The notes under the pieces are model-generated. The model ran no database searches, had not been told where the DNA came from, and was given only the letters and a program-made list of their open reading frames with translations. DNA of 64,000 bases from Cupriavidus taiwanensis LMG 19424 (GTDB lineage Bacteria; Pseudomonadota; Gammaproteobacteria; Burkholderiales; Burkholderiaceae): contig NC_010528.1 of NCBI RefSeq assembly GCF_000069785.1, positions 3,352,912-3,416,911 on the forward strand, in the 5' to 3' direction. Positions 1 through 64,000 of this stretch are shown piece after piece (the first letter of the stretch is position 1; the number at the start of each line of letters is the position of its first letter). A program made the translations under genes and the position numbers.

Positions 1-831
1 GGCCAGCAGCAGCCACACCGGCAGCACGGCGGCGACAAAGCCGTAGATGATCAGCATCCAGGTCAGCGCTTTGCCGTCGTAGGTGAACAGCGGCGCCAGC
101 GTCGCACTTTCATGCACGTACTGGCCGCCGATGATCGCCAGCATCAGCAGCACGAAGCCGATCACCGACACCTCGCCGATGCGGCCCGGGCGGATGTAGC
201 GGGTGTAGATGCCCATGAAGATGGCGATGGGGATGGTCACCGCCACGGTGAAGGTGCCCCACGGCGAGTCCGCCAGCGCCTTCACCACGATCAGCGCCAG
301 CACCGCCAGGATGATGATCATGATCATGAAGCAGCCGAACAGCGCGATCATGCCCGGCACCGTGCCCATCTCGGACTTGACCAGGTCGCCCAGCGAGCGG
401 CCGTCGCGGCGCGTGGAGATGAACAGCACCATGAAGTCCTGCACCGCGCCGGCGAACACCACGCCGGCCAGCAGCCACAGCATGCCGGGCATATAGCCCA
501 TCTGCGCGGCCAGCACCGGGCCCACCAGCGGGCCGGCGCCGGCGATGGCGGCGAAGTGGTGGCCGAACAGCACTGCCTTGTTGGTCGGCACGTAGTCCAG
601 GCCATCGTTATGGCGCCACGCGGGCGTCATCCGCTTGGGATCGAGCTGCATCACCTTGTCGGCGATAAAGCGGCTGTAGTACCGATAGGCGATCAGGTAG
701 ATGCAGAGCGCGGCAACCACGATCCACAGCGCGCTGACGGCTTCGCCGCGCGCCAGCGCGACGGTGCCGAAGGCAAACGCGCCAAGGATGGCGACGGCCA
801 GCCACACCAGGTGTTCTCCGATGCGATTCAT
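1..831 (-). CDS. cstA: Carbon starvation protein CstA family transporter (C-terminus cut by window edge)
   Basis: The 277 visible residues are the N-terminal part of a CstA/BtsT-type inner-membrane transporter, a family known for peptide and pyruvate uptake. The protein starts MNRIGEHLVWLAVAILGA and shows successive hydrophobic helices, the family-typical 'DYVPTNKAVLFGHHFAAIAG' segment around residues 75-95 and 'GAGPLVGPVLAAQMGY' just after it. The ATG at 829-831 follows AGGAGA at good spacing on the minus strand. Full members are about 690 residues, so more than half lies outside the window. It is divergent from a sensor kinase/response regulator pair across a 405-bp gap, which suggests regulation by that pair. 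Family assignment is firm; the substrate is not visible. Confidence 0.93.
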   Translation of the reverse strand, partial: MNRIGEHLVWLAVAILGAFAFGTVALARGEAVSALWIVVAALCIYLIAYRYYSRFIADKVMQLDPKRMTPAWRHNDGLDYVPTNKAVLFGHHFAAIAGAGPLVGPVLAAQMGYMPGMLWLLAGVVFAGAVQDFMVLFISTRRDGRSLGDLVKSEMGTVPGMIALFGCFMIMIIILAVLALIVVKALADSPWGTFTVAVTIPIAIFMGIYTRYIRPGRIGEVSVIGFVLLMLAIIGGQYVHESATLAPLFTYDGKALTWMLIIYGFVAAVLPVWLLLA

Positions 832-1025
832 AGTGAAGGTCTCCTCAGACCGGGATTTGGAAAGCCTGCGGCGGCGAAGGACTGGCAACTGGCAACGGGC
901 GGGTCGGCGGCGGGCGCGCCTGGGGCGGGCAGCGAGGGCAATCCGGCGGTGAGGGGTCTCCTGGGGTGCTGGAATGAATGGCTGCGCGCCCGGTTCGTGT
1001 CGTTTCCGGATCTCGTCTTGCAGGC

Positions 1026-1060
1026 AGGCGATGCACCAACCGGGTAGGCGGTGCACCAAC
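1026..1060. repeat. Tandem 15-bp direct repeat, 20-bp period
   Basis: AGGCGRTGCACCAAC occurs at 1026-1040 and 1046-1060 with one difference. A 20-bp repeat distance places both copies on the same DNA face, as expected for a tandem activator site. The binding protein is unknown; the adjacent NarL-type regulator is one candidate. Confidence 0.5.
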
Positions 1061-1144
1061 TGCGTGGACCCGCGCCGCATGTTGGGGCGGCTTGCGCGTC
1101 CGGCGTGTAGTATTGACAGCCGCCAAACCCGGCACAAGCGCGTA

Positions 1145-1175
1145 ACTACGCAGCACTTCTGCGTAGTACTACGCA
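1145..1175. promoter_or_regulatory. Cluster of ACTACGCA inverted half-sites
   Basis: ACTACGCAG (1145-1153) pairs with CTGCGTAGT (1159-1167) across 5 bases. The latter also forms a perfect 16-bp palindrome, TGCGTAGTACTACGCA, at 1160-1175. Three half-sites in 31 bp, about 60 bp upstream of the kinase start, look like an operator, perhaps for autoregulation by the response regulator. Confidence 0.5.
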
Positions 1176-1236
1176 AGTCGACGGTGGCATGCCGCCTGCG
1201 CGGCATCGGTGTTTACCCCCGCTCCCCCGGTCCTGT

Positions 1237-2643
1237 ATGAAACTCCGCCAGAAAATCCTGTTGCTCGCCGTGGCGCCGCTTGCGGTGGCGATGCTCGGCA
1301 TCGCGCTGGCGGTGCGCTTCCAGGCGACCCAGCTCGCGCAGCACGAGCGCGAACTGGTCGAGGCCGCCTACCTGCAGAGCAAGGAGACCGAGCTGCGCCA
1401 CTACGTGGAGCTGGCGCAGAGCGCGATTGCGCCGCTGGTGCGCTCCGGCCGCAACGACGCGGCCACGCGCCAGGCGGCGATGGAAGCGCTGGCCCGGCTG
1501 GACTATGGCCCCGATGGCTACTTCTTCCTGTACGACCTGCAGGGCCGCAACCTGATGCATCCGCGCCAGCCTGAGCTGGTCGGCCAGGATCTGTGGGCGC
1601 TGCGCGACCCGCAGGGCGCGCCCACCATCCAGCAGCTGATCGCCGCGGCCAAGGGCGGCGGCGGCGCGGTGCGCTACCAGTGGCGCAAGCCTTCGTCGCA
1701 GCAGCTGGCGCCCAAGCTCGGCTACGTGGTGGCGGTGCCCGAATGGGGCTGGATGCTCGGCACCGGCATCTACCTGGATGACGTCGAAAGCACGCTGCGC
1801 CAGCTCGACGCGCGTGCCGAGACCGATATCCGCGAGACCATGGCGTGGATTGGCGTGATCGCCGGCATCAGCATCCTGCTGGTGGCGGCCAGCGGCCTGG
1901 CGCTGAACGTCAGCGAGCACCGCGAGGCCGACGCCAAGCTGCGCCAGCTGGCGCAGCGCGTGGTGCAGTCGCAGGAAGAAGAGCGCGCGCGGCTGTCGCG
2001 CGAGCTGCACGACGGCATCAGCCAGTTGCTGGTCTCGGTCAAGCTGGTGCTGGAAACCGCCGCCAACCGGCTGCGCCTGGCCCCGTCCGAAGGCGCGGCG
2101 GTGGCGCCGGTGCTGGGCATGGCGCTGAACCGGCTCGACACGGTCTTCAATGAAGTGCGGCGGGTGGCGCGCAACCTGCGCCCGGCGCTGCTCGATGACC
2201 TGGGGCTGTTCGCTGCGCTGCAGCATCTCGCGCGCGAGATGCAGGGAGGCAGCGGCCTCGAGATCGTGGTGACGCAAAGCGGCACCCCGCGCGAACTGCC
2301 CGACGAGCAGGCCACGGCGCTGTTCCGCATCGCCCAGGAAGCGCTGACCAACGTGGAGCGCCACGCCGGCGCCCGGCGCGTGTCGGTGTCGCTCGCCTTC
2401 GATGCCGATGCCACGCGCCTGGCCGTGCGCGACGACGGCCACGGTTTCGATGTCGCGCGCATGCAGGCCGACCCGCAGCGGGGCATTGGCCTGCGCAACC
2501 TGCGCGAGCGCATCGCCGCGCTGTGCGGGCAGTTCGACATCGCTTCCGGCCTGGGCGGCACCCAGATCATTGCCTCGCTGCCGCTGGCCCTCCCCGCGGC
2601 GAGCGCGCGCCAGGCCATTTCCGCAGTACCCTCGCAGTCATGA
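1237..2643 (+). CDS. Sensor histidine kinase with periplasmic Cache domain (NarL/HisKA_3 class)
   Basis: A 468-residue membrane kinase. TM1 spans about residues 7-27. A single-Cache sensor domain covers about 40-185 ('DYGPDGYFFLYDLQGRNLMH', then 'GWMLGTGIYLDDV'), typical for small organic acids. TM2 spans about 203-224. The HisKA_3 dimerisation helix has the phosphoacceptor H258 in 'ERARLSRELHDGIS', and a HATPase_c domain has 'DDGHGF' and 'GIGLRNLRER'. The ATG at 1237 is chosen because MKLRQKILLL gives a proper first membrane helix; an in-frame extension to 1189 would add 16 unlikely residues. The stop overlaps the start of the regulator gene (ATGA), so the two are translationally coupled. 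The signal is unknown; a carboxylate related to cstA function is an inference. Confidence 0.9.
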   Translation: MKLRQKILLLAVAPLAVAMLGIALAVRFQATQLAQHERELVEAAYLQSKETELRHYVELAQSAIAPLVRSGRNDAATRQAAMEALARLDYGPDGYFFLYDLQGRNLMHPRQPELVGQDLWALRDPQGAPTIQQLIAAAKGGGGAVRYQWRKPSSQQLAPKLGYVVAVPEWGWMLGTGIYLDDVESTLRQLDARAETDIRETMAWIGVIAGISILLVAASGLALNVSEHREADAKLRQLAQRVVQSQEEERARLSRELHDGISQLLVSVKLVLETAANRLRLAPSEGAAVAPVLGMALNRLDTVFNEVRRVARNLRPALLDDLGLFAALQHLAREMQGGSGLEIVVTQSGTPRELPDEQATALFRIAQEALTNVERHAGARRVSVSLAFDADATRLAVRDDGHGFDVARMQADPQRGIGLRNLRERIAALCGQFDIASGLGGTQIIASLPLALPAASARQAISAVPSQS

Positions 2644-3326
2644 TCCAGTTTCTTGCCGACCATAGCGAAGACAACGAAGCGCCCGCCCGCGTGCTGCTGA
2701 TCGACGATCACGCGCTGGTGCGCGACGGCATGCGCATGCACCTGGCGCTGCAGCCCGGGCTGCGCGTGGTGGGCGAAGCCGATGACGGCGAAGCCGCGCT
2801 GGCGTGGCTGGAGCGCGCCGGCGCGGCCGACATGCCGGACCTGGTGATCACCGATATCGGCATGCGCGGCATGGGCGGCATTGCGCTGGCGGCGGCGCTG
2901 CACGACCGCTATCCCGAGCTGGCGGTGCTGATCGTGTCGATGCATGACAACCTGGAATATGTGCGCCAGGCCGTGCGCGCCGGCGCGCGCGGCTATGTGC
3001 TCAAGGACGCCCCGGCCGACGAGCTGATCGCGGCGATCCGCTCGGTGCTGGCGGGACGCGTGTTCTACAGCGCCCGCATCGCGCGCGGCATCGCCGAGCA
3101 AAGCCCCGCGGCCGGCCCGCTCGATGCGCTCACGCCGCGCGAGCGCGATATCCTGCGCGGCATCGGGCGCGGCCTGGCCAACAAGGAGATCGCGGCGCAG
3201 CTGGGGGTGTCGGTGCGCACCGTCGAGACCCACCGGCTGAACCTGAAGCGCAAGCTGGGGATCGAGGGGCGGGCCGGGCTGGTGAAGTATGCCGTGGAGA
3301 CGCTGGGGGACAGCGAGGGCGCATAA
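2640..3326 (+). CDS. NarL/FixJ-family response regulator
   Basis: A 228-residue two-component regulator and partner of the upstream kinase. The receiver domain (about 16-135) has the acidic pair in 'LLIDDH', phosphoacceptor D72 in 'ITDIGMRG' and K122 in 'YVLKDAP'. The LuxR-type helix-turn-helix (about 163-225) reads 'LTPRERDILRGIGRGLANKE' followed by 'VSVRTVETHRLNLKRKLG'. The ATG at 2640 overlaps the kinase stop by four bases, which decides the start. Its likely targets are its own operon and the divergent cstA; the repeats at 1026-1060 and 1145-1175 are candidate sites. Confidence 0.92.
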   Translation: MIQFLADHSEDNEAPARVLLIDDHALVRDGMRMHLALQPGLRVVGEADDGEAALAWLERAGAADMPDLVITDIGMRGMGGIALAAALHDRYPELAVLIVSMHDNLEYVRQAVRAGARGYVLKDAPADELIAAIRSVLAGRVFYSARIARGIAEQSPAAGPLDALTPRERDILRGIGRGLANKEIAAQLGVSVRTVETHRLNLKRKLGIEGRAGLVKYAVETLGDSEGA

Positions 3327-3352
3327 AAAACGCCCGCCTTGGAAGGCGGGCG
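3325..3352 (-). terminator. Rho-independent terminator of pckG
   Basis: A perfect 10-bp inverted repeat CGCCCGCCTT / AAGGCGGGCG (3331-3340, 3343-3352) is preceded on the plus strand by six A, giving a U-tract when read on the minus strand. It lies just past the pckG stop. It also abuts the regulator gene stop, but the plus-strand side lacks a T-run. Confidence 0.85.
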
Positions 3353-3377
3353 CTGGCTGGCTCACGACGTCGGTCGC

Positions 3378-5234
3378 TTAGCCGTCGAGTCGCTTGCCGA
3401 GCGCCGCGCGCGTCTGCGCCAGTGCCTGCGGCAGATGGTGCTTCAGTTGCGTGAACAGCTCGTCATGCAGCGCCAGCTCCTTCTGCCAGGCGTCGCGGTC
3501 GATCGAGGTCACCTGCTCGAACTGCGCCGGCGAGAACTCGACGCCGTTCCAGTTCAGGTCCTGGTAGCGCGGCGAGGTGCCGAACACATGCTCGGCGCCC
3601 TGCCCCCGGCCTTCGACGCGGTCGATCATCCACGACAGCACGCGCATGTTCTCGCCAAAGCCCGGCCACACGAAGTTGCCGTCGGCATCCTTGCGGAACC
3701 AGTTGACGCAGTAGATCTTCGGCAGCTTCGCGCCCGCGGCTTCGAGCTTCTTGCCCAGTTCGAGCCAGTGGCCGAAGTAGTCGCTCATGTTGTAGCCGCA
3801 GAACGGCAGCATGGCGAACGGGTCGCGGCGCACCACGCCTTGCTGGCCGGCGGCCGCGGCGGTGGTTTCCGAGCCCATGGTGGCGGCCATGTAGACGCCT
3901 TCGGTCCAGTCGCGTGCCTCGGTCACCAGCGGCACCGTGGTCGAGCGGCGGCCGCCGAAGATGAACGCATCGATGGGTACGCCGGCCGGGTTGTCCCAGT
4001 TGTCGTCGATCGACGGGCATTGCGACGCGGGCGCGGTGAAGCGCGCGTTCGGGTGCGCGGCCTTGGCGCCGGTGGCCTTGGCGATCTCCGGGGTCCAGTC
4101 CTTGCCCTGCCAGTCGATCAGGTGCGCGGGCGCTTCCTTGGTCATGCCTTCCCACCAGACGTCGCCGTCGTCGGTCAGCGCCACGTTGGTGAAGATGACG
4201 TTTTCCTTCAGCGTCGCCATCGCGTTGTAGTTGGTCTTCTCGCTGGTGCCCGGCGCCACGCCGAAGTAGCCGGCTTCCGGGTTGATCGCGTACAGGCGGC
4301 CGTCCTTGCCCGGCTTGATCCAGGCGATGTCGTCGCCGATGGTGGTGACCTTCCAGCCCTCGAAGCCCTTGGGCGGGATCAGCATGGCGAAGTTGGTCTT
4401 GCCGCAGGCCGACGGGAAGGCGGCGGCGACATGGTATTTCTTGCCCTCGGGCGAGGTCACGCCGAGGATCAGCATGTGCTCGGCGAGCCAGCCTTCGTCG
4501 CGGCCCATGGTCGAGGCAATACGCAGCGCGAAGCACTTCTTGCCCAGCAGCGCATTGCCGCCGTAGCCCGAGCCGAACGACCAGATCTCGCGCGTTTCCG
4601 GGAAATGCACGATGTACTTGGTGGGATTGCACGGCCACGCCACGTCTTTCTCGCCAGCCGCCAGCGGCTTGCCCACGGTGTGCACGCACGGCACGAAGGC
4701 GCCGTCGCTACCCAGCACCTCGTACACGGCCTTGCCCATGCGGGTCATGATGCGCATATTGACCGCCACATACGGCGAATCGGACAGTTCCACGCCGATA
4801 TGGGCGATCGGCGAACCCAGCGGTCCCATCGAGAACGGCACCACATACAGGGTGCGGCCGCGCATGCAGCCGTCGAACAGGCCGGCCAGCGTCTGGCGCA
4901 TCTCGGCCGGCGGGGTCCAGTTGTTGGTCGGGCCGGCGTCTTCCTGCTTCTCGGAGCAGATGAAGGTACGGTCTTCGACGCGCGCCACGTCTGACGGGTC
5001 CGACAGGGCCAGGAAGGAGTTCTTGCGCTTGGCCGGGTTCAGCCGCTTCATGGTGCCGGCCGCGACCATCTGCTCGCACAGGCGGTCATATTCTTCCTGC
5101 GAGCCGTCGCACCAGTAGATGTTGTCTGGCTTGGTCAGCGCGGCGATTTCCGCGACCCAGGCAATCAGCTTGGGGTGCTTGACCCAGGCCGGCGCATTGA
5201 CGGCGGCCGTACCTTGCATCGTGGGGTGGTTCAT
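3378..5234 (-). CDS. pckG: Phosphoenolpyruvate carboxykinase (GTP)
   Basis: This 618-residue cytosolic enzyme converts oxaloacetate and GTP to PEP, GDP and CO2, the entry to gluconeogenesis. GTP-class hallmarks are present: the catalytic P-loop '[13 protein letters not shown]' (about 283-295, with the class-specific reactive Cys), 'FGGRR' (guanine/PEP-binding region) and 'RVLSWMIDR' near the C-terminus. Length matches the family (about 600-620). The ATG at 5234 is preceded by TGGAG. It is monocistronic with its own terminator, and sits next to a transporter (CstA family) tied to carbon limitation, which fits growth on organic acids. Confidence 0.97.
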
Positions 5235-5761
5235 ACTGCAAACTCCAGGTTTGTAAAGGGAAGGAAGGGAAGGAATCCTTGCAAAGCCTGGCCGGCGGGT
5301 CGTCTTGCGTGCCGGGGGCCGGAACCGTCACTGCCGCTGGGTTACTGCAGGGGCCGCATCGGGAGCGTCACATCCCGTTACAACTCCGCGGCGGCCCGGT
5401 TTGTGCAAAAGGTCGCGGCGGTCGCGGCGGCTGCGCTACAGTGGCGCTTCGCCCGCGCAGCGTGGCCTGCGGTTGCCGGCCGGGCTTTGTCCGGAGGCAG
5501 CCGCGTGACGGGAGCAACGCTCGACCGACAATCCGCGGCGGCACCGGAGCGGGCAAGGATACCACTGGCGCACCCCCCTGTTTTTTGCTGCGCAACAATT
5601 GCCGGCGTTGGCCGGCGGGGTATTTGCGCCGCGCTGCGCCAGGGTTGCGGCGCGCCGGTGCGGGTTCGCAAACGTTTCACAACAATACTGTTGGCCGACG
5701 CGCGCCTCGGTGGGCGCGCGCACCAACTGGCACAACGTCCCGAAGATAACCAGGGTTGCCG
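5235..5761. other. Intergenic region between divergent pckG and dehydrogenase genes
   Basis: This 527-bp gap must carry the promoters of pckG (minus) and the 2-hydroxyacid dehydrogenase (plus). A small inverted repeat, CAACA-ATAC-TGTTG, lies at 5680-5693, about 70 bp before the dehydrogenase start. Nothing else in it is convincing; open frames here have no family resemblance. Confidence 0.5.
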
Positions 5762-6787
5762 ATGAAGATTGCCGTACTCGACGATTACCAGGATGCCGTG
5801 CGCAAGCTGCCTTGCTTCAGCTTGCTGGAGGGGCACGACGTCAAGGTGTTCAACAACACCGTCAAGGGCGTAGGCCAGCTGGCGGCGCGCCTGTCAGACG
5901 TGGAAGCCGTGGTGCTGATCCGCGAACGCACCCGCATCACGCGCCAACTGCTGGAAAAACTGCCGAAACTGAAGCTGATCAGCCAGACCGGCCGGGTCGG
6001 CGCGGGGCCCGGCGGCCATATCGACCTGGATGCCGCCACCGACCGCGGCGTGGCGGTGCTGGAGGGCGTGGGCTCGCCGGTGGCGCCGGCCGAGCTGACC
6101 TGGGCCCTGATCATGGCCGCCCAGCGCCGCATCCCGCAGTACGTGGCCAGCCTGAAGCATGGCGCGTGGCAGCAGTCGGGACTGAAATCGACCACGATGC
6201 CGCCCAACTTCGGCCTGGGCCAGGTGCTGCGCGGCCAGACGCTGGGGATCTGGGGCTACGGCAAGATCGGCCGGCTGCTGGCTGGCTACGGCCGCGCCTT
6301 CGGCATGAAGGTGCTGGTCTGGGGCCGCGAGGCGTCACAGGAAGCCGCGCGCGCCGATGGCCTGGACGTGGCCGCCTCCAAGGAGCAGTTGTTCGCCGAC
6401 AGCGACGTGCTGTCGCTGCACCTGCGGCTGAACGACGACACCCGCGGCATCGTCAAGCAGGCCGACCTGACCGCCATGAAGCCGACCGCGCTGTTCGTCA
6501 ATACCAGCCGCGCCGAACTGCTGGAAGAAAACGCCCTGGTCACCGCGCTGAACCGCGGCCGCCCTGGCATGGCGGCGGTCGACGTCTTCGAATCCGAGCC
6601 GATCCTGCAGGGCCATGCGCTGCTGCGCATGGAAAACTGCATCTGCACGCCGCACCTGGGCTATGTGGAACGCGACAGCTACGAGCTGTATTTCCGCACC
6701 GCCTTCCAGAACATCCTCGACGTGCTGGACGGCAAGCATGACTGCATCGTCAACCCGAAGGCACTGGCGCCGGTGCTGACGCGCTGA
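5762..6787 (+). CDS. D-isomer-specific 2-hydroxyacid dehydrogenase family protein
   Basis: A 341-residue NAD(P)-dependent dehydrogenase of the SerA/LdhA superfamily. The nucleotide-binding motif 'GIWGYGKIGRLLAGYG' lies at about 162-177. The catalytic triad is visible: R250 ('NTSRAE'), E279 ('FESEP') and H298 ('CTPHLGY'). The ATG at 5762 is preferred over a TTG two codons earlier. Substrate cannot be told from sequence; hydroxypyruvate, phosphoglycerate or other 2-hydroxy acids are possible. The gene is monocistronic and is followed by a perfect 32-bp palindrome. Confidence 0.9.
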   Translation: MKIAVLDDYQDAVRKLPCFSLLEGHDVKVFNNTVKGVGQLAARLSDVEAVVLIRERTRITRQLLEKLPKLKLISQTGRVGAGPGGHIDLDAATDRGVAVLEGVGSPVAPAELTWALIMAAQRRIPQYVASLKHGAWQQSGLKSTTMPPNFGLGQVLRGQTLGIWGYGKIGRLLAGYGRAFGMKVLVWGREASQEAARADGLDVAASKEQLFADSDVLSLHLRLNDDTRGIVKQADLTAMKPTALFVNTSRAELLEENALVTALNRGRPGMAAVDVFESEPILQGHALLRMENCICTPHLGYVERDSYELYFRTAFQNILDVLDGKHDCIVNPKALAPVLTR

Positions 6788-6810
6788 GCCGGTTCGGGCT
6801 TCCGCCGGTT

Positions 6811-6842
6811 GCTCGCCTCTCCCGCGCGCGGGAGAGGCGAGC
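6811..6842. repeat. Perfect 32-bp palindrome, REP-like
   Basis: Half-site GCTCGCCTCTCCCGCG is followed at once by its exact reverse complement. It shares the CTCTCCCGC/GCGGGAGAG core with the other palindromic repeats in the window (14.6, 14.7, 22.8, 35.3, 60.9 and 61.1 kb). It may also act as a transcript-end hairpin for the dehydrogenase gene, though no T-tract follows. Confidence 0.8.
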
Positions 6843-6946
6843 CTTGTTCGGACGGTGTTGGCTTCGGCCGGCGCCTGCCTATTCCCCGCGAACGCGAATT
6901 TCGCGAAACCGCTACACTCGGGACTTTCCTTACCGCCCGGCCTGCC

Positions 6947-8185
6947 ATGGCCCGCGGCAGCCCTGACAACAACAAGGCGCCCTTCGCGCCGATCCCTCTC
7001 CCCAAGGCCGGCATGGACCCCAGGCTCGTCACGCTCTGCGTCGGCAATTTCGTCATTGGCACCGGCGCGATGATCGTAACCGGCATGTTGAACGACATTG
7101 CCGGCGATTTCGGGCTGGGCGCGGCCAGCGCGGGACAGCTGATCTCGGTGTTTGCGCTGGCTACGTGCGTGGGCGCCCCGCTGTTCGCCACGCTGGGCTC
7201 GCGCATCGACCGCCGGCAGTTGCTGGCCGGCTCGCTGCTGGTCTATGGGGTGATGCACCTGGCCGCGGCCCTGGCCCCCAGCTTTGCCGCGCTGATGGCG
7301 ATCCGGTTCCTGACCGCGATCGGGGCGGCGATCTATACGCCGCAGACCGCGGCCACGCTGCCGCTGCTAGTCAATGCGCAGACCCGCGGACGGGCCATCA
7401 GCTTTGTGTTCCTGGGCTGGAGCGTCGCCAGCGTGGTGGGCGTGCCGCTGGGGACGTGGATTGCCAGCACGCTGGGCTGGCGTGTCAGCATGGCGCTGGT
7501 CGGCGTGATGGCGCTGCTGGTGGCGGCGGCGGTGTGGCGCGCGCTGCCGCGCGGGCTGATGGTACCGCCGGCCGGGCGCGAGGCCTGGGGCGCGGTGCTG
7601 CGCCACAAGCCGGTGATGCTGGTGGTGCTGACCACCATGATCTCGTCGGCGGGCATGTTCACGCTGTTTACCTATATCGCGCCGCTGATGCGCGATGTCT
7701 ATGGCATCAGCGGCGGCGCGCTCAGCCTGATGTTCCTGGCCTACGGTGCCTGCGGGGTCTTCGGCAATGCCATGGCGGCGTCGCGGATGGACCGGGTCAC
7801 GCCCAGCCGGATCGTGCAGGTGACGCTGCTGACCTCTATCGCGGCGATGGTGCTGTGGCCGCTGGCCGGGCTGGGCAGCGTGGCGCTGGTGGCGCTGTTC
7901 ATGCTGTGGGGCGTGGGCGGCTTTGCCACCAACAGCGCGCAGCAGGCGCGGCTGGTGCTGCTGGCGCCGGAGCGGGCCTCGGTGTCGATCTCGCTGAACT
8001 CTTCTTCGATCTACCTGGGCCAGGCCGCAGGTGCCATGGCGGGGGCGGCGATCTATACCTTGGCCGGTCCCGACACGCTGCACTGGGGCGCGGCGGGCCT
8101 GATGCTGGCGGCGCTGGCGGTGTCGCAGCGCGCGCGCCTGCTGGGCTGCCGCTGGCAGCCTCCGCAGGCGGCCCAGCAGCTCTGA
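6947..8185 (+). CDS. MFS transporter (DHA1/AraJ-like exporter)
   Basis: A 412-residue inner-membrane protein with twelve predicted helices. Features include 'ATLGSRIDRRQLLAG' between helices 2 and 3 (MFS motif A region) and 'FLTAIGAAIYTPQTAATLP' in helix 4. The pattern resembles drug/sugar exporters of the AraJ/YdhP type. The ATG at 6947 (MARGSPDNNK) leaves a short cytoplasmic tail; the Met at 7013 (MDPRLV), just before helix 1, is an alternative. Substrate unknown. It is a single gene in the same direction as its neighbours. Confidence 0.88.
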   Translation: MARGSPDNNKAPFAPIPLPKAGMDPRLVTLCVGNFVIGTGAMIVTGMLNDIAGDFGLGAASAGQLISVFALATCVGAPLFATLGSRIDRRQLLAGSLLVYGVMHLAAALAPSFAALMAIRFLTAIGAAIYTPQTAATLPLLVNAQTRGRAISFVFLGWSVASVVGVPLGTWIASTLGWRVSMALVGVMALLVAAAVWRALPRGLMVPPAGREAWGAVLRHKPVMLVVLTTMISSAGMFTLFTYIAPLMRDVYGISGGALSLMFLAYGACGVFGNAMAASRMDRVTPSRIVQVTLLTSIAAMVLWPLAGLGSVALVALFMLWGVGGFATNSAQQARLVLLAPERASVSISLNSSSIYLGQAAGAMAGAAIYTLAGPDTLHWGAAGLMLAALAVSQRARLLGCRWQPPQAAQQL

Positions 8186-8248
8186 TTTCCCTCTGAAACG
8201 CGCACCGAGGCGCCCGCCCCGCGCCTTGTGAGGAACCGCACCAAGCAC

Positions 8249-8316
8249 TTGTCCACAGCCTTATCCGCCCCGTTATCCTCAGGGATATCCGCAGCTTATC
8301 CACATCCCTTTCCACA
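8249..8316 (+). promoter_or_regulatory. Array of six DnaA-box-like 9-mers with 11-12 bp period
   Basis: All on the plus strand: TTGTCCACA (8249), TTATCCGCC (8261), TTATCCTCA (8273), ATATCCGCA (8285), TTATCCACA (8296, a perfect consensus box) and CTTTCCACA (8308). Start-to-start distances are 12, 12, 12, 11 and 12 bases. Same-strand, closely packed boxes are the arrangement that supports DnaA filament assembly at origins and DnaA-regulated promoters. The array sits 20 bp before the MOSC gene start. Function (titration, regulation or none) is inferred. Confidence 0.6.
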
Positions 8317-8336
8317 ACCACGAAGCGGGGGCGCAC

Positions 8337-8975
8337 GTGAGCGATTCGAGACCTCGGCCAGGCCTTGCACGCGTGCTGGCGGTCAGCCTGGGCAAGGCCA
8401 TCCCGCTGGTGGTGGCGGGTGCGGGCACCGAGGCGGTGGTGCTGTCGGGCATCCGCAAGCATCCGGTCAGCACGCTGCTGCATCCGCTGCGGGTCCAGGT
8501 GCAGCAACGGGGCCTGGCGGGCGACGAGCAGGGCGACCTGACCGTGCACGGCGGCCTCGACAAGGCGGTCTACGCCTACCCCTCTGAGCACTACGCCTGG
8601 TGGAACGCCCGCCGCCGCGCCTGCGCCCAGCCGGACTCGGGGCCGCCGCTGCCCTACGGCGCGATGGGGGAAAACCTGACGCTGGAGGGTTTGCTGGAGT
8701 CCGCGCTATGGATCGGCGACCTGGTGCGGGTCGGCACCGCCCTGCTGCGCGTGGAGGCCCCGCGCCAGCCCTGCTACAAGTTCAACGCCGCGCTGGGGTA
8801 CCGCCACGCAGTGCGCGACATGGTGCAGAGCGGCTACTCCGGGGTCTATCTCAGCGTGGTGCTCAAGGGCGAAGTGCGCGCCGGCGATGCGGTGATTGTG
8901 CAGGCCGGACCACGGGAATTGTCGGTCGACAGCGTAAATCAGTGGCGCCGAGATGGCCGGCGGCAGCTTTTCTGA
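8337..8975 (+). CDS. MOSC domain-containing protein (YiiM-like)
   Basis: A 212-residue protein with a MOSC domain, the sulfur-carrier fold shared with molybdenum-cofactor sulfurase C-termini. The conserved elements are 'GDLTVHGGLDKAVYAYPSEHYAWW', 'GAMGENLTLEGL' and the Cys-containing 'EAPRQPCYKFNAALG', where the Cys is the usual sulfur/Moco ligand. YiiM relatives reduce N-hydroxylated compounds with molybdenum cofactor. The start is GTG at 8337. The upstream region carries the DnaA-box array, an odd partner for this enzyme type. Confidence 0.88.
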   Translation: MSDSRPRPGLARVLAVSLGKAIPLVVAGAGTEAVVLSGIRKHPVSTLLHPLRVQVQQRGLAGDEQGDLTVHGGLDKAVYAYPSEHYAWWNARRRACAQPDSGPPLPYGAMGENLTLEGLLESALWIGDLVRVGTALLRVEAPRQPCYKFNAALGYRHAVRDMVQSGYSGVYLSVVLKGEVRAGDAVIVQAGPRELSVDSVNQWRRDGRRQLF

Positions 8976-9236
8976 TAATGTTTGTCTAACCATACAAGCG
9001 CCCCGCTACACACATCTCCGGCCTCCCCTGTGGCCCGGACGGCGTTTGCCGGCGCCGGGCATTACCAGACCCTTGCACCTCTGTAACGGACTGTAATACG
9101 CGGCGCTGGCTCCGGCGGGCAAAGCGCGGTACTAGTAGAGTCTTTGCGTCGACACGCACCGGCAGCATCTGGGCATGACATGCCGGGCGGTACACGGGGA
9201 GTGGCGCTGAAGACGCGGGCAGAAGGTCCACACAAT

Positions 9237-10472
9237 ATGAAATCTGACAGGATCGACCAGCCCAAGGGCTTCGTCGACAGCAACTGGAGGGCGGCCGCCG
9301 GGACCGGGCGCGGCCGCGTGTCGCCGTGGCTGGCGGTGGTGGTGGTGCTCGCCCTCGCGGGCATGGGCTGGTTCGCATGGCGTACCTGGCTGGCGCCGAA
9401 GCCCGCGCCCAAGCCGCCTGCGGCGGCCGTGGTGTCCACCGCACCGGTGCAGCGCGGCGACGTGCCATTGCAGGTCTCGGCCAACGGCAATGTCACCGCG
9501 CTGTCCACGGTCGAGGTAAGGCCGCAGGTGTCCAGCACCGTGCGCACCGTCCATATCAAGGAGGGCCAGACCGTCAAACCCGGCGACCTGCTGTTCTCGC
9601 TCGATACCCGCATGGACGAGGCCAACCTGGCCAAGGCGCAGGCGCAGTTGCTGCGCGACCAGGCCGACCTGGCCGATGCCCGCCGCGCGCTGGCGCGCAG
9701 CCAGGAGCTGCTGCAGCGCAATTTCATCTCGAAGAGCGCGGTCGATACCGCGCAGGCGCGGGCCGACGGCCTGGCCGCCACCGTGCGCGCCGACCAGGCC
9801 GCGATCGAGGCCAGCCGCGTCGCGGTCAGCTACGGCGCCATCCGCGCCACCATCAGCGGCCGCACCGGCGTGATCAACGCCTTCCCGGGCTCGCTGGTGC
9901 TGCCCAATAGCACCCAGCCGATGGTCACCATCGCCCAGGTGCAGCCGATCGCGGTCACCTTCAGCCTGCCCGAACGCCAATTGGCGGCGCTGCGCGAGGC
10001 GCTGCGCGCCGGCCCGGTGCAGGTCACCGCGCAACCCAACGACGGCAACCAGGCGCCGGTCACCGGCCGCATCAGCTTTGTGGATAACACGGTCGATCCG
10101 CAGTACGGCACCATCCGCGTCAAGGCCCAGTTCGACAATGAAGAGCAGCGGCTGTGGCCGGGCACCTATGCCACCGTCAGCGCCGTGGTGCAGACCCTGA
10201 AGGACGCGCTGTCGGTGCCGCCGCAGGCGGTGGTGACCGGCCCCGAAGGCCGCTTCGTCTATGTGGTACAGCCCGACAGCAAGGTGGCGCGCGTGCCGGT
10301 GCGGGTGGTGAGCACCACCGCCGCCGCGGCCGTGGTCGAGGGCGTGCAGCCCGGCGCCCGCGTGGTGGTGGAGGGCACGCAGAACCTGCGCCCCGGCGCG
10401 CTGGTGCGCGAGGCCGCCGCCCGCGGCGCTTCCGCCGCCGACGCCGCCCGCCCTGCCAGCGCGGGGCACTGA
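9237..10472 (+). CDS. mdtA: RND efflux periplasmic adaptor (MdtA-like)
   Basis: A 411-residue membrane fusion protein. One N-terminal anchor helix (about 27-45, 'WLAVVVVLALAGMGWFAWRTW') is followed by the first barrel/lipoyl half ('VQRGDVPLQVSANGNVTALS'), an alpha-hairpin rich in Ala/Gln ('AKAQAQLLRDQADLADARRA'), the second lipoyl half and a beta-barrel ('VTFSLPERQLAALREAL'). It bridges an RND pump to an outer-membrane channel. The ATG at 9237 has AGAAGG upstream; an in-frame start at 9144 would put 31 unlikely residues before the anchor. The pump gene follows after 3 bases. No outer-membrane factor lies here. Confidence 0.9.
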   Translation: MKSDRIDQPKGFVDSNWRAAAGTGRGRVSPWLAVVVVLALAGMGWFAWRTWLAPKPAPKPPAAAVVSTAPVQRGDVPLQVSANGNVTALSTVEVRPQVSSTVRTVHIKEGQTVKPGDLLFSLDTRMDEANLAKAQAQLLRDQADLADARRALARSQELLQRNFISKSAVDTAQARADGLAATVRADQAAIEASRVAVSYGAIRATISGRTGVINAFPGSLVLPNSTQPMVTIAQVQPIAVTFSLPERQLAALREALRAGPVQVTAQPNDGNQAPVTGRISFVDNTVDPQYGTIRVKAQFDNEEQRLWPGTYATVSAVVQTLKDALSVPPQAVVTGPEGRFVYVVQPDSKVARVPVRVVSTTAAAAVVEGVQPGARVVVEGTQNLRPGALVREAAARGASAADAARPASAGH

Positions 10473-10475
10473 GCC

Positions 10476-13400
10476 ATGACGCTCTCGGAACTCTGCATCC
10501 GCCGTCCGGTGATGACGGTGCTGCTGTGCCTGGCCGTGGTCGTCACCGGCATCGTGCTGTATCCGACCATTCCCATTGCCGCGCTGCCCAGCTTCAACTC
10601 GCCGGTGATCCAGGTTACCGCGACGCTGCCCGGGGCCAGCCCCGAAACCATGGCCGCGTCGGTGGCGACGCAGCTGGAAAAACAGTTCGCGACGATTCCG
10701 GGCGTGTCGGTGATCAGCTCGTCGAACACGCTCGGCAACTCCAGCATCACCATCGAATTCAACAACGACCGCGACATCGACGACGCCGCCGTCGACGTGC
10801 AGGCGGCGCTGTTCCGCGCGCAGCGCTCGCTGCCGATCGAGATGACGACGCCGCCGTCATACCGCAAGGTCAACCCGGCCGACGCGCCGGTGCTGCTGCT
10901 GGCGATCAACTCGCCGGCGATGAGCCTGGCGGACCTGAACGCCTTCGGCGACAACCTGATCTCGCCGACGCTGGCGACGCTGCCGGGCGTGGCGCAGGTG
11001 CAGATCTTCGGGCAGAAGCGCTTTGCGGTGCGCGTGCGCGCCCACCCGGATGCGCTGGCAGCGCGCGGGCTGACGCTGGACGAGCTGGCCACCGCGCTGA
11101 ACCGCGCCAACGCCAACACGCCGGTGGGCACGCTCGACAGCGCGCGCCAGACCCTGACGATCCAGGCCAACCGGCAGCTGACCAGTGCCGATGCCTTCCG
11201 CAATATCATCGTCGCCAGCCAGCCCAACGGCGCGCTGGTGCGGCTGTCCGACGTGGCCGAGGTCGAGGACAGCGTCGAAACCATCAAGACCGGCAGCTGG
11301 CTCAACAACGAGCGCTCGATCGTGCTGGCGGTGCTGCGCCAGCCTGACGCCAACACCGTCGCCGTGGTCGACGCGATCCATGCCGCCCTGCCCCGCCTGA
11401 TCCAGCAGATGCCGGGGTCGATCAACGTGTCGGTGGTCAACGACCGCTCGCGCTCGATCCGCGAATCGATCCACGACGTGCAGTTCACGCTGGCGCTGAC
11501 GGTGGCGCTGGTGGTGATGGTGATCTTCCTGTTCCTGCGCCGCGCCGCCGCCACGCTGATCCCGACGGTGTCGCTGCCGATCTCGCTGATCGGCACGGTG
11601 GCGCTGATGAAGGCGTTCGGCTACAGCCTGGACAACGTCTCGCTGCTGGCGATCACGCTGGCGGTGGGGCTGGTGGTGGACGATGCCATCGTCATGCTCG
11701 AGAACATCGTGCGCCATATCGAGGACGGCGTGCCGCCGCTGAAGGCCGCGCTGGTGGGATCGCGCGAGATGGGTTTCACCATCCTGTCGATCTCGATCTC
11801 GCTGGTGGCAGTGTTCATTCCCATCTTCTTCATGCCGGGCGTGATCGGCTTGCTGTTCCACGAATTCGCCGCGGTGGTGTCGCTGTCGATCCTGGTGTCG
11901 GCGCTGGTCTCGCTGACGCTGATCCCGATGCTGTGCGCGCGCTTCCTGTCGGCCGAGAACGTGCCGGTGGACGAATCGCACCACGCCTATGGCGACCACC
12001 CGGTGGCGCAGCCCGCCGTGGCGCAGAAGCCGACGCTGGGCATGCGCTCGACGCAGTGGTTCGAGAACCTGTTCGAGTTCACGCTGCACCGCTATGCGCG
12101 CGGGCTGGACTGGTGCCTGTCGCACCGGCGCACCGTGCTGGTGGCGGCGGGCCTGACCTTCGTGCTGACCGCGGTGCTGTTCGTGGCCATTCCCAAGGGC
12201 TTCTTCCCCGAAGAGGACATCGGCCAGATCCGCGTCAACGCCGAAGGACCGCAGGATATTTCGTTCGACGCCATGTCGGAGCGCTTGCGCGACGCGGCCG
12301 AGCGCATGCGCGCCAACCCGGCGGTCAAGAGCATCGTGGTCGCCATCGGCGGCGGCCCGTCGCCGGCGATCAACACCGGGCGCATGTTCGTCGAACTGAA
12401 GCCGCGCGGCGAGCGCGAGGCCATGCCGAAGGTGATCGAGTCATTGCGCCGCGACGTGGCCGGTGTGCCGGGCCTGGCGGTGTACTTCGCGCCGGTGCAG
12501 AACCTGCAGCTGGGCGGGCGCCAGAGCAAGAGCCGCTACCAGTACACGTTGCAGAGCGTGAAGGCGGGGCAACTGCAGGATTACTCCGACCAGCTGATGG
12601 CGAAGATGCGCGCCGACAGCCTGTTCCGCGACGTCACCAGCGACTCGCAGCAGTCCGGCCTCGAAGCGCACCTGACCATCGACCGCGACAAGGCCAATGC
12701 GCTCGGCGTGCAGATGCAGGACGTACGCACCGCGCTGTACTCGGCCTTCGGCGAGCGGCAGGTATCGACCATCTACACGCCGATCGACAACTACTACGTG
12801 ATCCTGCAAGCGGCCGACGTCGACCGCACCGACGAAAGCGCGTTCTCCAAGCTCTATGTGCGCAGCAAGACCGGGCAGATGGTGCCGGTGTCGGCCTTCG
12901 CCACCACCGAGCGCCGGGTCGGCCCGATCGCAGTCAACCACCAGGGGCAGCTGCCGTCGGTGACCGTGTCGTTCAACCTGGCCCCCGGTGCGGCGCTGGG
13001 CGACGCCTCGGCCCGCATCGGCCGCTACAAGCAGGAGATCGCGATGCCGACCTCGATCTTCACCAGCTGGGGCGGCGACGCGGCGGTGTTCCAGTCGTCG
13101 CAGGCGACGCAGATCGTGCTGCTGGTGGCGGCGATCGCGGTGATCTACACGCTGCTGGGGGTGCTGTACGAGAGCTACATCCACCCGCTCACCATCCTGG
13201 CGGGCCTGCCGTCGGCGGCGGTGGGCGCGTTGCTGACGCTGTTCCTCTTCAACGTCGAGCTGTCGCTGATCGCGGTGATCGGCGTACTGATGCTGATCGG
13301 CATCGTCAAGAAGAACGCAATCATGATGATCGACTTCGCCCTGGCGGCGCAGCGCGAACAGGGCATGACGCCGGCCCGCGCGATCCGGCAGGCGTGCCTG

Positions 13401-13673
13401 CTGCGCTTCCGGCCCATCATGATGACCACCTTCGCCGCGGTGATGGGCGCGCTGCCGCTGGCGCTCGGCCTGGGCGCCGGCGCCGAGCTGCGCCAGCCGC
13501 TGGGCCTGGCGGTGGTGGGCGGGCTGCTGTTCTCGCAGGTGATCACGCTGTTCATCACGCCGGTGATCTACCTGGCGCTGGACCGGTTCTCCGGCACGGG
13601 GCCGCTGCAGATCGATGCGGAGGGCAACCGGTTGCCGGAGAAGGTGACCGGGGAGGCGGTGCGGCAGCACTGA
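10476..13673 (+). CDS. RND multidrug efflux permease (MdtB/MdtC-like)
   Basis: A 1065-residue proton-driven inner-membrane pump, usual RND size. It starts 'SELCIRRPVMTVLLCLAVVVTGIVLYPTIP', typical of the MdtB/MuxB branch (IPIAALPSF). The transmembrane relay acidic pair is visible in 'GLVVDDAIVMLENIVRHIEDG' (helix 4), and 'LLIGIVKKNAIMMIDFAL' marks the second repeat (helix 10). Cytoplasmic segments around 480-530 are longer than average. It forms an operon with the adaptor. MdtB-type pumps often need a second permease (MdtC), which is absent, so it probably works as a homotrimer. Confidence 0.92.
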   Translation: MTLSELCIRRPVMTVLLCLAVVVTGIVLYPTIPIAALPSFNSPVIQVTATLPGASPETMAASVATQLEKQFATIPGVSVISSSNTLGNSSITIEFNNDRDIDDAAVDVQAALFRAQRSLPIEMTTPPSYRKVNPADAPVLLLAINSPAMSLADLNAFGDNLISPTLATLPGVAQVQIFGQKRFAVRVRAHPDALAARGLTLDELATALNRANANTPVGTLDSARQTLTIQANRQLTSADAFRNIIVASQPNGALVRLSDVAEVEDSVETIKTGSWLNNERSIVLAVLRQPDANTVAVVDAIHAALPRLIQQMPGSINVSVVNDRSRSIRESIHDVQFTLALTVALVVMVIFLFLRRAAATLIPTVSLPISLIGTVALMKAFGYSLDNVSLLAITLAVGLVVDDAIVMLENIVRHIEDGVPPLKAALVGSREMGFTILSISISLVAVFIPIFFMPGVIGLLFHEFAAVVSLSILVSALVSLTLIPMLCARFLSAENVPVDESHHAYGDHPVAQPAVAQKPTLGMRSTQWFENLFEFTLHRYARGLDWCLSHRRTVLVAAGLTFVLTAVLFVAIPKGFFPEEDIGQIRVNAEGPQDISFDAMSERLRDAAERMRANPAVKSIVVAIGGGPSPAINTGRMFVELKPRGEREAMPKVIESLRRDVAGVPGLAVYFAPVQNLQLGGRQSKSRYQYTLQSVKAGQLQDYSDQLMAKMRADSLFRDVTSDSQQSGLEAHLTIDRDKANALGVQMQDVRTALYSAFGERQVSTIYTPIDNYYVILQAADVDRTDESAFSKLYVRSKTGQMVPVSAFATTERRVGPIAVNHQGQLPSVTVSFNLAPGAALGDASARIGRYKQEIAMPTSIFTSWGGDAAVFQSSQATQIVLLVAAIAVIYTLLGVLYESYIHPLTILAGLPSAAVGALLTLFLFNVELSLIAVIGVLMLIGIVKKNAIMMIDFALAAQREQGMTPARAIRQACLLRFRPIMMTTFAAVMGALPLALGLGAGAELRQPLGLAVVGGLLFSQVITLFITPVIYLALDRFSGTGPLQIDAEGNRLPEKVTGEAVRQH

Positions 13674-13737
13674 AAGCGTGGGTGGAAACCGCCAGCTATC
13701 CGAACGGTTCCCAGAAATGATCGATAAAGGAAACCGC

Positions 13738-14577
13738 GTGACCTCATTGCGCCGGCGCGCCGCCGCCACGCTGGCCGCTGCCGCTGCCGTGCTCAGCGCC
13801 GGCTGTGCGACCCCGGGGCCGGCGCCCTCGACGGTCAGCGCTGCCTTTGCCGGCAAGCCCTACGTGCTGCTGGGCGAGGTCCACGACAACGCCGCCGGCC
13901 AGCGGCAGCGGCTGGCCGCGCTGACCCGCGCGGTCGAGCAAGGCTGGCGCCCCGCCATCGCCATGGAGCAGTTCGACCGCGAGCGTCAGGCGGACATCGA
14001 CCGCGCCCGGCGCGAGCGCCCGCGCGATGCCGACTACCTGATCGCGCAGGCCGGCGGCGGCGCCTGGCAGTGGCCGCAGTACCGGCCGGTGGTGGCGCTG
14101 GCGCTGCAGCATGACTTGCCGCTGGTCGCCGCCAACTTGTCGCGCGCCGATGCGGCGAGGATCGTGCGCGGCGGGCTCGACGGGCTGTTTTCGGCGGACG
14201 AGCAGCAGCGCCTCGGCCTGACCGGCGCGTTGCCGCCGGACCTGGTGGCGGCGCAGACCGCGGTGCTCGACCGCGGGCATTGCGGCAATTTCCCCAAGGC
14301 GATGCTGCCCGGCATGCTGGCGGCACAGGCCGCGCGCGACGCGGTGATGGCGCAGGCGTTGCGGCCGCATGCCGGGCGCGGCGCGGTGCTGATCGCGGGG
14401 AACGGACATGTGCGGCGCGATGTGGGCGTGCCACGCTGGCTTCCTGACGAGCCCGGCAAGGTACTCAGCGTGGGCTATGTGGAAAACGCGCCGACCGATG
14501 GCGAGTTCGACATGGCGGTGGTGGTGCCGGCGGTCGAGCGCAAGGATCCTTGCCTGCAGGCGAAGCCGGCGGGGTAA
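13738..14577 (+). CDS. ChaN-family lipoprotein
   Basis: A 279-residue predicted lipoprotein, with lipobox LSAGC about 22-26 residues in. Body motifs 'YVLLGEVHDNAAGQ', 'AIAMEQFDRERQADID' and 'LIAGNGHVRRDVGVPRWL' fit the ChaN/DUF399 family, implicated in heme or iron binding at the outer membrane. GTG at 13738 has AAAGG at ideal spacing and gives a clean signal peptide; an ATG at 13717 adds seven residues. It is 64 bp after the RND gene and may be cotranscribed, although a functional link to efflux is unproven. Confidence 0.82.
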   Translation: MTSLRRRAAATLAAAAAVLSAGCATPGPAPSTVSAAFAGKPYVLLGEVHDNAAGQRQRLAALTRAVEQGWRPAIAMEQFDRERQADIDRARRERPRDADYLIAQAGGGAWQWPQYRPVVALALQHDLPLVAANLSRADAARIVRGGLDGLFSADEQQRLGLTGALPPDLVAAQTAVLDRGHCGNFPKAMLPGMLAAQAARDAVMAQALRPHAGRGAVLIAGNGHVRRDVGVPRWLPDEPGKVLSVGYVENAPTDGEFDMAVVVPAVERKDPCLQAKPAG

Positions 14578-14627
14578 GGCGGGGTTTCAGGGCCGGTTGC
14601 CATGGAGGCGCCGGCCCTCTCCCCCAA

Positions 14628-14653
14628 CCCCTCTCCCGCGCGCGGGAGAGGGG
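14628..14653. repeat. REP-like perfect 26-bp palindrome
   Basis: CCCCTCTCCCGCG followed directly by its reverse complement. Member of the window-wide CTCTCCCGC repeat family; it lies 50 bp past the ChaN-like gene. Confidence 0.8.
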
Positions 14654-14700
14654 AGCGCTTGCCCAGCGATGCAGCAAGCCCGAACGCATTCTCATACCGA

Positions 14701-14780
14701 CGGTTTGCTCCCCTCTCCCGCTTGCGGGAAAGGGGCGGGGGAGAGAGCAGGAGTCTCCACGAAGTCGCGCCCTTCGCATG
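14701..14780. repeat. Composite REP-like element
   Basis: A CGGTTTGCTC leader, then CCCCTCTCCCGC-TT-GCGGGAAAGGGG (14710-14735, one mismatch), then a CGGGGGAGAG tail and the motif TCCACGAAGT (14755-14764). The same order of blocks recurs at 22.8 kb and around 61.0 kb, so the repeat unit is about 60-80 bp, larger than the hairpin alone. Confidence 0.75.
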
Positions 14781-15081
14781 CCCGCCTGCCAACATCCACG
14801 TAAACCCCACCCCCATCTCCCCCGATTTGACAGCCTTTTGACAGTTTCCCCCGCCTAGAATCCGCCCCATGACCAGCAGTTCCGGTCTGATGTTCACCAA
14901 AATCCAAGAACAGTCCCGGCCAGCCTTCGCCGCGCCGGACAGGAGACAAGCCCGGTGCCGCGCTGCTGCGCGCACCCGGTCCGCATCCCGTCCTGCAATG
15001 CCAGGCGCGCCGGAACCGCCCGGGTCGGATCGCGGCCGCCATCGATGGCAAGCGATCACCGGTAATACCAAGGAGACCGCC

Positions 15082-16050
15082 ATGCGCCGTACCTATTTCC
15101 GCTTCGCCCATGCCGTGATGGCATCCGCCACCCTCGCCGCCGCGGCCGTGGCCGCGCCCGCCTTCGCGATGGACAACGTCAAGGTCATGATCGGCGCCAA
15201 CCCCGGCGGCGGCTTTGACCAGACCGGCCGCTCGCTGGGCGCGGCGATGGTCGCCGCGGGCCAGGCCAAGGCCGTTTCGTACGACAACAAGGGCGGCGCC
15301 GGCGGCACCATCGCGCTGACCCAGTTCGTCAACACCGACAAGGGCAACCCCAATGCGCTGATGGTGGTAGGCGCGGTGATGGTCGGCGCGATCGAGACCA
15401 ACAAGCCGCCGGTCACGCTGAAGAACGCCACGCCGATCGCGCGCCTGTTCGCCGACACCATGGTCATCACCGTGCCGGCCAGCTCGCCGATCAAGTCGAT
15501 CAAGGACCTGACCACGCAACTGAAGGCCAACCCGGGCAGCGTCAGCTGGGGCGGCGGCTCCAAGGGCTCGATCGACCATATCCTGGCCGGCCTGGTTGCC
15601 AAGGAAAGCGGCGTCGACCCGAAGAAGGTCAACTACGTGCCGTTCCAGGGCGGCGGCGAAGCCTCGGCCTCGATCATGGGCGGGCACGTGACGGTGGGCA
15701 TCGCCGGCGTGTCGGAGTTCCTGCCCTTTATCAAGAGCGGCAAGATGCGCGCGTTGGCGGTCACGTCCAAGGACCGCGTCGCCGATATCCCGACGCTGAA
15801 GGAGCAAGGCGTCAATGTCGAGATCTATAACTGGCGCGGCGTGTACGGCGCCCCGGGCACCACGCCCGAGCAGCGCAAGGCCATGATCGACGCGGTGGTC
15901 AAGGCCACCGAGAGCAAGGCCTGGAAGGACACGCTGCAGAAGAACGACTGGACCCCGTTCCTGCTGACCGGCGACGAGTTCGGCAAGTTCGTCGACAGCG
16001 AATCGACCCGCCTGGGCGCGACGCTGCGTGAACTGGGCGTGGCCAAGTAA
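15082..16050 (+). CDS. tctC: Tripartite tricarboxylate transporter substrate-binding protein (TctC/Bug)
   Basis: A 322-residue periplasmic binding protein. A Sec signal peptide ends near 'AAPAFA-MDN' (about residue 30). The ligand-pocket signatures are 'MIGANPGGGFDQTGR' and 'YDNKGGAGGTIALTQF', which in Bug proteins hold carboxylate groups through backbone and water contacts. The ATG at 15082 follows AAGGAGA. It heads the tctC-tctB-tctA operon with gaps of 249 and 28 bp. The ligand is probably a di- or tricarboxylate, exact identity unknown. Confidence 0.93.
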   Translation: MRRTYFRFAHAVMASATLAAAAVAAPAFAMDNVKVMIGANPGGGFDQTGRSLGAAMVAAGQAKAVSYDNKGGAGGTIALTQFVNTDKGNPNALMVVGAVMVGAIETNKPPVTLKNATPIARLFADTMVITVPASSPIKSIKDLTTQLKANPGSVSWGGGSKGSIDHILAGLVAKESGVDPKKVNYVPFQGGGEASASIMGGHVTVGIAGVSEFLPFIKSGKMRALAVTSKDRVADIPTLKEQGVNVEIYNWRGVYGAPGTTPEQRKAMIDAVVKATESKAWKDTLQKNDWTPFLLTGDEFGKFVDSESTRLGATLRELGVAK

Positions 16051-16299
16051 CACACCGCCAGGGGCGCGGACTGCCGCGCCGCCCAGCCTGCTGCCTTACC
16101 GTACTTTCGCATTACCTGTCGTGCCTGCCGACGCCGCCGGTGATCCCGGCGGCCGGAAACACGGCGCGGGGCCCGGTGTCCACCTGCGATACCGAAGACA
16201 ACAACACATGTCACTGGGCCCCGCCGCCGCGCGGGCAGCATCCGCCAGCGTCGCGCACGCCAGCCCCCGCGGCCCGGCGACCATGGCCAAGGAGTCTCC

Positions 16300-16773
16300 A
16301 TGAAACCCTCGCACCTCGCCATCGGCATCGCCGTGCTGGCAATCTCGCTGTTCTTCTTTCTCGGCCTGTCCGGCATTACCGGCGACGAGGGCTATGCGGG
16401 CCTGTCGCCGCGCTTCGTGCCTACGCTGGTGGCGATCGGCCTGGCGGTGTGCGGCGTGCTGCTGACCTGGCAGGGCGTGCGCGGCGGTTTCCGCAACATG
16501 CCGGAAGAGGACGCCGAGCTGCCCAACGCGCCGCACAACTTCGGCGGTTTCGTCTGGGTCGCCGCGGGCCTGGTGCTGAACATGGCGCTGATCGGCACGC
16601 TCGGCTTCGTGTTGTCGTCGACGCTGCTGATGGTCTGCGTGGCGCGCGGGTACGGCAGCCGCCGCATCGTGCGCGACGCGATCATCGGGCTGTGCATCAC
16701 GGTGCCGATGTGGGCGCTGTTCGAATTCCTGCTCGGCATCAATCTGCCGCTGCTGCCCATCGCCGGCTTCTGA
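16300..16773 (+). CDS. tctB: Tripartite tricarboxylate transporter small membrane subunit TctB
   Basis: A 157-residue protein with four hydrophobic helices, matching TctB size and pattern. It begins [19 protein letters not shown] and contains '[23 protein letters not shown]' and a late '[23 protein letters not shown]'. It pairs with TctA to form the sodium-driven permease. AAGGAGTCTCC precedes the start. Middle gene of the tctCBA operon. Confidence 0.93.
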
Positions 16774-16801
16774 GCCCGCCCGTCACGCAAGGAGTCTTCG
16801 C

Positions 16802-18316
<1,515 letters not shown>

Positions 18317-18429
18317 TTCGCGTTAGCATGCGATAGTCTCTCCGGGGCCCGGCGCCATGGCGCGGGCCTCTTTGCTTTTCCTTCGTCACAACAACAAGCG
18401 CCGGCGCCCCCGCGCCAGGCCGCTGACCG

Positions 18430-19488
18430 ATGCCGCTTGCCGCCAACCGCTGGCTGTCCGCGCTGCCCACGCTGGCGCTCGGGCTGGCCGCCGCCCTGCT
18501 CTGCACCCTCCTGCATACGCCGCTGCCGTGGATGATCGGGCCGCTGCTGGCGGTGGCCGCCGCGCGCATGGCCGGCGCCGACCTGCGCGCGCCGGCGCAG
18601 GCGCGCAATGCCGGGCAATGGGTGATCGGCGCCTCGCTCGGGCTGTATTTCACGCCGGACGTAGTGGCGCGGCTGGTGGAGTACCTGCCGTACATCGTGG
18701 CCGGGTCGCTGTTCGCGCTGGCGCTCGGCGCGGCCGGCGCGCTGCTGCTGCGGCGGACCACCGGCGTCGCCTTCAAGACCGCGTTCTTCTCCACTGCCAT
18801 CGGTGGCGCGTCGGAGATGGCCAACCTGGCCGAGCGCAACGGTGCGCGCATCGACCAGGTGGCGGCCGCGCACTCGCTGCGGGTGCTGATGGTGGTGGTG
18901 ACCGTGCCAGCGATCTTCCAGTACGGCGGCATCCACGGGCTCGACCCGTATATTCCGGGTCCGCGCGTGGTCAGCGCGCCGGGGCTGCTGGCGCTGGTGG
19001 CGATCACGCTGGGCGTGGCGCTGCTGGTGAAGCGGCTGAACATGCCCAACCCGTTCGTGATCGGCACGCTGCTGGCGGCCGCGGTGCTGACCGCCTGCGG
19101 CATCGAGCTGTCGGCCATTCCCACCTGGATGAGCCGGGCCGGGCAGCTGCTGATCGGGGTGTCGCTGGGCGTGCGTTTTTCGCGCGAGTTCCTGCATACC
19201 GCGCCGCGCTTCCTGTCGGGCGTGGCGCTGTACACCGTGCTGGCGCTGGTGGTGTCGGCGCTGTTCGGCTGGGGGCTGTCGGCGCTGTCGGGCGCGCACC
19301 CGGCCACGGTGATCCTGGGCACCACCCCGGGCGGCATCGCCGAGATGTGCATCACCGCCAAGGTGCTGGAGGTCGGGGTGCCGCTGGTGACCGCCTTCCA
19401 CGTGATCCGGATGGCGTTCGTGGTGCTGGCCACCGGGCCCCTGTATCATTGCCTCAAACATCGCGTTGCGCCGGAGGAGACGGAATAG
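18430..19488 (+). CDS. AbrB-family membrane protein (duplicated AbrB domain)
   Basis: A 352-residue integral membrane protein with two AbrB repeats. Each has the pattern seen here at 'LHTPLPWMIGPLLAVAAARM' and 'LNMPNPFVIGTLLAAAVLTA', and glycine-rich turns 'GGASEMANLAERNGARID' and 'TTPGGIAEMCITAKVLEV'. Despite older names (ammonia monooxygenase, transcriptional regulator) it looks like a transporter. Such genes often sit beside tctCBA, as here (113 bp downstream), suggesting shared substrates or export of excess. Confidence 0.88.
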   Translation: MPLAANRWLSALPTLALGLAAALLCTLLHTPLPWMIGPLLAVAAARMAGADLRAPAQARNAGQWVIGASLGLYFTPDVVARLVEYLPYIVAGSLFALALGAAGALLLRRTTGVAFKTAFFSTAIGGASEMANLAERNGARIDQVAAAHSLRVLMVVVTVPAIFQYGGIHGLDPYIPGPRVVSAPGLLALVAITLGVALLVKRLNMPNPFVIGTLLAAAVLTACGIELSAIPTWMSRAGQLLIGVSLGVRFSREFLHTAPRFLSGVALYTVLALVVSALFGWGLSALSGAHPATVILGTTPGGIAEMCITAKVLEVGVPLVTAFHVIRMAFVVLATGPLYHCLKHRVAPEETE

Positions 19489-19539
19489 CGGTCCGCTCGC
19501 AGGATCGCCATGGCGCGGCCAGACAGAACAAGGAGCCTC

Positions 19540-19953
19540 ATGCCCGAAGTCCTGACCCTTGCCGACATCGACGCCACGCTCGAGCGCGTGCTGGCGCCGT
19601 GGGTGCGCCAGCTCGGCCTGCGCGCCGAAGCCGTCGATGCCCGGGGCGTGACGCTGCGCCTGCCGTTCAGCGAATCGTTCCGCCATGCGGGCGGCGTGGT
19701 CTGCGGCCAGGTGCTGATGTCGGCCGCCGATACCACCATGATCGTAGCCGTGGCCAGCGCGCTGGGCGCGTTCCGGCCGATGACCACGGTGACGCTGACC
19801 ACCAACTTCATGCGTCCGGTGATCGACGGCGACGTGCTGGTGCGCGCCAACGTGCTGCGGCTGGGCAAGACCGTGGTGTTCGGCGAGATCGAGCTGACCG
19901 GCACCGACGGCAAGCTCGCGGTGCAGGCCACCACCACCTACGCGCTGCTCTGA
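19540..19953 (+). CDS. PaaI-type hotdog-fold thioesterase
   Basis: A 137-residue single hotdog domain. The motif 'FRHAGGVVCGQVLMSAADTTM' carries the catalytic Asp region, and 'TTVTLTTNFMRPVIDGDVLVRANVLRLGKTVVFGEIEL' is the family core strand pattern. It likely hydrolyses acyl-CoA esters in the cytosol. The ATG at 19540 has AAGGAG just before it; an earlier in-frame ATG at 19510 would add ten residues. A patatin gene follows 15 bp later, so the two lipid-related hydrolases are probably cotranscribed. Confidence 0.85.
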   Translation: MPEVLTLADIDATLERVLAPWVRQLGLRAEAVDARGVTLRLPFSESFRHAGGVVCGQVLMSAADTTMIVAVASALGAFRPMTTVTLTTNFMRPVIDGDVLVRANVLRLGKTVVFGEIELTGTDGKLAVQATTTYALL

Positions 19954-19968
19954 GGCACGCAGATTCCC

Positions 19969-20865
19969 ATGCTTTCCGGTGGCCCCAATCCCTTCGACCA
20001 GGTCGTCTTTGCCGGCGGTGGCAACCGCTGCTGGTGGCAGGCGGGCTGGTGGGACACAGTCGCGCCGGAACTGCAGCTGCGCCCGCGCGTGATCGCCGCG
20101 ATCTCGGCCGGCGCCGCCACCGCCTGCATGGTCTATGCGCACGACTCGCACCAGACCATGGACTACTACCGCGCGGTACTGGCCGGCAACCGCCGCAACG
20201 CTTACTGGGGCAACCTGCTGCGCAACGAGCGCGTGTTCCCGCATTACGGCATCTACCGTACCGCGCTGCTGAGCATCTTTGCCGACGGCCGCCTCGCGCA
20301 ACTGCAGCGGGCGCCGGAGATCCGCATCGGCGTGGCGCATATCCCGCGCTGGAGCGGCCCGCGCCTGGCGGTGGCGGCCGGGCTGCTGGCCTACAACATC
20401 GACAAGCACGTGCTCAAGACGCTGCACCCGCGGCTGGGACGCAAGCTGGGCTTCCGGCCGGAGTTCGTGCGCGCGCAGGACTGCGCCTCGCCCGAGCAGC
20501 TGGCCGACCTGCTGCTGCAGTCGGCATCGACGCCGCCGTTCACGCCGGTGCTGCGCCGCGACGGGCGCCCGGTGCTGGACGGCGGGCTGGTCGACAACGT
20601 GCCGGTCGACGCGCTCGATGCCGCGCCCGGCAATGTGCTGGTGCTGGTCACGCGGCTGTATCCGCGCCCGCGCCGTTTCGTGCTCGAGCAGGGCGGCCAG
20701 CGCCGCCTGTACCTGCAGCCTTCGCAGCGCGTGCCGATCTCGAGCTGGGACTACACCCGGCCCGATGCCATGACGCACGCCTATGAACTGGGCCGCCGCG
20801 ACGGGGAAACTTTCCTGCGCGAGTGGCCGTCGATCCTGAATACCGAACTGCGGCCCGCTGCCTAG
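19969..20865 (+). CDS. Patatin-like phospholipase family protein
   Basis: A 298-residue predicted acyl hydrolase. The oxyanion-hole glycine run 'VVFAGGGNR' (about 12-20), the nucleophile S46 in 'AAISAGAATA' and the Asp of the catalytic dyad in 'VLDGGLVDNVP' (about 203) are in the right order. The nucleophile elbow is A-x-S-x-G rather than the usual G-x-S-x-G. No signal peptide is visible. It is tightly packed behind the thioesterase gene. Confidence 0.85.
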   Translation: MLSGGPNPFDQVVFAGGGNRCWWQAGWWDTVAPELQLRPRVIAAISAGAATACMVYAHDSHQTMDYYRAVLAGNRRNAYWGNLLRNERVFPHYGIYRTALLSIFADGRLAQLQRAPEIRIGVAHIPRWSGPRLAVAAGLLAYNIDKHVLKTLHPRLGRKLGFRPEFVRAQDCASPEQLADLLLQSASTPPFTPVLRRDGRPVLDGGLVDNVPVDALDAAPGNVLVLVTRLYPRPRRFVLEQGGQRRLYLQPSQRVPISSWDYTRPDAMTHAYELGRRDGETFLREWPSILNTELRPAA

Positions 20866-20932
20866 TTTCCGTGTTGCCGGCGCTGGCCTGATGATTGTCG
20901 ATGCGGCCCGCGTGCCGCGACAGGAGGCATGG

Positions 20933-22429
20933 ATGACCAAACGCCAGACACCGATTTCCACCGCGCCAGGGGCCAGCGCGCCGCGGCGCGCCCGCGAAGT
21001 CAGCGCGGCGCCGCCGGTGCAGCAGGTGCCGCGCGCGCGCAGCGGCCGCGGCCGTCGCAACGGTCGCAACGACAGGGCGCGCGAGGCCGACCTGGTGGTG
21101 ATCGGCGGCGGCTCGGCCGGCGTGGCGTGCGCGCGGCGCGCGGCGGCGCATGGCGCGCGCGTGATCCTGGTCGAGCGCGACGCCATCGGCGGCACCTGCG
21201 TCAACCGCGGCTGCGTGCCCAAGAAAATGCTGTCCTACGGCGCCTCGTGGTCGGCCATCCTGTCGGGCTGCCTGTCGCACACCGGCGGACACGAGGACTG
21301 GCGCGATGCCATCGTGCGCGTCAACGCCGAGGTCGCGCGGCTGAACGTGGGCTACACGCAGCGCCTGACCGATTCCGGCGTCGAAGTCCTGCGCGGCGAG
21401 GCACGGCTCACGGGCGCGGAGGAAGTCTGCGTCGGCGACCAGGTGATCCATGCGCGCCGCATCCTGATCGCCACCGGCGCGCGGCCGCGTACGCTCGACG
21501 TGCCGGGCGGCGACCTGGCCGCAAGCTCCGACGACGTCTTCACCTGGCAGAGCCTGCCCGCGTCCGTGGCCGTCATCGGCGGCGGCTATATCGGCGTGGA
21601 ACAGGCCTCGATCCTGTCGCGCTACGGCGTCAAGGTCGACCTGATCGTCGCCGGCGAGCGGCTGCTGCCGCATTTCGACCACGACATCGCAGCGGCGCTG
21701 GCCGACGCGCTCACCGCGCGCGGCGTGCGGCTGCACCTGAATGCGCGCGTGCACCTGCTCAGCCAGGCCAACGGCGCTGTCGAGGTCTGCTACCAGCCCA
21801 CCAACGATCCCAGCCGCGCCGGCCAGACCGAATCCGTGCGCGCGCAGGCCGCGCTGGCGGCGATCGGGCGCGTTTCCAACGTGCAAGGCCTGGGGCTGGA
21901 AGCGCTGGGCGTGGCCTTCGGCGAGCGCTGCGGCATCCGCGTGGACCGCCAGTTCCGCAGCAGCGTGCGCAGCGTCTATGCGCTGGGCGATGCCATCGAC
22001 GGCCTGCACCTGACGCCGGTGGCTACCGCGCAGGGCCGCTGGCTGGCGGACCGCCTGTTCGGGCGGCGCGGCGATCGCGCCGACTTCGACTTCGTGCCCA
22101 CCGCGGTGTTCTGCGAGCCGGCCATCGGCGCGGTGGGACTGACCGAAGCCCAGGCCATCGAGGCAGCCGGCAAGCCCGAGCGCATCCGTACCGTGGTGAA
22201 GCGCTTTGTCTCGCTGGAGCATCGCTTTGCCGGCACGCCGCATCAGTCGGTATTCAAGCTGGTGCTCAATGCGCGCAGCGGGCGGGTGCTGGGGGTGCAT
22301 CTGATGGACAACGCGGCGCCGGAGATCGTGCAGGCGCTGGCGGTGGCGTTAAGGCTGGGGGTGAGGGAAGCGCATCTGCAGACGACGGTGCAGGTGCATC
22401 CTACGGTGGCGGAGGAGTTGTTTGGATAG
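20933..22429 (+). CDS. gor: Glutathione-reductase-like NAD(P)H disulfide oxidoreductase
   Basis: A 498-residue flavoprotein. The FAD-binding 'DLVVIGGGSAGVACARRAA' starts at residue 53. The redox-active disulfide 'GGTCVNRGCVPKKML' has C89 and C94. The NAD(P)-binding 'VAVIGGGYIGVEQASILSRYG', 'YALGDAIDGLHLTPVA' and the C-terminal dimer motif 'VQVHPTVAEELFG' with its His-Pro are all present. An Arg/Pro/Ala-rich extension of about 50 residues precedes the FAD domain and is absent from typical 450-residue enzymes. The start has AGGAGG upstream. An overlapping ATG at 20929 is out of frame. Confidence 0.88.
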   Translation: MTKRQTPISTAPGASAPRRAREVSAAPPVQQVPRARSGRGRRNGRNDRAREADLVVIGGGSAGVACARRAAAHGARVILVERDAIGGTCVNRGCVPKKMLSYGASWSAILSGCLSHTGGHEDWRDAIVRVNAEVARLNVGYTQRLTDSGVEVLRGEARLTGAEEVCVGDQVIHARRILIATGARPRTLDVPGGDLAASSDDVFTWQSLPASVAVIGGGYIGVEQASILSRYGVKVDLIVAGERLLPHFDHDIAAALADALTARGVRLHLNARVHLLSQANGAVEVCYQPTNDPSRAGQTESVRAQAALAAIGRVSNVQGLGLEALGVAFGERCGIRVDRQFRSSVRSVYALGDAIDGLHLTPVATAQGRWLADRLFGRRGDRADFDFVPTAVFCEPAIGAVGLTEAQAIEAAGKPERIRTVVKRFVSLEHRFAGTPHQSVFKLVLNARSGRVLGVHLMDNAAPEIVQALAVALRLGVREAHLQTTVQVHPTVAEELFG

Positions 22430-22486
22430 GGTTTTGGATTGGGCTGCTGTTGTTGTTGTTATTGTGCTTGGCGGGCGCTGCTGTTT

Positions 22487-22535
22487 CGCCGGCGTAGCCG
22501 GCGACCTCCTTTCTGTCCGAGCGACAGAAAGGAGG
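22487..22535. repeat. Two tandem hairpins downstream of gor
   Basis: CGCCGGC-GTA-GCCGGCG (22487-22503) is followed after one base by a perfect 13-bp stem, CCTCCTTTCTGTC / GACAGAAAGGAGG, with a 5-base loop (22505-22535). There is no T-run, so this is not a classic terminator, though it could protect or end the gor transcript. Confidence 0.6.
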
Positions 22536-22844
22536 CAAAGAGCGCGTCGCCTGGGCGGCTGGCCAAGGCGGCGTTGGTCGTTCTGGCGGTGGTGACTCGC
22601 GGTCGTGATGGTGGTGGTTCGACCCTGCTGACGCTACCGGGAGGTGCCTGGCGTTCGGGGTCGGATGGACGAACCCGACTTTAGGTCGGTGGCAGCCTGC
22701 TTATCACGTTATTGGTGGGACGCCTTCGGCTGCGCTGCGCGCGGGCCCTATCTCAGGTCTTGGGCACTGGCACGGAGTGCGTCGCTGCGCTCGCACGTGT
22801 TGTCGCGGGCGACCCGTCTGGCTTTTGTTGCCCGCTTGTTTTCT

Positions 22845-22900
22845 CCCCTCTCCCGCTTGCGGGAGAGGGGCGGGGGAGAGGGCCGGCGCATCGACGAAGT
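22845..22900. repeat. REP-like element beside the IS insertion site
   Basis: A perfect stem CCCCTCTCCCGC-TT-GCGGGAGAGGGG (22845-22870) followed by CGGGGGAGAGGGCCGG and CGACGAAGT, the same block order as at 14.7 and 61.0 kb. The IS starts 18 bp beyond its recognisable end. Confidence 0.75.
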
Positions 22901-22970
22901 CCGGCATCAAAATCCCTGGACCTGTCAGAAATTTTGTGTTTAGGGCATAACATGTCGCCAAGGAGCATGT

Positions 22971-24230
22971 ATGCCACGCAAAACCAAGACCAGCCAGGCC
23001 GCCGACCGTGAGCTGCCGACCATTCCCGAGGACCTGATTGCCCATTTCGTTAAGGGTCCGATGACCGCCGAGGCGGTGCAGGACGCCTCGATGGCGTTCA
23101 AGAAGGCCCTGATCGAGCGCGCCCTGGGGGCCGAGCTCGGCCATCATCTGGGCTACCCGGCTGGCGCCGAGCGCCCGGCCGGCACGGCCAACCAGCGCAA
23201 TGGCAAGAGCGCCAAGACGGTTCTGACCGACGACGGGCCGCTGCGGTTAGACATCCCTCGCGATCGCGACGGCAGCTTTGATCCGATCCTGATTCCCAAG
23301 CACGAGCGGCGCTTCACCGGGTTCGACGACAAGATCATCGCCATGTATGCGCGCGGCATGACCTTGCGCGAGATCCAGGCGTTTCTGGCCGAACAGTACG
23401 GCACCGAGGTCTCGCCCGAGTTCATCAGTTCGGTGACCGATGCGGTCATGGACGAGGTCACCGCCTGGCAGGCCCGTCCGCTGGAGGTGATGTACCCGGT
23501 GGTGTTCTTCGACGCGCTGCGGGTCAAGATGCGCGAGGACGGCGTGGTGCGCAACAAGGCCGTCTACCTGGCCTTGGGCGTGCTGCCCGACGGCACGCGC
23601 GACATCCTGGGCCTGTGGATCGAGACTACCGAAGGCGCCAAGTTCTGGATGAAGGTGTTCAACGACCTGAAGACCCGGGGTACCCAAGACATCCTGATCG
23701 CGGTGACCGATGGCCTTAAGGGCATGGAACAGGCCCTGGCCGCGGTGTTCCCGAACACCACCCTGCAGACCTGCATCGTGCATCTGATCCGCAACAGCCT
23801 GGAGTACGCCAACTGGAAGGAGCGCCGCGCCGTGGCGGCGGCGCTCAAGCCCGTGTACACGGCCCCCACGGTCGAGGCCGCGCTGGCCGAGTTGGCGGCC
23901 TTCGAGAACGGGGAATGGGGTCGGCGGTATGCACCGATCGGCGCATCCTGGCGTCGCGCCTGGGATCAGGTGATCCCGTTCTTTACGTTCCCGCCGGCGA
24001 TCCGCAAGATCATTTACACGACCAACGCGATCGAGAGCATCAACGCGCAGCTGCGCAAGATCATCAAGACGCGCGGTCACTTCCCCAGCGACGAGGCGGC
24101 GACCAAGCTGCTGTGGCTGGCGCTGCGAAACATCACGGTGAAGTGGGGCAGTTCAACCCATGACTGGAAGGCTGCCATGAACCAGTTTGCGATCCTCTAC
24201 GAGGAACGCTTCACCCACCCTTATCGTTAA
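22971..24230 (+). CDS. IS256-family transposase
   Basis: A 419-residue DDE transposase of full family length. Catalytic residues fit 'VVFFDALRVKMRED' (first Asp), 'LIAVTDGLKGMEQAL' (second Asp) and 'IYTTNAIESINAQLRK' (Glu); 'TCIVHLIRNSL' carries the conserved Cys/His region between them. AAGGAG lies just before the ATG. There is no frameshift or premature stop, so the enzyme is probably active. Confidence 0.96.
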   Translation: MPRKTKTSQAADRELPTIPEDLIAHFVKGPMTAEAVQDASMAFKKALIERALGAELGHHLGYPAGAERPAGTANQRNGKSAKTVLTDDGPLRLDIPRDRDGSFDPILIPKHERRFTGFDDKIIAMYARGMTLREIQAFLAEQYGTEVSPEFISSVTDAVMDEVTAWQARPLEVMYPVVFFDALRVKMREDGVVRNKAVYLALGVLPDGTRDILGLWIETTEGAKFWMKVFNDLKTRGTQDILIAVTDGLKGMEQALAAVFPNTTLQTCIVHLIRNSLEYANWKERRAVAAALKPVYTAPTVEAALAELAAFENGEWGRRYAPIGASWRRAWDQVIPFFTFPPAIRKIIYTTNAIESINAQLRKIIKTRGHFPSDEAATKLLWLALRNITVKWGSSTHDWKAAMNQFAILYEERFTHPYR

Positions 24231-24239
24231 GATATTGCT

Positions 24240-24269
24240 GGCTCACCGTTCCATCGACGGTGAGCCTTT
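24240..24269 (+). terminator. Hairpin at the 3' end of the transposase gene
   Basis: GGCTCACCGT (24240-24249) and ACGGTGAGCC (24257-24266) form a perfect 10-bp stem with a 7-base loop, followed by TTTA. It lies 10 bp past the transposase stop inside the IS. The T-run is short, so termination is probable but not certain. Confidence 0.55.
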
Positions 24270-24331
24270 ACCTGCCCTGCACACAAAAAAACTGACAGGC
24301 CCAAATCCCTCCCCCGGACCCCGCCGTAACA

Positions 24332-25813
24332 CTAGCCCACCTCTACCGGCAACCTCAATACCGCCCGCACGCCAGTGCCCTGCGCGCCCTCTGCCAGTTC
24401 CACCGTCCCGCCAAACCGCGCTGCCATCTCCCGCGAAATCGCCAGGCCAAGGCCTGAGCCGGGCTCCGTATTGCCGACGCGCCGGTAGAACCGTGCGAAG
24501 ACCTTTTCGCGTTCCTCGGCCGGAATGCCGGGACCATCGTCCTCCACGACCAGCCGGGCGTGATTGCCCGAGCGCGTGGCCGACAGCGTGATGCGGCTGC
24601 CGCGCGGGGAATACTGGATTGCGTTATGGACCAGGTTGGCGAGCGCCTCGCGCAGCAGCGCGGGATCGGCGCGTACGGGCAGCGACAGCCCGGGCACCGG
24701 TTCCCAGCCGAAGTCCTGCTGCTTGCCGCGCGCCAGCGGCAGGTAGTCCAGCGCCACCTGCTCGGCCACGGTGACGGCATCGATGACGTCGATGCCCTCG
24801 CCGCCCTCGCTGCCCTGGCCTGGCTGCGCCGCGTCGGCGCGGTGCTGGCGTACCCGTGCCAGCGCCAGCAGCTGGTTGGTCAGGCGCGCGGCCTGCTCCA
24901 GCTGAGTGACGATGCCGCCCACGGCTTCGCCGGCGGCCGCGCGCGCGGCTTCGGGGTTGGCGGCGGGGTCGGCGGCATTCAGCTGGCGTTGGGCGTACTC
25001 GGCCTGGGTCTTGAGGATGGCCAGCGGCGTGCGCAGCTGGTGCGCGGCATCGGCGATGAACTGCGCCTGCGACTGCGCCATCGCGGCCGAGCGCGAGACG
25101 TGCAGGTTGACCGCATCGACCAGCGGGCGCACCTCGGCCGGCACGCGCTCGAACACGAGCGGGGTCAGGTCCTCGGGCGAGCGCGCCTCGACGTCGTCGC
25201 GCACGCGCGCCAGCGGGCGCAGCACGTAGGTGACGCCGCCCACCAGGATGGCGGCGCTCAGCAGGATCAGCAGCAGGTCGCGCGCCAGCGCGCTGCGCCA
25301 CACCGAGCCGATCAGCGCGCTGCGCGGCTCGGCGGTCTCGGCCACCTGGATGATCACGCGCATGCGCGCGTCGGGCCGGTACACCGGCCGCGCCATCGCG
25401 GCAATGCGCACGGCCTCGCCCAGGTATTCGGCGTCGTAGAAACGCGGCTGGTTGTTGACCAGCGGGCCGCGCGGCAGCGGCAGGTCGCTGTAGCCGGTCA
25501 CGGTCTCGACCTGGCCGGCGCGCTCGGTCGAGACGCGGTAGAACACATGGGTCTGCGCCGCGGTCTCGAAGATTTCCATGGCGGCGTCGGGCAGCGTCAG
25601 CTGGACGTTGTCGCCGGCCATGCCGATGGCATTGTCGATGGCGCGGATCGAGCCGTAGAGCGAGCGGTCGTAGGCGGTGTTGGCGGCGTCGCGCAGGGTG
25701 CCGTAGGTCAGCCAGGTGTCGAGCGCCATCATCGCCGCCAGCGCCGGCAGCAGCAGCAACAGCAATTGCCGGCGCAGGCTGCCGCGGCGCCACAGCAGCA
25801 CCGGGTGCCGCAT
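24332..25813 (-). CDS. tctE: Sensor histidine kinase, TctE type
   Basis: A 493-residue membrane kinase. TM1 at about 16-36 ('LLLLLLPALAAMMALDTWL'), a periplasmic 2CSK_N-type sensor region (about 37-165), TM2 (about 170-190), HAMP-like linker, H-box 'FIADAAHQLRTPLAILKTQ' and ATPase motifs 'NLVHNAIQYSPRG', 'VVEDDGPGIP' and 'GSGLGLAISREMAARFGG'. The ATG at 25813 begins one base after the regulator stop, with AAGGGC as ribosome site inside the regulator gene. TctE kinases sense tri- or dicarboxylates. The IS inserted 22 bp beyond its stop. Confidence 0.9.
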   Translation of the reverse strand: MRHPVLLWRRGSLRRQLLLLLLPALAAMMALDTWLTYGTLRDAANTAYDRSLYGSIRAIDNAIGMAGDNVQLTLPDAAMEIFETAAQTHVFYRVSTERAGQVETVTGYSDLPLPRGPLVNNQPRFYDAEYLGEAVRIAAMARPVYRPDARMRVIIQVAETAEPRSALIGSVWRSALARDLLLILLSAAILVGGVTYVLRPLARVRDDVEARSPEDLTPLVFERVPAEVRPLVDAVNLHVSRSAAMAQSQAQFIADAAHQLRTPLAILKTQAEYAQRQLNAADPAANPEAARAAAGEAVGGIVTQLEQAARLTNQLLALARVRQHRADAAQPGQGSEGGEGIDVIDAVTVAEQVALDYLPLARGKQQDFGWEPVPGLSLPVRADPALLREALANLVHNAIQYSPRGSRITLSATRSGNHARLVVEDDGPGIPAEEREKVFARFYRRVGNTEPGSGLGLAISREMAARFGGTVELAEGAQGTGVRAVLRLPVEVG

Positions 25814-25814
25814 C

Positions 25815-26489
25815 TCAGCCCTTCGCCTCCGGCTCCAGCAGATAGCCGAAGCCGCGCAGCGTGACGATGGTGACCCCGTGCCCGGCCAGCTTCTTGCGCA
25901 GCCGGTAGACCAGCACCTCGATCGCATCGGGCGAGACGTCGGCGTCAAGCGAGAACACCTTGTCGAGCAGCTGGGCCTTGGTCAGCGGCTGGCCGCTGCG
26001 TGCCAGCAGCGCGCCCAGCAGGGTCGATTCGCGCGGCGTCAGCGCCAGCGGCGCACCGCCCAGCGTGAAGCTGCGGGTCTCGCCGTCGAACACCAGCGTG
26101 CCGCATTGCAGGCGCGGATGCGCGCGCCCGCGGCTGCGGCGGATCAGCGCCAGCAGACGGGCTTCCAGCTCGGCAATGGCGAAGGGCTTGGGCAGGTAGT
26201 CGTCGGCGCCGAGGTTCAGGCCGCGCACGCGCTCGTCGAGGGTGTCCTGCGCGGTCAGGATCAGCACCGGGGTGCGGTCGTCGCGCCCGCGCATGGACTT
26301 GAGCACGGCCAGCCCGTCCTTGCCGGGCAGCCGCAGGTCCAGCAGCACGGCGTCGTATTCCTCGGCCTGCAGGCGTGCCTCGGCCTGCAGCCCGTCGGCG
26401 ACGTGCTCGATCACGAAGCCGCCCTGCTCCAGCGCGCGGGCGACCCAGCGTGCCAGTTCGACTTCATCCTCCACCAGCAGGATGCGCAT
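25815..26489 (-). CDS. tctD: OmpR-family response regulator, TctD type
   Basis: A 224-residue regulator starting 'MRILLVEDEVELARWVARAL'. Phosphoacceptor Asp is D51 in 'AVLLDLRLPGKDG' and the receiver Lys is in 'YLPKPF'. The C-terminal winged helix includes 'LTPRESTLLGALLARSGQPLTKAQLL' and 'VLVYRLRKKL'. A strong AGGAGGAG precedes the start. Cotranscribed with the kinase. Possible targets are the divergent binding-protein gene and tctCBA 6 kb away. Confidence 0.92.
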   Translation of the reverse strand: MRILLVEDEVELARWVARALEQGGFVIEHVADGLQAEARLQAEEYDAVLLDLRLPGKDGLAVLKSMRGRDDRTPVLILTAQDTLDERVRGLNLGADDYLPKPFAIAELEARLLALIRRSRGRAHPRLQCGTLVFDGETRSFTLGGAPLALTPRESTLLGALLARSGQPLTKAQLLDKVFSLDADVSPDAIEVLVYRLRKKLAGHGVTIVTLRGFGYLLEPEAKG

Positions 26490-26611
26490 GCCGGTCTCCT
26501 CCTGTGCCGGTTGTTTCTATGTTAGATGCGGCGCGCACGCGCGCCCAAAAGCCTGGAAAGCGTCCGCAAAACCGGGGGCAGCACCGATGGAGCGCGCCCG
26601 CCGCGGGCGCC

Positions 26612-26617
26612 TATAAT
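26612..26617 (+). promoter_or_regulatory. Candidate -10 element for the binding-protein gene
   Basis: A perfect TATAAT lies 75 bp before the preferred start. No good -35 hexamer is visible at 16-18 bp, so it may need an activator such as the divergent TctD-type regulator. Confidence 0.5.
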
Positions 26618-26691
26618 ACCCTCGCCCCGCCGGTCCCGGCGCGCTCGCCGCTTTGCGCGGCACCACCGGAAGTTCCTCCGTCCCGAGCACC

Positions 26692-27906
26692 GTGTCCCCG
26701 CGTTCGTCCCAGCCGTCCCAACCTTCCCAGCCGTGCCTGACAGACTGCGCTGCGCCCGTTTCGGGACAGCGCCGCCGCCTGCTGGGCGCCGCGCTGCTGG
26801 GCGGCGCGGCGTTGCCCGCGGCATGGCCCCTTCATGCCCAGTCTAGGCCGCCGGCCCCACCGCCGGGGTATCCGTCGGGGTATGACGCCACCATCGCCGG
26901 CGCGCTGCGCGAGGGCATGGTCGCGGTGTACGCGTCGACCGACCTGGAGGTGGCGCGGCCGCTGATTGCCGCGTTCGAGGCGCGCTACCCCGGCATCCGC
27001 GTGCACTACCAGGATCTCAACACGGTCGAGCTCAACCAGCGCTTCCTCGCCGAAACCGCGGCGCTGTCCGGCCAGCCGCCGCGGCCGGGGGCCATCTTTG
27101 CCGACGTGCTGTGGAGCACCGCCATGGACCTGCAGATCAAGCTGGTCAACGACGGCCATGCGCAGCGCTACGCCTCGCCCGAGCGCGGCGGCCTGCCGGG
27201 CTGGGCGGTGTGGCGCGACGAAGCCTGGGGCACCACCTTCGAGCCCGCGGTGATCGTCTACAACCGCCACCACCTGGCCGGCATGCGCCCGCCGCGCAGC
27301 CGCAGCGGGCTGGCGCGGCTGCTGCAGGAGCACGCGCCGCGCTGGCACGGCAAGGTGGTGACGTATGACGTGGAGCGGTCGGGGGTGGGCTACCTGCTGG
27401 CGCAGCAGGACGCGCGCATGGGCAGCGAATTCTGGTACTTGGCGCAGGCGCTGGGCCGGGCCGGGGTGCAGCTGTCGGCGTCCACCGCGGAGATGATCGA
27501 GCGCATCGCCGGCGGCGAGCTGGTGATGGGCTACAACCTGCTGGGATCCTATGCCCTTTCGCTGATGCAGCGCGGCGCGGCCATCGACGTGATCGCGCCG
27601 AGCGACTACACGCTGGTGATGTCGCGCGTGGCGTTTATCGCGCGGCGCGCGCCGCGGCCCAATGCGGCGCGGCTGTGGCTGGACTATCTGCTGTCGCGCG
27701 AAGGCCAGGCGCTGCTGGCCAAGTCGACGTCGCAGCTCTATACCATCCGCACCGACACCGACAGCGTGCACACGGCCGCGGCGTTGTCGGAGCGGCTCGG
27801 CTATGCGCTCAAGCCGATCAGCGTCGGCCCGGGCCTGCTGGCGGCGCAGGACGCCATGCGCAAGCGCGCGTTCCTGGCGCGCTGGCGCGAGGCCATGCGC
27901 GGCTAG
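26692..27906 (+). CDS. Periplasmic extracellular solute-binding protein (ABC/iron-type fold)
   Basis: About 404 residues. 'QRRRLLGAALLGGAALPAAWPLHAQ' gives an export signal with an arginine run. The mature part reads 'MVAVYASTDLEVARPLIAAFEARYPGIRVHYQDLNT', as in AfuA/FbpA-like binding proteins. GTG at 26692 is chosen; a TTG at 26653 is in frame and the true start is unsure. No permease or ATPase gene is adjacent. Divergent from tctDE-like genes, it may deliver ligand information to the kinase rather than feed an ABC permease (inference). Confidence 0.75.
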   Translation: MSPRSSQPSQPSQPCLTDCAAPVSGQRRRLLGAALLGGAALPAAWPLHAQSRPPAPPPGYPSGYDATIAGALREGMVAVYASTDLEVARPLIAAFEARYPGIRVHYQDLNTVELNQRFLAETAALSGQPPRPGAIFADVLWSTAMDLQIKLVNDGHAQRYASPERGGLPGWAVWRDEAWGTTFEPAVIVYNRHHLAGMRPPRSRSGLARLLQEHAPRWHGKVVTYDVERSGVGYLLAQQDARMGSEFWYLAQALGRAGVQLSASTAEMIERIAGGELVMGYNLLGSYALSLMQRGAAIDVIAPSDYTLVMSRVAFIARRAPRPNAARLWLDYLLSREGQALLAKSTSQLYTIRTDTDSVHTAAALSERLGYALKPISVGPGLLAAQDAMRKRAFLARWREAMRG

Positions 27907-27937
27907 CGCGGGCGCCCTCGGTCGGCAGCAGTAGGGC

Positions 27938-28681
27938 TCAGGGCACCAGGTCGGGGGTATCGAGGCCGCCGTTCTGCGTGCCGGCGCAGGCCTGCTGGCA
28001 CAGCGAGCTCAGTTCCTGGTCCAGCTCGGCCATCGGGCGCGGCACGTAGCCATGGCGCAGCGCCGGCGAAAACTTCAGGGTATCGATGAAGGCGTCGGAC
28101 AGGCGCTCGGCGTTGGCGTCGAGGTTGAAGTCCTGCGGCGAGAACAGCCAGTGCGCCAGCACCCCGCCCACCGCGGCATGGAAGGCATTGACGGCCAGGT
28201 CCAGGTCCAGGTCAGCGGGCAGCTGGCCGCGCTCCACCGCCAGGCGCAGGTGCTCGCGCATCTTGACCAGGCCGTCCTGGTGCGACTGGCGCTGGCGCTC
28301 GAAGATGGCGCCGTTGTCCTGCACCATTTCGCACTTGTGGAAGATGATCTCGAAGACCCGGCGCCAGCGCGGATTGATCACGGTCTGGCGCATCACATAG
28401 GCGCAGATGTCGCGGATGCCGCCGAGCGGGTCTTCCTGGCGCGCCAGCCGCTCCGGCTCGATCAGCGCTTCCACCGGCAGGTGGACGCGGTCGCACATGG
28501 CGGCAAATACATCGCTCTTGTTCTTGAAGTGCCAGTAGATCGCGCCGCGCGTAACCCCCGCCGCCTCGGCAATGTCGGCCAGCGACGGGCGTGCCACGCC
28601 GCGGGCATGAAACACGGCCTCGGCCGCGTCGAGTATCCGGTGGCGCGTTTCGAGCGCCTCTTCCTTGGTGCGTCTGACCAT
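27938..28681 (-). CDS. acrR: TetR-family repressor, AcrR/TtgR type
   Basis: A 247-residue regulator. The N-terminal helix-turn-helix 'TRHRILDAAEAVFHARGVAR...TRGAIYWHFKNKSDVF' has the AcrR-typical 'MVRRTKEEALETR' start, which fixes the ATG at 28681; eight further residues upstream are unlikely. The C-terminal ligand domain follows. It is divergent from acrA across 616 bp holding an AcrR-like operator, so it should repress the pump operon until drugs or solvents bind. Confidence 0.9.
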   Translation of the reverse strand: MVRRTKEEALETRHRILDAAEAVFHARGVARPSLADIAEAAGVTRGAIYWHFKNKSDVFAAMCDRVHLPVEALIEPERLARQEDPLGGIRDICAYVMRQTVINPRWRRVFEIIFHKCEMVQDNGAIFERQRQSHQDGLVKMREHLRLAVERGQLPADLDLDLAVNAFHAAVGGVLAHWLFSPQDFNLDANAERLSDAFIDTLKFSPALRHGYVPRPMAELDQELSSLCQQACAGTQNGGLDTPDLVP

Positions 28682-29297
28682 GATTGTCTCTGGTGCCGGC
28701 GGCATGTCGCGCTCGGGCGATCATGGCCGGTCTGGTTGATTCTCCCTGGTGCGGCTGCCTGGGCAGGCACACCTGCCGGCAGCATGGCTCCGGTGGGTCG
28801 TTGTCATCACATCGCGGGCATTGCCTCGCTTGCGAGCCGACACGACGGCGCGCATCCTAACCCGAGCCGGCGGTTCTCGCCCTGATCCCGGGGCAGATTC
28901 CACGCAATTCGTACCGATCCGATCTTGGAGCGGCATGGGCATGCGTGCTGCCGTGCCTTTGCGGTCATGTTGTGCGCCGAAAGGCCCCATCGCGACATCA
29001 ACTTAACATACATGCTTGAATGTATATATAATACGCGCTTGTCCGGCATTCGGCCAGCCGCCCTCTGTGACCTACCCAGCACAGTGAGCGCTCCTGCCGC
29101 AGGCCAGCCGGGCAATTTATCCAGTCGTTACATAAAAGCCACCGTTCGTCGCAAACGTCACCGCGACGCCGCGATTTGTGGCTAGCATCACGCTTTTGCC
29201 CGCCGCAAAGCCTTGCGGCGCGCCATGTCGTTCCCGTTTGTCCGATGACAGGCCGGGGCGGCACGGCGGATCTCAAATTGCCATCATGGGGTTATCG
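28682..29297. other. Divergent acrR-acrA control region
   Basis: 616 bp. The acrA promoter and operator lie at 29003-29032. The transcript leader of about 260 bases contains a perfect hairpin, CGCCGCAA-AGCC-TTGCGGCG, at 29201-29220. No gene is evident. Confidence 0.6.
29003..29032 (+). promoter_or_regulatory. acrA promoter with embedded AcrR-type operator
   Basis: TTAACA (29003-29008) and a perfect TATAAT (29027-29032) are 18 bp apart. Between them is ATACAT-N6-ATGTAT (29008-29025), closely matching the known E. coli AcrR operator half-sites (ATACAT...ATGTAT). A repressor bound here would block RNA polymerase directly. Confidence 0.8.
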
Positions 29298-30548
29298 ATG
29301 AGGAAGTCCCAACGTATCAGTTGCGTTGCAGCCTATGCACTAGCGGCCCTGTCGGCCGTGGCGCTGTCCGCCTGCGGCGACAAGAAGGCCGAGGGCGCTG
29401 CCCCGCCGCCGCCTGAAGTGGGCGTGGTCACCGTGACGCCGTCGGCGGTTGCCGTGGTCAATGAACTGCCGGGCCGCCTCGAAGGCGTGCGCACGGCCGA
29501 AGTGCGGGCGCGCGTCGAGGGCATCGTGCTGTCGCGCAACTACACCGAAGGCGGCGAAGTGAAGGCCGGCCAGGTCATGTTCCGCATCGACCCCGCGCCC
29601 TACCAGGCCGAACTGGCCTCGGCCCAGGCCGCGCTGCAGCGCGCCGAGGCCAACGCCGTGTCGGCGCGCCTGAAGGCCGACCGCTACAAGCCGCTGGTGG
29701 CCGTCAACGCGGTCAGCAAGCAGGAGTACGACGACGCCGTGGCCGCCGCCGGCCAGGCCAACGCCGACGTGGCGTCGGCCAAGGCCGCCGTGCGCACCGC
29801 CCAGATCAACGTGGGCTACACCACCGTGACCGCGCCGATCAGCGGCCGCGCCGGCCGCGCGCTGGTGACCGAGGGCGCGCTGGTGGGCAAGGGCGAGGCG
29901 ACCAAGCTGGCGCTGGTGGAGCAGGTGGACCCGATGTGGGTCACGTTCACGCAGCCGGCCTCGGAAGTCACGCGCCTGCGCCGCGCCATCGAGTCGGGCG
30001 CCGTGAAGGGCGTCAACGGCGGCGCCAACGTGCACCTGTACGTGGAAGACGGCCGCGAATACGAGCACACCGGCAAGCTGCTGTTCTCGGACATGACGGT
30101 CGACCCGACCACCGGCGCGATCACGCTGCGCGCGCAGTTCCCCAACCCGAAGCGCGAGCTGCTGTCGGGCACCTTCGTGCGCGTGAAGATCGAGCAGGGC
30201 GTGGACGAGAACGCGCTGACCGTGCCGCAGCGCGCTCTGATCCGCGGCGCCCAGGGCGCCAGCGTGATGGTGGTCGGTGCCGACGGCAACGTCGCGGCGG
30301 TGCCGGTCAAGGCGCCGCAGGCGATCGGTGACCGCTGGATCGTGACCGAAGGCCTGAAGGGCGGCGAGAAGGTGATCGTCGAGGGCCTGCAGAAGGTCAA
30401 GGTCGGCGCGCCGGCCAGGCCGGTGCCGTTCGTGCAGGCCGGTGCCTCGGCGCCGGCCGCCACGCCGACCGCGGCTTCCGCTGCCCCGGCCTCGGCCCCC
30501 AAGGCCGAAGCGAAGCAGGATGCGAAGGCCGAGGGCAAGCAAGGCTGA
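29298..30548 (+). CDS. acrA: RND efflux periplasmic adaptor lipoprotein (AcrA/MexA type)
   Basis: A 416-residue membrane fusion protein. The signal peptide ends in lipobox LSAC (Cys about 25), so it is lipid-anchored. Typical segments are 'VNELPGRLEGVRTAEVRARVEGIVLSR' (lipoyl/barrel), 'AELASAQAALQRAEANAV' (alpha-hairpin) and 'TVTAPISGRAGRALVTEGALV'. The last 40 residues are an Ala/Lys/Pro tail. The ATG at 29298 has GGGG upstream; an ATG at 29286 is possible but has no ribosome site. First gene of a three-gene pump operon. Confidence 0.93.
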   Translation: MRKSQRISCVAAYALAALSAVALSACGDKKAEGAAPPPPEVGVVTVTPSAVAVVNELPGRLEGVRTAEVRARVEGIVLSRNYTEGGEVKAGQVMFRIDPAPYQAELASAQAALQRAEANAVSARLKADRYKPLVAVNAVSKQEYDDAVAAAGQANADVASAKAAVRTAQINVGYTTVTAPISGRAGRALVTEGALVGKGEATKLALVEQVDPMWVTFTQPASEVTRLRRAIESGAVKGVNGGANVHLYVEDGREYEHTGKLLFSDMTVDPTTGAITLRAQFPNPKRELLSGTFVRVKIEQGVDENALTVPQRALIRGAQGASVMVVGADGNVAAVPVKAPQAIGDRWIVTEGLKGGEKVIVEGLQKVKVGAPARPVPFVQAGASAPAATPTAASAAPASAPKAEAKQDAKAEGKQG

Positions 30549-30620
30549 ACACCGCCGGGCCGCGATGGCTGACACCAGCCGCCGCGGCACACAGGGCTAG
30601 ACAAAGAGGGAGCCAGTCTT

Positions 30621-33600
30621 ATGGCCAAGTTTTTTATCGACCGGCCGGTGTTCGCGTGGGTGCTCGCGCTGATCATCGTGCTGGGCGGGATATTGTCGAT
30701 CATGCAGTTGCCGATCGCGCAGTACCCGAACATCGCGCCCCCCACGATCTCGGTCACCGCCACCTATCCGGGTGCGTCGGCCAAGACGCTGGAGGATTCC
30801 GTCACTTCGGTGATCGAGCAGGAGCTTAACGGCGCCCCCAACCTGCTCTACTACAACTCGACCAGCGAATCGACCGGCCTGGCGACGATCACCATCGCGT
30901 TCGCGCCGGGTTCGAACGTCGACCTGAACTCGGTCGAAGTGCAGAACCGCCTCAAGCGCGTGGAAGCGCGCCTGCCGGCGGAGGTCCGCCAGCAGGGCGT
31001 GCGCGTGGACAAGGCCGGGAACAACTACATGATGTTCCTGACCGTGTCGTCCAAGTCCGGCACGGCCAGTGCGATCCAGCTGGGCAACTACGTCTCGGCG
31101 CAGGTGATCGACTCGATCCGCCGCGTGCCGGGCGTGGGCCAGGCCGACCTGTTCGGCACCGAGTACGCGATGCGCATCTGGCTGGACCCGTCCAAGCTGA
31201 CCGGGTACAACCTGACGCCGCTGGACGTGACCGCCGCGGTGAGCGAGCAGAACGTGCAGGTCGCCGTGGGCGAACTGGGCGGCACGCCCTCGCCCAAGGG
31301 CACCGAGCTGAATGCCACCGTCACCACCGAAAGCCGGCTTTCCACGCCTGAGCAGTTCGCCAACATCCTGCTGCGCACCAACCCCGACGGTTCGTCGGTG
31401 CGCATCAAGGACGTGGGCCGCGTGGAGCTGGGCGGCGCCGACTACTCGACGCTGGCCCGCACCAACGGCAAGCCGTCGGCGGCCATCGCCATCAAGCTGG
31501 CCCCGACCGGCAACGCGCTGGCCACGGCCACCGCGGTGCGCGCCAAGATGGAAGAGCTGTCGAAGACCTTCCCGGCGGACTACCAGTACACGGTGCCTTA
31601 CGACACCTCGGCCTTCGTCAAGATCTCGATCGAGGAAGTGATCAAGACCCTGCTGGAAGCCGTGGTGCTGGTGTTCCTGGTGATGTACCTGTTCCTGCAG
31701 AACTTCCGCGCCACCATCATCCCGACGCTGGTGGTGCCGATCGCGCTGCTGGGCACGTTCGGCGCGCTGCTGGCGTTCGGCTTCTCCATCAACGTGCTGA
31801 CCATGTTCGGCATGGTGCTGGCGATCGGTATCCTGGTGGATGATGCGATCGTGGTGGTGGAAAACGTCGAGCGGATCATGAGCGAGGAAGGACTCTCGCC
31901 ACGCGAGGCGACGCGCAAGGCCATGGGCCAGATCACCGGCGCCATCGTCGGCATCACGCTGGTGCTGACCGCAGTGTTCATCCCGATGGCGTTCTTCTCG
32001 GGCTCGGTGGGCAACATCTACCGCCAGTTCTCGCTGTCGCTGATCGCCTCGATGGCATTCTCTGCGCTGCTGGCGCTGACGCTGACCCCGGCGCTGTGCG
32101 CGACGCTGCTCAAGCCGGTGGAAGCGGGCCATCACCATGAAAAGAAGGGTTTCTTCGGCTGGTTCAACCGCACCTTCGCCACGGCGTCGACCGGCTACCA
32201 GGGCGTGGTCGCGCGCATCCTCAAGCGCACCGGCCGCTACCTGATCATCTACGCGCTGATCATCGCGGGCGTGGTGGTGCTGTTCAAGCGCCTGCCGTCG
32301 TCGTTCCTGCCCGATGAAGACCAGGGCTACATGATCACGGTGGTGCAGCTGCCCAACGGCGCCACGCAGGACCGTACCATCGGCGTGCTCAAGCAGATCG
32401 AGGACTACTACCTGCAGAAGGAAAGCAAGGTGGTGGACCAGATGATCACGGTGGCGGGCTTCTCCTTCTTCGGCCGCGGCCAGAACGGCGGTATCGCGTT
32501 CGTGCGCCTGAAGGACTGGAAGGAGCGCACCGGCGACGGCGAGACCGCGCAGGCGCTGGTGGGCCGTGCCTTCGGCGCGCTGTCATTCATCAAGGACGCG
32601 ATCATCTTCCCGCTCAATCCGCCGGCGATCGCCGAGCTGGGCAACTCCTCGGGCTTCGACTTCCGCCTGCAGGACCGCACCGGCCAGGGCCACGCCAAGC
32701 TGATGGAAGCGCGCAACATGATGCTCGGCATGGCCGCGCAGAACCCGGTGCTGATGGGCGTGCGCCCCGAAGGCCAGGAAGACGCGCCGCAGCTGCAGAT
32801 CGACATCGACCGCGAGAAGGCGCGTGCGCTGGGCGTGTCGGTGGCCGAGATCAACTCGACGCTGTCGATTGCGTTCGGCTCCAGCTACGTCAATGACTTC
32901 ATCTATGAAGGCCGGGTGCGCAAGGTGATCGTGCAGGCCGACGGCGCCGACCGCCGCCTGCCCGACGACCTGACCAAGCTGCGCGTGAAGAACAGCAACG
33001 GCGACATGGTGGCGTTCGCGGCGTTTGCCACGTCGAAGTGGATCATGGGCTCGCCGCGCCTGGAGCGCTACAACGGCATGCCGGCGGTGAAGATCGCGGG
33101 CCAGGCCGCGCCGGGACGCAGTACCGGCGAAGCCATGCGCGCGATGGAAGAGAACTTCGCCAAGCTGCCGCCGGGCTTCGGCTTCGAGTGGTCGGGCCAG
33201 TCGTATGAAGAACGCCTGGCCGGCTCGCAGGAACCGATCCTGTACACGCTGTCGCTGATCATCGTGTTCCTGTGCCTGGCCGCGCTGTATGAAAGCTGGT
33301 CGATCCCGTTCTCGGTGCTGCTGGTGGTGCCGCTGGGCGTGCTCGGCGCGCTGCTGGGTGTGACGCTGCGCGGCATGCCCAACGACGTGTACTTCAAGGT
33401 CGGCCTGATCGCCACCATCGGCCTGTCGGCGAAGAACGCCATCCTGATCGTGGAATTCGCCAAGGACCTGCAGGCGCAAGGCAAGGGCCTGATCGAAGCC
33501 ACGCTGGAAGCGGTGCACCTGCGCTTCCGCCCGATCCTGATGACGTCGATGGCGTTCATCCTGGGCGTGCTGCCGCTGGCGATCGCCACCGGCGCGGGCT

Positions 33601-33773
33601 CGGGCAGCCAGCGCGCCATCGGTACCGGCGTGATGGGCGGGATGATCACGGCCACGGTGCTGGCGATCTTCCTGGTGCCGGTCTTCTTCGTCGTGGTGCG
33701 CAAGCGCTTCAAGGGCAGTGCTCGCCAGCGCATGCTGGACCAGAAGTGGCACGACCCCCAGGAGGAAATCTGA
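30621..33773 (+). CDS. acrB: RND multidrug efflux pump, HAE1 family (AcrB/MexB type)
   Basis: A 1050-residue inner-membrane trimeric pump. It begins '[41 protein letters not shown]', the HAE1 hallmark. The helix-4 proton-relay pair is in '[18 protein letters not shown]'; the conserved Lys region is in '[17 protein letters not shown]'. Length equals AcrB. It exports hydrophobic drugs, solvents and detergents, drawing on the proton gradient. The outer-membrane channel gene starts 2 bases after its stop. Confidence 0.96.
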
Positions 33774-33775
33774 AC

Positions 33776-35260
33776 ATGACCAAGACTCTGACCACACTGC
33801 TGCTGGTGGCCGGCGTGCTCACGGGGTGCACGCTGGCGCCCCACTATGACCGCCCTGCCCCGCCGGTGGCAGACAGCTTCCCGACGGCGCCCGAAGGCTA
33901 TGCCACCGCCGAGGTGAAGAGCGGCGAAACCCGCCGTGCCGCGGACATCGGCTGGCGCGAGTTCTTCCGCGACCCGCGCCTGCAGGCGCTGATCGCGACC
34001 TCGCTCGACAACAACCGCGACCTGCGCACCGCGGCGCTGCGCATAGAGGAAGCGCGCGCCACGTACCAGGTCCAGCGCGCCGACCTGCTGCCCACGGTGA
34101 ATGTCAACGGCGGCTACACCCGGGCCCGCACCACGGCCGCCGAGGCGGCGACGGTGCTCGGGCAGCCGGGGGTGACCGAGGTGTACCAGGTCGGCCTGGG
34201 CATCTCGTCGTACGAGCTGGATTTCTTCGGGCGCGTGCGCAGCCTGTCCAATGCCGCGCTGGCGCAGTACTTCGCCACCGAGGAGGCGCGCCGCTCGGCG
34301 CAGATCTCGCTGGTCTCGGAAGTCGCCAAGGCCTACCTGGCCGAGCGCGCCTACGCCGAGCAGTACGAGCTGGCGCGCGACACCCTGAAGGCGCGCGAAA
34401 GCACCTACGGTCTGGCCAAGCAGCGCTTCGAGGCTGGCGCTACCTCGGCGCTGGACCTGCGCGACAACGAGTCGCTGGTGGCGCAGGCACGCGTCGCCGC
34501 GGCGCAGCTGGCACGCCAGCGCGCGCAGGCGCATAACGCGCTCGAAGTGCTGGTGGGCAAGCCCATCGGCACCATCGAGAACCTGCCCGAGCCGATGCGC
34601 CTGTCGGACGAGCGCATCATCAGCGATATCCCGCCGGGGCTGCCGTCGGACCTGCTCGAGCAGCGTCCCGATATCCGGCAGGCCGAGCAGCAGCTGCTGT
34701 CGGCCAACGCCAATATCGGCGCGGCGCGCGCGGCGTTCTTCCCGCGCATCTCGCTGACCACCAGCGTGGGCACCATCAGCCCGACGTTCTCGGGGCTGTT
34801 CGATGCCGGCACGCGCGCCTGGTCGTTCGCGCCGCAGCTGACGCTGCCGATCTTCGACTATGGCCGCAACCTGTCGAACCTGGATCTGGCCAACGTGCGC
34901 AAGAACATCCAGATCGCCAACTACGAGAAGACCATCCAGACGGCCTTCGCGGAAGTGGCGGACGCGCTGGTGGCGCGCGGCACGCTGGAAGACCAGGTCG
35001 CGGGCCAGGAGCAGGTGCGCAATGCCGAAGCCGCTCGCTACGAGCTGGCGCGGCTGCGCTTCCGCAGCGGCGTGGCCAGCTACCTGGACGAGCTCGATGC
35101 GCAGCGCCAGCTGTTCACCGCGGAACAGGCGCTGGTGCAGGCGCGGCAGCTGCGGCTGAACAATGCGATCGATTTGTACCGGTCGCTGGGCGGCGGCTTG
35201 CAGGAGAGCAGTGCGGTGGCGCAGCAGGCGCCGGCGCAACAGGGGACGGTGACGCAGTAG
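33776..35260 (+). CDS. oprM: Outer-membrane efflux channel lipoprotein (OprM/NodT family)
   Basis: A 494-residue TolC-like channel. Lipobox LTGC gives a lipidated N-terminus near residue 18. Family motifs are 'WREFFRDPRLQALIATSLDNNRDLRTAALRIEEARATYQ', 'LLEQRPDIRQAEQQLLSANANIGAARAAFFPRISLT' and the second repeat near the C-terminus. GGAGGA overlaps the end of the pump gene and fixes the ATG at 33776. Completes the tripartite system and could also serve the orphan RND pair at 9-13 kb. Confidence 0.95.
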   Translation: MTKTLTTLLLVAGVLTGCTLAPHYDRPAPPVADSFPTAPEGYATAEVKSGETRRAADIGWREFFRDPRLQALIATSLDNNRDLRTAALRIEEARATYQVQRADLLPTVNVNGGYTRARTTAAEAATVLGQPGVTEVYQVGLGISSYELDFFGRVRSLSNAALAQYFATEEARRSAQISLVSEVAKAYLAERAYAEQYELARDTLKARESTYGLAKQRFEAGATSALDLRDNESLVAQARVAAAQLARQRAQAHNALEVLVGKPIGTIENLPEPMRLSDERIISDIPPGLPSDLLEQRPDIRQAEQQLLSANANIGAARAAFFPRISLTTSVGTISPTFSGLFDAGTRAWSFAPQLTLPIFDYGRNLSNLDLANVRKNIQIANYEKTIQTAFAEVADALVARGTLEDQVAGQEQVRNAEAARYELARLRFRSGVASYLDELDAQRQLFTAEQALVQARQLRLNNAIDLYRSLGGGLQESSAVAQQAPAQQGTVTQ

Positions 35261-35278
35261 CGCCGCCTGTTGCCCTAA

Positions 35279-35314
35279 CAAAAAAACGACGCGCCTCGGC
35301 GCGTCGTTTTTTTT
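35279..35314. terminator. Bidirectional rho-independent terminator
   Basis: AACGACGCGC-CTCG-GCGCGTCGTT forms a perfect 10-bp stem flanked by an A-run and eight T. It ends the acrAB-oprM operon on the plus strand, and the A-run makes it usable for the convergent OmpW-side operon too. Confidence 0.93.
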
Positions 35315-35328
35315 GCTGGTGGTTCGCT

Positions 35329-35354
35329 CCCCTCTCCCGCTTGCGGGAGAGGGA
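35329..35354. repeat. REP-like palindromic repeat
   Basis: CCCCTCTCCCGC-TT-GCGGGAGAGGGA, one mismatch at the outer pair. Between the terminator and the OmpW-like gene. Confidence 0.75.
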
Positions 35355-35415
35355 GTACGCCGGCAGCGGTTCATGCGCTAAAGCGAGTGGTTTCGCCACT
35401 GGCTTTTTTTCGTCC

Positions 35416-36255
35416 TCAAAACTTATACGAAGCCGCCACAAAAAACACCAGCGGATTCGGCTCCAGCTTCGTCTTCGACGTCGACAGCACCGTCCCGTTG
35501 GCCGCCTTGATCGTCATCGTCGACGTGGTCTTCAGCGGGATATACGTCACCGCCGCCGTCAGCCCCCAATGCTCGTCGAAGTTATACGTGCCCCCGATAT
35601 TGAAGACCGGCGCCCACGACGACGACGCATCGGCGCTGACCGAAGTCGGCCCCGGAATGCCCGCGCCCGCCGCGAGGATGGCGCCGAGGTTGTTGTTGAC
35701 CGAGCTGGCGAAGGCCGGATTGACTTCGATGTTGGTAAAGAAGTTGTACGAGACGCCGAGCCCCAGGAATGGCCGGAAGCGCGTGCCCGGGTCCAGGAAG
35801 TGGTACTGCACCATCGCCGCCGGACTCCACTGGCGCGCCTTGGTGATGATCGGGTTCAGCGCCGGGTCGCCCAGGCTCTGGCGGCCAAGCGCGCCGGCCG
35901 GGCCGGGCGGGATCAGCTCGCCATGGCCATAGAGCTTGAACTCGGGCGGGATGCCGCCCACCGCGGTGATGGCGATATGGTCGGTGACGAAGTGGCTGAA
36001 GGTCAGCCCCAGCGTATTGGCGTTGGACGACGAGATGCTGCTGCCCGGCGCGGTGAAGGTCGACGGCAGCCCGAGCGGGTAGTTGATCGGCACGTCCAGC
36101 AGCGTGGTGGTGAGCGGGTCGCTCTGGCCGTGGGTCCGGATATGGAACCAGCCGGCCGAGACCACGTTGTCACCCTTCTTCTGGGCGTGGGCAGGCAGGG
36201 CGATGCTGGCCAGCGTGGCCAGCACCAGCGCAAGGGTCAGGCGCAAGGTCTTCAT
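35416..36255 (-). CDS. OmpW/AlkL-family outer-membrane protein
   Basis: A 279-residue protein. The Sec signal peptide 'MKTLRLTLALVLATLASIALPAHA' (cleavage after residue 24) and the terminal 'NPLVFFVAASYKF' (aromatic C-terminus recognised by the Bam machinery) mark an eight-stranded barrel. Inner blocks 'GLGVSYNFFTNIEVNP', 'NIGGTYNFDEHWGLTAAVTYIPLKT' are characteristic of OmpW. It is somewhat longer than OmpW (about 210), like AlkL-type proteins that admit hydrophobic molecules. It is last in a run of minus-strand genes (80 bp from its neighbour) with GMC oxidase and lipoproteins, supporting uptake of an oily substrate. Confidence 0.87.
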   Translation of the reverse strand: MKTLRLTLALVLATLASIALPAHAQKKGDNVVSAGWFHIRTHGQSDPLTTTLLDVPINYPLGLPSTFTAPGSSISSSNANTLGLTFSHFVTDHIAITAVGGIPPEFKLYGHGELIPPGPAGALGRQSLGDPALNPIITKARQWSPAAMVQYHFLDPGTRFRPFLGLGVSYNFFTNIEVNPAFASSVNNNLGAILAAGAGIPGPTSVSADASSSWAPVFNIGGTYNFDEHWGLTAAVTYIPLKTTSTMTIKAANGTVLSTSKTKLEPNPLVFFVAASYKF

Positions 36256-36335
36256 GTTGTGTCCCCGGGCAGTGAAGTCACTGTGATGCATCGATAAAGG
36301 CGCCGGGGCTGCGATGGCCCCGGGCCTGGGCCGGC

Positions 36336-37616
36336 TTATTGCACGAACGCGCCGACGGTGAAGTACGGGCCGCTGTCGCGCTGCTCCAGGAAGCCGAATA
36401 CGCCGCCCGTGAACATCAGCTTGCCGGTCGGTGCCGAGCCGGCGGGCGCCTCGCGGCGCGAGGTGCGGACCACGCCGGGCACCTGCTGCGAGAAGTCGAG
36501 CCGGTACGGGATTGCCAGCGACGCATCGGACGGCCGGAACGGATCCATCATGGTCGCGGCGGCACCCACCAGCGCCGTCACGCGGTAGTTGAAGTTGCTG
36601 TCGACGCCGACGTATTCGCCGTTGACCGTGCCCTCGGTGACGGCCGCGGCGGGCGCCATCATGCCGATGCCAATCTCGTCGTCGGCGCCCAGGGGCCCGT
36701 TGGCAAGCGAGTCATTGGCATAGCCCACGCGGATCATGATCGGCACCAGCTGGCCGCGCAGCTTGCCGACGATCAGGTAGGCCTTGCCCAGCGTGCTGCC
36801 CAGCGTGGGCGGCTGGCTCTCGGCCTTGTAGTTGGTCGACAGCAGCGCGCCGCTGGGCTGCGGCACGAAGTTGTTGCCCTTGCGCTCGCAGCTGCCGCTG
36901 GCGTTGTCGCAGACCGTGAACGAGCCGTCGGCGGCGAGCGCCATGCGGTAGTCCTGCGCCACCAGCTTGAACTGCTTGGACGGCACTTCGTGGAAGCCGG
37001 TGCCGTTGTATTGGCCGGCGATCTTCGACAGGTCGGTCTCGGTCTGCGCGAAGCCGATGAACTGGAAGTACGGGAAGGTGGTATCCGGCACCGCGCCGGC
37101 GCCGAGCACGCCGTTGAACTGGATGCGCGCGCCGGGGATGGTGCCGCCCGCCACGCCTTCGCCGACGAAGAGCTTGGCGGGGCGGGCGGGGTCGAGGCTG
37201 GCGCCGCTCAGCTCGAACGCGCACTGGTTCAGCTTCTCGGTGGGCAGGCCGGTCTCGGCCTTCAGCGTGCCGCGCATCACGTTCAGGCCATTGGTGGGGT
37301 CGCTGCGCGTGGGCTGCACGGTGCCGGGCTGGCGCGGCACCGAGGAATCGAGGAAGGTCACCTGCCACGTCATGCGGGTGGTGTCGATCTGCACCTTGAC
37401 CAGTTCGCCGGAGCCGGTGCCGCCGGTGAAGGTGGTGTTGTAGTCGAGCGAGGCCGGGCACAGGCGCGTCTGCGCGGCCGCGGGGGTGGCCGGGGCGTCG
37501 TCGCCGCCGCCGCCGCCGCAGGCGGCAAGCATGGCGGTCGCGGCCGCGGCCAGCGCGCGCGCCGGCACGGTCGATGGGCGCGGCGCCCGTGGCAGGTGGT
37601 TTCGTTGGGGCTGCAT
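36336..37616 (-). CDS. Large secreted lipoprotein, paralogue A (DUF2957-like)
   Basis: 426 residues with lipobox LAAC followed by a Gly5-Asp-Asp linker, so a surface or periplasmic lipoprotein. It shares 'LCPASLDYNTTFTGGTGSGE', 'VAGGTIPGA', 'FAQTETDLSKIAGQYN' and 'YLIVGKLRGQLVPIMIRVGYA' with the next gene, its tandem paralogue. I associate this pattern with DUF2957 proteins of Ralstonia/Burkholderia, from memory and not firmly. Mostly beta-rich with little helix. Function unknown. The start (MQPQRNHL) gives a sensible signal peptide. Only 34 bp separate it from the upstream paralogue. Confidence 0.7.
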   Translation of the reverse strand: MQPQRNHLPRAPRPSTVPARALAAAATAMLAACGGGGGDDAPATPAAAQTRLCPASLDYNTTFTGGTGSGELVKVQIDTTRMTWQVTFLDSSVPRQPGTVQPTRSDPTNGLNVMRGTLKAETGLPTEKLNQCAFELSGASLDPARPAKLFVGEGVAGGTIPGARIQFNGVLGAGAVPDTTFPYFQFIGFAQTETDLSKIAGQYNGTGFHEVPSKQFKLVAQDYRMALAADGSFTVCDNASGSCERKGNNFVPQPSGALLSTNYKAESQPPTLGSTLGKAYLIVGKLRGQLVPIMIRVGYANDSLANGPLGADDEIGIGMMAPAAAVTEGTVNGEYVGVDSNFNYRVTALVGAAATMMDPFRPSDASLAIPYRLDFSQQVPGVVRTSRREAPAGSAPTGKLMFTGGVFGFLEQRDSGPYFTVGAFVQ

Positions 37617-37650
37617 GGTTGTCTCCTCGTTGCTTTTGTCTGCGCTGCGA

Positions 37651-39006
37651 TCAGGGCGCCGCCAGCACGCCGACACGGAAGGTCGGGCTGCTGCCGCCGG
37701 TGCCTGACAAGTGGCTGAACACACGGCCGCTCGCAATGAGCGCGCCGGTCGTGCCGCTGTTATCGGTGGTGTTCACCATGCCCGCCGCGGCCTGCGTGAA
37801 GTCGAGCTGGAAGCCGCCGGTCTGGTTCATCGTCATCGGGTCGAGCAGGTCAACGCGGGCGCCCTTGATCAGCGACGCGGTATAGGCAAAGTCGCTGCCC
37901 GAGCCGATATAGCCGCCGTCGAGCCGGCCGCTGGCGACGGTGGTGGCCGGCGCCATCAGCGCGAGCCCCGATTCATCGTCGACATTGACCGTCAGCGGCA
38001 GCAGCGAGATCTGCGCATAGCCGGTGCGCACCAGCAGCGGCACCAGCGCGCCATTGAGCTTGCCCACCACCATCAGCCCCTTGGCGCGGCTGGCGTTGCT
38101 GGCGGTAATGGCCTGGCTCTGGAACGACGGATAGCGGCGGCTGCCGTCGGCATTGCTGCTTTCGAACGCGCCGTCGGCGCTGCGCAGCTTCCAGTTGTTG
38201 CCGGTGCTGACGCAGCTGCCCGCCGCGGTGGTGCAGCTGCCGTCGGCGTTCAGCGTCTCGGTGGTCTGCGCGGTGGCGGGCGTGAAGTGGCTCTGGGCGG
38301 TCAGCGCGCCGCCGGAGGGCACCTGGTGGTAGCCCAGCAGGTTGTAGGTGCCGGCGACCCGGGCGAAATCGGTCTCGGTCTGCGCGAACGCCAGCACCGG
38401 ATAGAACGGGAAGGTGGTCGCCGGGATCGCACCGAGGCCGAGCACACCCGGATAGGAAATGGTGGCGCCCGGGATGCCGCCGCCGGCGACGCCGTTGCCA
38501 AGGAAGATCACCGGCGGCCTGGCGCTGTCGATATTCGCTTGCGAGACACCGTCCGACGCCGTGGCGGTCTGCAGCGCCACCGCGCAGCGGTTCTGCTCGG
38601 CGGTGGGCAGCGAGGTCAGGTTGGCGAACGTGCCGGTGAAAGTCACGCCCGCGCGCGTCGGGCTGACGCTGCCGGGCTGCTTCGGCACCGGCGACTCGAT
38701 GATTTCCAGCTGGTACGTGCGCGCCGCGGTATCGAAGCGCAGCCTGACCAGTTCGCCCGCGCCGGAGCCGCCGGTGAAGGTGGTGCCGTAGTCCAGCGCC
38801 GCCGGGCACAGCGATCCGGGCGGGCCGCCGATGGTGACCGGCCCCTGCGCCGGGCACGTGCCGGTGTCCGCGCACTGCGGCGGCGCCTGCGTGCCGGCGC
38901 GCGGCGTGTCCTCGTCGCCGCCGCCACCACCGCAGCCGGCCAGCGCCGCGGCAACACTCACCCCTGTCACAACCAAAGTGCTGCGCCAAAGCCTCGACAT
39001 GGTCAT
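37651..39006 (-). CDS. Large secreted lipoprotein, paralogue B (DUF2957-like)
   Basis: 451 residues. Signal 'MTMSRLWRSTLVVTGVSVAAALAGC' has a lipobox, then a Gly-rich linker. Homologous over its full length to the downstream gene: 'LCPAALDYGTTFTGGSGAGE', 'VAGGGIPGA', 'FAQTETDFARVAGTYN' and 'GLMVVGKLNGALVPLLVRTGYA'. It contains Cys pairs in 'SCTTAAGSCVSTG' that also appear in paralogue A ('VCDNASGSCERKG'). AGGAGA fixes the ATG at 39006. Function unknown; tandem duplication next to an AlkL-like porin suggests a surface role in handling a hydrophobic compound. Confidence 0.7.
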   Translation of the reverse strand: MTMSRLWRSTLVVTGVSVAAALAGCGGGGGDEDTPRAGTQAPPQCADTGTCPAQGPVTIGGPPGSLCPAALDYGTTFTGGSGAGELVRLRFDTAARTYQLEIIESPVPKQPGSVSPTRAGVTFTGTFANLTSLPTAEQNRCAVALQTATASDGVSQANIDSARPPVIFLGNGVAGGGIPGATISYPGVLGLGAIPATTFPFYPVLAFAQTETDFARVAGTYNLLGYHQVPSGGALTAQSHFTPATAQTTETLNADGSCTTAAGSCVSTGNNWKLRSADGAFESSNADGSRRYPSFQSQAITASNASRAKGLMVVGKLNGALVPLLVRTGYAQISLLPLTVNVDDESGLALMAPATTVASGRLDGGYIGSGSDFAYTASLIKGARVDLLDPMTMNQTGGFQLDFTQAAAGMVNTTDNSGTTGALIASGRVFSHLSGTGGSSPTFRVGVLAAP

Positions 39007-39165
39007 TGCCTGTCTCCTGTTTTTCCTGCGACCCCTGTTGCCGGATCGGTGGTCCGGCTCTGCGTCCGGATCCTGTCGTGAGCGGCGACTGTCGCCGCGC
39101 GCGGGTTTCAGCGTCAATAGAGCGGCCGTTCCAAACGGGCGCGGCCGCGCGCGGCGCGTGCCGCT

Positions 39166-40116
39166 TCAGAAGCGATACTCGGGATTGGCCGGGTCGAACG
39201 CCGCGGCCTCGAAGGTCTTGCGCACCAGCTTGTCGAACACGATCTTCTCGACCATGTTGCCGTCGGCATCCCATGCGGTTTCGACGCGGATGTAGGGATG
39301 CTTCAGGTCCAGCATCAGCTGCACCCGCTTGGCGTAGTACTGTGGCGCGCCGGCCGGCAGGTCCCAGGTCAGCGCCACCATGCGTACGCCCTGCTCCTGC
39401 ACGATCTCGGCCTTGCCGTATTTCTCGGACAGGCCGGCGGCGCGCAGCGATTTGGCATCACGCTCGAGCATCGACAGCACGTACTGGAAGCCCAGGTCGC
39501 GCACGGTATGGTTGGACTGCGAACGCGCCAGCGAACCATCCAGCGCGATCCACATCGAGGTAAAGCCCAGCACGCCGCCCAGGTGGCCGTACATCTCGTC
39601 CTTGCGGCGGGTCTCGTCATAGAGGATTTCCTGGCCCGCCTGCGCCCCGCCCGGCAGCCACTTCGCATAGAGCTGGCGCGGCGCATGGCGGTAGCGGATC
39701 TGCATCTTCGCGGGCTGCTCCTGCCACTGGCCGTTGAGCCGTTCCTGGCGCGACATCCAGTACTCGTACTCGGGATAGCGGTTCATCTCGGCGCGTGCCC
39801 ATTTCAGCAGCGCATCGGGCTGCAGCGCCTGGAACACGGCCAGCACCTGCGCATCGGACAGGCGCGCGAGCTCGCCGCTGGCGACCTGGCGCGAGAACAG
39901 CGCGGCCTGCTGGGCCGAGGGCAGGCCGTCATAGGCGGTGCCGGTTGTGGCGGCAGCGGCGGAAGCTGCGGCAGCGCTGCCCGGCTGGGCCATGGCCGCG
40001 GGCGGATATGCCAGCGGCACGGCCAGCAGGCCGATGATGGTGCCCGTGACGGCGGCAAGGCGGCGCAGTGTGTTCGATGGTCGGTTGGATGGTCGGATCG
40101 GCGGATGGATAGACAC
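39166..40116 (-). CDS. Exported DUF1571-like protein
   Basis: 316 residues with a signal peptide ending near 'PPAAMA-QP' (about 44). The mature part has 'LPGGAQAGQEILYDETRRKDEMYGHLGG' and 'YAKRVQLMLDLKHPYIRVETAWDADGNMVEKIVFDKL', which resemble DUF1571 proteins, a family of unknown function related in fold to outer-membrane lipid carriers. The start is GTG at 40116 with an excellent AGGAGGAAG. It is between the TetR gene (165 bp upstream) and the paralogous lipoproteins. Confidence 0.72.
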   Translation of the reverse strand: MSIHPPIRPSNRPSNTLRRLAAVTGTIIGLLAVPLAYPPAAMAQPGSAAAASAAAATTGTAYDGLPSAQQAALFSRQVASGELARLSDAQVLAVFQALQPDALLKWARAEMNRYPEYEYWMSRQERLNGQWQEQPAKMQIRYRHAPRQLYAKWLPGGAQAGQEILYDETRRKDEMYGHLGGVLGFTSMWIALDGSLARSQSNHTVRDLGFQYVLSMLERDAKSLRAAGLSEKYGKAEIVQEQGVRMVALTWDLPAGAPQYYAKRVQLMLDLKHPYIRVETAWDADGNMVEKIVFDKLVRKTFEAAAFDPANPEYRF

Positions 40117-40281
40117 GGCAGCTTCCTCCTCAAGACGGGCAAAGCGGACAGGGTCACCGCAGCGCTGGCGGGCGCACGGGGTCCACGGGGCCGCAGCGCG
40201 GCCTCGCTGGTTGGATCGACGGTTTTGGTTGCGTGAGCGCGGCGGCGCCGTGCCGGCGGTAACCGGCGGCGGCGCGCACCG

Positions 40282-41265
40282 CTATGTCCTGGAGCGCATT
40301 CGCATCCAGTCATCCAGCGGGTTGCTGGGAAAGCTCACGGTGTGCTCGCGCGCGCGCACCGGCACGCTGGTCACGGCGGCACGCTTGGTGCCCGCGTTGC
40401 GCACGATGCGTGCGCTGGTGCGGGCCTTGCCGAGGGCGGCGGCATGGCTGGCCGCGTCGCCCATGGTGGCCGCGGTCGCGGCCACGCTGGCATCCGGGTC
40501 ATTGGCGGGCTGCGTTGCCAGGCTGGCGGCGCGCTCCCCGCTGTGCTGCCCGCCGTGCTGCTGCTCCGCGCCCAGCTCGAACACCGATTGCAGTGCCGAG
40601 AGCTGGTCCGCGCCGGGCTGCGCCACGTTCAGCACGGCCTCGACCATCGCGGTGAGCTGGGCCAGCACGTGCGCATCGCTCATCTGCCGGCCCTGCGTGA
40701 ACGCGGGCAGCAGGCTGGCCAGTTCTTCGCCGGCGAGCACGCCGGCCAGCGCCTTGAGCGCGAACTGCAGGCGCCAGCCCAGCTCGTGCCGCGGCAGCGC
40801 CGGAATGGCGCGCGCGAAGGCATCGAAGAAGCGGCCGTACACCGGCGCATAGTGCTCCAGCAGGTATTGCTGGATAAAGGGCGAGGTATCCGAATACACG
40901 CGTCCCAGCAGCCGCAGGAACGACGGCCCGCCTACCGCCGGGTCGCGCGCCATCTGCAGCGCGGGCACGAACAGCGCGCCCATCACGTGTTCGCAGCGGA
41001 TGGCGTGGCCGGGCCAGCGCGCTTCGCACGCATCGAGCAGCGCCAGGCGCCGCGCATTGAGCGGGTCCAGGCGCCGGCTCAGCACGGCGTGCATCATGAT
41101 GTCCTTGCTGCGGAAGTGGTAGTTCACGGCGGCCAGGTTGACGATGGCGCGCGACGTGACCTGCCTGAGCGAGGTGGCTTCGTAGCCGACCTCGGTGAAC
41201 AGCTTTTCCGTGGCGTCGAGAATCCGGGCCTTGGTGTCTCCTGCCGAGCTTTTGCCGGTCTTCAT
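40282..41265 (-). CDS. TetR-family regulator with long C-terminal tail (PsrA-like)
   Basis: 327 residues. The DNA-binding part 'TKARILDATEKLFTEVGYEATSLRQVTSRAIVNLAAVNYHFRSKDIMMHAVLSRRLDPLN' resembles PsrA-type fatty-acid-responsive repressors. The ligand domain runs to about 215. The last 100 residues are a low-complexity Ala/Gln/His/Arg tail not seen in ordinary TetR proteins (about 200-230). It is preceded by a 272-bp gap holding a GAATG-GA-CATTC palindrome. It likely controls the flanking GMC and porin/lipoprotein genes; the ligand is unknown, possibly an acyl compound. Confidence 0.82.
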   Translation of the reverse strand: MKTGKSSAGDTKARILDATEKLFTEVGYEATSLRQVTSRAIVNLAAVNYHFRSKDIMMHAVLSRRLDPLNARRLALLDACEARWPGHAIRCEHVMGALFVPALQMARDPAVGGPSFLRLLGRVYSDTSPFIQQYLLEHYAPVYGRFFDAFARAIPALPRHELGWRLQFALKALAGVLAGEELASLLPAFTQGRQMSDAHVLAQLTAMVEAVLNVAQPGADQLSALQSVFELGAEQQHGGQHSGERAASLATQPANDPDASVAATAATMGDAASHAAALGKARTSARIVRNAGTKRAAVTSVPVRAREHTVSFPSNPLDDWMRMRSRT

Positions 41266-41409
41266 GGGGGCGCTTCTCTCTTCTGTACCGCGATAAACCC
41301 CTGTGCAATTGGCTGCGCTGTCCGCTCCCTGCTCTGACGGCATACGGATGCTTGAAACAGCTGTACGAAGCCTATCCACGGCTTCGGGCGTTTCACAAGC
41401 GCTGAATTG

Positions 41410-41421
41410 GAATGGACATTC
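41410..41421. promoter_or_regulatory. Candidate TetR operator
   Basis: A perfect GAATG-GA-CATTC palindrome sits 145 bp upstream of the TetR start and about 115 bp beyond the GMC stop. Its size and symmetry fit a TetR-family half-site pair. Also nearby are GAAAC (about 41354) and GTTTC (about 41390). Binding is inferred only. Confidence 0.35.
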
Positions 41422-41537
41422 TAAAAACCGATGTTGTGTGGGCGATCGCACCGCATTGTCCGCCGCGCCATGCAACGGGCACGCTGGCCGCCTGCCTGCG
41501 CAGCCAGACAAGGCAGTGCCGGCTTCGCGCGAATCCA

Positions 41538-43133
41538 TCATGACGTGAGGTTTCGCGCCAGCGCGTCGGCGTTCTGCGCGCTCAGCGCGAACACCGACAA
41601 TTGCGGATTCGCGCCCACGCTGGTCGGGAACACCGAGCCATCGAACACCGACAGGTTGGCCAGCTGGTGATGGCGGCCGCGGCTGTCGACCACGCCGCCG
41701 CGCGGGTCGTCGCTCATGCCGCAGCCGCCCATCAGGTGCGCGGTGAACAGCGCGGTGCGGAACGGCTTGAGCGGCAGCCGCGCGATGGCGTCGCGCGCTT
41801 CGGGCCAGCTGCGGTACTCGGCGGCGTCGAGGTGCGCGGGCCGCACGCGTTCGGCACCGGCGGCGAACTGTGCCTGCGCCATGCTCAGCCACGCGCGCCG
41901 CACGCCGTCCCAGGCGTAGTCGGTCATCTCGTAGTCCAGCAGCGGGCTGCCGTCGGGCGCCAGGCGCACGCGCCCACCCGGGCTGTCCGGCACGAAGCCG
42001 TCGCGCAGCAGCGCCAGCATGGCGTTGGTGTTGGGCAGCTGCGCCATATCGCGGCGCAGCGCGTCGCCCACGCCGTTGACCACGCCCGCGCTGATGCCGG
42101 GGAACATCGGCGGCACCTCCAGCTTGTAGCCCATCGGCCCGGTCGCGCCGTGCTGCCACTGGAAGTGGTCGGAGGCAATCGACTGCGGCGCGCCATAATA
42201 CGGATCAATGCGCTCAGGCATCTTGGCGATGCTGATATTCACCGGATGGATAAACGTGCGCAGGCCCAGCCGCTGATGCGGGTCCGGTACGCGCGAGCGC
42301 AGCAGCAATGCCGGCGTGTTGATGGCGCCGCCGGCGGCGACCACGTGCCGCGCGCGCACGACCACGGCGATCCCCGTGGGCGTATACCCGTCGGCGCCCA
42401 GCGCCTCACCGGTGACCGAGCGCACGCGTTGGCCGTCGTGGTCCAGCGTGCGCACCCGCACGCGGTGCACCAGCGTTGCGCCGCTGGCCAGCGCCGCGGG
42501 AATGGTCGAGACCAGCATCGACTGCTTGGCGTTGACCGGGCAGCCGAAGCCGCAATAGCCCGAGTTCCAGCAGCCCTTCACGTTGCGCGGGATCACGTGC
42601 CATTCCCAGCCGAGCGTTTCGCAGCCGCGCCGGAGCACGTCGTTGTTGGGGTTGGGCGCCATCGCCCAGGGTGCGATGCCCAGGCGCGCTTCCACCTGGT
42701 CGAACCATGGCGCCATCTCGGCCTCGCCGTGGCCGGTGACGGCGTGGTGCGTGGCCCAGTGCGCCAGCGTCTGCGGCGGCGTGCGGAAGCTGGACGACCA
42801 GTTGACCGTGGTGCTGCCGCCGACCGCGCGGCCCTGCAGGATGGCGATGGCGCCGTCGGCGGTGGTGCGCGCCGCGGCTTCCTGGTACAGCTCGCGGTAG
42901 GCGCGGTTCTCGTCCATGTCGCGGAAGCTGTCCGAGGTGCGCAGCGCGCCTTCTTCGAGCAGCACCACGCGCAGGCCGGCACGGCTGAGGGCTTCGGCGC
43001 TGATGCCGCCGCCCGCGCCGCTGCCGACGATGACGACGTCGGCATCGAGCGTGCGCGTGGTGGTGAAGGTGGAGGCGTCCAGTACCTTCCAGCCGGCGGC
43101 GATGCCGGCATCGTAGAGATTGTCGATGGCCAT
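41538..43133 (-). CDS. GMC-family FAD oxidoreductase (long-chain alcohol oxidase-like)
   Basis: 531 residues. FAD-binding 'DADVVIVGSGAGGGISAEAL' (about 29-48), GMC signature 'GRAVGGSTTVNWSSSFRTP', Cys-rich 'WNSGYCGFGCPVNAKQSML' as in long-chain fatty alcohol oxidases, and the C-terminal active-site region 'TAHLMGGCGMSDDPRGG...ANLSVFDGSVFPTSVGANPQLSVFALS'. It probably oxidises a hydrophobic alcohol to an aldehyde or ketone. It has no signal peptide; the upstream gene, 7 bp away, encodes a Tat-signal partner, so the pair may be exported together. The ATG at 43133 is fixed by the FAD motif position. Confidence 0.88.
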   Translation of the reverse strand: MAIDNLYDAGIAAGWKVLDASTFTTTRTLDADVVIVGSGAGGGISAEALSRAGLRVVLLEEGALRTSDSFRDMDENRAYRELYQEAAARTTADGAIAILQGRAVGGSTTVNWSSSFRTPPQTLAHWATHHAVTGHGEAEMAPWFDQVEARLGIAPWAMAPNPNNDVLRRGCETLGWEWHVIPRNVKGCWNSGYCGFGCPVNAKQSMLVSTIPAALASGATLVHRVRVRTLDHDGQRVRSVTGEALGADGYTPTGIAVVVRARHVVAAGGAINTPALLLRSRVPDPHQRLGLRTFIHPVNISIAKMPERIDPYYGAPQSIASDHFQWQHGATGPMGYKLEVPPMFPGISAGVVNGVGDALRRDMAQLPNTNAMLALLRDGFVPDSPGGRVRLAPDGSPLLDYEMTDYAWDGVRRAWLSMAQAQFAAGAERVRPAHLDAAEYRSWPEARDAIARLPLKPFRTALFTAHLMGGCGMSDDPRGGVVDSRGRHHQLANLSVFDGSVFPTSVGANPQLSVFALSAQNADALARNLTS

Positions 43134-43140
43134 GGCGGGG

Positions 43141-43746
43141 TCAGGCGTGCAGCGCCCGGTAGATGGCCGCATTAGGGCCGGGATAGCCGCAGCCGGCCCA
43201 GGCCGCCGGCAGCGCGTAGTAGCCGACGCTGGCGAGCTTGACCAGCACCACCGCGCCGGCATTGAGCGTGGCCAGGCGGCTGGCGCGCCAGCGCGCCAGG
43301 AAGGCCTGCACCTGCGCCGGCGTGGCGGCGCTCCAGTCCTGCCGGATGCCGGCCAGCGCCCAGCGCAGCGGGGTGCTGGCCAGCAGGCCGAACAGCTTGC
43401 GCAGCTCCGCCTGCGCGCCCGCGGCCATGGCGGCGCAGGTGGTGTCGATATTGCGCAGCGCGTCGTGCGCCAGCGCGGCCTGGCGCGGCGGAGGCGCTTC
43501 GGCCAGTTCGGTGACGATGGCCGGCAGCAGCGCGCGGAACATCGCCACGTCGTCCGGGCGCAGGAACGACATGCCCGCCTGCGGGGCGGGATCGGCGGAC
43601 GAGCAGCCGGCCAGCGACGGCACCAGCGCGGTACACGCCAGCGCGGCCGAGAAGCCAAGGCCCACCTTGAGGAAGCCGCGCCGCGTCAGCGCGTGCAGCG
43701 CATCGGCTTCGGCCACCGCGCGGCGGTGATGAGGGTTGGGGCGCAT
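43141..43746 (-). CDS. Twin-arginine-signal small subunit partner of the GMC oxidoreductase
   Basis: 201 residues. A Tat signal 'ALTRRGFLKVGLGFSAALACTALVPSLAGCSS' (about 18-49) includes a possible lipobox at its end. The body is helical and resembles gluconate 2-dehydrogenase subunit 3-type small subunits. In membrane alcohol dehydrogenases such subunits carry the signal for a folded flavoprotein, and the same is inferred here. AAGGAG precedes the ATG at 43746. Operon with the GMC gene; divergent from the AraC gene (125 bp). Confidence 0.78.
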   Translation of the reverse strand: MRPNPHHRRAVAEADALHALTRRGFLKVGLGFSAALACTALVPSLAGCSSADPAPQAGMSFLRPDDVAMFRALLPAIVTELAEAPPPRQAALAHDALRNIDTTCAAMAAGAQAELRKLFGLLASTPLRWALAGIRQDWSAATPAQVQAFLARWRASRLATLNAGAVVLVKLASVGYYALPAAWAGCGYPGPNAAIYRALHA

Positions 43747-43871
43747 CGGGTCTCCTTGCGTCAGTCTCTTGTCATTGCTCTGCGGTGCGGGCGGGCAGGC
43801 CCGCATTGACGCTACCCGGAGTTTGGATAAAGATCGGTGCCCGGTCTTGATCCCGCATGACAGGTGATTTG

Positions 43872-44978
43872 ATGCCACGCGCCACTCCGCCCGATGGCGA
43901 TGCCAGTGCCGGTGGTATGCAGGCCGGCACCGGGTCTGACACCACATCCGGCACCACATCCGGCACCGTCTCGCTCGCCTACCTTCGCGCCGTGCTCGAC
44001 CACGGCGAGCGCCAGGGCATTGCCCCGGCCGAGCAGCTGTGCGCCGTCGGCGTGCCGCCGGCGTTGCTCGACGCAGGGGCGCATGCGCAGACCGCCACGC
44101 GCATTCCCGGCGCAACCTATCTCGCGCTGCTCGACTGGCTCGAGCAAGCCACCGGCGATGCCGATGTCGGCCTGCGCGCCGGCGCCGCCTTCGCGCCCCG
44201 CCACTATGCCGAGATGGGCTACGTGGTGCTGACCACGCCCACCGTGCGCGACGCCATCCTGCAGGGCATCCGCTATGAAGTGCTGGCCAACGACATCGGC
44301 GGCACGCACCTGGCCGAAACGCCGCAGTCGGCCTGCATGACGTGGGCAGCGCGGCACGGCCCGCTGTCGCGCCATGCGCACGAGCTGCATATGGCCACGT
44401 GGGTGGTGTTCGCGCGCTGGCTGATCGGCGACCAGCATGTGGCGACGCAGGTGGAGTTTCCCCACGCCGCTCCGGCCGATACCCGGCTGCATGCCGAGGT
44501 GTTCGGCTGCCCGGTGGTCTTCAACGCCGGGCGCCATGCCATGCATATCGAACGCGCCCTGCTGGACCTGCCGTCGCTGCAGGCCGATGCCGGCATGCAG
44601 GCGCAGATGACCCGCATCGCCGATTCGCAGCTGCAGCAGATCGTGCCCGCGGGCGCCGACGCGCTGGCGCAGGCGCGCGCCTGCATCCGCGCGCGGCTGC
44701 CGCAGGGCGAGGTGCCGATCGCCGACGTCGCCGCGCAACTGGGCCTGCCGGTGCGCACGCTGCAGCGGCGGCTGCAGGCACAGGGCATCAGTTATTCACA
44801 GCTTGTGGATAACGTACGGCAGGCGCTGGCGCGGCAGTACCTGGCCGAGCCCGGCCTGAGCCTGGCGCAATGCGCGATGCGGCTCGGCTATTCCGAACAG
44901 AGCGCCTTCACCCATGCGTTCAAGCGCTGGACCGGTGAAACGCCGCACGGCTGGCGCCGCAAGGGCCGGACCGCCTAG
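43872..44978 (+). CDS. AraC-family regulator with arabinose-binding-like N-terminus (OruR/VirS type)
   Basis: 368 residues. The N-terminal effector domain ('YLRAVLDHGERQGIAPAEQL', 'YAEMGYVVLTTPTVRDAILQGIRY') belongs to the Arabinose_bd class. The C-terminal double helix-turn-helix is 'IADVAAQLGLPVRTLQRRLQAQGIS' and 'LSLAQCAMRLGYSEQSAFTHAFKRWTGETPHGWRR'. ATG at 43872 has AGGTGA upstream; ATG at 43857 adds five residues. The same regulator class (VirS) controls the mymA monooxygenase operon of Mycobacterium tuberculosis, which resembles the genes that follow here. Confidence 0.9.
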   Translation: MPRATPPDGDASAGGMQAGTGSDTTSGTTSGTVSLAYLRAVLDHGERQGIAPAEQLCAVGVPPALLDAGAHAQTATRIPGATYLALLDWLEQATGDADVGLRAGAAFAPRHYAEMGYVVLTTPTVRDAILQGIRYEVLANDIGGTHLAETPQSACMTWAARHGPLSRHAHELHMATWVVFARWLIGDQHVATQVEFPHAAPADTRLHAEVFGCPVVFNAGRHAMHIERALLDLPSLQADAGMQAQMTRIADSQLQQIVPAGADALAQARACIRARLPQGEVPIADVAAQLGLPVRTLQRRLQAQGISYSQLVDNVRQALARQYLAEPGLSLAQCAMRLGYSEQSAFTHAFKRWTGETPHGWRRKGRTA

Positions 44979-45157
44979 CGCCCGTTTGTTGCGCGCGCGC
45001 CTTCGCCATCGGCGAAGCCCCGAAAAAATCCTGCGGTTTCAAACGCGCGCGGCGAGCCTCCGTGGCAAGCGGCGATGCGGCCCCCTGGCACTGTTTCATG
45101 TGCACCAGACGCCGCTGGAAATCCCGAAAAATTAGAACCATCCTTCGATTCACGGCA

Positions 45158-45203
45158 TTGACCGCCCCGGCCGCGCTTCCTACGATGACATCCATCAATG
45201 TCA
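45158..45203 (+). promoter_or_regulatory. Promoter of the monooxygenase operon with operator at the start site
   Basis: TTGACC (45158-45163), 17-bp spacer, TACGAT (45181-45186). Directly following is a perfect inverted repeat, TGACAT-N6-ATGTCA (45186-45203), which covers the expected transcription start. Its place fits a repressor or MerR/AraC site. The leader to the ATG is about 44 bases. Confidence 0.6.
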
Positions 45204-45236
45204 CAATAAACACTGTCGCAAAGGTGAGGAGCGCGC

Positions 45237-46832
45237 ATGAATGCACCCGCGGAGCTGCCGGCGGCGTTGTCGCCGCAGTGGCCACCACAGGCACCCCCTG
45301 CCCCCGAGCACACCGATATCGCCATCATCGGCAGCGGCTTTGCCGGCCTGGGCATGGCGATCCAGCTGCGCGAGCGCGGCGAGCACGATTTCCTGGTGTT
45401 CGAGAAAGCCGGCTCGGTCGGCGGCACCTGGCGCGACAACCACTACCCCGGCTGCGCCTGCGATGTGCAGTCGCACCTGTACTCCTTTTCCTTTGCGCCC
45501 AACCCGGACTGGTCGCGCATGTTCTCGACCCAGCCGGAAATCCGTGCCTACCTGGAGGACTGCACCGACCGCTTCGGCCTGCGCCCGCACCTGCGGCTGC
45601 ACCATGAGCTGCGCCACGCGGCCTGGGACGAGTCCGCGCAGCTGTGGCGGCTGCAGATGGCCGACGGCAAGGTGGTGCGGGCACGCGTGCTGGTGTCGGG
45701 CATGGGCGGGCTGAGCCGGCCGTCGTATCCCGACATCCCCGGGCTGGACACGTTCGAAGGCGAATGCTTCCACTCGCAGCACTGGAACCACGCCTATGCG
45801 CTGCGCGGCAAGCGCGTCGCGGTGATCGGCACCGGCGCCAGCGCGATCCAGTTCGTGCCGCAGATTGCCCCGCAGGTGGCGCACCTGGACCTGTACCAGC
45901 GCACCCCGCCATGGATCATGCCCAAGCCCGACCGCGAGGTCAGCGCCGCCGAGCGCTGGCTGTTCCGACGCCTGCCGTTCACGCAGACGCTGGTGCGCAC
46001 CGGCATCTACTGGATGCTGGAGTCGCGCGTGCTGGGCTTCGTGCTGCATCCGAAGATCATGAAGGTGGTCGAGCGCGTCGCGCGCCGCCACCTGGCGCGG
46101 CAGGTGCGCGATCCCGCGCTGCGCGCGACGCTGACGCCGGACTACACCATCGGCTGCAAGCGCGTGCTGATCTCCAACGACTACTACCCGGCGCTCACGC
46201 GCGACAACGTCGACGTGGTCACCGCCGGCATCGCGCGGGTCGAGCGCGACGCGGTGGTGCTGCGCGACGGCACGCGCCGGCCGGCGGACTGCATCATCCT
46301 CGGCACCGGTTTCCATGCCACCGACCCGCTGCTGCGCGGCGTGATCGCCGGCATCGGCGGCGTGGACCTGGTCGATGCCTGGCGCGACGGCGCACAGGCC
46401 TACCTCGGCACCACGGTGTCGGGCTTTCCCAACCTGTTCTTCGTGGTCGGTCCCAACACCGGCCTGGGACACAGCTCGATGGTGTTCATGATCGAGTCGC
46501 AGGTGGCCTATATCGCCGACGCGCTGCGCCAGATGCGCCGCGACGGCGTGCAGGCGGTGGACGTGCGCGAGCCCGTGCAGCGCCGCTTCAACGAACGGCT
46601 GCAGGCCCGGCTGGGCCACGCGATCTGGTCCGCCGGCGGCTGCGCCAGCTGGTACATCGACCCGCGCAGCGGCCGCAACACCACGCTGTGGCCCGGCTTC
46701 ACCTGGCAGTTCCGCCGCGCCACGGCCAGCTTCCGCATGACCGACTACGACCTGTACCCGGTGCGGCGCGCCGTGCCGGACGAGGCCACCCGGCAGCCGG
46801 CGGCGGACATCGCCAGCGCCGCGGGAGCATGA
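45237..46832 (+). CDS. Baeyer-Villiger-type flavin monooxygenase
   Basis: 531 residues. FAD motif 'DIAIIGSGFAGLGMAIQL' (G32, G34, G37), 'VGGTWRDNHYPGCACDVQSHLYSFSF', the BVMO fingerprint F173-x-G175-x3-H179-x3-W183 in 'FEGECFHSQHWNH', and the NADPH motif 'VAVIGTGASAIQF' (about 195-207). It inserts oxygen next to a ketone, giving an ester, or oxidises heteroatoms, using NADPH and O2. GAGGAG precedes the ATG. First gene of the plus-strand operon; the hydrolase three genes on could open the ester formed. Confidence 0.9.
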   Translation: MNAPAELPAALSPQWPPQAPPAPEHTDIAIIGSGFAGLGMAIQLRERGEHDFLVFEKAGSVGGTWRDNHYPGCACDVQSHLYSFSFAPNPDWSRMFSTQPEIRAYLEDCTDRFGLRPHLRLHHELRHAAWDESAQLWRLQMADGKVVRARVLVSGMGGLSRPSYPDIPGLDTFEGECFHSQHWNHAYALRGKRVAVIGTGASAIQFVPQIAPQVAHLDLYQRTPPWIMPKPDREVSAAERWLFRRLPFTQTLVRTGIYWMLESRVLGFVLHPKIMKVVERVARRHLARQVRDPALRATLTPDYTIGCKRVLISNDYYPALTRDNVDVVTAGIARVERDAVVLRDGTRRPADCIILGTGFHATDPLLRGVIAGIGGVDLVDAWRDGAQAYLGTTVSGFPNLFFVVGPNTGLGHSSMVFMIESQVAYIADALRQMRRDGVQAVDVREPVQRRFNERLQARLGHAIWSAGGCASWYIDPRSGRNTTLWPGFTWQFRRATASFRMTDYDLYPVRRAVPDEATRQPAADIASAAGA

Positions 46833-46893
46833 CGTACGCGCCGTTGCCCCGATTTCACCCAGAACAACGACACACACCGGAAGGAGACCGGAC

Positions 46894-47784
46894 ATGAAGG
46901 ACTTCCGTAACAAGGTTGCCGCGATCACCGGCGCCGGCTCGGGCATCGGCCGCGCGCTGGCGCTGGCCCTGGCACGCGAGGGCTGCCAGCTGGCGCTGTC
47001 GGACCGCAACGAGGCCGGGCTGGCGCAGACTGCGGCGCAGGCCATGGCCGCGGCACCCCATGCGCGCGTCACGCAGCACACCGTCGACGTGGCCGACCGC
47101 GCCGCGGTCTATGCGTGGGCCGCTGCCGCCGCCGACGCGCACGGCCGCGTCAACCTGATCTTCAACAACGCCGGCGTGGCGCTGTCCAGCACGGTCGAAG
47201 GCATGAGCTACGACGACCTGGAATGGATCATCGGCATCAACTTCTGGGGCGTGGTCTACGGCACCAAGGCCTTCCTGCCCTACCTGCAGGCCAGCGGCGA
47301 CGGCCACGTGGTCAATACCTCGAGCATCTTCGGCATCTTCGCCCAGCCCGGCATGGGCGCCTACAACGCCAGCAAGTACGCGGTGCGCGGCTTTACCGAA
47401 TCGCTGCGGCAGGAGCTGGACCTGATGGACTGCGGCGTGTCGGCCACCACCGTGCACCCCGGTGGCATCAAGACCAATATCGCGCAGGCCAGCCGTGTCT
47501 CGGCCAGCGTCAACGGCTTCCTGGTGCGCGACGCGCAGCACGGCAAGGACGAGTTCGAGAAATTCTTCATTACCTCGCCCGACAAGGCCGCGCGCGTGAT
47601 CCTGGAGGGCGTGCGGCGCAACCGCCGGCGCGTGCTGATCGGGCCCGACGCCTACGCCGCCGACGCCATGGCGCGGCTGCTGCCCGCCGCCTACCAGGCG
47701 CTGGTGGTGCGCGAGACGCGCCGCAAGCGCGACCTGGGCAACGTGGTGGCGCCCGCTTCGGTGGGCCAGGGAGAGCGCCCGTGA
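46894..47784 (+). CDS. Short-chain dehydrogenase/reductase
   Basis: 296 residues. Cofactor motif 'AAITGAGSGIGRALALALA' (T-G-x3-G-x-G), 'NNAGVAL', active-site Ser in 'VNTSSIFGIF' and 'YNASKYA' (Tyr-x3-Lys). Asp in 'ALSDRNE' after strand 2 suggests NAD(H). It probably interconverts an alcohol and the ketone used by the monooxygenase. GGAAGGAG precedes the ATG. Its stop overlaps the next gene's GTG start (GTGA). Confidence 0.92.
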   Translation: MKDFRNKVAAITGAGSGIGRALALALAREGCQLALSDRNEAGLAQTAAQAMAAAPHARVTQHTVDVADRAAVYAWAAAAADAHGRVNLIFNNAGVALSSTVEGMSYDDLEWIIGINFWGVVYGTKAFLPYLQASGDGHVVNTSSIFGIFAQPGMGAYNASKYAVRGFTESLRQELDLMDCGVSATTVHPGGIKTNIAQASRVSASVNGFLVRDAQHGKDEFEKFFITSPDKAARVILEGVRRNRRRVLIGPDAYAADAMARLLPAAYQALVVRETRRKRDLGNVVAPASVGQGERP

Positions 47785-48743
47785 ACCGCCTGGCGATGGA
47801 AGCCGACGCGGCGCTGCTGGCGCCGCCGGGCACGCTGACGCGCTGGTTCGGCCAGGGCCGCGTGGGGCTGTTCAGCCTGTCGCGCGCGACGCTGGCGCAG
47901 CGCCATGCGCTGCCGGCCTCGCGCTGGGTGCGCGTGCTCGATGCGATGGTGCACTACACCGACGAAGGCCCCGCCGACGGCGAGACCCTGGTGCTGATCC
48001 ACGGCTTCGGCGCGTCGCTGCATACGTGGCAGGGCATCGTGCCGGCGCTGGCGCAACGCTATCGCGTGCTGCGGCTGGACCTGGCCCCGTTCGGCCTGAC
48101 CGGGCCGCTGCGCGATGCGCGCGGGCGCATCGAGACCATGGACGTGCACCGCTACCGCGACTTCATCGATGCCTTCCTGGCCGCGGTGAACGTGCGCCGC
48201 GCCAGCATCATCGGCAATTCGCTGGGCGGGCTGATCGCGTGGGACCTCGCGGTGCGGCGGCCGGGTGCGGTCGACAAGCTGGTGCTGATCGATGCCGCCG
48301 GCTTCCCGATGAAGCTGCCGATCTACATCGACCTGTTCCGCCATGCGCCGGTGCGCTGGTCGGCGCCGTGGCTGCTGCCCGAGTGCATCATCCGCGCCGC
48401 CACGCGCGACGTCTACGGCGACGCCTCGCGCGTGCCGGAGGCCACCTTCCGCCGCTACGTGGACTTCTTCTATGCCGAAGGCAGCCGCGAGGCGGTCGGC
48501 AAGATGGTGCCGAAGCTCGACTTCGCCCAGCTCGACACCCACCTGCTCGGCAGCGTGCGGGCGCCCACGCTGGTGCTGTGGGGCGAGCGCGACCGCTGGA
48601 TTCCGCCCGCGCACGCGCAGGCCTTCGCCGAGCGCATCCCCGGCGCGCAACTGCGCCGCTACGCGGGGCTGGGCCATGTGCCGATGGAAGAAGACCCGCA
48701 ACGCGTGGCCGCAGACCTGCTGCCATTCCTGGACCGCCAATGA
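47781..48743 (+). CDS. Alpha/beta hydrolase
   Basis: 320 residues. 'VLIHGFGASLHTWQGIV' gives the oxyanion loop, nucleophile Ser lies in 'IIGNSLGGLIAWDLA' (about 145), acid in 'VLWGERDRWIPP' and His in 'YAGLGHVPMEEDP'. Cap region 'MKLPIYIDLFRHAP' is hydrophobic. Likely an esterase that cleaves the ester made by the monooxygenase. Start GTG at 47781 overlaps the SDR stop; an ATG at 47796 is an alternative. Translational coupling supports a joint pathway. Confidence 0.9.
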   Translation: MNRLAMEADAALLAPPGTLTRWFGQGRVGLFSLSRATLAQRHALPASRWVRVLDAMVHYTDEGPADGETLVLIHGFGASLHTWQGIVPALAQRYRVLRLDLAPFGLTGPLRDARGRIETMDVHRYRDFIDAFLAAVNVRRASIIGNSLGGLIAWDLAVRRPGAVDKLVLIDAAGFPMKLPIYIDLFRHAPVRWSAPWLLPECIIRAATRDVYGDASRVPEATFRRYVDFFYAEGSREAVGKMVPKLDFAQLDTHLLGSVRAPTLVLWGERDRWIPPAHAQAFAERIPGAQLRRYAGLGHVPMEEDPQRVAADLLPFLDRQ

Positions 48744-48789
48744 ATCGCGCCGGCGCCGTGCGCGCCGGCTGTCACCCAAGGAGACCGCC

Positions 48790-49665
48790 ATGATGCCAGT
48801 CCGCCGCGACGTGCATCCCCACCTGCCGCCGGAGCGCATCAGCGACTGGCACGAGCGGGGCCGCCACGTCACCCATTTCCTCAACACGCTGTCGATCTTC
48901 TTCCCGGCCGGGGAACGCTTCTTCATGGACAGCGTGCGCAACTACCGCGACCAGGTGAAGGACCCCGAGCTGAGCCGCGCCATCGCCGGCTTTATCGGCC
49001 AGGAAGCGATGCACACGCGCGAGCACATCCTCTACAACCGGCTCATGGAAGACGCCGGCCTGCCCGCCGCGGCGCTGGACCGCGCGGTGTGGAAGCTGCT
49101 GGACATGTTGCGCAAGATCCTGCCCAAGTCATGGCAGCTGGCGCATACCATCGCGCTGGAGCACTACACCGCGATGCTGGCCGACGGCGTGCTGAAGGAC
49201 GTGCGCCACCTGGGCGCGGACTCTCAGGCCGGCTACCGGCAGGTGTGGACCTGGCACGCGCTGGAGGAAACCGAGCACAAGGCGGTGGCCTACGATGTCT
49301 GGAACACCGTGATGAAGCCGGGCCCCTACCGCTACTTCGTGCGCACCTTCACCATGCTGACCACCACGGTGACGTTCTGGGCCATGGTGTTCGTGTTCCA
49401 TATCGCGCTGGTGATGGGCGACAAGGGCTGCCGCAACAAGCTGAGCGGGTTTGGCACCGCGCTGCGCTTCCTGTGGGCGTCGCCCGGCGCGCTGCCGCGC
49501 ATGATCCCGGAGTGGCTCAGCTACTTCCGCCCCGGCTTCCATCCCTGGGACGACGACAACCGCGCCGAGCTGGCCCGCATCGATCCGCTGGTGCGGGAAA
49601 TCGAAGACACCGCGCGCGCCGCCGGCGTCTCCACCCGGGCGCCTTCGCTGCGGGGGACGGCATGA
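48790..49665 (+). CDS. Ferritin-like di-iron protein (annotated family: predicted metal-dependent hydrolase, PF10118-like)
   Basis: 291 residues, mainly helical. A full carboxylate-bridged di-iron ligand set can be read off: E42 ('PAGERFFMD'), E72-x-x-H75 ('GQEAMHTREH'), E124 ('TIALEHYTAML') and E160-x-x-H163 ('ALEETEHKAVAYD'). This E...ExxH...E...ExxH order is that of rubrerythrin-like and oxygenase four-helix bundles. A hydrophobic helix ('TTTVTFWAMVFVFHIALVMG', about 195-214) may bind membrane or substrate. AAGGAGA precedes ATG 48790. The rubredoxin start overlaps its stop, suggesting electron supply for O2 chemistry rather than hydrolysis. Confidence 0.85.
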   Translation: MMPVRRDVHPHLPPERISDWHERGRHVTHFLNTLSIFFPAGERFFMDSVRNYRDQVKDPELSRAIAGFIGQEAMHTREHILYNRLMEDAGLPAAALDRAVWKLLDMLRKILPKSWQLAHTIALEHYTAMLADGVLKDVRHLGADSQAGYRQVWTWHALEETEHKAVAYDVWNTVMKPGPYRYFVRTFTMLTTTVTFWAMVFVFHIALVMGDKGCRNKLSGFGTALRFLWASPGALPRMIPEWLSYFRPGFHPWDDDNRAELARIDPLVREIEDTARAAGVSTRAPSLRGTA

Positions 49666-49826
49666 CCATCTGGCAGTGCCGAATCTGTGGATTCGTCTAT
49701 GAAGAAGCGCTCGGCATGCCCGAGCACGGCATCGCGCCCGGCACACCGTGGGGCGCGGTCCCGCCGGAATGGCGCTGCCCGGACTGCGGCATGGCGAAAG
49801 CGGATTTCGACATGGTTGCGCTATAG
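49662..49826 (+). CDS. rubA: Rubredoxin
   Basis: A 54-residue one-iron electron carrier. The four Cys ligands are C6 and C9 ('WQCRICGFVYEE') and C39 and C42 ('WRCPDCGMAKADF'), normal rubredoxin spacing, with the expected acidic centre. The ATG overlaps the di-iron gene stop (ATGA), so the two proteins are made together. Partners are probably that di-iron protein and a rubredoxin reductase not found in this window. Confidence 0.95.
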   Translation: MTIWQCRICGFVYEEALGMPEHGIAPGTPWGAVPPEWRCPDCGMAKADFDMVAL

Positions 49827-49847
49827 GCGGCAGGGCGTGGACGAGGG

Positions 49848-50681
49848 CTAGGGCTTGGCGCCCCCGCCCTCCTCATCATGCAGATGCTCGATGATCGCCG
49901 CCACCCGGTCCCCCAGGTACTTGTTGGCCGAGATCTCGAGCGCCCGCATCATCTCGGTCTCGGCCATCACCAGCGCCAGCGGGCGGATGCGCCACAGGAT
50001 GTCGACCAGCCGCGGCACGTCCTGTGGCGGCGGCAGCTTGCCCTCGCCAAAGCGGTCCAGCTCGCGTACCACGGTGGCGACGATCTGGTCCGAGACCGCC
50101 TGGAAATGCCCGCGCGACTGCGCGATGATCTCCAGCACATCCTCCAGCGCAAAGCCCGCGTGGGCGATCTCCGCACCCGCGGCCAGTGCGCGCGGGCTGC
50201 GCGCCAGGTAGCCCAGCCCGTCCGGTTCCAGCAGCCCCAGCGAGATCGCCTTGGCCAGCGCCGGGCGCGAGATCGCCCGGCCGAACAGCCGCGCCAGCGC
50301 CAGGTAGGAATAGTGGCGCGGGGTCTCGTTGGTCCACGGGCTGCTGATCGCGGTCTCCAGCCCCAGGATCGAGCGCAGGTCGTGCCCCTCGACGATGGCC
50401 TTGAGCAGTTCGGTGATATTGGCCAGCGTGTAGCCGCGCGCCAGCAGGTGGTGGATCAGCTTGAGCCGGCCCAGGTGCGCCTGCGTGTAGATGCCCACGC
50501 GCCCGCGCCGCTGCGGCGGGTCGATCAGGCCGCGGTCCTGGTATGAGCGCACGTTGCGCACCGTGGTGCCGGCCACGCGCGCCAGTTCGTCGATGGTGTA
50601 TTCCGGGGCAGGCGGCGGTCCGGATGCGGCGGACGCCGGGCGGGACGGAGGCGAAGGTTGGCGGCGCCGGGTCAGTGTCAT
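49848..50681 (-). CDS. MerR-family transcriptional regulator
   Basis: 277 residues, long for MerR (about 130-270). The winged helix 'YTIDELARVAGTTVRNVRSYQDRGLIDPPQRRGRVGIYTQAHLGRLKLIHHLLARGYTLANITELL' is at about 28-93. The large C-terminal part is helical and lacks the Cys set of metal sensors, so an organic effector is likely. ATG 50681 is followed by a Pro/Ser-rich lead. It lies convergent with the monooxygenase operon (21 bp after rubA) and may control it. Confidence 0.85.
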   Translation of the reverse strand: MTLTRRRQPSPPSRPASAASGPPPAPEYTIDELARVAGTTVRNVRSYQDRGLIDPPQRRGRVGIYTQAHLGRLKLIHHLLARGYTLANITELLKAIVEGHDLRSILGLETAISSPWTNETPRHYSYLALARLFGRAISRPALAKAISLGLLEPDGLGYLARSPRALAAGAEIAHAGFALEDVLEIIAQSRGHFQAVSDQIVATVVRELDRFGEGKLPPPQDVPRLVDILWRIRPLALVMAETEMMRALEISANKYLGDRVAAIIEHLHDEEGGGAKP

Positions 50682-50775
50682 GCCAAAAATTCTAACCGAG
50701 GAACGCGGCAGGCAAAGTGGCGGCGGCTTTTGCCGATAATGAAGGCATTGCCCCCACCCCGACCGACCGTTTTCC

Positions 50776-51732
50776 ATGCATATCCGCTGGCTCGAAGACT
50801 TCGTCTGCCTGGCCCAGGCCGGCAGCCTCGCGCGCGCCGCCGAGCTGCGCAACGTGACCCCGCCCGCCTTTGGCCGGCGCATGCAGGCGCTGGAGGTCTG
50901 GGCCGGGGCCCCGCTGATCGACCGCAGCGCCTTCCCGGTACGCCTGACCGCCGAAGGGCGCCAGTTCCTGGAAGCGGCGCAAAGCGCCCTGCGCACCCTC
51001 GACGACACCCGCCTGGCGCTGCGCGCCGCTCACCGCGCTGATGCCAGCACCGTGACCATTGCCACCGGCAAGACGCTGGCGCGCTCGATGGTGCCGGCCT
51101 GGCTCGCGGGGCTGCGCGAGGCGCTGCGCCATGACCCCGCGGCGGCCGGCTTTCGCACCCGCCTGTCGACCTTCCCGATGCACGACGCGCTGGCAATGTT
51201 CGCCGAGGGCGATGCCGACTTCCTGCTGTGCTACAGCCCGCCCGACCTGCCGGTGATGCTGGACGACGCGCGCTACCAGTTCCACCTGGCCGGCGTGGAG
51301 CGGCTGGTGTGCGTCAGCGCCGCCGACGCGCGCGGTGCGCCGCTGCACCGGCTGGGGACAAGCAAGGTCTCTGGCAAGACCGCGCCCGCGCCGGTGCCGA
51401 TGATCGCCTACGCAGAAACCCTGACGCTGGGCCGCATGGTCAACCAGGAGATCGCGCGCCGCAAGCTGGCGCCGCGGCTGGACGTGATCGCGGTCAGCGA
51501 CTTTGCCGAGTCGGTGCACGAGATGGTGCGCCAGCGCATGGGCCTGGCCTGGCTGCCCGCGCGGCTGATCGCCGACGACCTGCGTGACGGCCGGCTCGTG
51601 CGCGCCATCGCCGCCCCGCGCGAGGATGATGGCGGCGACCTGGCGCTAGACATCCGCCTCTACCGCCCGCGCGCGCCGATGCGGCCGCTGGCCGAGGCCT
51701 TCTGGCAGGCGGCCGTGCAGGCGCCGCGCTGA
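50776..51732 (+). CDS. LysR-family transcriptional regulator
   Basis: 318 residues. The N-terminal helix-turn-helix 'MHIRWLEDFVCLAQAGSLARAAELRNVTPPAFGRRMQALEVWAGAPLIDRS' is diverged from the usual 'SFTRAA...SRRI..LE..LG..LF.R' but clear. The effector domain follows. It is next to and upstream of a Bug binding protein and an amidohydrolase-like gene on the same strand; the palindromes at 51751-51785 between them are likely its sites. GATAAT about 40 bp before the start is a possible -10. Confidence 0.88.
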   Translation: MHIRWLEDFVCLAQAGSLARAAELRNVTPPAFGRRMQALEVWAGAPLIDRSAFPVRLTAEGRQFLEAAQSALRTLDDTRLALRAAHRADASTVTIATGKTLARSMVPAWLAGLREALRHDPAAAGFRTRLSTFPMHDALAMFAEGDADFLLCYSPPDLPVMLDDARYQFHLAGVERLVCVSAADARGAPLHRLGTSKVSGKTAPAPVPMIAYAETLTLGRMVNQEIARRKLAPRLDVIAVSDFAESVHEMVRQRMGLAWLPARLIADDLRDGRLVRAIAAPREDDGGDLALDIRLYRPRAPMRPLAEAFWQAAVQAPR

Positions 51733-51750
51733 AGCGCCGCCGGCGGCCCC

Positions 51751-51785
51751 TTGCCGCCATTGCCAAATCGGCAACCGCGGTTGCC
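51751..51785. promoter_or_regulatory. LysR-type binding region
   Basis: TTGCC-AAATC-GGCAA (51760-51774) is a perfect T-N11-A LysR box. It overlaps GGCAACCG/CGGTTGCC (51770-51785), and another TTGCC is at 51751. Four TTGCC half-sites in 35 bp, about 80 bp before the Bug gene, fit recognition and activation sites. Confidence 0.6.
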
Positions 51786-51861
51786 AAAGCCGCACGCCGC
51801 GCCGGTCCTGCGCTTCTAACATCGGTCCACAACCATGATTCCGGGACACCGAGCCAATACC

Positions 51862-52848
51862 ATGAAGACCACCCTGCGCGCGGCCGCTGCCGCACTCTGC
51901 CTTGCCGCTTGCGCCGGCGCCGTTTCCACCGCCGCCGCCGCGACCGATGCCTGGCCCACCAAGCCGATCACGCTGGTGGTGGGCTACACCGCCGGCGGCA
52001 GCGTCGACCTGGTGGCCCGCACCATCGCCCCGGAACTGGGCAAGCGCCTGGGCCAGAGCGTGGTGATCGAAAACCTGGGCGGCGCCGGCGGCACCATCGG
52101 CGCGTCCAAGGTGGTCAAGGCAGAAGCCGACGGCTACACGCTGCTGATGGGCTCGGGCAGTGAAGTGTCGATCGCGCGCCTGACCAACCCCGCGGTGCGC
52201 TATGACGGCGAGAAGGACCTGGCGCCGGTCACCTTTGTCGGCACCCAGCCGATGGTGCTGGTCGGCAAGCCCGGCCTGCCGGCGAAGAACGCGGCCGAGC
52301 TGATCGCGCTGGCCAAGGCCCAGCCGGGCAAACTGGCCTACGCCTCGTCCGGCGTTGGCACCCCGCTGAACCTGGCGGGCGAGCTGATCAAGCAGCAGGG
52401 CCAGGTCAACATCACCCACGTGCCGTACAAGGGCGCTTCGGCCATGGCGACCGACCTGCTCGGCGGTCAGATCGACCTGGCGGTGATGGTGCTGTCGTCG
52501 GCGCTGCCGCATATCCAGGCCAACCGCGTGCAGGCCTACGGCGTGACCGGCGCCAAACGCTCGCCGGTGGCGCCGAACGTGCCCGCGCTGGCCGAGACGC
52601 CGGCGCTCAAGGGCGTGGACATGGGCGTCTGGTTCGGCCTGATGGGCCCGGCCAAGCTGCCGCAGCCGGTGGTGGCGCGCCTGAACACCGAGATGCAGGC
52701 CGTGCTGGCGATGCCGGACGTGAAGAAGAAACTGGCCGAGGCCGGCGTGGAAGTGGCGCCCGCCAATCCGGCGCAGTTCGGCAGCTTTATCAAGCGCGAG
52801 ACCGGGCGCTATCGCACCATCGTGCAGACGGCGGGGATTCAGCAGTAA
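51862..52848 (+). CDS. Bug/TctC-family periplasmic substrate-binding protein
   Basis: 328 residues with a signal peptide to about residue 31 ('CAGAVSTAAAA-TDAW'). Pocket motifs 'PITLVVGYTAGGSVDLVAR' and 'VVIENLGGAGGTIGASKV' are typical. No tctAB genes are adjacent, so it is one of the many orphan Bug receptors of this bacterial group. The Met at 51862 gives the best signal peptide; an ATG at 51835 adds nine residues. Neighbouring deacylase gene suggests an N-acyl amino acid or similar ligand (inference). Confidence 0.9.
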   Translation: MKTTLRAAAAALCLAACAGAVSTAAAATDAWPTKPITLVVGYTAGGSVDLVARTIAPELGKRLGQSVVIENLGGAGGTIGASKVVKAEADGYTLLMGSGSEVSIARLTNPAVRYDGEKDLAPVTFVGTQPMVLVGKPGLPAKNAAELIALAKAQPGKLAYASSGVGTPLNLAGELIKQQGQVNITHVPYKGASAMATDLLGGQIDLAVMVLSSALPHIQANRVQAYGVTGAKRSPVAPNVPALAETPALKGVDMGVWFGLMGPAKLPQPVVARLNTEMQAVLAMPDVKKKLAEAGVEVAPANPAQFGSFIKRETGRYRTIVQTAGIQQ

Positions 52849-52963
52849 GGGGATGGCGAGGCGGCGTCGCTCCTTGCAATGCCGCCGACCGCACACTCAC
52901 CGTCCCTATCACACCGACCCGGCAGGCATCGACTTGCCAGGCACCCTGAACGCACCGACTCCC

Positions 52964-53941
52964 ATGACCCACCAGCCCACCGCACCCCTGGAAGCCTACC
53001 CCGTCGACGTCGCCTTCCCCGACATCCGCCCCTACGCCGCCGGCAACACCGGCATCCCCTACCTCCACACCTTCGACAGCGGCCGGCCCGGCCCGCACGT
53101 GATGGTCAACGCGCTGACCCACGGCAACGAGGTGTGCGGCGCCATCGCCGTCAAGGCGCTGCTGGACCACGGCCTGCGCCCGCGCCGCGGCCGCCTGACG
53201 CTGGCCTTTGCCAACGTCGATGCTTACCACCGCTTCGATCCCGCCAGTCCGGATGCCTCGCGCTTCGTCGACCAGGACTTCAACCGCGTGTGGACCGCGA
53301 AGGTTCTCGATGACGCCAGCCTGGATTCATCCGAGCTGCGCCGCGCACGCGCCATGCGGCCGGTGATCGATACCGTCGGCCTGCTGCTGGACCTGCATTC
53401 GATGCATGAGAAGAGCCGGCCGCTGATCGTCTCCGGCCCGTTGGACAAGGGCATCGCCCTGTCGCGCGCACTCGGTGCGCCGGCCGATGTGATCGTCGAC
53501 GAAGGCCACCCGGAAGGCCGCCGCATGCGCGACTACGATGGCTTTGGCGATGCCGCCAGCCCGCGCAACGCGCTGCTGATCGAATGCGGCCAGCACTGGG
53601 AACCGGCCGCCGTGACGGTGGCGCAGGACAGCACCGCACGGTTCCTGCTGCATGCCGGCATCGTTGACGCAAGCGACCTGCCCGCCGGCTGGCTGCAGCC
53701 GCTGGCCGCCGCGCAGCGCGTGGTGCGCGTGACCGAGCCGGTGGTGGCGACCAGCATGGACTTCCGCTTTGCCGGCCCCTACACCGGGCTGGAGACCTTT
53801 ACCGAGGCCGGGACCGTAATCGGCTGGCGCGACGGCGCGCCGGTGGTGACGCCGTATCCGGATTGCGTGCTGGTGATGCCATCGCTGCGCCAGTTGCGCC
53901 CCGGCGTGACCGTGGTGCGCCTGGGCCGGCCGGAGCGCTGA
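52964..53941 (+). CDS. Succinylglutamate desuccinylase/aspartoacylase-family zinc hydrolase
   Basis: 325 residues. Zinc site 'NALTHGNEVCGAIAVKALL' (H-x-x-E) with a later His in 'LLLDLHSMHEKSRPLIVSG', plus 'RFVDQDFNRVW' and Glu in 'ALLIECGQHWEP'. These match the AstE/AspA M14-like family that removes acyl groups from amino acids. The ATG at 52964 starts MTHQPTAPL. It follows the Bug gene by 115 bp, consistent with uptake then deacylation of one compound. Substrate not determined. Confidence 0.88.
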   Translation: MTHQPTAPLEAYPVDVAFPDIRPYAAGNTGIPYLHTFDSGRPGPHVMVNALTHGNEVCGAIAVKALLDHGLRPRRGRLTLAFANVDAYHRFDPASPDASRFVDQDFNRVWTAKVLDDASLDSSELRRARAMRPVIDTVGLLLDLHSMHEKSRPLIVSGPLDKGIALSRALGAPADVIVDEGHPEGRRMRDYDGFGDAASPRNALLIECGQHWEPAAVTVAQDSTARFLLHAGIVDASDLPAGWLQPLAAAQRVVRVTEPVVATSMDFRFAGPYTGLETFTEAGTVIGWRDGAPVVTPYPDCVLVMPSLRQLRPGVTVVRLGRPER

Positions 53942-54042
53942 CCCGGGTACGCTGGGCCGGGCGCGGCCGCGCCCGGCAGGATGCTGCGCACAGCGTCATG
54001 GCGCGGCCCTCCGGTTGACTGCAGATCGGCTAGGCAGAAGGG

Positions 54043-54585
54043 CTAGGCCGCCGGCGCGGGCGCCGTGTCCGCCGGCGGCGGAGGCGGCAGCATGCCGGGG
54101 AACAGCTGCTCGACCAGTTCATCGAGCTTGGACGACGGCTGCACGAAGTTGCTCAGGTTCAGCCCGCCGGCGCTGCGGTTGGCGTTGTAGATCGCCTTGC
54201 CGACCCGGTCGCCATTGAGATACACGGTGATGTCGGCGTTATTCAGGTAGGTGTTCCAGTACCAGGCGCCGCGCGCGGTGTACAGCGCCACCATCGGGCA
54301 CGATGCGATCGAGGTCTGCGCCTGCAGCACCTTCACCTCGAAATTGCGCCGCCGCAGCGACGACAGGAAGCTCTCGACAAAGTCATTGCCGCTGACCGGG
54401 TTCACCACCACGCACAGCAGCGTGCCGTGGGCGCCGTAGTTGCCGAGCGGGCCGCCGCCGGCCGGCAGCTGGAACGCGACAACGGGATCGGTGGGGTCAA
54501 GGCGGTCGACCGGCGTTACGGCCTGGTAGGTCGAACAGCCGGTGAGCAGCAGGCCCACGCAGGCCGCCAGCAGTGCATGGTTCAT
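54043..54585 (-). CDS. Small lipoprotein of unknown function (possibly Sbal_3080 type)
   Basis: 180 residues. 'MNHALLAACVGLLLTGCSTYQ' has a clear lipobox (Cys 17). The body contains 'VVVNPVSGNDFVESFLSSLRRRNFEVKVL', 'SCPMVALYTARGAWYWNTYLNNADITVYLNGDRVGKAIYNA' and a Pro/Ala tail. The strand-helix pattern recalls small periplasmic lipoproteins called Sbal_3080; I am not certain of this name. The CCAGGA site upstream of the ATG fits. Confidence 0.65.
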   Translation of the reverse strand: MNHALLAACVGLLLTGCSTYQAVTPVDRLDPTDPVVAFQLPAGGGPLGNYGAHGTLLCVVVNPVSGNDFVESFLSSLRRRNFEVKVLQAQTSIASCPMVALYTARGAWYWNTYLNNADITVYLNGDRVGKAIYNANRSAGGLNLSNFVQPSSKLDELVEQLFPGMLPPPPPADTAPAPAA

Positions 54586-54747
54586 GGAATGTCCTGGAAG
54601 GCTGGGCGGCGCTGCACCGCGCCGCCACAAGGCGCAATGGCCACCGCATACCTTCACACTGTAGGCGCCGGCAGGCCGATCCAATCGGCCAAACAGAAGC
54701 GCAAAACGGTCGCTTCTGGTGTTGCGGATGGCGTTGCGGATGACGCC

Positions 54748-54948
54748 TCAGCCGCCCGCGCCGCCCTGCGCCAGCCGGCCCACCAGCACCAGGCAGAGCG
54801 CGGCCAGGCAGGTCCCGACCACGGCCACCTGCACGCGCGTCACGGGTTTGCCGCCGAACAGCGTCTGGCTGAGCCAGGCGGGCGAGATCACGCCGACGAG
54901 GGTCGCCACCATGATCAGGATGGCAAGGACGGACAGCACGGATTGCAT
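54748..54948 (-). CDS. Small two-helix membrane protein
   Basis: 66 residues: helix 1 'VLSVLAILIMVATLVGVIS' and helix 2 'VAVVGTCLAALCLVLVGRL', separated by a short polar loop. GGAGATCCCC precedes the ATG. Lies 32 bp downstream of the OB-fold protein gene on the same strand, probably cotranscribed. Function unknown. Confidence 0.6.
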   Translation of the reverse strand: MQSVLSVLAILIMVATLVGVISPAWLSQTLFGGKPVTRVQVAVVGTCLAALCLVLVGRLAQGGAGG

Positions 54949-54980
54949 GGCGGGGATCTCCGGAATCGTCGCGAGCGCGA

Positions 54981-55574
54981 TCAGTTGGCGCCGCCGCGCA
55001 GCAGGCAGTCGCGCAGCAGCGGCATGCCGTCGGCCAGGCCCGCGCCGTTGCACTCCAGCGCCACCTTCTGGCCGCGCCGGACCATGGTGGCGCGCGCTTC
55101 GACTTCACACTCGCGACCGGCCGGGCCGCAGATCTGGCGCGGCAGCAGCAGCGCGCGCACATTGGCGCCCGGATCGTTGGTGCGGATATCGACAAAGACC
55201 TGCTCGCCCTCGCGGCGGATGCCGCTGGCCACGCCTTCGACGATCAGGTACTGGTTCAGGTAGTCTCGGTCGGCTTGCGCGGCATTGTCGCGATACGCCT
55301 TCAGCAGTGCATCGGCCTGCAACTGCGGCAGGCGGTCGGCGGAGCGTTGGGGGTCGATGCTGACCGGATCCAGCGTGCCGTTGCGCGGCACGCCGCGCAC
55401 CTCGCTGGCCGGCACCGCACTGGCAGCACTCTGCGCATCGGCCGGCGCATCGGCCGGCGCGTCGGGCACGGCGCCGCCAACATCGTCGCGGCGGTCATTG
55501 CCGGCAAACCACAACATGCCAAGGACAGCCACGGCGACGATGGCAATGAGGATCTGCTGGGTGCGGTTCAACAT
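54981..55574 (-). CDS. Membrane-anchored OB-fold (tRNA_anti-like) protein
   Basis: 197 residues. One N-terminal anchor helix ('ILIAIVAVAVLGMLWFAG', 8-25), an Ala/Asp/Pro linker, then a domain reading 'DYLNQYLIVEGVASGIRREGEQVFVDIRT', 'EVEARATMVRRGQKVALECNGAGLADGMPLLRDCLL'. This order of strands, with paired Cys at 'ECNG' and 'RDC', resembles the tRNA_anti-like OB-fold family found in periplasmic proteins of unknown role. Probably faces the periplasm. Confidence 0.65.
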   Translation of the reverse strand: MLNRTQQILIAIVAVAVLGMLWFAGNDRRDDVGGAVPDAPADAPADAQSAASAVPASEVRGVPRNGTLDPVSIDPQRSADRLPQLQADALLKAYRDNAAQADRDYLNQYLIVEGVASGIRREGEQVFVDIRTNDPGANVRALLLPRQICGPAGRECEVEARATMVRRGQKVALECNGAGLADGMPLLRDCLLRGGAN

Positions 55575-55720
55575 CGGGAAGGTCCTGCGTAGTGAAAGCG
55601 GAAGGCAAAAACAGCGAAAGGCGAATTATGCGCCCTGGCTGCCGCAAACGCGCGCAATTGCCCTGTCCAGGGCCAGCGCGGCCATTTGAGCGGCTGTCGC
55701 CCTTGGTGCCTGCCGTCGGG

Positions 55721-56590
55721 TCAGAAATTTTCCGGTGTGGACTTGTCCGAGTCGTTTTGCAACTGACGCTGTTCGCGCTCGATCTGCTTGATGCTCTTCT
55801 CTGGCGTGGGCAGCTTTTCTGGCATGGTGCCGCCGAGATCAGCGATGGTTTGCCGCACCTTCGCGCCCACCTGAAAGTGGGTCTGGTTCGCCTGCTTCTT
55901 GCCCTGAACGTTCTCCCGTCGCAGCTTCTCTTCCGTCTGGGTTGCGCGGAACAGGTTGGCGGCCAGTTCGGTGCTGCCCATGTGGTCAAGGATCTTCTGG
56001 CTTCTTTTCAGTCCTTTGCTGACATGGATGTCCTTCGCACCCAGGCCGCCGTAGAGTCCCTTGTAGCCGTGGTCTTGGAAGACCGCATAGTCTAATGCGG
56101 TCGCGACGCCTGCTTGCTTGGCCGCTGCCGTGAGAGCCCTGTTGTGTTCAGCCATTTCTCCTCGAAGCATCAGGCGGCGCTCGTCTTCAGTGAGAGTCCT
56201 GAAACGGGCTTCATCGGCCAGCTCTTGTCGCCTGGTCTGGATCGCGAAGTACGTTTGACCGTTGGCAATCACTGGCTTGGACGGATCGCCGTTTTGCACG
56301 ATCAGGTAGCAGGCGTAGCGGGAGAGTCGGCAATCCTCAATTTCGCGGTGTGCGCCGGAGCCGATCTCCACCATTGTGAGGACGTCCTCAAAATGGTCTT
56401 CAGGCGGCTGGCCACTGTTTCGGCAAGCCTCCCTCGCACGGTCTATGACGGCAACAAAGTGGCGATACTGCGAGTACTCAAGCACGCCGGCGAGTTGCCT
56501 TGCCCGCCAGAATTCGAAACCGTGCTCGTCCTCGTGCCGGATGCTCTCGAAAGTCTTGTGATGCTGTGCAGCCACGCGTTCATCAGCCAT
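55721..56590 (-). CDS. dinD: DNA damage-inducible protein D
   Basis: 289 residues. 'TFESIRHEDEHGFEFWRARQLAGVLEYSQYRHFVAVIDRA' is the BRO-like N-terminus; 'YACYLIVQNGDPSKPVIANGQTYFAIQTRRQELAD' is the DinD/antirepressor core; 'HNRALTAAAKQAGV', 'GLYGGLGAKDIHVSKGLKRSQKILDHMGSTELAANLFRATQTEEKL' complete the family. DinD interacts with RecA. The base composition is visibly less GC-rich than its neighbours, hinting at transfer. A LexA box lies 50 bp upstream, so SOS control is expected. Confidence 0.93.
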   Translation of the reverse strand: MADERVAAQHHKTFESIRHEDEHGFEFWRARQLAGVLEYSQYRHFVAVIDRAREACRNSGQPPEDHFEDVLTMVEIGSGAHREIEDCRLSRYACYLIVQNGDPSKPVIANGQTYFAIQTRRQELADEARFRTLTEDERRLMLRGEMAEHNRALTAAAKQAGVATALDYAVFQDHGYKGLYGGLGAKDIHVSKGLKRSQKILDHMGSTELAANLFRATQTEEKLRRENVQGKKQANQTHFQVGAKVRQTIADLGGTMPEKLPTPEKSIKQIEREQRQLQNDSDKSTPENF

Positions 56591-56640
56591 TGATCGCCCC
56601 TGATACGTTGGTTCTTCCTCAGCGTTTCGGAGTCATTCTA

Positions 56641-56656
56641 CTGTATGAATATACAG
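56641..56656. promoter_or_regulatory. LexA (SOS) box of dinD
   Basis: CTGTATGAATATACAG matches the CTGT-N8-ACAG consensus with both arms perfect. On the minus strand it sits just before a TAGAAT -10-like hexamer, so LexA would cover the promoter. Ends 50 bp before the dinD start. Confidence 0.92.
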
Positions 56657-56738
56657 TGGCATAGATGAGCAGCCCTCTGCTCTGGGAAGCCCTGGGCACG
56701 GTGTCCGGCGCGCATGGCACACGGACCTGGTTACCGCC

Positions 56739-58166
56739 CTACTTCCCAATACAAAACCGCGTAAAAATCGTCCCTAGCAGATCATCGCTGGTGAACTCGC
56801 CGGTAATGCTGTTCAGGTGCTCCTGCGCCAGCCGCAGTTCTTCCGCGAACAGGTCCAGCGCCTGGGCCTGGCGCTGGCTTTGTTCGGCGGCCACGTCCAG
56901 GCGCGATTGCGCCTGCCGCAGCGCGGTCAGGTGCCGTTCGCGCGCGAGGAAGGTGCCTTCGTTGCCGGACTGCCAGCCCACCAGCCGCAGCAGTTCGCGG
57001 CGCAGCAGCTCGATGCCCGCGCCGGTGCGCGCCGAGATCCAGATCTCGGTCGGGTTGGGGCCGTTGGCGGCGACCACGTGCGGGCGGTTGCCGCCGAACA
57101 TCATCTCGCCCACCGCGGGCGCCTTGTCGATCTTGTTGACGATGCGCACGATCGGCGCGCCGGGCGGCAGCTGGCCGCTCAGCTTGTCGTCGATGGCGTC
57201 GTCGATCTCGGACAGGCCGTGGCGCAGGTAGTCGGTGGCGTCGACCAGGTGCAGCACGATGTCGGCGCGGCGAATGGCGTCCCAGGTGCGTTCGATGCCG
57301 ATGCGCTCGACTTCGTCGGCGGCTTCCTCGCGCAGGCCGGCGGTGTCGATGATATGCAGCGGGATGCCGTCGATCTGGATGGTTTCGCGCACGCGGTCGC
57401 GCGTGGTGCCGGCAATCGGCGTGACGATGGCCAGTTCCGCGCCGGCCAGCGCGTTCAGCAGCGACGACTTGCCCACGTTGGGCTGGCCCGCCAGCACCAC
57501 CGACAGCCCCTCGCGCAGCAGCGCGCCCTGGCGCGCCTGCGCCAGCACCGCGCCCAGTTCATCGCGGATGGTGGCGAGCTGGCCGCGCGCGTCGGACTGC
57601 TCCAGGAAATCGATCTCTTCCTCGGGGAAGTCCAGCGTGGCCTCGACCAGCATGCGCAGGTGGATGACCTTGTCCACCAGCTGGCGGATGGCGTTGGAGA
57701 ACTCGCCCTCCATCGAGCGCGCGGCCGAGCGCGCCGCGGCCTCGGTGCTGGCTTCGATCAGGTCGGCCACGGCCTCGGCCTGGGCCAGGTCGAGCTTGTC
57801 GTTGAGGAAGGCGCGGCGCGTGAACTCGCCGGGTTCGGCCAGGCGCAGGCCGATGCCGTCGCCGGCCTGCAGGCAGCGCGTCAGCAGCATCTGCATCACC
57901 ACCGGGCCGCCGTGGCCCTGCAGCTCCAGCACTTCCTCGCCGGTATAGGAGTTGGGCGCCGGAAAATACAGTGCCAGGCCGTGGTCGATGACCTTGCCGT
58001 TGCCGTCGAGGAATGGCAGGTAGGTGGCGTGGCGCGGCTTCAGTGCCTGGCCGCAGACGGCGCGCATCACGGGGCCGACATCGGGGCCGGACACGCGCAC
58101 CACGCCGATGCCGCCGCGGCCCGGCGCGGTGGCGATGGCGGCTATGGGAAGCTGGGGAGCAGTCAT
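56739..58166 (-). CDS. mnmE: tRNA modification GTPase MnmE (TrmE)
   Basis: 475 residues. The N-terminal folate-binding domain begins '[20 protein letters not shown]'. The inserted G domain has '[16 protein letters not shown]', '[10 protein letters not shown]', 'DTAGLRE' and 'NKIDKA'. The chain ends in 'FCIGK', the conserved terminal Cys motif. With MnmG it installs cmnm5 on U34 of several tRNAs. MTAPQLP at 58166 is the start; 13 residues upstream are unlikely. Conserved near the origin in many bacteria. Confidence 0.97.
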
Positions 58167-58257
58167 GGCGGTATTGTCGCAGATCGGGTGCGGTTGGCGT
58201 GGCACGCGCCGGAACGCGCTGGAACGCTATGGCAGGCCGCCATGGCTGGCGGGCCGC

Positions 58258-59085
58258 TCAGCTGGCGCCGGGCAACGGCGGCGCGTCATCCGGCATCGCC
58301 TGCAGGTCCAGGCACTCGGCCAGCAGGCGGCGCGCGACGATGCCGTCGACCTGCCGCCCCAGCCGGGCCTGCCGCTTGACCAGCTTGCGGTGCAGGCGCG
58401 TGGTATAGCGCGCCGGCAGCACCGGCGCCAGCGCCTCGATCACGTAGCGCAGCCGCTTGCCGGCGATGCGCTGCGCGTGCACCGCGGCCGGGTCGCCATG
58501 GCGGGCGTCCCGGGCCAGTGCCCGCAGCTGCTTGCGGCCGCGCCGCACGCGCCGGCGTGCAAAGCTGGACAGGCGGGCACCGTCGCCGCGGGCGCGGGTG
58601 GCGAGTTGCGCCAGGTGGGCCAGGTCGCGATGCAGCGCGGGCAGTGGCCAGTCGCGGTAAGCGGCCAGTGTCGCCAGCATCGCTTCGCGCGCCGCGTCGC
58701 GCCGCTGCCGGGCGGTGTCGGCGATGGCGGCCAGGATCGTGTCTTCCGGCTCCAGTTCTCGGGCCGGGCCGATGGTTTCGGCCAGGAACACATCCCAGTC
58801 GCGCACCGTGCTGGTGGCGCGGGCCAGCGTGCGCAGGTCGCGCTTCCAGCGGTCGCGCTCCTGTCGCGGCAGGGCCGGGCCCATGGCCCACACCACCGCG
58901 CGCGCCTGGCGCAGGGCGATGCGCAGCTGGTGCAGGTCTTCCGGGTCGTCGCGGTGCTGCAGCGGGTCCAGGCACGCGTCGATGCGCGCCAGGCTGGCTT
59001 GCGCCAGCGCGGCAAAGGCTGCAGCGGGCCGCGTCTTGCGGCGCAGCTTGGGAGAATGGGCGTCGGCGTTCATGGCGGACTGCAT
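58258..59085 (-). CDS. CHAD domain-containing protein
   Basis: 275 residues with the conserved-histidine alpha-helical (CHAD) pattern: 'DPEDLHQLRIALRQARAVVWAM', 'RDLRTLARATSTVRDWDVFLAE', 'VHAQRIAGKRLRYVIEAL'. Very rich in Arg and His, fitting the known binding of CHAD proteins to polyphosphate granules. No CYTH domain is fused. ATG at 59085 or 59073 (MNADAHS) are both possible; neither has a strong ribosome site. Its 5' end overlaps the broken thioesterase. Confidence 0.87.
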   Translation of the reverse strand: MQSAMNADAHSPKLRRKTRPAAAFAALAQASLARIDACLDPLQHRDDPEDLHQLRIALRQARAVVWAMGPALPRQERDRWKRDLRTLARATSTVRDWDVFLAETIGPARELEPEDTILAAIADTARQRRDAAREAMLATLAAYRDWPLPALHRDLAHLAQLATRARGDGARLSSFARRRVRRGRKQLRALARDARHGDPAAVHAQRIAGKRLRYVIEALAPVLPARYTTRLHRKLVKRQARLGRQVDGIVARRLLAECLDLQAMPDDAPPLPGAS

Positions 59086-59586
59086 GCGGTCAGGCGCGCA
59101 CGCGGGACGCAGATGCCTTCAGTGTAGGCGACAGCACGCGCCTGGGCAGGATGCGGCGCCAGCGCCGCTTTGGCGGTTGACACGCCCCGTCCTTCAGGCT
59201 GGAATGCCCAGATTCGCCAGAACACGTCGGCCTCGACCACGATGATGGAGCGGCCGGACTTGAGCACGTCGGCGCGGCAGCGCAGCCGTTCGCTGCGCAC
59301 GGCCCGCAGCAGGTTGATCTTGAACTCGGCGGTGACCACGTGCTGGCCGGCTTCCAGGATGGTGGAGGCGGCCGCGCCGGCGGTGTGGTCCGCCATGGTG
59401 GCCTGCACGCCCGCGTGGACGATGCCGCCGTGCTGGAGGTGGCGTGCCGTGATGGCCAGCGTGGACTCGCACCAGCCGGGGCCCGCAGTCGGCCAGCGCG
59501 ATGCCGACGTCGCTGACGAAGGCGGCCTGGCGGAAGCCAGCCTCGATGGTGTCGCGCAGCAGCAGCCGTTCCTGTTCGGTGGTCAT
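59070..59586 (-). pseudogene. PaaI-type thioesterase broken by a +1 frameshift
   Basis: The first 40 residues 'MTTEQERLLLRDTIEAGFRQ...DVGIALADCGP' stay in one frame from ATG 59586 (AGGAAA upstream). The homologous continuation 'GWCESTLAITARHLQHGGIVHAGVQATMADHTAG...VVTAEFKINLLRAV' is in another frame. The break falls in a GGGCCCCGG run near 59475-59485, where one extra base restores continuity if removed. All hotdog core motifs are intact on either side, so this is a recent mutation or a sequencing error in a G/C run. Its 3' end overlaps the CHAD gene start by 16 bases. Confidence 0.82.
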
Positions 59587-59722
59587 GGCGGTTTCCTCGT
59601 GGGTCAGGGCCTGCCGACGTCCACGGCGAATCCGTGCTGGTCAGCCGGCTCAACGCCACCATGAGCGTGCTGGACCTGGCCTGAGACCTGCCCGCTCCAA
59701 CCAACGACAAAGGAAGCCACCC

Positions 59723-60109
59723 ATGATCGACCACACCGGCGTCAGCGTCAGCGACTACGAGAAAAGCCGCGCCTTCTACCAGGCCGCGCTGGGCGCCATC
59801 GGCTACGTGCTGGACAAGGAATTCCCGGCCAGCGTCACCGGCAGCACCGATGTGGCCGGCTTCGGCACGCCCGGCCATCCCGATTTCTGGATCCACCGCG
59901 GCACGCCCAACCAGCCGCCGGTGCACGTGGCGTTCCGCGTCGACAGCCGCGCGACCGTCGATGCGTTCCATCGCGCGGCACTGGCCGCGGGCGGGCGCGA
60001 CAACGGCGCACCGGGCGTGCGCGCGCACTACCACCCCGACTACTACGGCGCCTTCGTGCTGGACCCGGACGGCCACAACATCGAGGCGGTCTGCCACAAG
60101 CCGGCGTAA
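59723..60109 (+). CDS. VOC (glyoxalase/dioxygenase-fold) family protein
   Basis: 128 residues. 'MIDHTGVSVSDYEKSRAFYQAALGAIGY' (metal-binding His 4), 'VHVAFRVDSRATVDAFHRAAL' (His) and 'YHPDYYGAFVLDPDGHNIEAVCH' (Glu) are the standard vicinal-oxygen-chelate positions. AAAGGA precedes the ATG. Possible glyoxalase, bleomycin-type resistance or isomerase activity; undetermined. Convergent with tam, separated by 7 bp. Confidence 0.88.
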   Translation: MIDHTGVSVSDYEKSRAFYQAALGAIGYVLDKEFPASVTGSTDVAGFGTPGHPDFWIHRGTPNQPPVHVAFRVDSRATVDAFHRAALAAGGRDNGAPGVRAHYHPDYYGAFVLDPDGHNIEAVCHKPA

Positions 60110-60116
60110 GGGATCC

Positions 60117-60887
60117 TCAGCGCGTCGCGACGATAAACAGGCGCGGAAACGGCAGCAGCACCGAGCCGTCCGGCAGCGCCGGGTACGCGTTGGCAATCTC
60201 GGTCTGGTAGCGCGCCAGGTAGGCGGCACGCTCGGCCTCGTCCAGCGGTTGCAGGAACGGGCGCAGGCCGCTGCCCTTGAACCACTCCACCACCGCGGCC
60301 GCGCCGCCGGCCAGCGGATGGTGGTAGGTGGTCAGCCATACATCCACGCGCTGGCACAGCGGGCGCAGCAACTCGTAGTACCAGCGCGCCGGCGCGCGTT
60401 CGGCGCGGGCCTTGCTGGCGCCGGCCAGCTTGTCGGCCCAAGGGCCTTCGGCCGCCACCCGGCGCATCAGCTGGTGCGCGGGTTCTTCCAGGTTGTCCGG
60501 CATCTGCACGGCCAGCGTGCCGCCCTGGGAAAGCTTCGCGACCAGTTCGGGAAACAAGCGGCCGTGGTCGGGCAGCCATTGCAGCACCGCGTTGGCGAGG
60601 ATCACGTCGTACGGGCCGGCCTCGTCCCAGGCGCCGATATCGGCCACGCGGAACTGCACGTCGGGCAGGCGCTTGCGCGCGGCGTCGATCATGTCCTGCG
60701 AGCTGTCCAGCCCGGTCACCGAGGCGCCGGCATAGCGCGCCATCAGCACCTCGGTGGAGTTGCCGGGACCGCAGCCGATATCGACCGCGTTGCGCGCGAT
60801 CTCGTTGGGAATGGCAGCCACCAGGTCACGGACCGGGCGGGTGCGTTCGTCCTCGAAGGCGACGTATTGGTGGGCGGACCAGCTCAT
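60117..60887 (-). CDS. tam: Trans-aconitate 2-methyltransferase
   Basis: 256 residues. It begins 'MSWSAHQYVAFEDERTRPVRDLVAAIP', a Tam hallmark. The SAM motif is 'AVDIGCGPGNSTEVL' and 'DVILANAVLQWLPDH' is motif II. The enzyme methylates trans-aconitate, a spontaneous by-product that inhibits the citric acid cycle. AGGAGA precedes the ATG at 60887; twelve residues upstream are not needed. Confidence 0.95.
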   Translation of the reverse strand: MSWSAHQYVAFEDERTRPVRDLVAAIPNEIARNAVDIGCGPGNSTEVLMARYAGASVTGLDSSQDMIDAARKRLPDVQFRVADIGAWDEAGPYDVILANAVLQWLPDHGRLFPELVAKLSQGGTLAVQMPDNLEEPAHQLMRRVAAEGPWADKLAGASKARAERAPARWYYELLRPLCQRVDVWLTTYHHPLAGGAAAVVEWFKGSGLRPFLQPLDEAERAAYLARYQTEIANAYPALPDGSVLLPFPRLFIVATR

Positions 60888-60958
60888 GGGAGTCTCCTGA
60901 CGGTAAGGGCAGGCCAGTAGCATACGCCTGCCGAAGCCAACACCGCTTGAACCAGGCT

Positions 60959-61080
60959 CCCCTCGCCCGCTTGCGGGAGAGGGGTGGGGGAGAGGGCCGG
61001 AGTGTCCACGAAGTTAAAGCGCGTCGGTATGCCCGCGCCTGCCCTCTCCCCCGGCCCTTCTCCCGCAAGCGGGAGAGGGG
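60959..61080. repeat. Pair of inverted REP-like elements (BIME-like)
   Basis: Element 1 stem at 60959-60984 (CCCCTCGCCCGC-TT-GCGGGAGAGGGG), element 2 stem at 61055-61080 in opposite orientation (CCCTTCTCCCGC-AA-GCGGGAGAGGGG). The tails GGGGGAGAGGGCC and TCCACGAAGT lie between them, as in the copies at 14.7 and 22.8 kb. Sits between tam and yidC. Confidence 0.8.
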
Positions 61081-61131
61081 AGCAAACCGTCGGGATCGCG
61101 AAAGCCCTCAGCCCTCAGCCTCAGCAAAGAC

Positions 61132-61159
61132 AAAAAGCCCGGCATCTCTGCCGGGCTTT
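61132..61159 (-). terminator. Rho-independent terminator of the rpmH-rnpA-yidD-yidC operon
   Basis: AAAGCCCGGCA-TCTC-TGCCGGGCTTT is a perfect 11-bp stem with an extra A-run on its plus-strand left, giving a U-tract on the minus strand, 24 bp past the yidC stop. Confidence 0.92.
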
Positions 61160-61183
61160 CCATCACCGCATCTTGCAACAGCT

Positions 61184-62863
61184 TCAGCTCTTGGCCACCA
61201 CGGCCGCCTTGCCCTTGCCCAGCATCCGGTTGATCTGCCACTGCTGCGCGATCGACAGGATGTTGTTCACCACCCAGTACAGCACCAGGCCGGCCGGGAA
61301 GAAGAAGAACATCACCGAGAACACCAGCGGCATGATCATCATCACCTTGGCCTGCACCGGATCCGGCGGGGTCGGGTTCAGCTTGGTCTGCACGAACATC
61401 GACACGGCCATCACGATCGGCAGGATGTAGAACGGATCCGGCACCGACAGGTCATGGATCCAGCCCAGCCACGGCGCGCCGCGCATTTCCACTGACGACA
61501 GCAGCACCCAGTACAGCGCAATGAACACCGGGATCTGGATCACGATGGGCAGGCAGCCGCCGAGCGGATTGACCTTCTCGGTGCGGTACAGCGCCATCAT
61601 CTCCTGGTTCATCTTCTGCGGGTCGTTCTTGTAGCGCTCGCGGATCGACGTCATGCGCGGCTGCAGGTCCTTCATCTTGCCCATGGACTTGTAGCTCGCC
61701 GCCGACAGCGGGAAGAACACCAGCTTGATCAGCACCGTCAGCGCGATGATCGACCAGCCCCAGTTGCCCAGGAAGCCATGCAGCTTCTCCAGCAGCCAGA
61801 ACAGCGGCTTGGCCAGGATGGTCAGCCAGCCGTAGTCCTTCACCAGCTCCAGGCCCGGGGCGATCTTCTCGAGCATGTGCTCTTCCTGCGGACCGGCGAA
61901 CAGGCGTGCATCGGTGCTGACCGTGGCGCCCGGGGCCAGTTCGCCCAGCGGCTGCTGGATGCCCACGCGGTACAGGTTCGGATCGATCTGCTGGACGTAG
62001 AAGCTGTGCTCCTTGCCGGTCTGCGGGATCCAGGCCGAGGCAAAGTAGTGCTGCACCATCGCCACCCAGCCATTGTTGGCAGCGGCCGGCACGGTGGCCT
62101 TGCCCTTGGCGATGTCTTCGAAGCTGAGCTTGTGGTACTTGTCGGCGTCGGTATAGATCGCCGGGCCGGTGAAGGTGCTGTAGAACTGCGACTGCTCGAC
62201 CTTGCTGCCATCGCGCGCCAGTTCCAGGTACAGCGTCGGCGAGACCGGCGCGGTGCCCGCGTTGGTCACGTCGAACTTGCTGTCGACCACGTAGCTGCCC
62301 TTGCGGAAGGTGTAGGTCTTGACCAGCTTCACGCCGTTCTTCTCGCCGGTCAGCACCACCTGCACCTGTTCGGCGCCGTCCAGCGCGCGCGGGCCCGGGG
62401 CCGCGGTGAACACCGTGGTGTGGTTGGGCAGGTCGCCGCCGATCAGGCCCGAGCGCGCCATGTAGGTGCGCACGTTGTCGCGCTCGAACAGCACCACCGG
62501 CTTGCCGTCCTTCTCATGCTCCTTGAGCAGCTCCAGGCGCGACACGATGCCGCCGGCGGTGTCGATCTCGGCGCGCACCGTGTCGGTGGTCACCACGATC
62601 TTCTCGCCGGTGGGCTGGGCCGCGGCCTGCGGCGCGGCGCCAGCGGCCGGGGCGGCCGAGGTGCCGGTAGCGGGCTGGACGTTGGCCTTGGGCACGTCGC
62701 CCTGCGCGGCAGCGCCGCTGGCGGCCGGCGCCGAAGCGGCCTGCTGCTGCGTCGTGCTCGGGAAGAACATCGACGCATGGCCGTTGGCGCGCTGCCAGTT
62801 GTCGTAGAGCAGCACGAGGGACATCGAGAAGATGACCCAGAGGATGGTGCGTTTGATATCCAT
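61184..62863 (-). CDS. yidC: Membrane protein insertase YidC
   Basis: 559 residues, the long Gram-negative form. TM1 is '[23 protein letters not shown]'; an Ala/Pro linker is followed by the large periplasmic domain (about 80-345) and the insertase core ('[39 protein letters not shown]' with the conserved groove Arg, and '[20 protein letters not shown]'). The C-terminal tail is basic. It inserts proteins into the inner membrane alone or with SecYEG. Part of the conserved origin-side operon. Confidence 0.98.
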
Positions 62864-62884
62864 GTCTGGCTGTGGTCGGAAAAA

Positions 62885-63166
62885 TCAGGGTCTGGGCAGA
62901 CGGATTGCCACGGGCGCATGGCCTGTGGCGGCATGGACTGGCGTGTCTGCTTCCGTGCCCGGCACGGGATCATACCCGCCTTGGGCGAAAGGATGGCAGC
63001 GGCACAGCCGGCAGGCGGCCATCCAGCTGCCGCGCGCGGCGCCATGATGGACGATGGCGTCGCGGGCGTAGTCGGAACAGGTCGGCAGGAAGCGGCACTG
63101 CGAGCCCAGGTAAGGGCTGAGGGCGATCTTGTAGACGCGCAGCAGGGCTAGCAGGATTCGCTTCAT
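62885..63166 (-). CDS. yidD: Membrane protein insertion efficiency factor YidD
   Basis: 93 residues. '[38 protein letters not shown]' carries the family's Cys pair and amphipathic N-terminus; '[18 protein letters not shown]' is the second conserved block. It assists YidC. Ten bp separate it from rnpA and 21 bp from yidC. Confidence 0.97.
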
Positions 63167-63176
63167 GGCGGGGCGG

Positions 63177-63692
63177 TCAGGCTGGCTGGCCTGGTGGCTG
63201 GCTTTGCGAGGGGCTCGCCGCTGGCGCCGCGGTGGGCGGCGCCGGGGGCGAGGCAGGCGGCGCGGGTGGCGGCAGTGGTTTTGCCGCTACGTCGAGCAGG
63301 CTGGCGATTTCCGCCGCGCATGCCCTTCGGACCGCCGCGCGCGTTGCAAATTCCGCGCGCGGAAACTTCGCTTGCAGACGCAGCAGCACGTCGCGGCCCC
63401 CCAGTTGGTCGCGGCGCTGGCGGAACAGCTCGCGCGCCATGCGCTTCACCAGGTTGCGCTCGGCGGCGCGCGGCGCGAACTTCTTGCCCACCACCACGCC
63501 CAGCCGGCCTTCCGGCCGGTCGTTCGGGCGTACATAGAGCACGAAGTGGGTGCTGCGCCGCCGGGGCCGCAAAGCAAAAACGGATGAAAACTCATCCGTC
63601 TTTGTCAGCCTCGCGGCTTTGGGAAAGGCAAAGGTAGACACGCCTGGCAAAGCTAGCGGGAACACTGCACCCTGCGGCAAGCTACCGGCCAT
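63177..63692 (-). CDS. rnpA: Ribonuclease P protein component
   Basis: About 171 residues. '[29 protein letters not shown]' and the RNR motif region '[31 protein letters not shown]' identify RnpA, the protein helper of the RNase P ribozyme that matures tRNA 5' ends. The start is uncertain: ATG 63692 gives a 25-residue lead; GTG at 63641 lies nearer the family start. A Pro/Ala/Ser tail of about 40 residues follows the fold, unusual for RnpA (normally 110-140). Confidence 0.93.
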
Positions 63693-63753
63693 CCGGACAG
63701 CGAGGCGGTTGGCCTGGACCGCGTTGCCGCGGTCCGGACCGGTCGCCCGGCCC

Positions 63754-63888
63754 TTAGATTGCCAGGCGCTTGCGGCCCTTGGCGCGGCGAGCGTTGATGA
63801 CGGCACGGCCGCCGCGGGTCTTCATGCGCACGCGGAAACCGTGGGTACGCTTGCGGCGGGTAACGGAAGGTTGGTAGGTACGTTTCAT
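63754..63888 (-). CDS. rpmH: 50S ribosomal protein L34
   Basis: 44 residues, a textbook L34: '[18 protein letters not shown]', '[18 protein letters not shown]'. First gene of the minus-strand operon rpmH-rnpA-yidD-yidC. Its position marks the origin-proximal end; dnaA is expected on the other strand just past the window. Confidence 0.98.
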
Positions 63889-64000
63889 GTTGCACTCTCT
63901 GGTTGATCTTGGCTCGCCCGACTCCGGCCGGTGCCGGGGTGCCGTGGCCGCCGCGTATGGTTCGCATGGGGTTGCCGCTTGCGAGGGAACTGCAGCGGCG
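63889..64000. promoter_or_regulatory. Upstream region of rpmH (start of the rpmH-dnaA gap)
   Basis: The 112 bases to the window edge must contain the rpmH promoter. I see no perfect DnaA box in this part; the origin, if here, lies beyond the edge. Confidence 0.5.

What the first reader, a model, noticed from the sequence alone, without database searches (positions are those of the whole stretch)
48790..49826. Translationally coupled di-iron four-helix protein and rubredoxin: a probable O2-using redox pair mislabelled as a hydrolase
The upstream protein shows a complete E42, E72xxH75, E124, E160xxH163 set, the ligand pattern of ferritin-like di-iron enzymes. The rubredoxin gene begins inside its stop codon (ATGA). 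Rubredoxins are known electron donors to di-iron proteins. The family is usually called predicted metal-dependent hydrolase; the sequence favours an oxidase or oxygenase fed by the rubredoxin, in an operon with a Baeyer-Villiger monooxygenase, SDR and esterase.
Basis: partly seen in the sequence, partly recalled or inferred. Interest (0 to 1): 0.75.

Follow-up and report, generated by a model that had tools for sequence, protein, structure and literature searches.

The report
Mislabelled di-iron oxygenase with rubredoxin partner
A bacterial protein that databases call a hydrolase looks instead like an oxygen-using di-iron enzyme related to the AurF and CylC oxidation catalysts; it sits in an operon with the other enzymes of a carbon-chain-cutting pathway and, in some lineages only, with a small electron-carrier protein.

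Summary
MH (48790-49665) and a rubredoxin (49662-49826) overlap as ATGA. MH is PF10118, 'predicted metal-dependent hydrolase'. This matches the AurF/CmlI seven-ligand set and the QExxH/HxxDExxH motifs printed for CylC halogenases. AlphaFold2 gives a confident helical fold (pLDDT 96); all 50 VIA matches shown are R2-like proteins. Profiles link PF10118 to AurF (94.5%), not to R2, PaaA/C, DUF455 or reversed controls (at most 1.6%). 'Hydrolase' is very probably wrong. In 61 of 80 named loci MH lies near a Baeyer-Villiger-type monooxygenase and an SDR, and in 32 of 80 near an alpha/beta hydrolase; a mycobacterial plasmid has the same set. I propose that MH is the C-H hydroxylase of a subterminal-oxidation module (inferred). 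The rubredoxin pairing is real but patchy: 19 of 35 Cupriavidus orthologues, 2 of 78 hits in a Pseudomonadota sample; 16 of 44 MH-bearing genomes there show no rubredoxin. It is a local donor at most, not a family requirement. Iron, ligand geometry, activity and electron transfer are untested.

The parts
43857..44978 (+). AraC-family regulator, 258 nt upstream of the BVMO gene; probable regulator of the operon
   Evidence: Pfam PF12625 130 bits, PF12833 77.6 bits; homologues upstream in L051 and L056; an AraC-type gene also lies beside MH in L047
45237..46832 (+). BVMO-type flavin monooxygenase (531 aa), fingerprint FEGECFHSQHWN at residue 173
   Evidence: PF00743 53.7 bits; best NCBIfam model is a BVMO (PtlE type), 213 bits but below its cut-off of 1100; fingerprint
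46894..47784 (+). Short-chain dehydrogenase/reductase (296 aa), TGAGSGIG, NNAG, YNASK
   Evidence: PF00106 157.7 bits; motifs
47781..48743 (+). Alpha/beta hydrolase (esterase-type), overlaps the SDR stop by 4 nt if it starts at GTG 47781 (ATG at 47796 also possible)
   Evidence: PF00561 97.9 bits; possible starts and spacing
48790..49665 (+). MH: PF10118 'metal-dependent hydrolase', here assigned as an AurF/CylC-type ferritin-like di-iron oxygenase. Putative ligands E42, E72, H75, E124, H156, E160, H163; second-shell Q71, E159
49662..49826 (+). Rubredoxin (54 aa), two CxxCG motifs (AlkG2 type by the rule in PMC8918992), start overlaps MH stop (ATGA)
   Evidence: PF00301 71.2 bits; sequence; PMC8918992 passage

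Best explanation
MH is a soluble, R2/AurF-type ferritin-like di-iron oxygenase, not a hydrolase. Two irons are held by E42, E72, H75, E124, E160, H163 and probably H156, with Q71 and E159 as second-shell partners. Reduced to Fe(II)2, it activates O2 and oxidises a C-H bond of an aliphatic or acyl substrate to a secondary alcohol. The SDR next door oxidises the alcohol to a ketone, the BVMO inserts oxygen to give an ester and the alpha/beta hydrolase cuts the ester: a subterminal-oxidation (chain-splitting) module. In the C. necator-type operon the rubredoxin, translationally coupled through the ATGA overlap, supplies electrons to MH; other lineages use another donor. Shown here: sequence, conservation, predicted fold, profile link to AurF, gene clustering. 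Inferred: iron, O2 chemistry, substrate, reaction order, electron donor.
Confidence: 0.5

Rival explanations
1. MH is an AurF/CylC-type di-iron enzyme with other chemistry: halogenation, N-oxygenation, desaturation or C-C cleavage of an acyl or amine substrate.
For: Its nine conserved residues (E42, Q71, E72, H75, E124, H156, E159, E160, H163) correspond to the nine reported for CylC/NocO, a halogenase of acyl-ACP, with E for D at one place. AurF relatives do N-oxidation. BtrH-like proteins lie near MH in four loci and PaaI thioesterases in two of them.
Against: No carrier-protein or PKS gene among the nine window proteins scanned; the recurrent partners BVMO, SDR and esterase fit an alcohol product better than a chloride or nitro product.
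Confidence: 0.27
2. MH is a rubrerythrin-like peroxidase or O2 reductase that uses rubredoxin and protects the flavin monooxygenase from peroxide.
For: Rubredoxin is a donor to rubrerythrins (recalled); rubrerythrin-type peroxidases are described in an abstract listed (PMC3317640). Flavin monooxygenases leak peroxide (recalled).
Against: The profile link is to AurF-type oxygenases; rubrerythrin gave one weak Pfam hit, E 1.2, for one of four MHs scanned. The catabolic partners are specific, and most MH loci have no adjacent rubredoxin. No rubrerythrin profile was compared.
Confidence: 0.1
3. The label is right: MH is a metal-dependent hydrolase acting on the ester or lactone made by the BVMO.
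For: The Pfam name; sources name homologues 'metal-dependent hydrolase'; a hydrolytic step belongs to the pathway.
Against: An alpha/beta hydrolase already fills that role in the same operon; fold and conserved residues are those of redox di-iron proteins; a search for six names and accessions of the family found one paper and no experiment on the label.
Confidence: 0.05
4. The rubredoxin is not MH's donor but a passenger, or serves another enzyme such as an alkane hydroxylase elsewhere.
For: Patchy presence; one copy (G327/L143) lost a metal-ligand Cys while the MH keeps its motif; all 60 Cupriavidus genomes searched have a rubredoxin match somewhere, so donors exist without the operon copy.
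Against: Overlap conserved in the rubredoxin-bearing clade; the rubredoxin label needs only 2 changes on the MH tree; the same pairing, with 1 nt between the genes, in a distant lineage.
Confidence: 0.3

Closest known systems
AurF/CmlI/Dob3-type ferritin-like di-iron N-oxygenases (PF11583)
CylC/NocO dimetal halogenases
   Same: QExxH, HxxD/EExxH and two further Glu: the same nine positions (PMC12101540 passages)
   Different: E159 for Asp; NocO acts on an ACP-bound acyl chain; no CylC sequence was compared here
Ribonucleotide reductase R2, R2lox, acyl-ACP desaturase
   Same: Fold class and E, ExxH, E, ExxH order
   Different: No profile signal against R2 (1.6%); no third His ligand in these (recalled)
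AlkB/AlkG/AlkT alkane hydroxylase with rubredoxin
   Same: Rubredoxin-fed C-H oxidation is the proposed working principle; the operon rubredoxin has the two CxxCG motifs of AlkG2
   Different: AlkB is an unrelated membrane protein (recalled); MH is ferritin-like by prediction
Subterminal alkane oxidation with BVMO and esterase (Thalassolituus, Acinetobacter)
   Same: Alcohol dehydrogenase, BVMO and esterase steps (PMC6304351, PMC13055320 passages)
   Different: For growth on n-C28 the specific subterminal monooxygenase 'was not identified' (PMC6304351); MH is the candidate proposed here. Whether Thalassolituus has an MH was not tested

Membership tests
Ferritin-like (R2-type) di-iron oxygenases/oxidases | Long-helix R2/ferritin-like fold | tested here: met
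Ferritin-like (R2-type) di-iron oxygenases/oxidases | E, ExxH, E, ExxH ligand set on four helices, conserved | tested here: met
   132 of 132 gap-free rows; residues lie in helices 25-50, 59-88, 113-136, 147-174
Ferritin-like (R2-type) di-iron oxygenases/oxidases | Ligands meet in one site | not testable with these tools
   Model coordinates not available to scripts
Ferritin-like (R2-type) di-iron oxygenases/oxidases | Two irons and O2 activation | not testable with these tools
   Needs protein
AurF/CmlI N-oxygenases (PF11583) | Passes the family model | tested here: not met
   No PF11583 match in Pfam scans at E <= 0.001 or E <= 10; related family, not a member
AurF/CmlI N-oxygenases (PF11583) | Third His ligand (HxxxExxH) and seven-ligand set | tested here: inconclusive
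   Six of seven positions align, H156 included; E124 is off by one residue in the profile alignment
CylC dimetal halogenases | QExxH and HxxDExxH plus two Glu | tested here: inconclusive
   Q71 in 127 of 132 rows; position 159 is Glu, not Asp, in all 132; no direct sequence comparison with CylC
CylC dimetal halogenases | Halogenation of an acyl chain | not testable with these tools
   Needs protein
Rubredoxin (PF00301) | Family model and two CxxCG iron-binding motifs | tested here: met
   71.2 bits against cut-off 23; CRICG and CPDCG
Type I Baeyer-Villiger monooxygenase | Two Rossmann motifs and the FxGxxxHxxxW fingerprint (consensus recalled) | tested here: met
   GSGFAG, GTGASA, FEGECFHSQHWN; last residue N where P or D is usual (recalled). 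Activity not tested
Metal-dependent hydrolase | Hydrolase fold or activity | tested here: inconclusive
   No hydrolase seen among the 50 rows shown by each fold search, which does not exclude one; activity untested

The most novel reading that the evidence does not exclude
PF10118, a family of at least several thousand proteins filed as hydrolases, is an undescribed class of AurF/CylC-like di-iron oxygenases, and its BVMO-linked members are the missing soluble hydroxylases of subterminal alkane/acyl oxidation; the C. necator branch has a dedicated rubredoxin-driven version, a rubredoxin-fed ferritin-like C-H oxygenase.
Probability: 0.33. Interest if true: 0.85.

Novelty: new variant of a known kind. 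Interest (0 to 1): 0.62.

Why it matters
The name 'hydrolase' steers people wrong: one paper took a PF10118 group as a candidate lanthipeptide protease (PMC8960859 passage). If MH is a di-iron oxygenase, a large unstudied family (5,462 homologous clusters found in one search) joins an enzyme class known for C-H and N oxidation. The first step of subterminal oxidation, stated as not identified in Thalassolituus on n-C28 (PMC6304351), gets a named and testable candidate with its partner genes. The operon also offers a natural electron-donor candidate: in the passages read, related ferritin-like oxygenases were driven by NADH plus FAD (DnfA) or NADH plus PMS (BioE).

Tried and rejected
SDR-MH gene fusion in L042: tblastn suggested it, Pfam on the 817-aa frame shows MH only, so rejected. 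mymA operon as the closest relative: ten papers listed, none read, no link followed. R2 family as nearest sequence relative: my first R2 alignment was faulty (4 of 29 rows lacked the R2 motif, wrong-strand reads); rebuilt with 30 rows that all carry it, MH against R2 gives 1.6%, and the PaaA/C (19) and DUF455 (15) alignments were rebuilt as well. PDB sequence search with MH alone or with its profile: nothing at a useful E-value; a ribonucleotide reductase chain appears at E 0.78. NCBIfam: no family for MH. BFVD: best rows are viral ribonucleotide reductases, none at E <= 0.001. Automatic gene calling in GC-rich loci gave shadow ORFs; the neighbour counts in this report come from tblastn. First rubredoxin pattern was wrong and found none; corrected. 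A motif search for GxSxG in the alpha/beta hydrolase was run out of frame; the motif GNSLG is visible in the translation. That rubrerythrin or hydrolase folds are not among the fold matches shown is not proof against them.

Literature: a search for six names and accessions of the family (PF10118, COG3687, IPR016516, UCP07580, PIRSF007580, Metal_hydrol) found one paper in the held open-access library; context searches listed none that I could see assigning this family to di-iron proteins (25 of 109 listed). Subscription papers are mostly not held.

Full report
What is there. The window lies in a 6.48 Mb genome of three contigs (G000). It is nameless here; MH identity (97% to C. necator SHC 2-3; 92% to C. 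lacunae) points to Cupriavidus. MH runs 48790-49665 and the rubredoxin 49662-49826, sharing ATGA. Upstream on the same strand are an AraC regulator, a BVMO-type flavin monooxygenase, an SDR and an alpha/beta hydrolase. Gaps between neighbours, from AraC to rubredoxin, are 258, 61, -4, 46 and -4 nt, so BVMO to rubredoxin reads as one operon. A convergent MerR-type gene follows.

The ligands. From homologous ORFs in the loci then held I aligned 133 rows (131 distinct; the window's gene three times; one row a fragment with gaps). E42, E72, H75, E124, H156, E159, E160, H163 and D169 are identical in the other 132; H79 in 131, H125 in 129. Q71 is Q in 127 and E in 5, the five being the subgroup L032-L036. 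A thinned alignment of 69 rows, down to 18% identity to the window protein, has the same residues invariant.

Which di-iron family. I built alignments from Burkholderiales genomes: AurF PF11583 (20 of the 21 loci L161-L181; L176, whose slice came out empty, dropped), R2 PF00268 (30), PaaA/C PF05138 (19) and DUF455 PF04305 (15). hhalign of MH to AurF: 93.2% and 94.5%, E 7.6e-8 for a single comparison. MH to R2 1.6%, PaaA/C 0.4%, DUF455 0.1%; to the four reversed profiles 0-0.6%. AurF to R2, PaaA/C and DUF455: 8.1, 0.1 and 4.0%. So MH is closer to AurF than AurF is to the other di-iron families tested, though these alignments are shallow. Columns matched: E42-E, Q71-D, E72-E, H75-H, H156-H, E159-D, E160-E, H163-H; E124 is off by one, H125 facing the AurF-family glutamate. 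The AurF profile finds CmlI and AurF in the PDB. The residues stated for AurF (D135, H139, E196, D226, H230) and for CylC/NocO (QExxH, HxxDExxH, nine residues, each essential for chlorination in NocO) come from passages of PMC12101540; the 3-His/4-carboxylate set is stated for DnfA, AurF and CmlI in PMC9478400 (passages). MH keeps the nine CylC positions, with E for D at 159. MH does not match PF11583: it looks like an AurF-type protein but is a family of its own.

The neighbours. In 80 named loci fetched with the MH profile, homologues of the window BVMO and SDR both lie within 5 kb in 61, of the alpha/beta hydrolase in 32, of the rubredoxin in 2. That set was capped at the best 80 and is dominated by Cupriavidus, Paraburkholderia, Burkholderia and Pseudomonas. 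In Pseudomonas L063 the divergent neighbour is an alpha/beta hydrolase by Pfam. In 59 other loci, 55 with MH recovered by tblastn, 8 have the BVMO and 7 both; one of each is a same-genus orthologue, and four of the flavoproteins are only 24-26% identical. The BVMO-type fingerprint is nevertheless present in the 10 of 10 loci checked outside the genus (L045, L047, L118, L125, L126, L278, L284, L285, L295, L296). Arrangements differ (MH-hydrolase-BVMO-SDR in L118 and L125; MH with AraC and divergent SDR-BVMO in L047 and L296), which points to function rather than frozen order. On the Mycolicibacterium chubuense NBB4 plasmid MH is followed by an SDR, three flavoproteins 37-45% identical to the window BVMO (two with the fingerprint) and an alpha/beta hydrolase not detectably similar to the window's. 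On an Acinetobacter haemolyticus plasmid from oil-contaminated soil MH lies near a 2Fe-2S protein, P450 and FAD-oxidoreductase set, with a transposase gene between. Other MHs lie beside unrelated genes, so the family need not have one function.

The rubredoxin. In 60 genomes of the genus 35 have an MH orthologue at 75% identity or more, and 19 of these have the rubredoxin directly downstream by coordinates (tally). Of 30 of these loci read, 15 have an intact one; in a sixteenth, G327/L143 (counted among the 19), the copy has lost one metal-binding cysteine. On a tree of 40 MHs the label needs 2 changes; one origin is not ruled out. All 60 genomes have a rubredoxin match somewhere. In 299 Pseudomonadota genomes, 44 have MH, 114 rubredoxin, 28 both; Fisher p 0.0003, not corrected for kinship or genome size; in 16 of the 44 none was found. 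The neighbourhoods of all 78 over-cut-off MH places (77 loci) were scanned for a rubredoxin pattern: two have one beside MH, the window and G015/L047; in two loci (L019, L034) the contig ends just after MH. In L047 the MH stop and the rubredoxin start lie as TGAAATG, beside AraC, SDR and BVMO; its MH is 25-30% identical to the window's. In 148 genomes of that order 5 have a relative of the L047 MH, six places in all, and only G015 itself showed the rubredoxin. So the pairing is recurrent but rare: a specialisation, not a requirement.

How it most likely works. Rubredoxin or another donor reduces the di-iron site; O2 binds; a C-H bond is hydroxylated; SDR, BVMO and hydrolase finish the chain split. 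The pathway logic (alkane, secondary alcohol, ketone, ester, acid plus alcohol) is as described in PMC6304351 and PMC13055320 (passages); PMC6304351 says that for n-C28 a specific subterminal monooxygenase was not identified. My confidence: di-iron ferritin-like protein 0.9; O2-using oxidase or oxygenase 0.8; C-H hydroxylase of a subterminal module 0.4; rubredoxin as donor in this operon 0.6.

Novelty. In the held open-access library one paper names PF10118, as a candidate protease group (PMC8960859 passage). I found no paper that assigns the family to di-iron enzymes (searches; only part of the listing of 91 was shown); subscription papers are mostly not covered.

Noticed in passing
L143 (G327) about 2373-2537: Operon rubredoxin with one metal-ligand cysteine lost while the MH next to it keeps its motif; may be decay after a partner switch.
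   Followed up: partly
L032-L036: A short PF10118 subgroup (MH of about 256-278 aa) with EExxH instead of QExxH; in L032 it sits with a weakly LolA-like protein, an FtsX/MacB permease and an ABC ATPase, suggesting a different role.
   Followed up: partly
L128 3231-5230 and L340 8383-9646: MH near an Abi-alpha protein and a DUF445 protein in two different genera (a Nevskia MAG and Marinobacter).
   Followed up: no
L337, L338, L274, L279: BtrH-like proteins near MH in four loci, with PaaI thioesterases in two of them: hints at an acyl-thioester substrate for some members.
   Followed up: partly
L283, L128, L341; genomes G078 and G032: Tandem MH paralogues; two genomes, G078 and G032, carry eight PF10118 matches each.
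   Followed up: no
L338 14156-15136 (Mycobacterium intracellulare plasmid): An R2-like ligand-binding oxidase gene lies a few genes from MH: two different R2-fold oxidases near each other.
   Followed up: no
G000:C1:79857-80219 and many Burkholderiales genomes: A weak AurF-like match (about 18-34 bits, mostly below the cut-off) in ORFs of roughly 280-540 aa recurring across the order; possibly another unassigned di-iron family.
   Followed up: no
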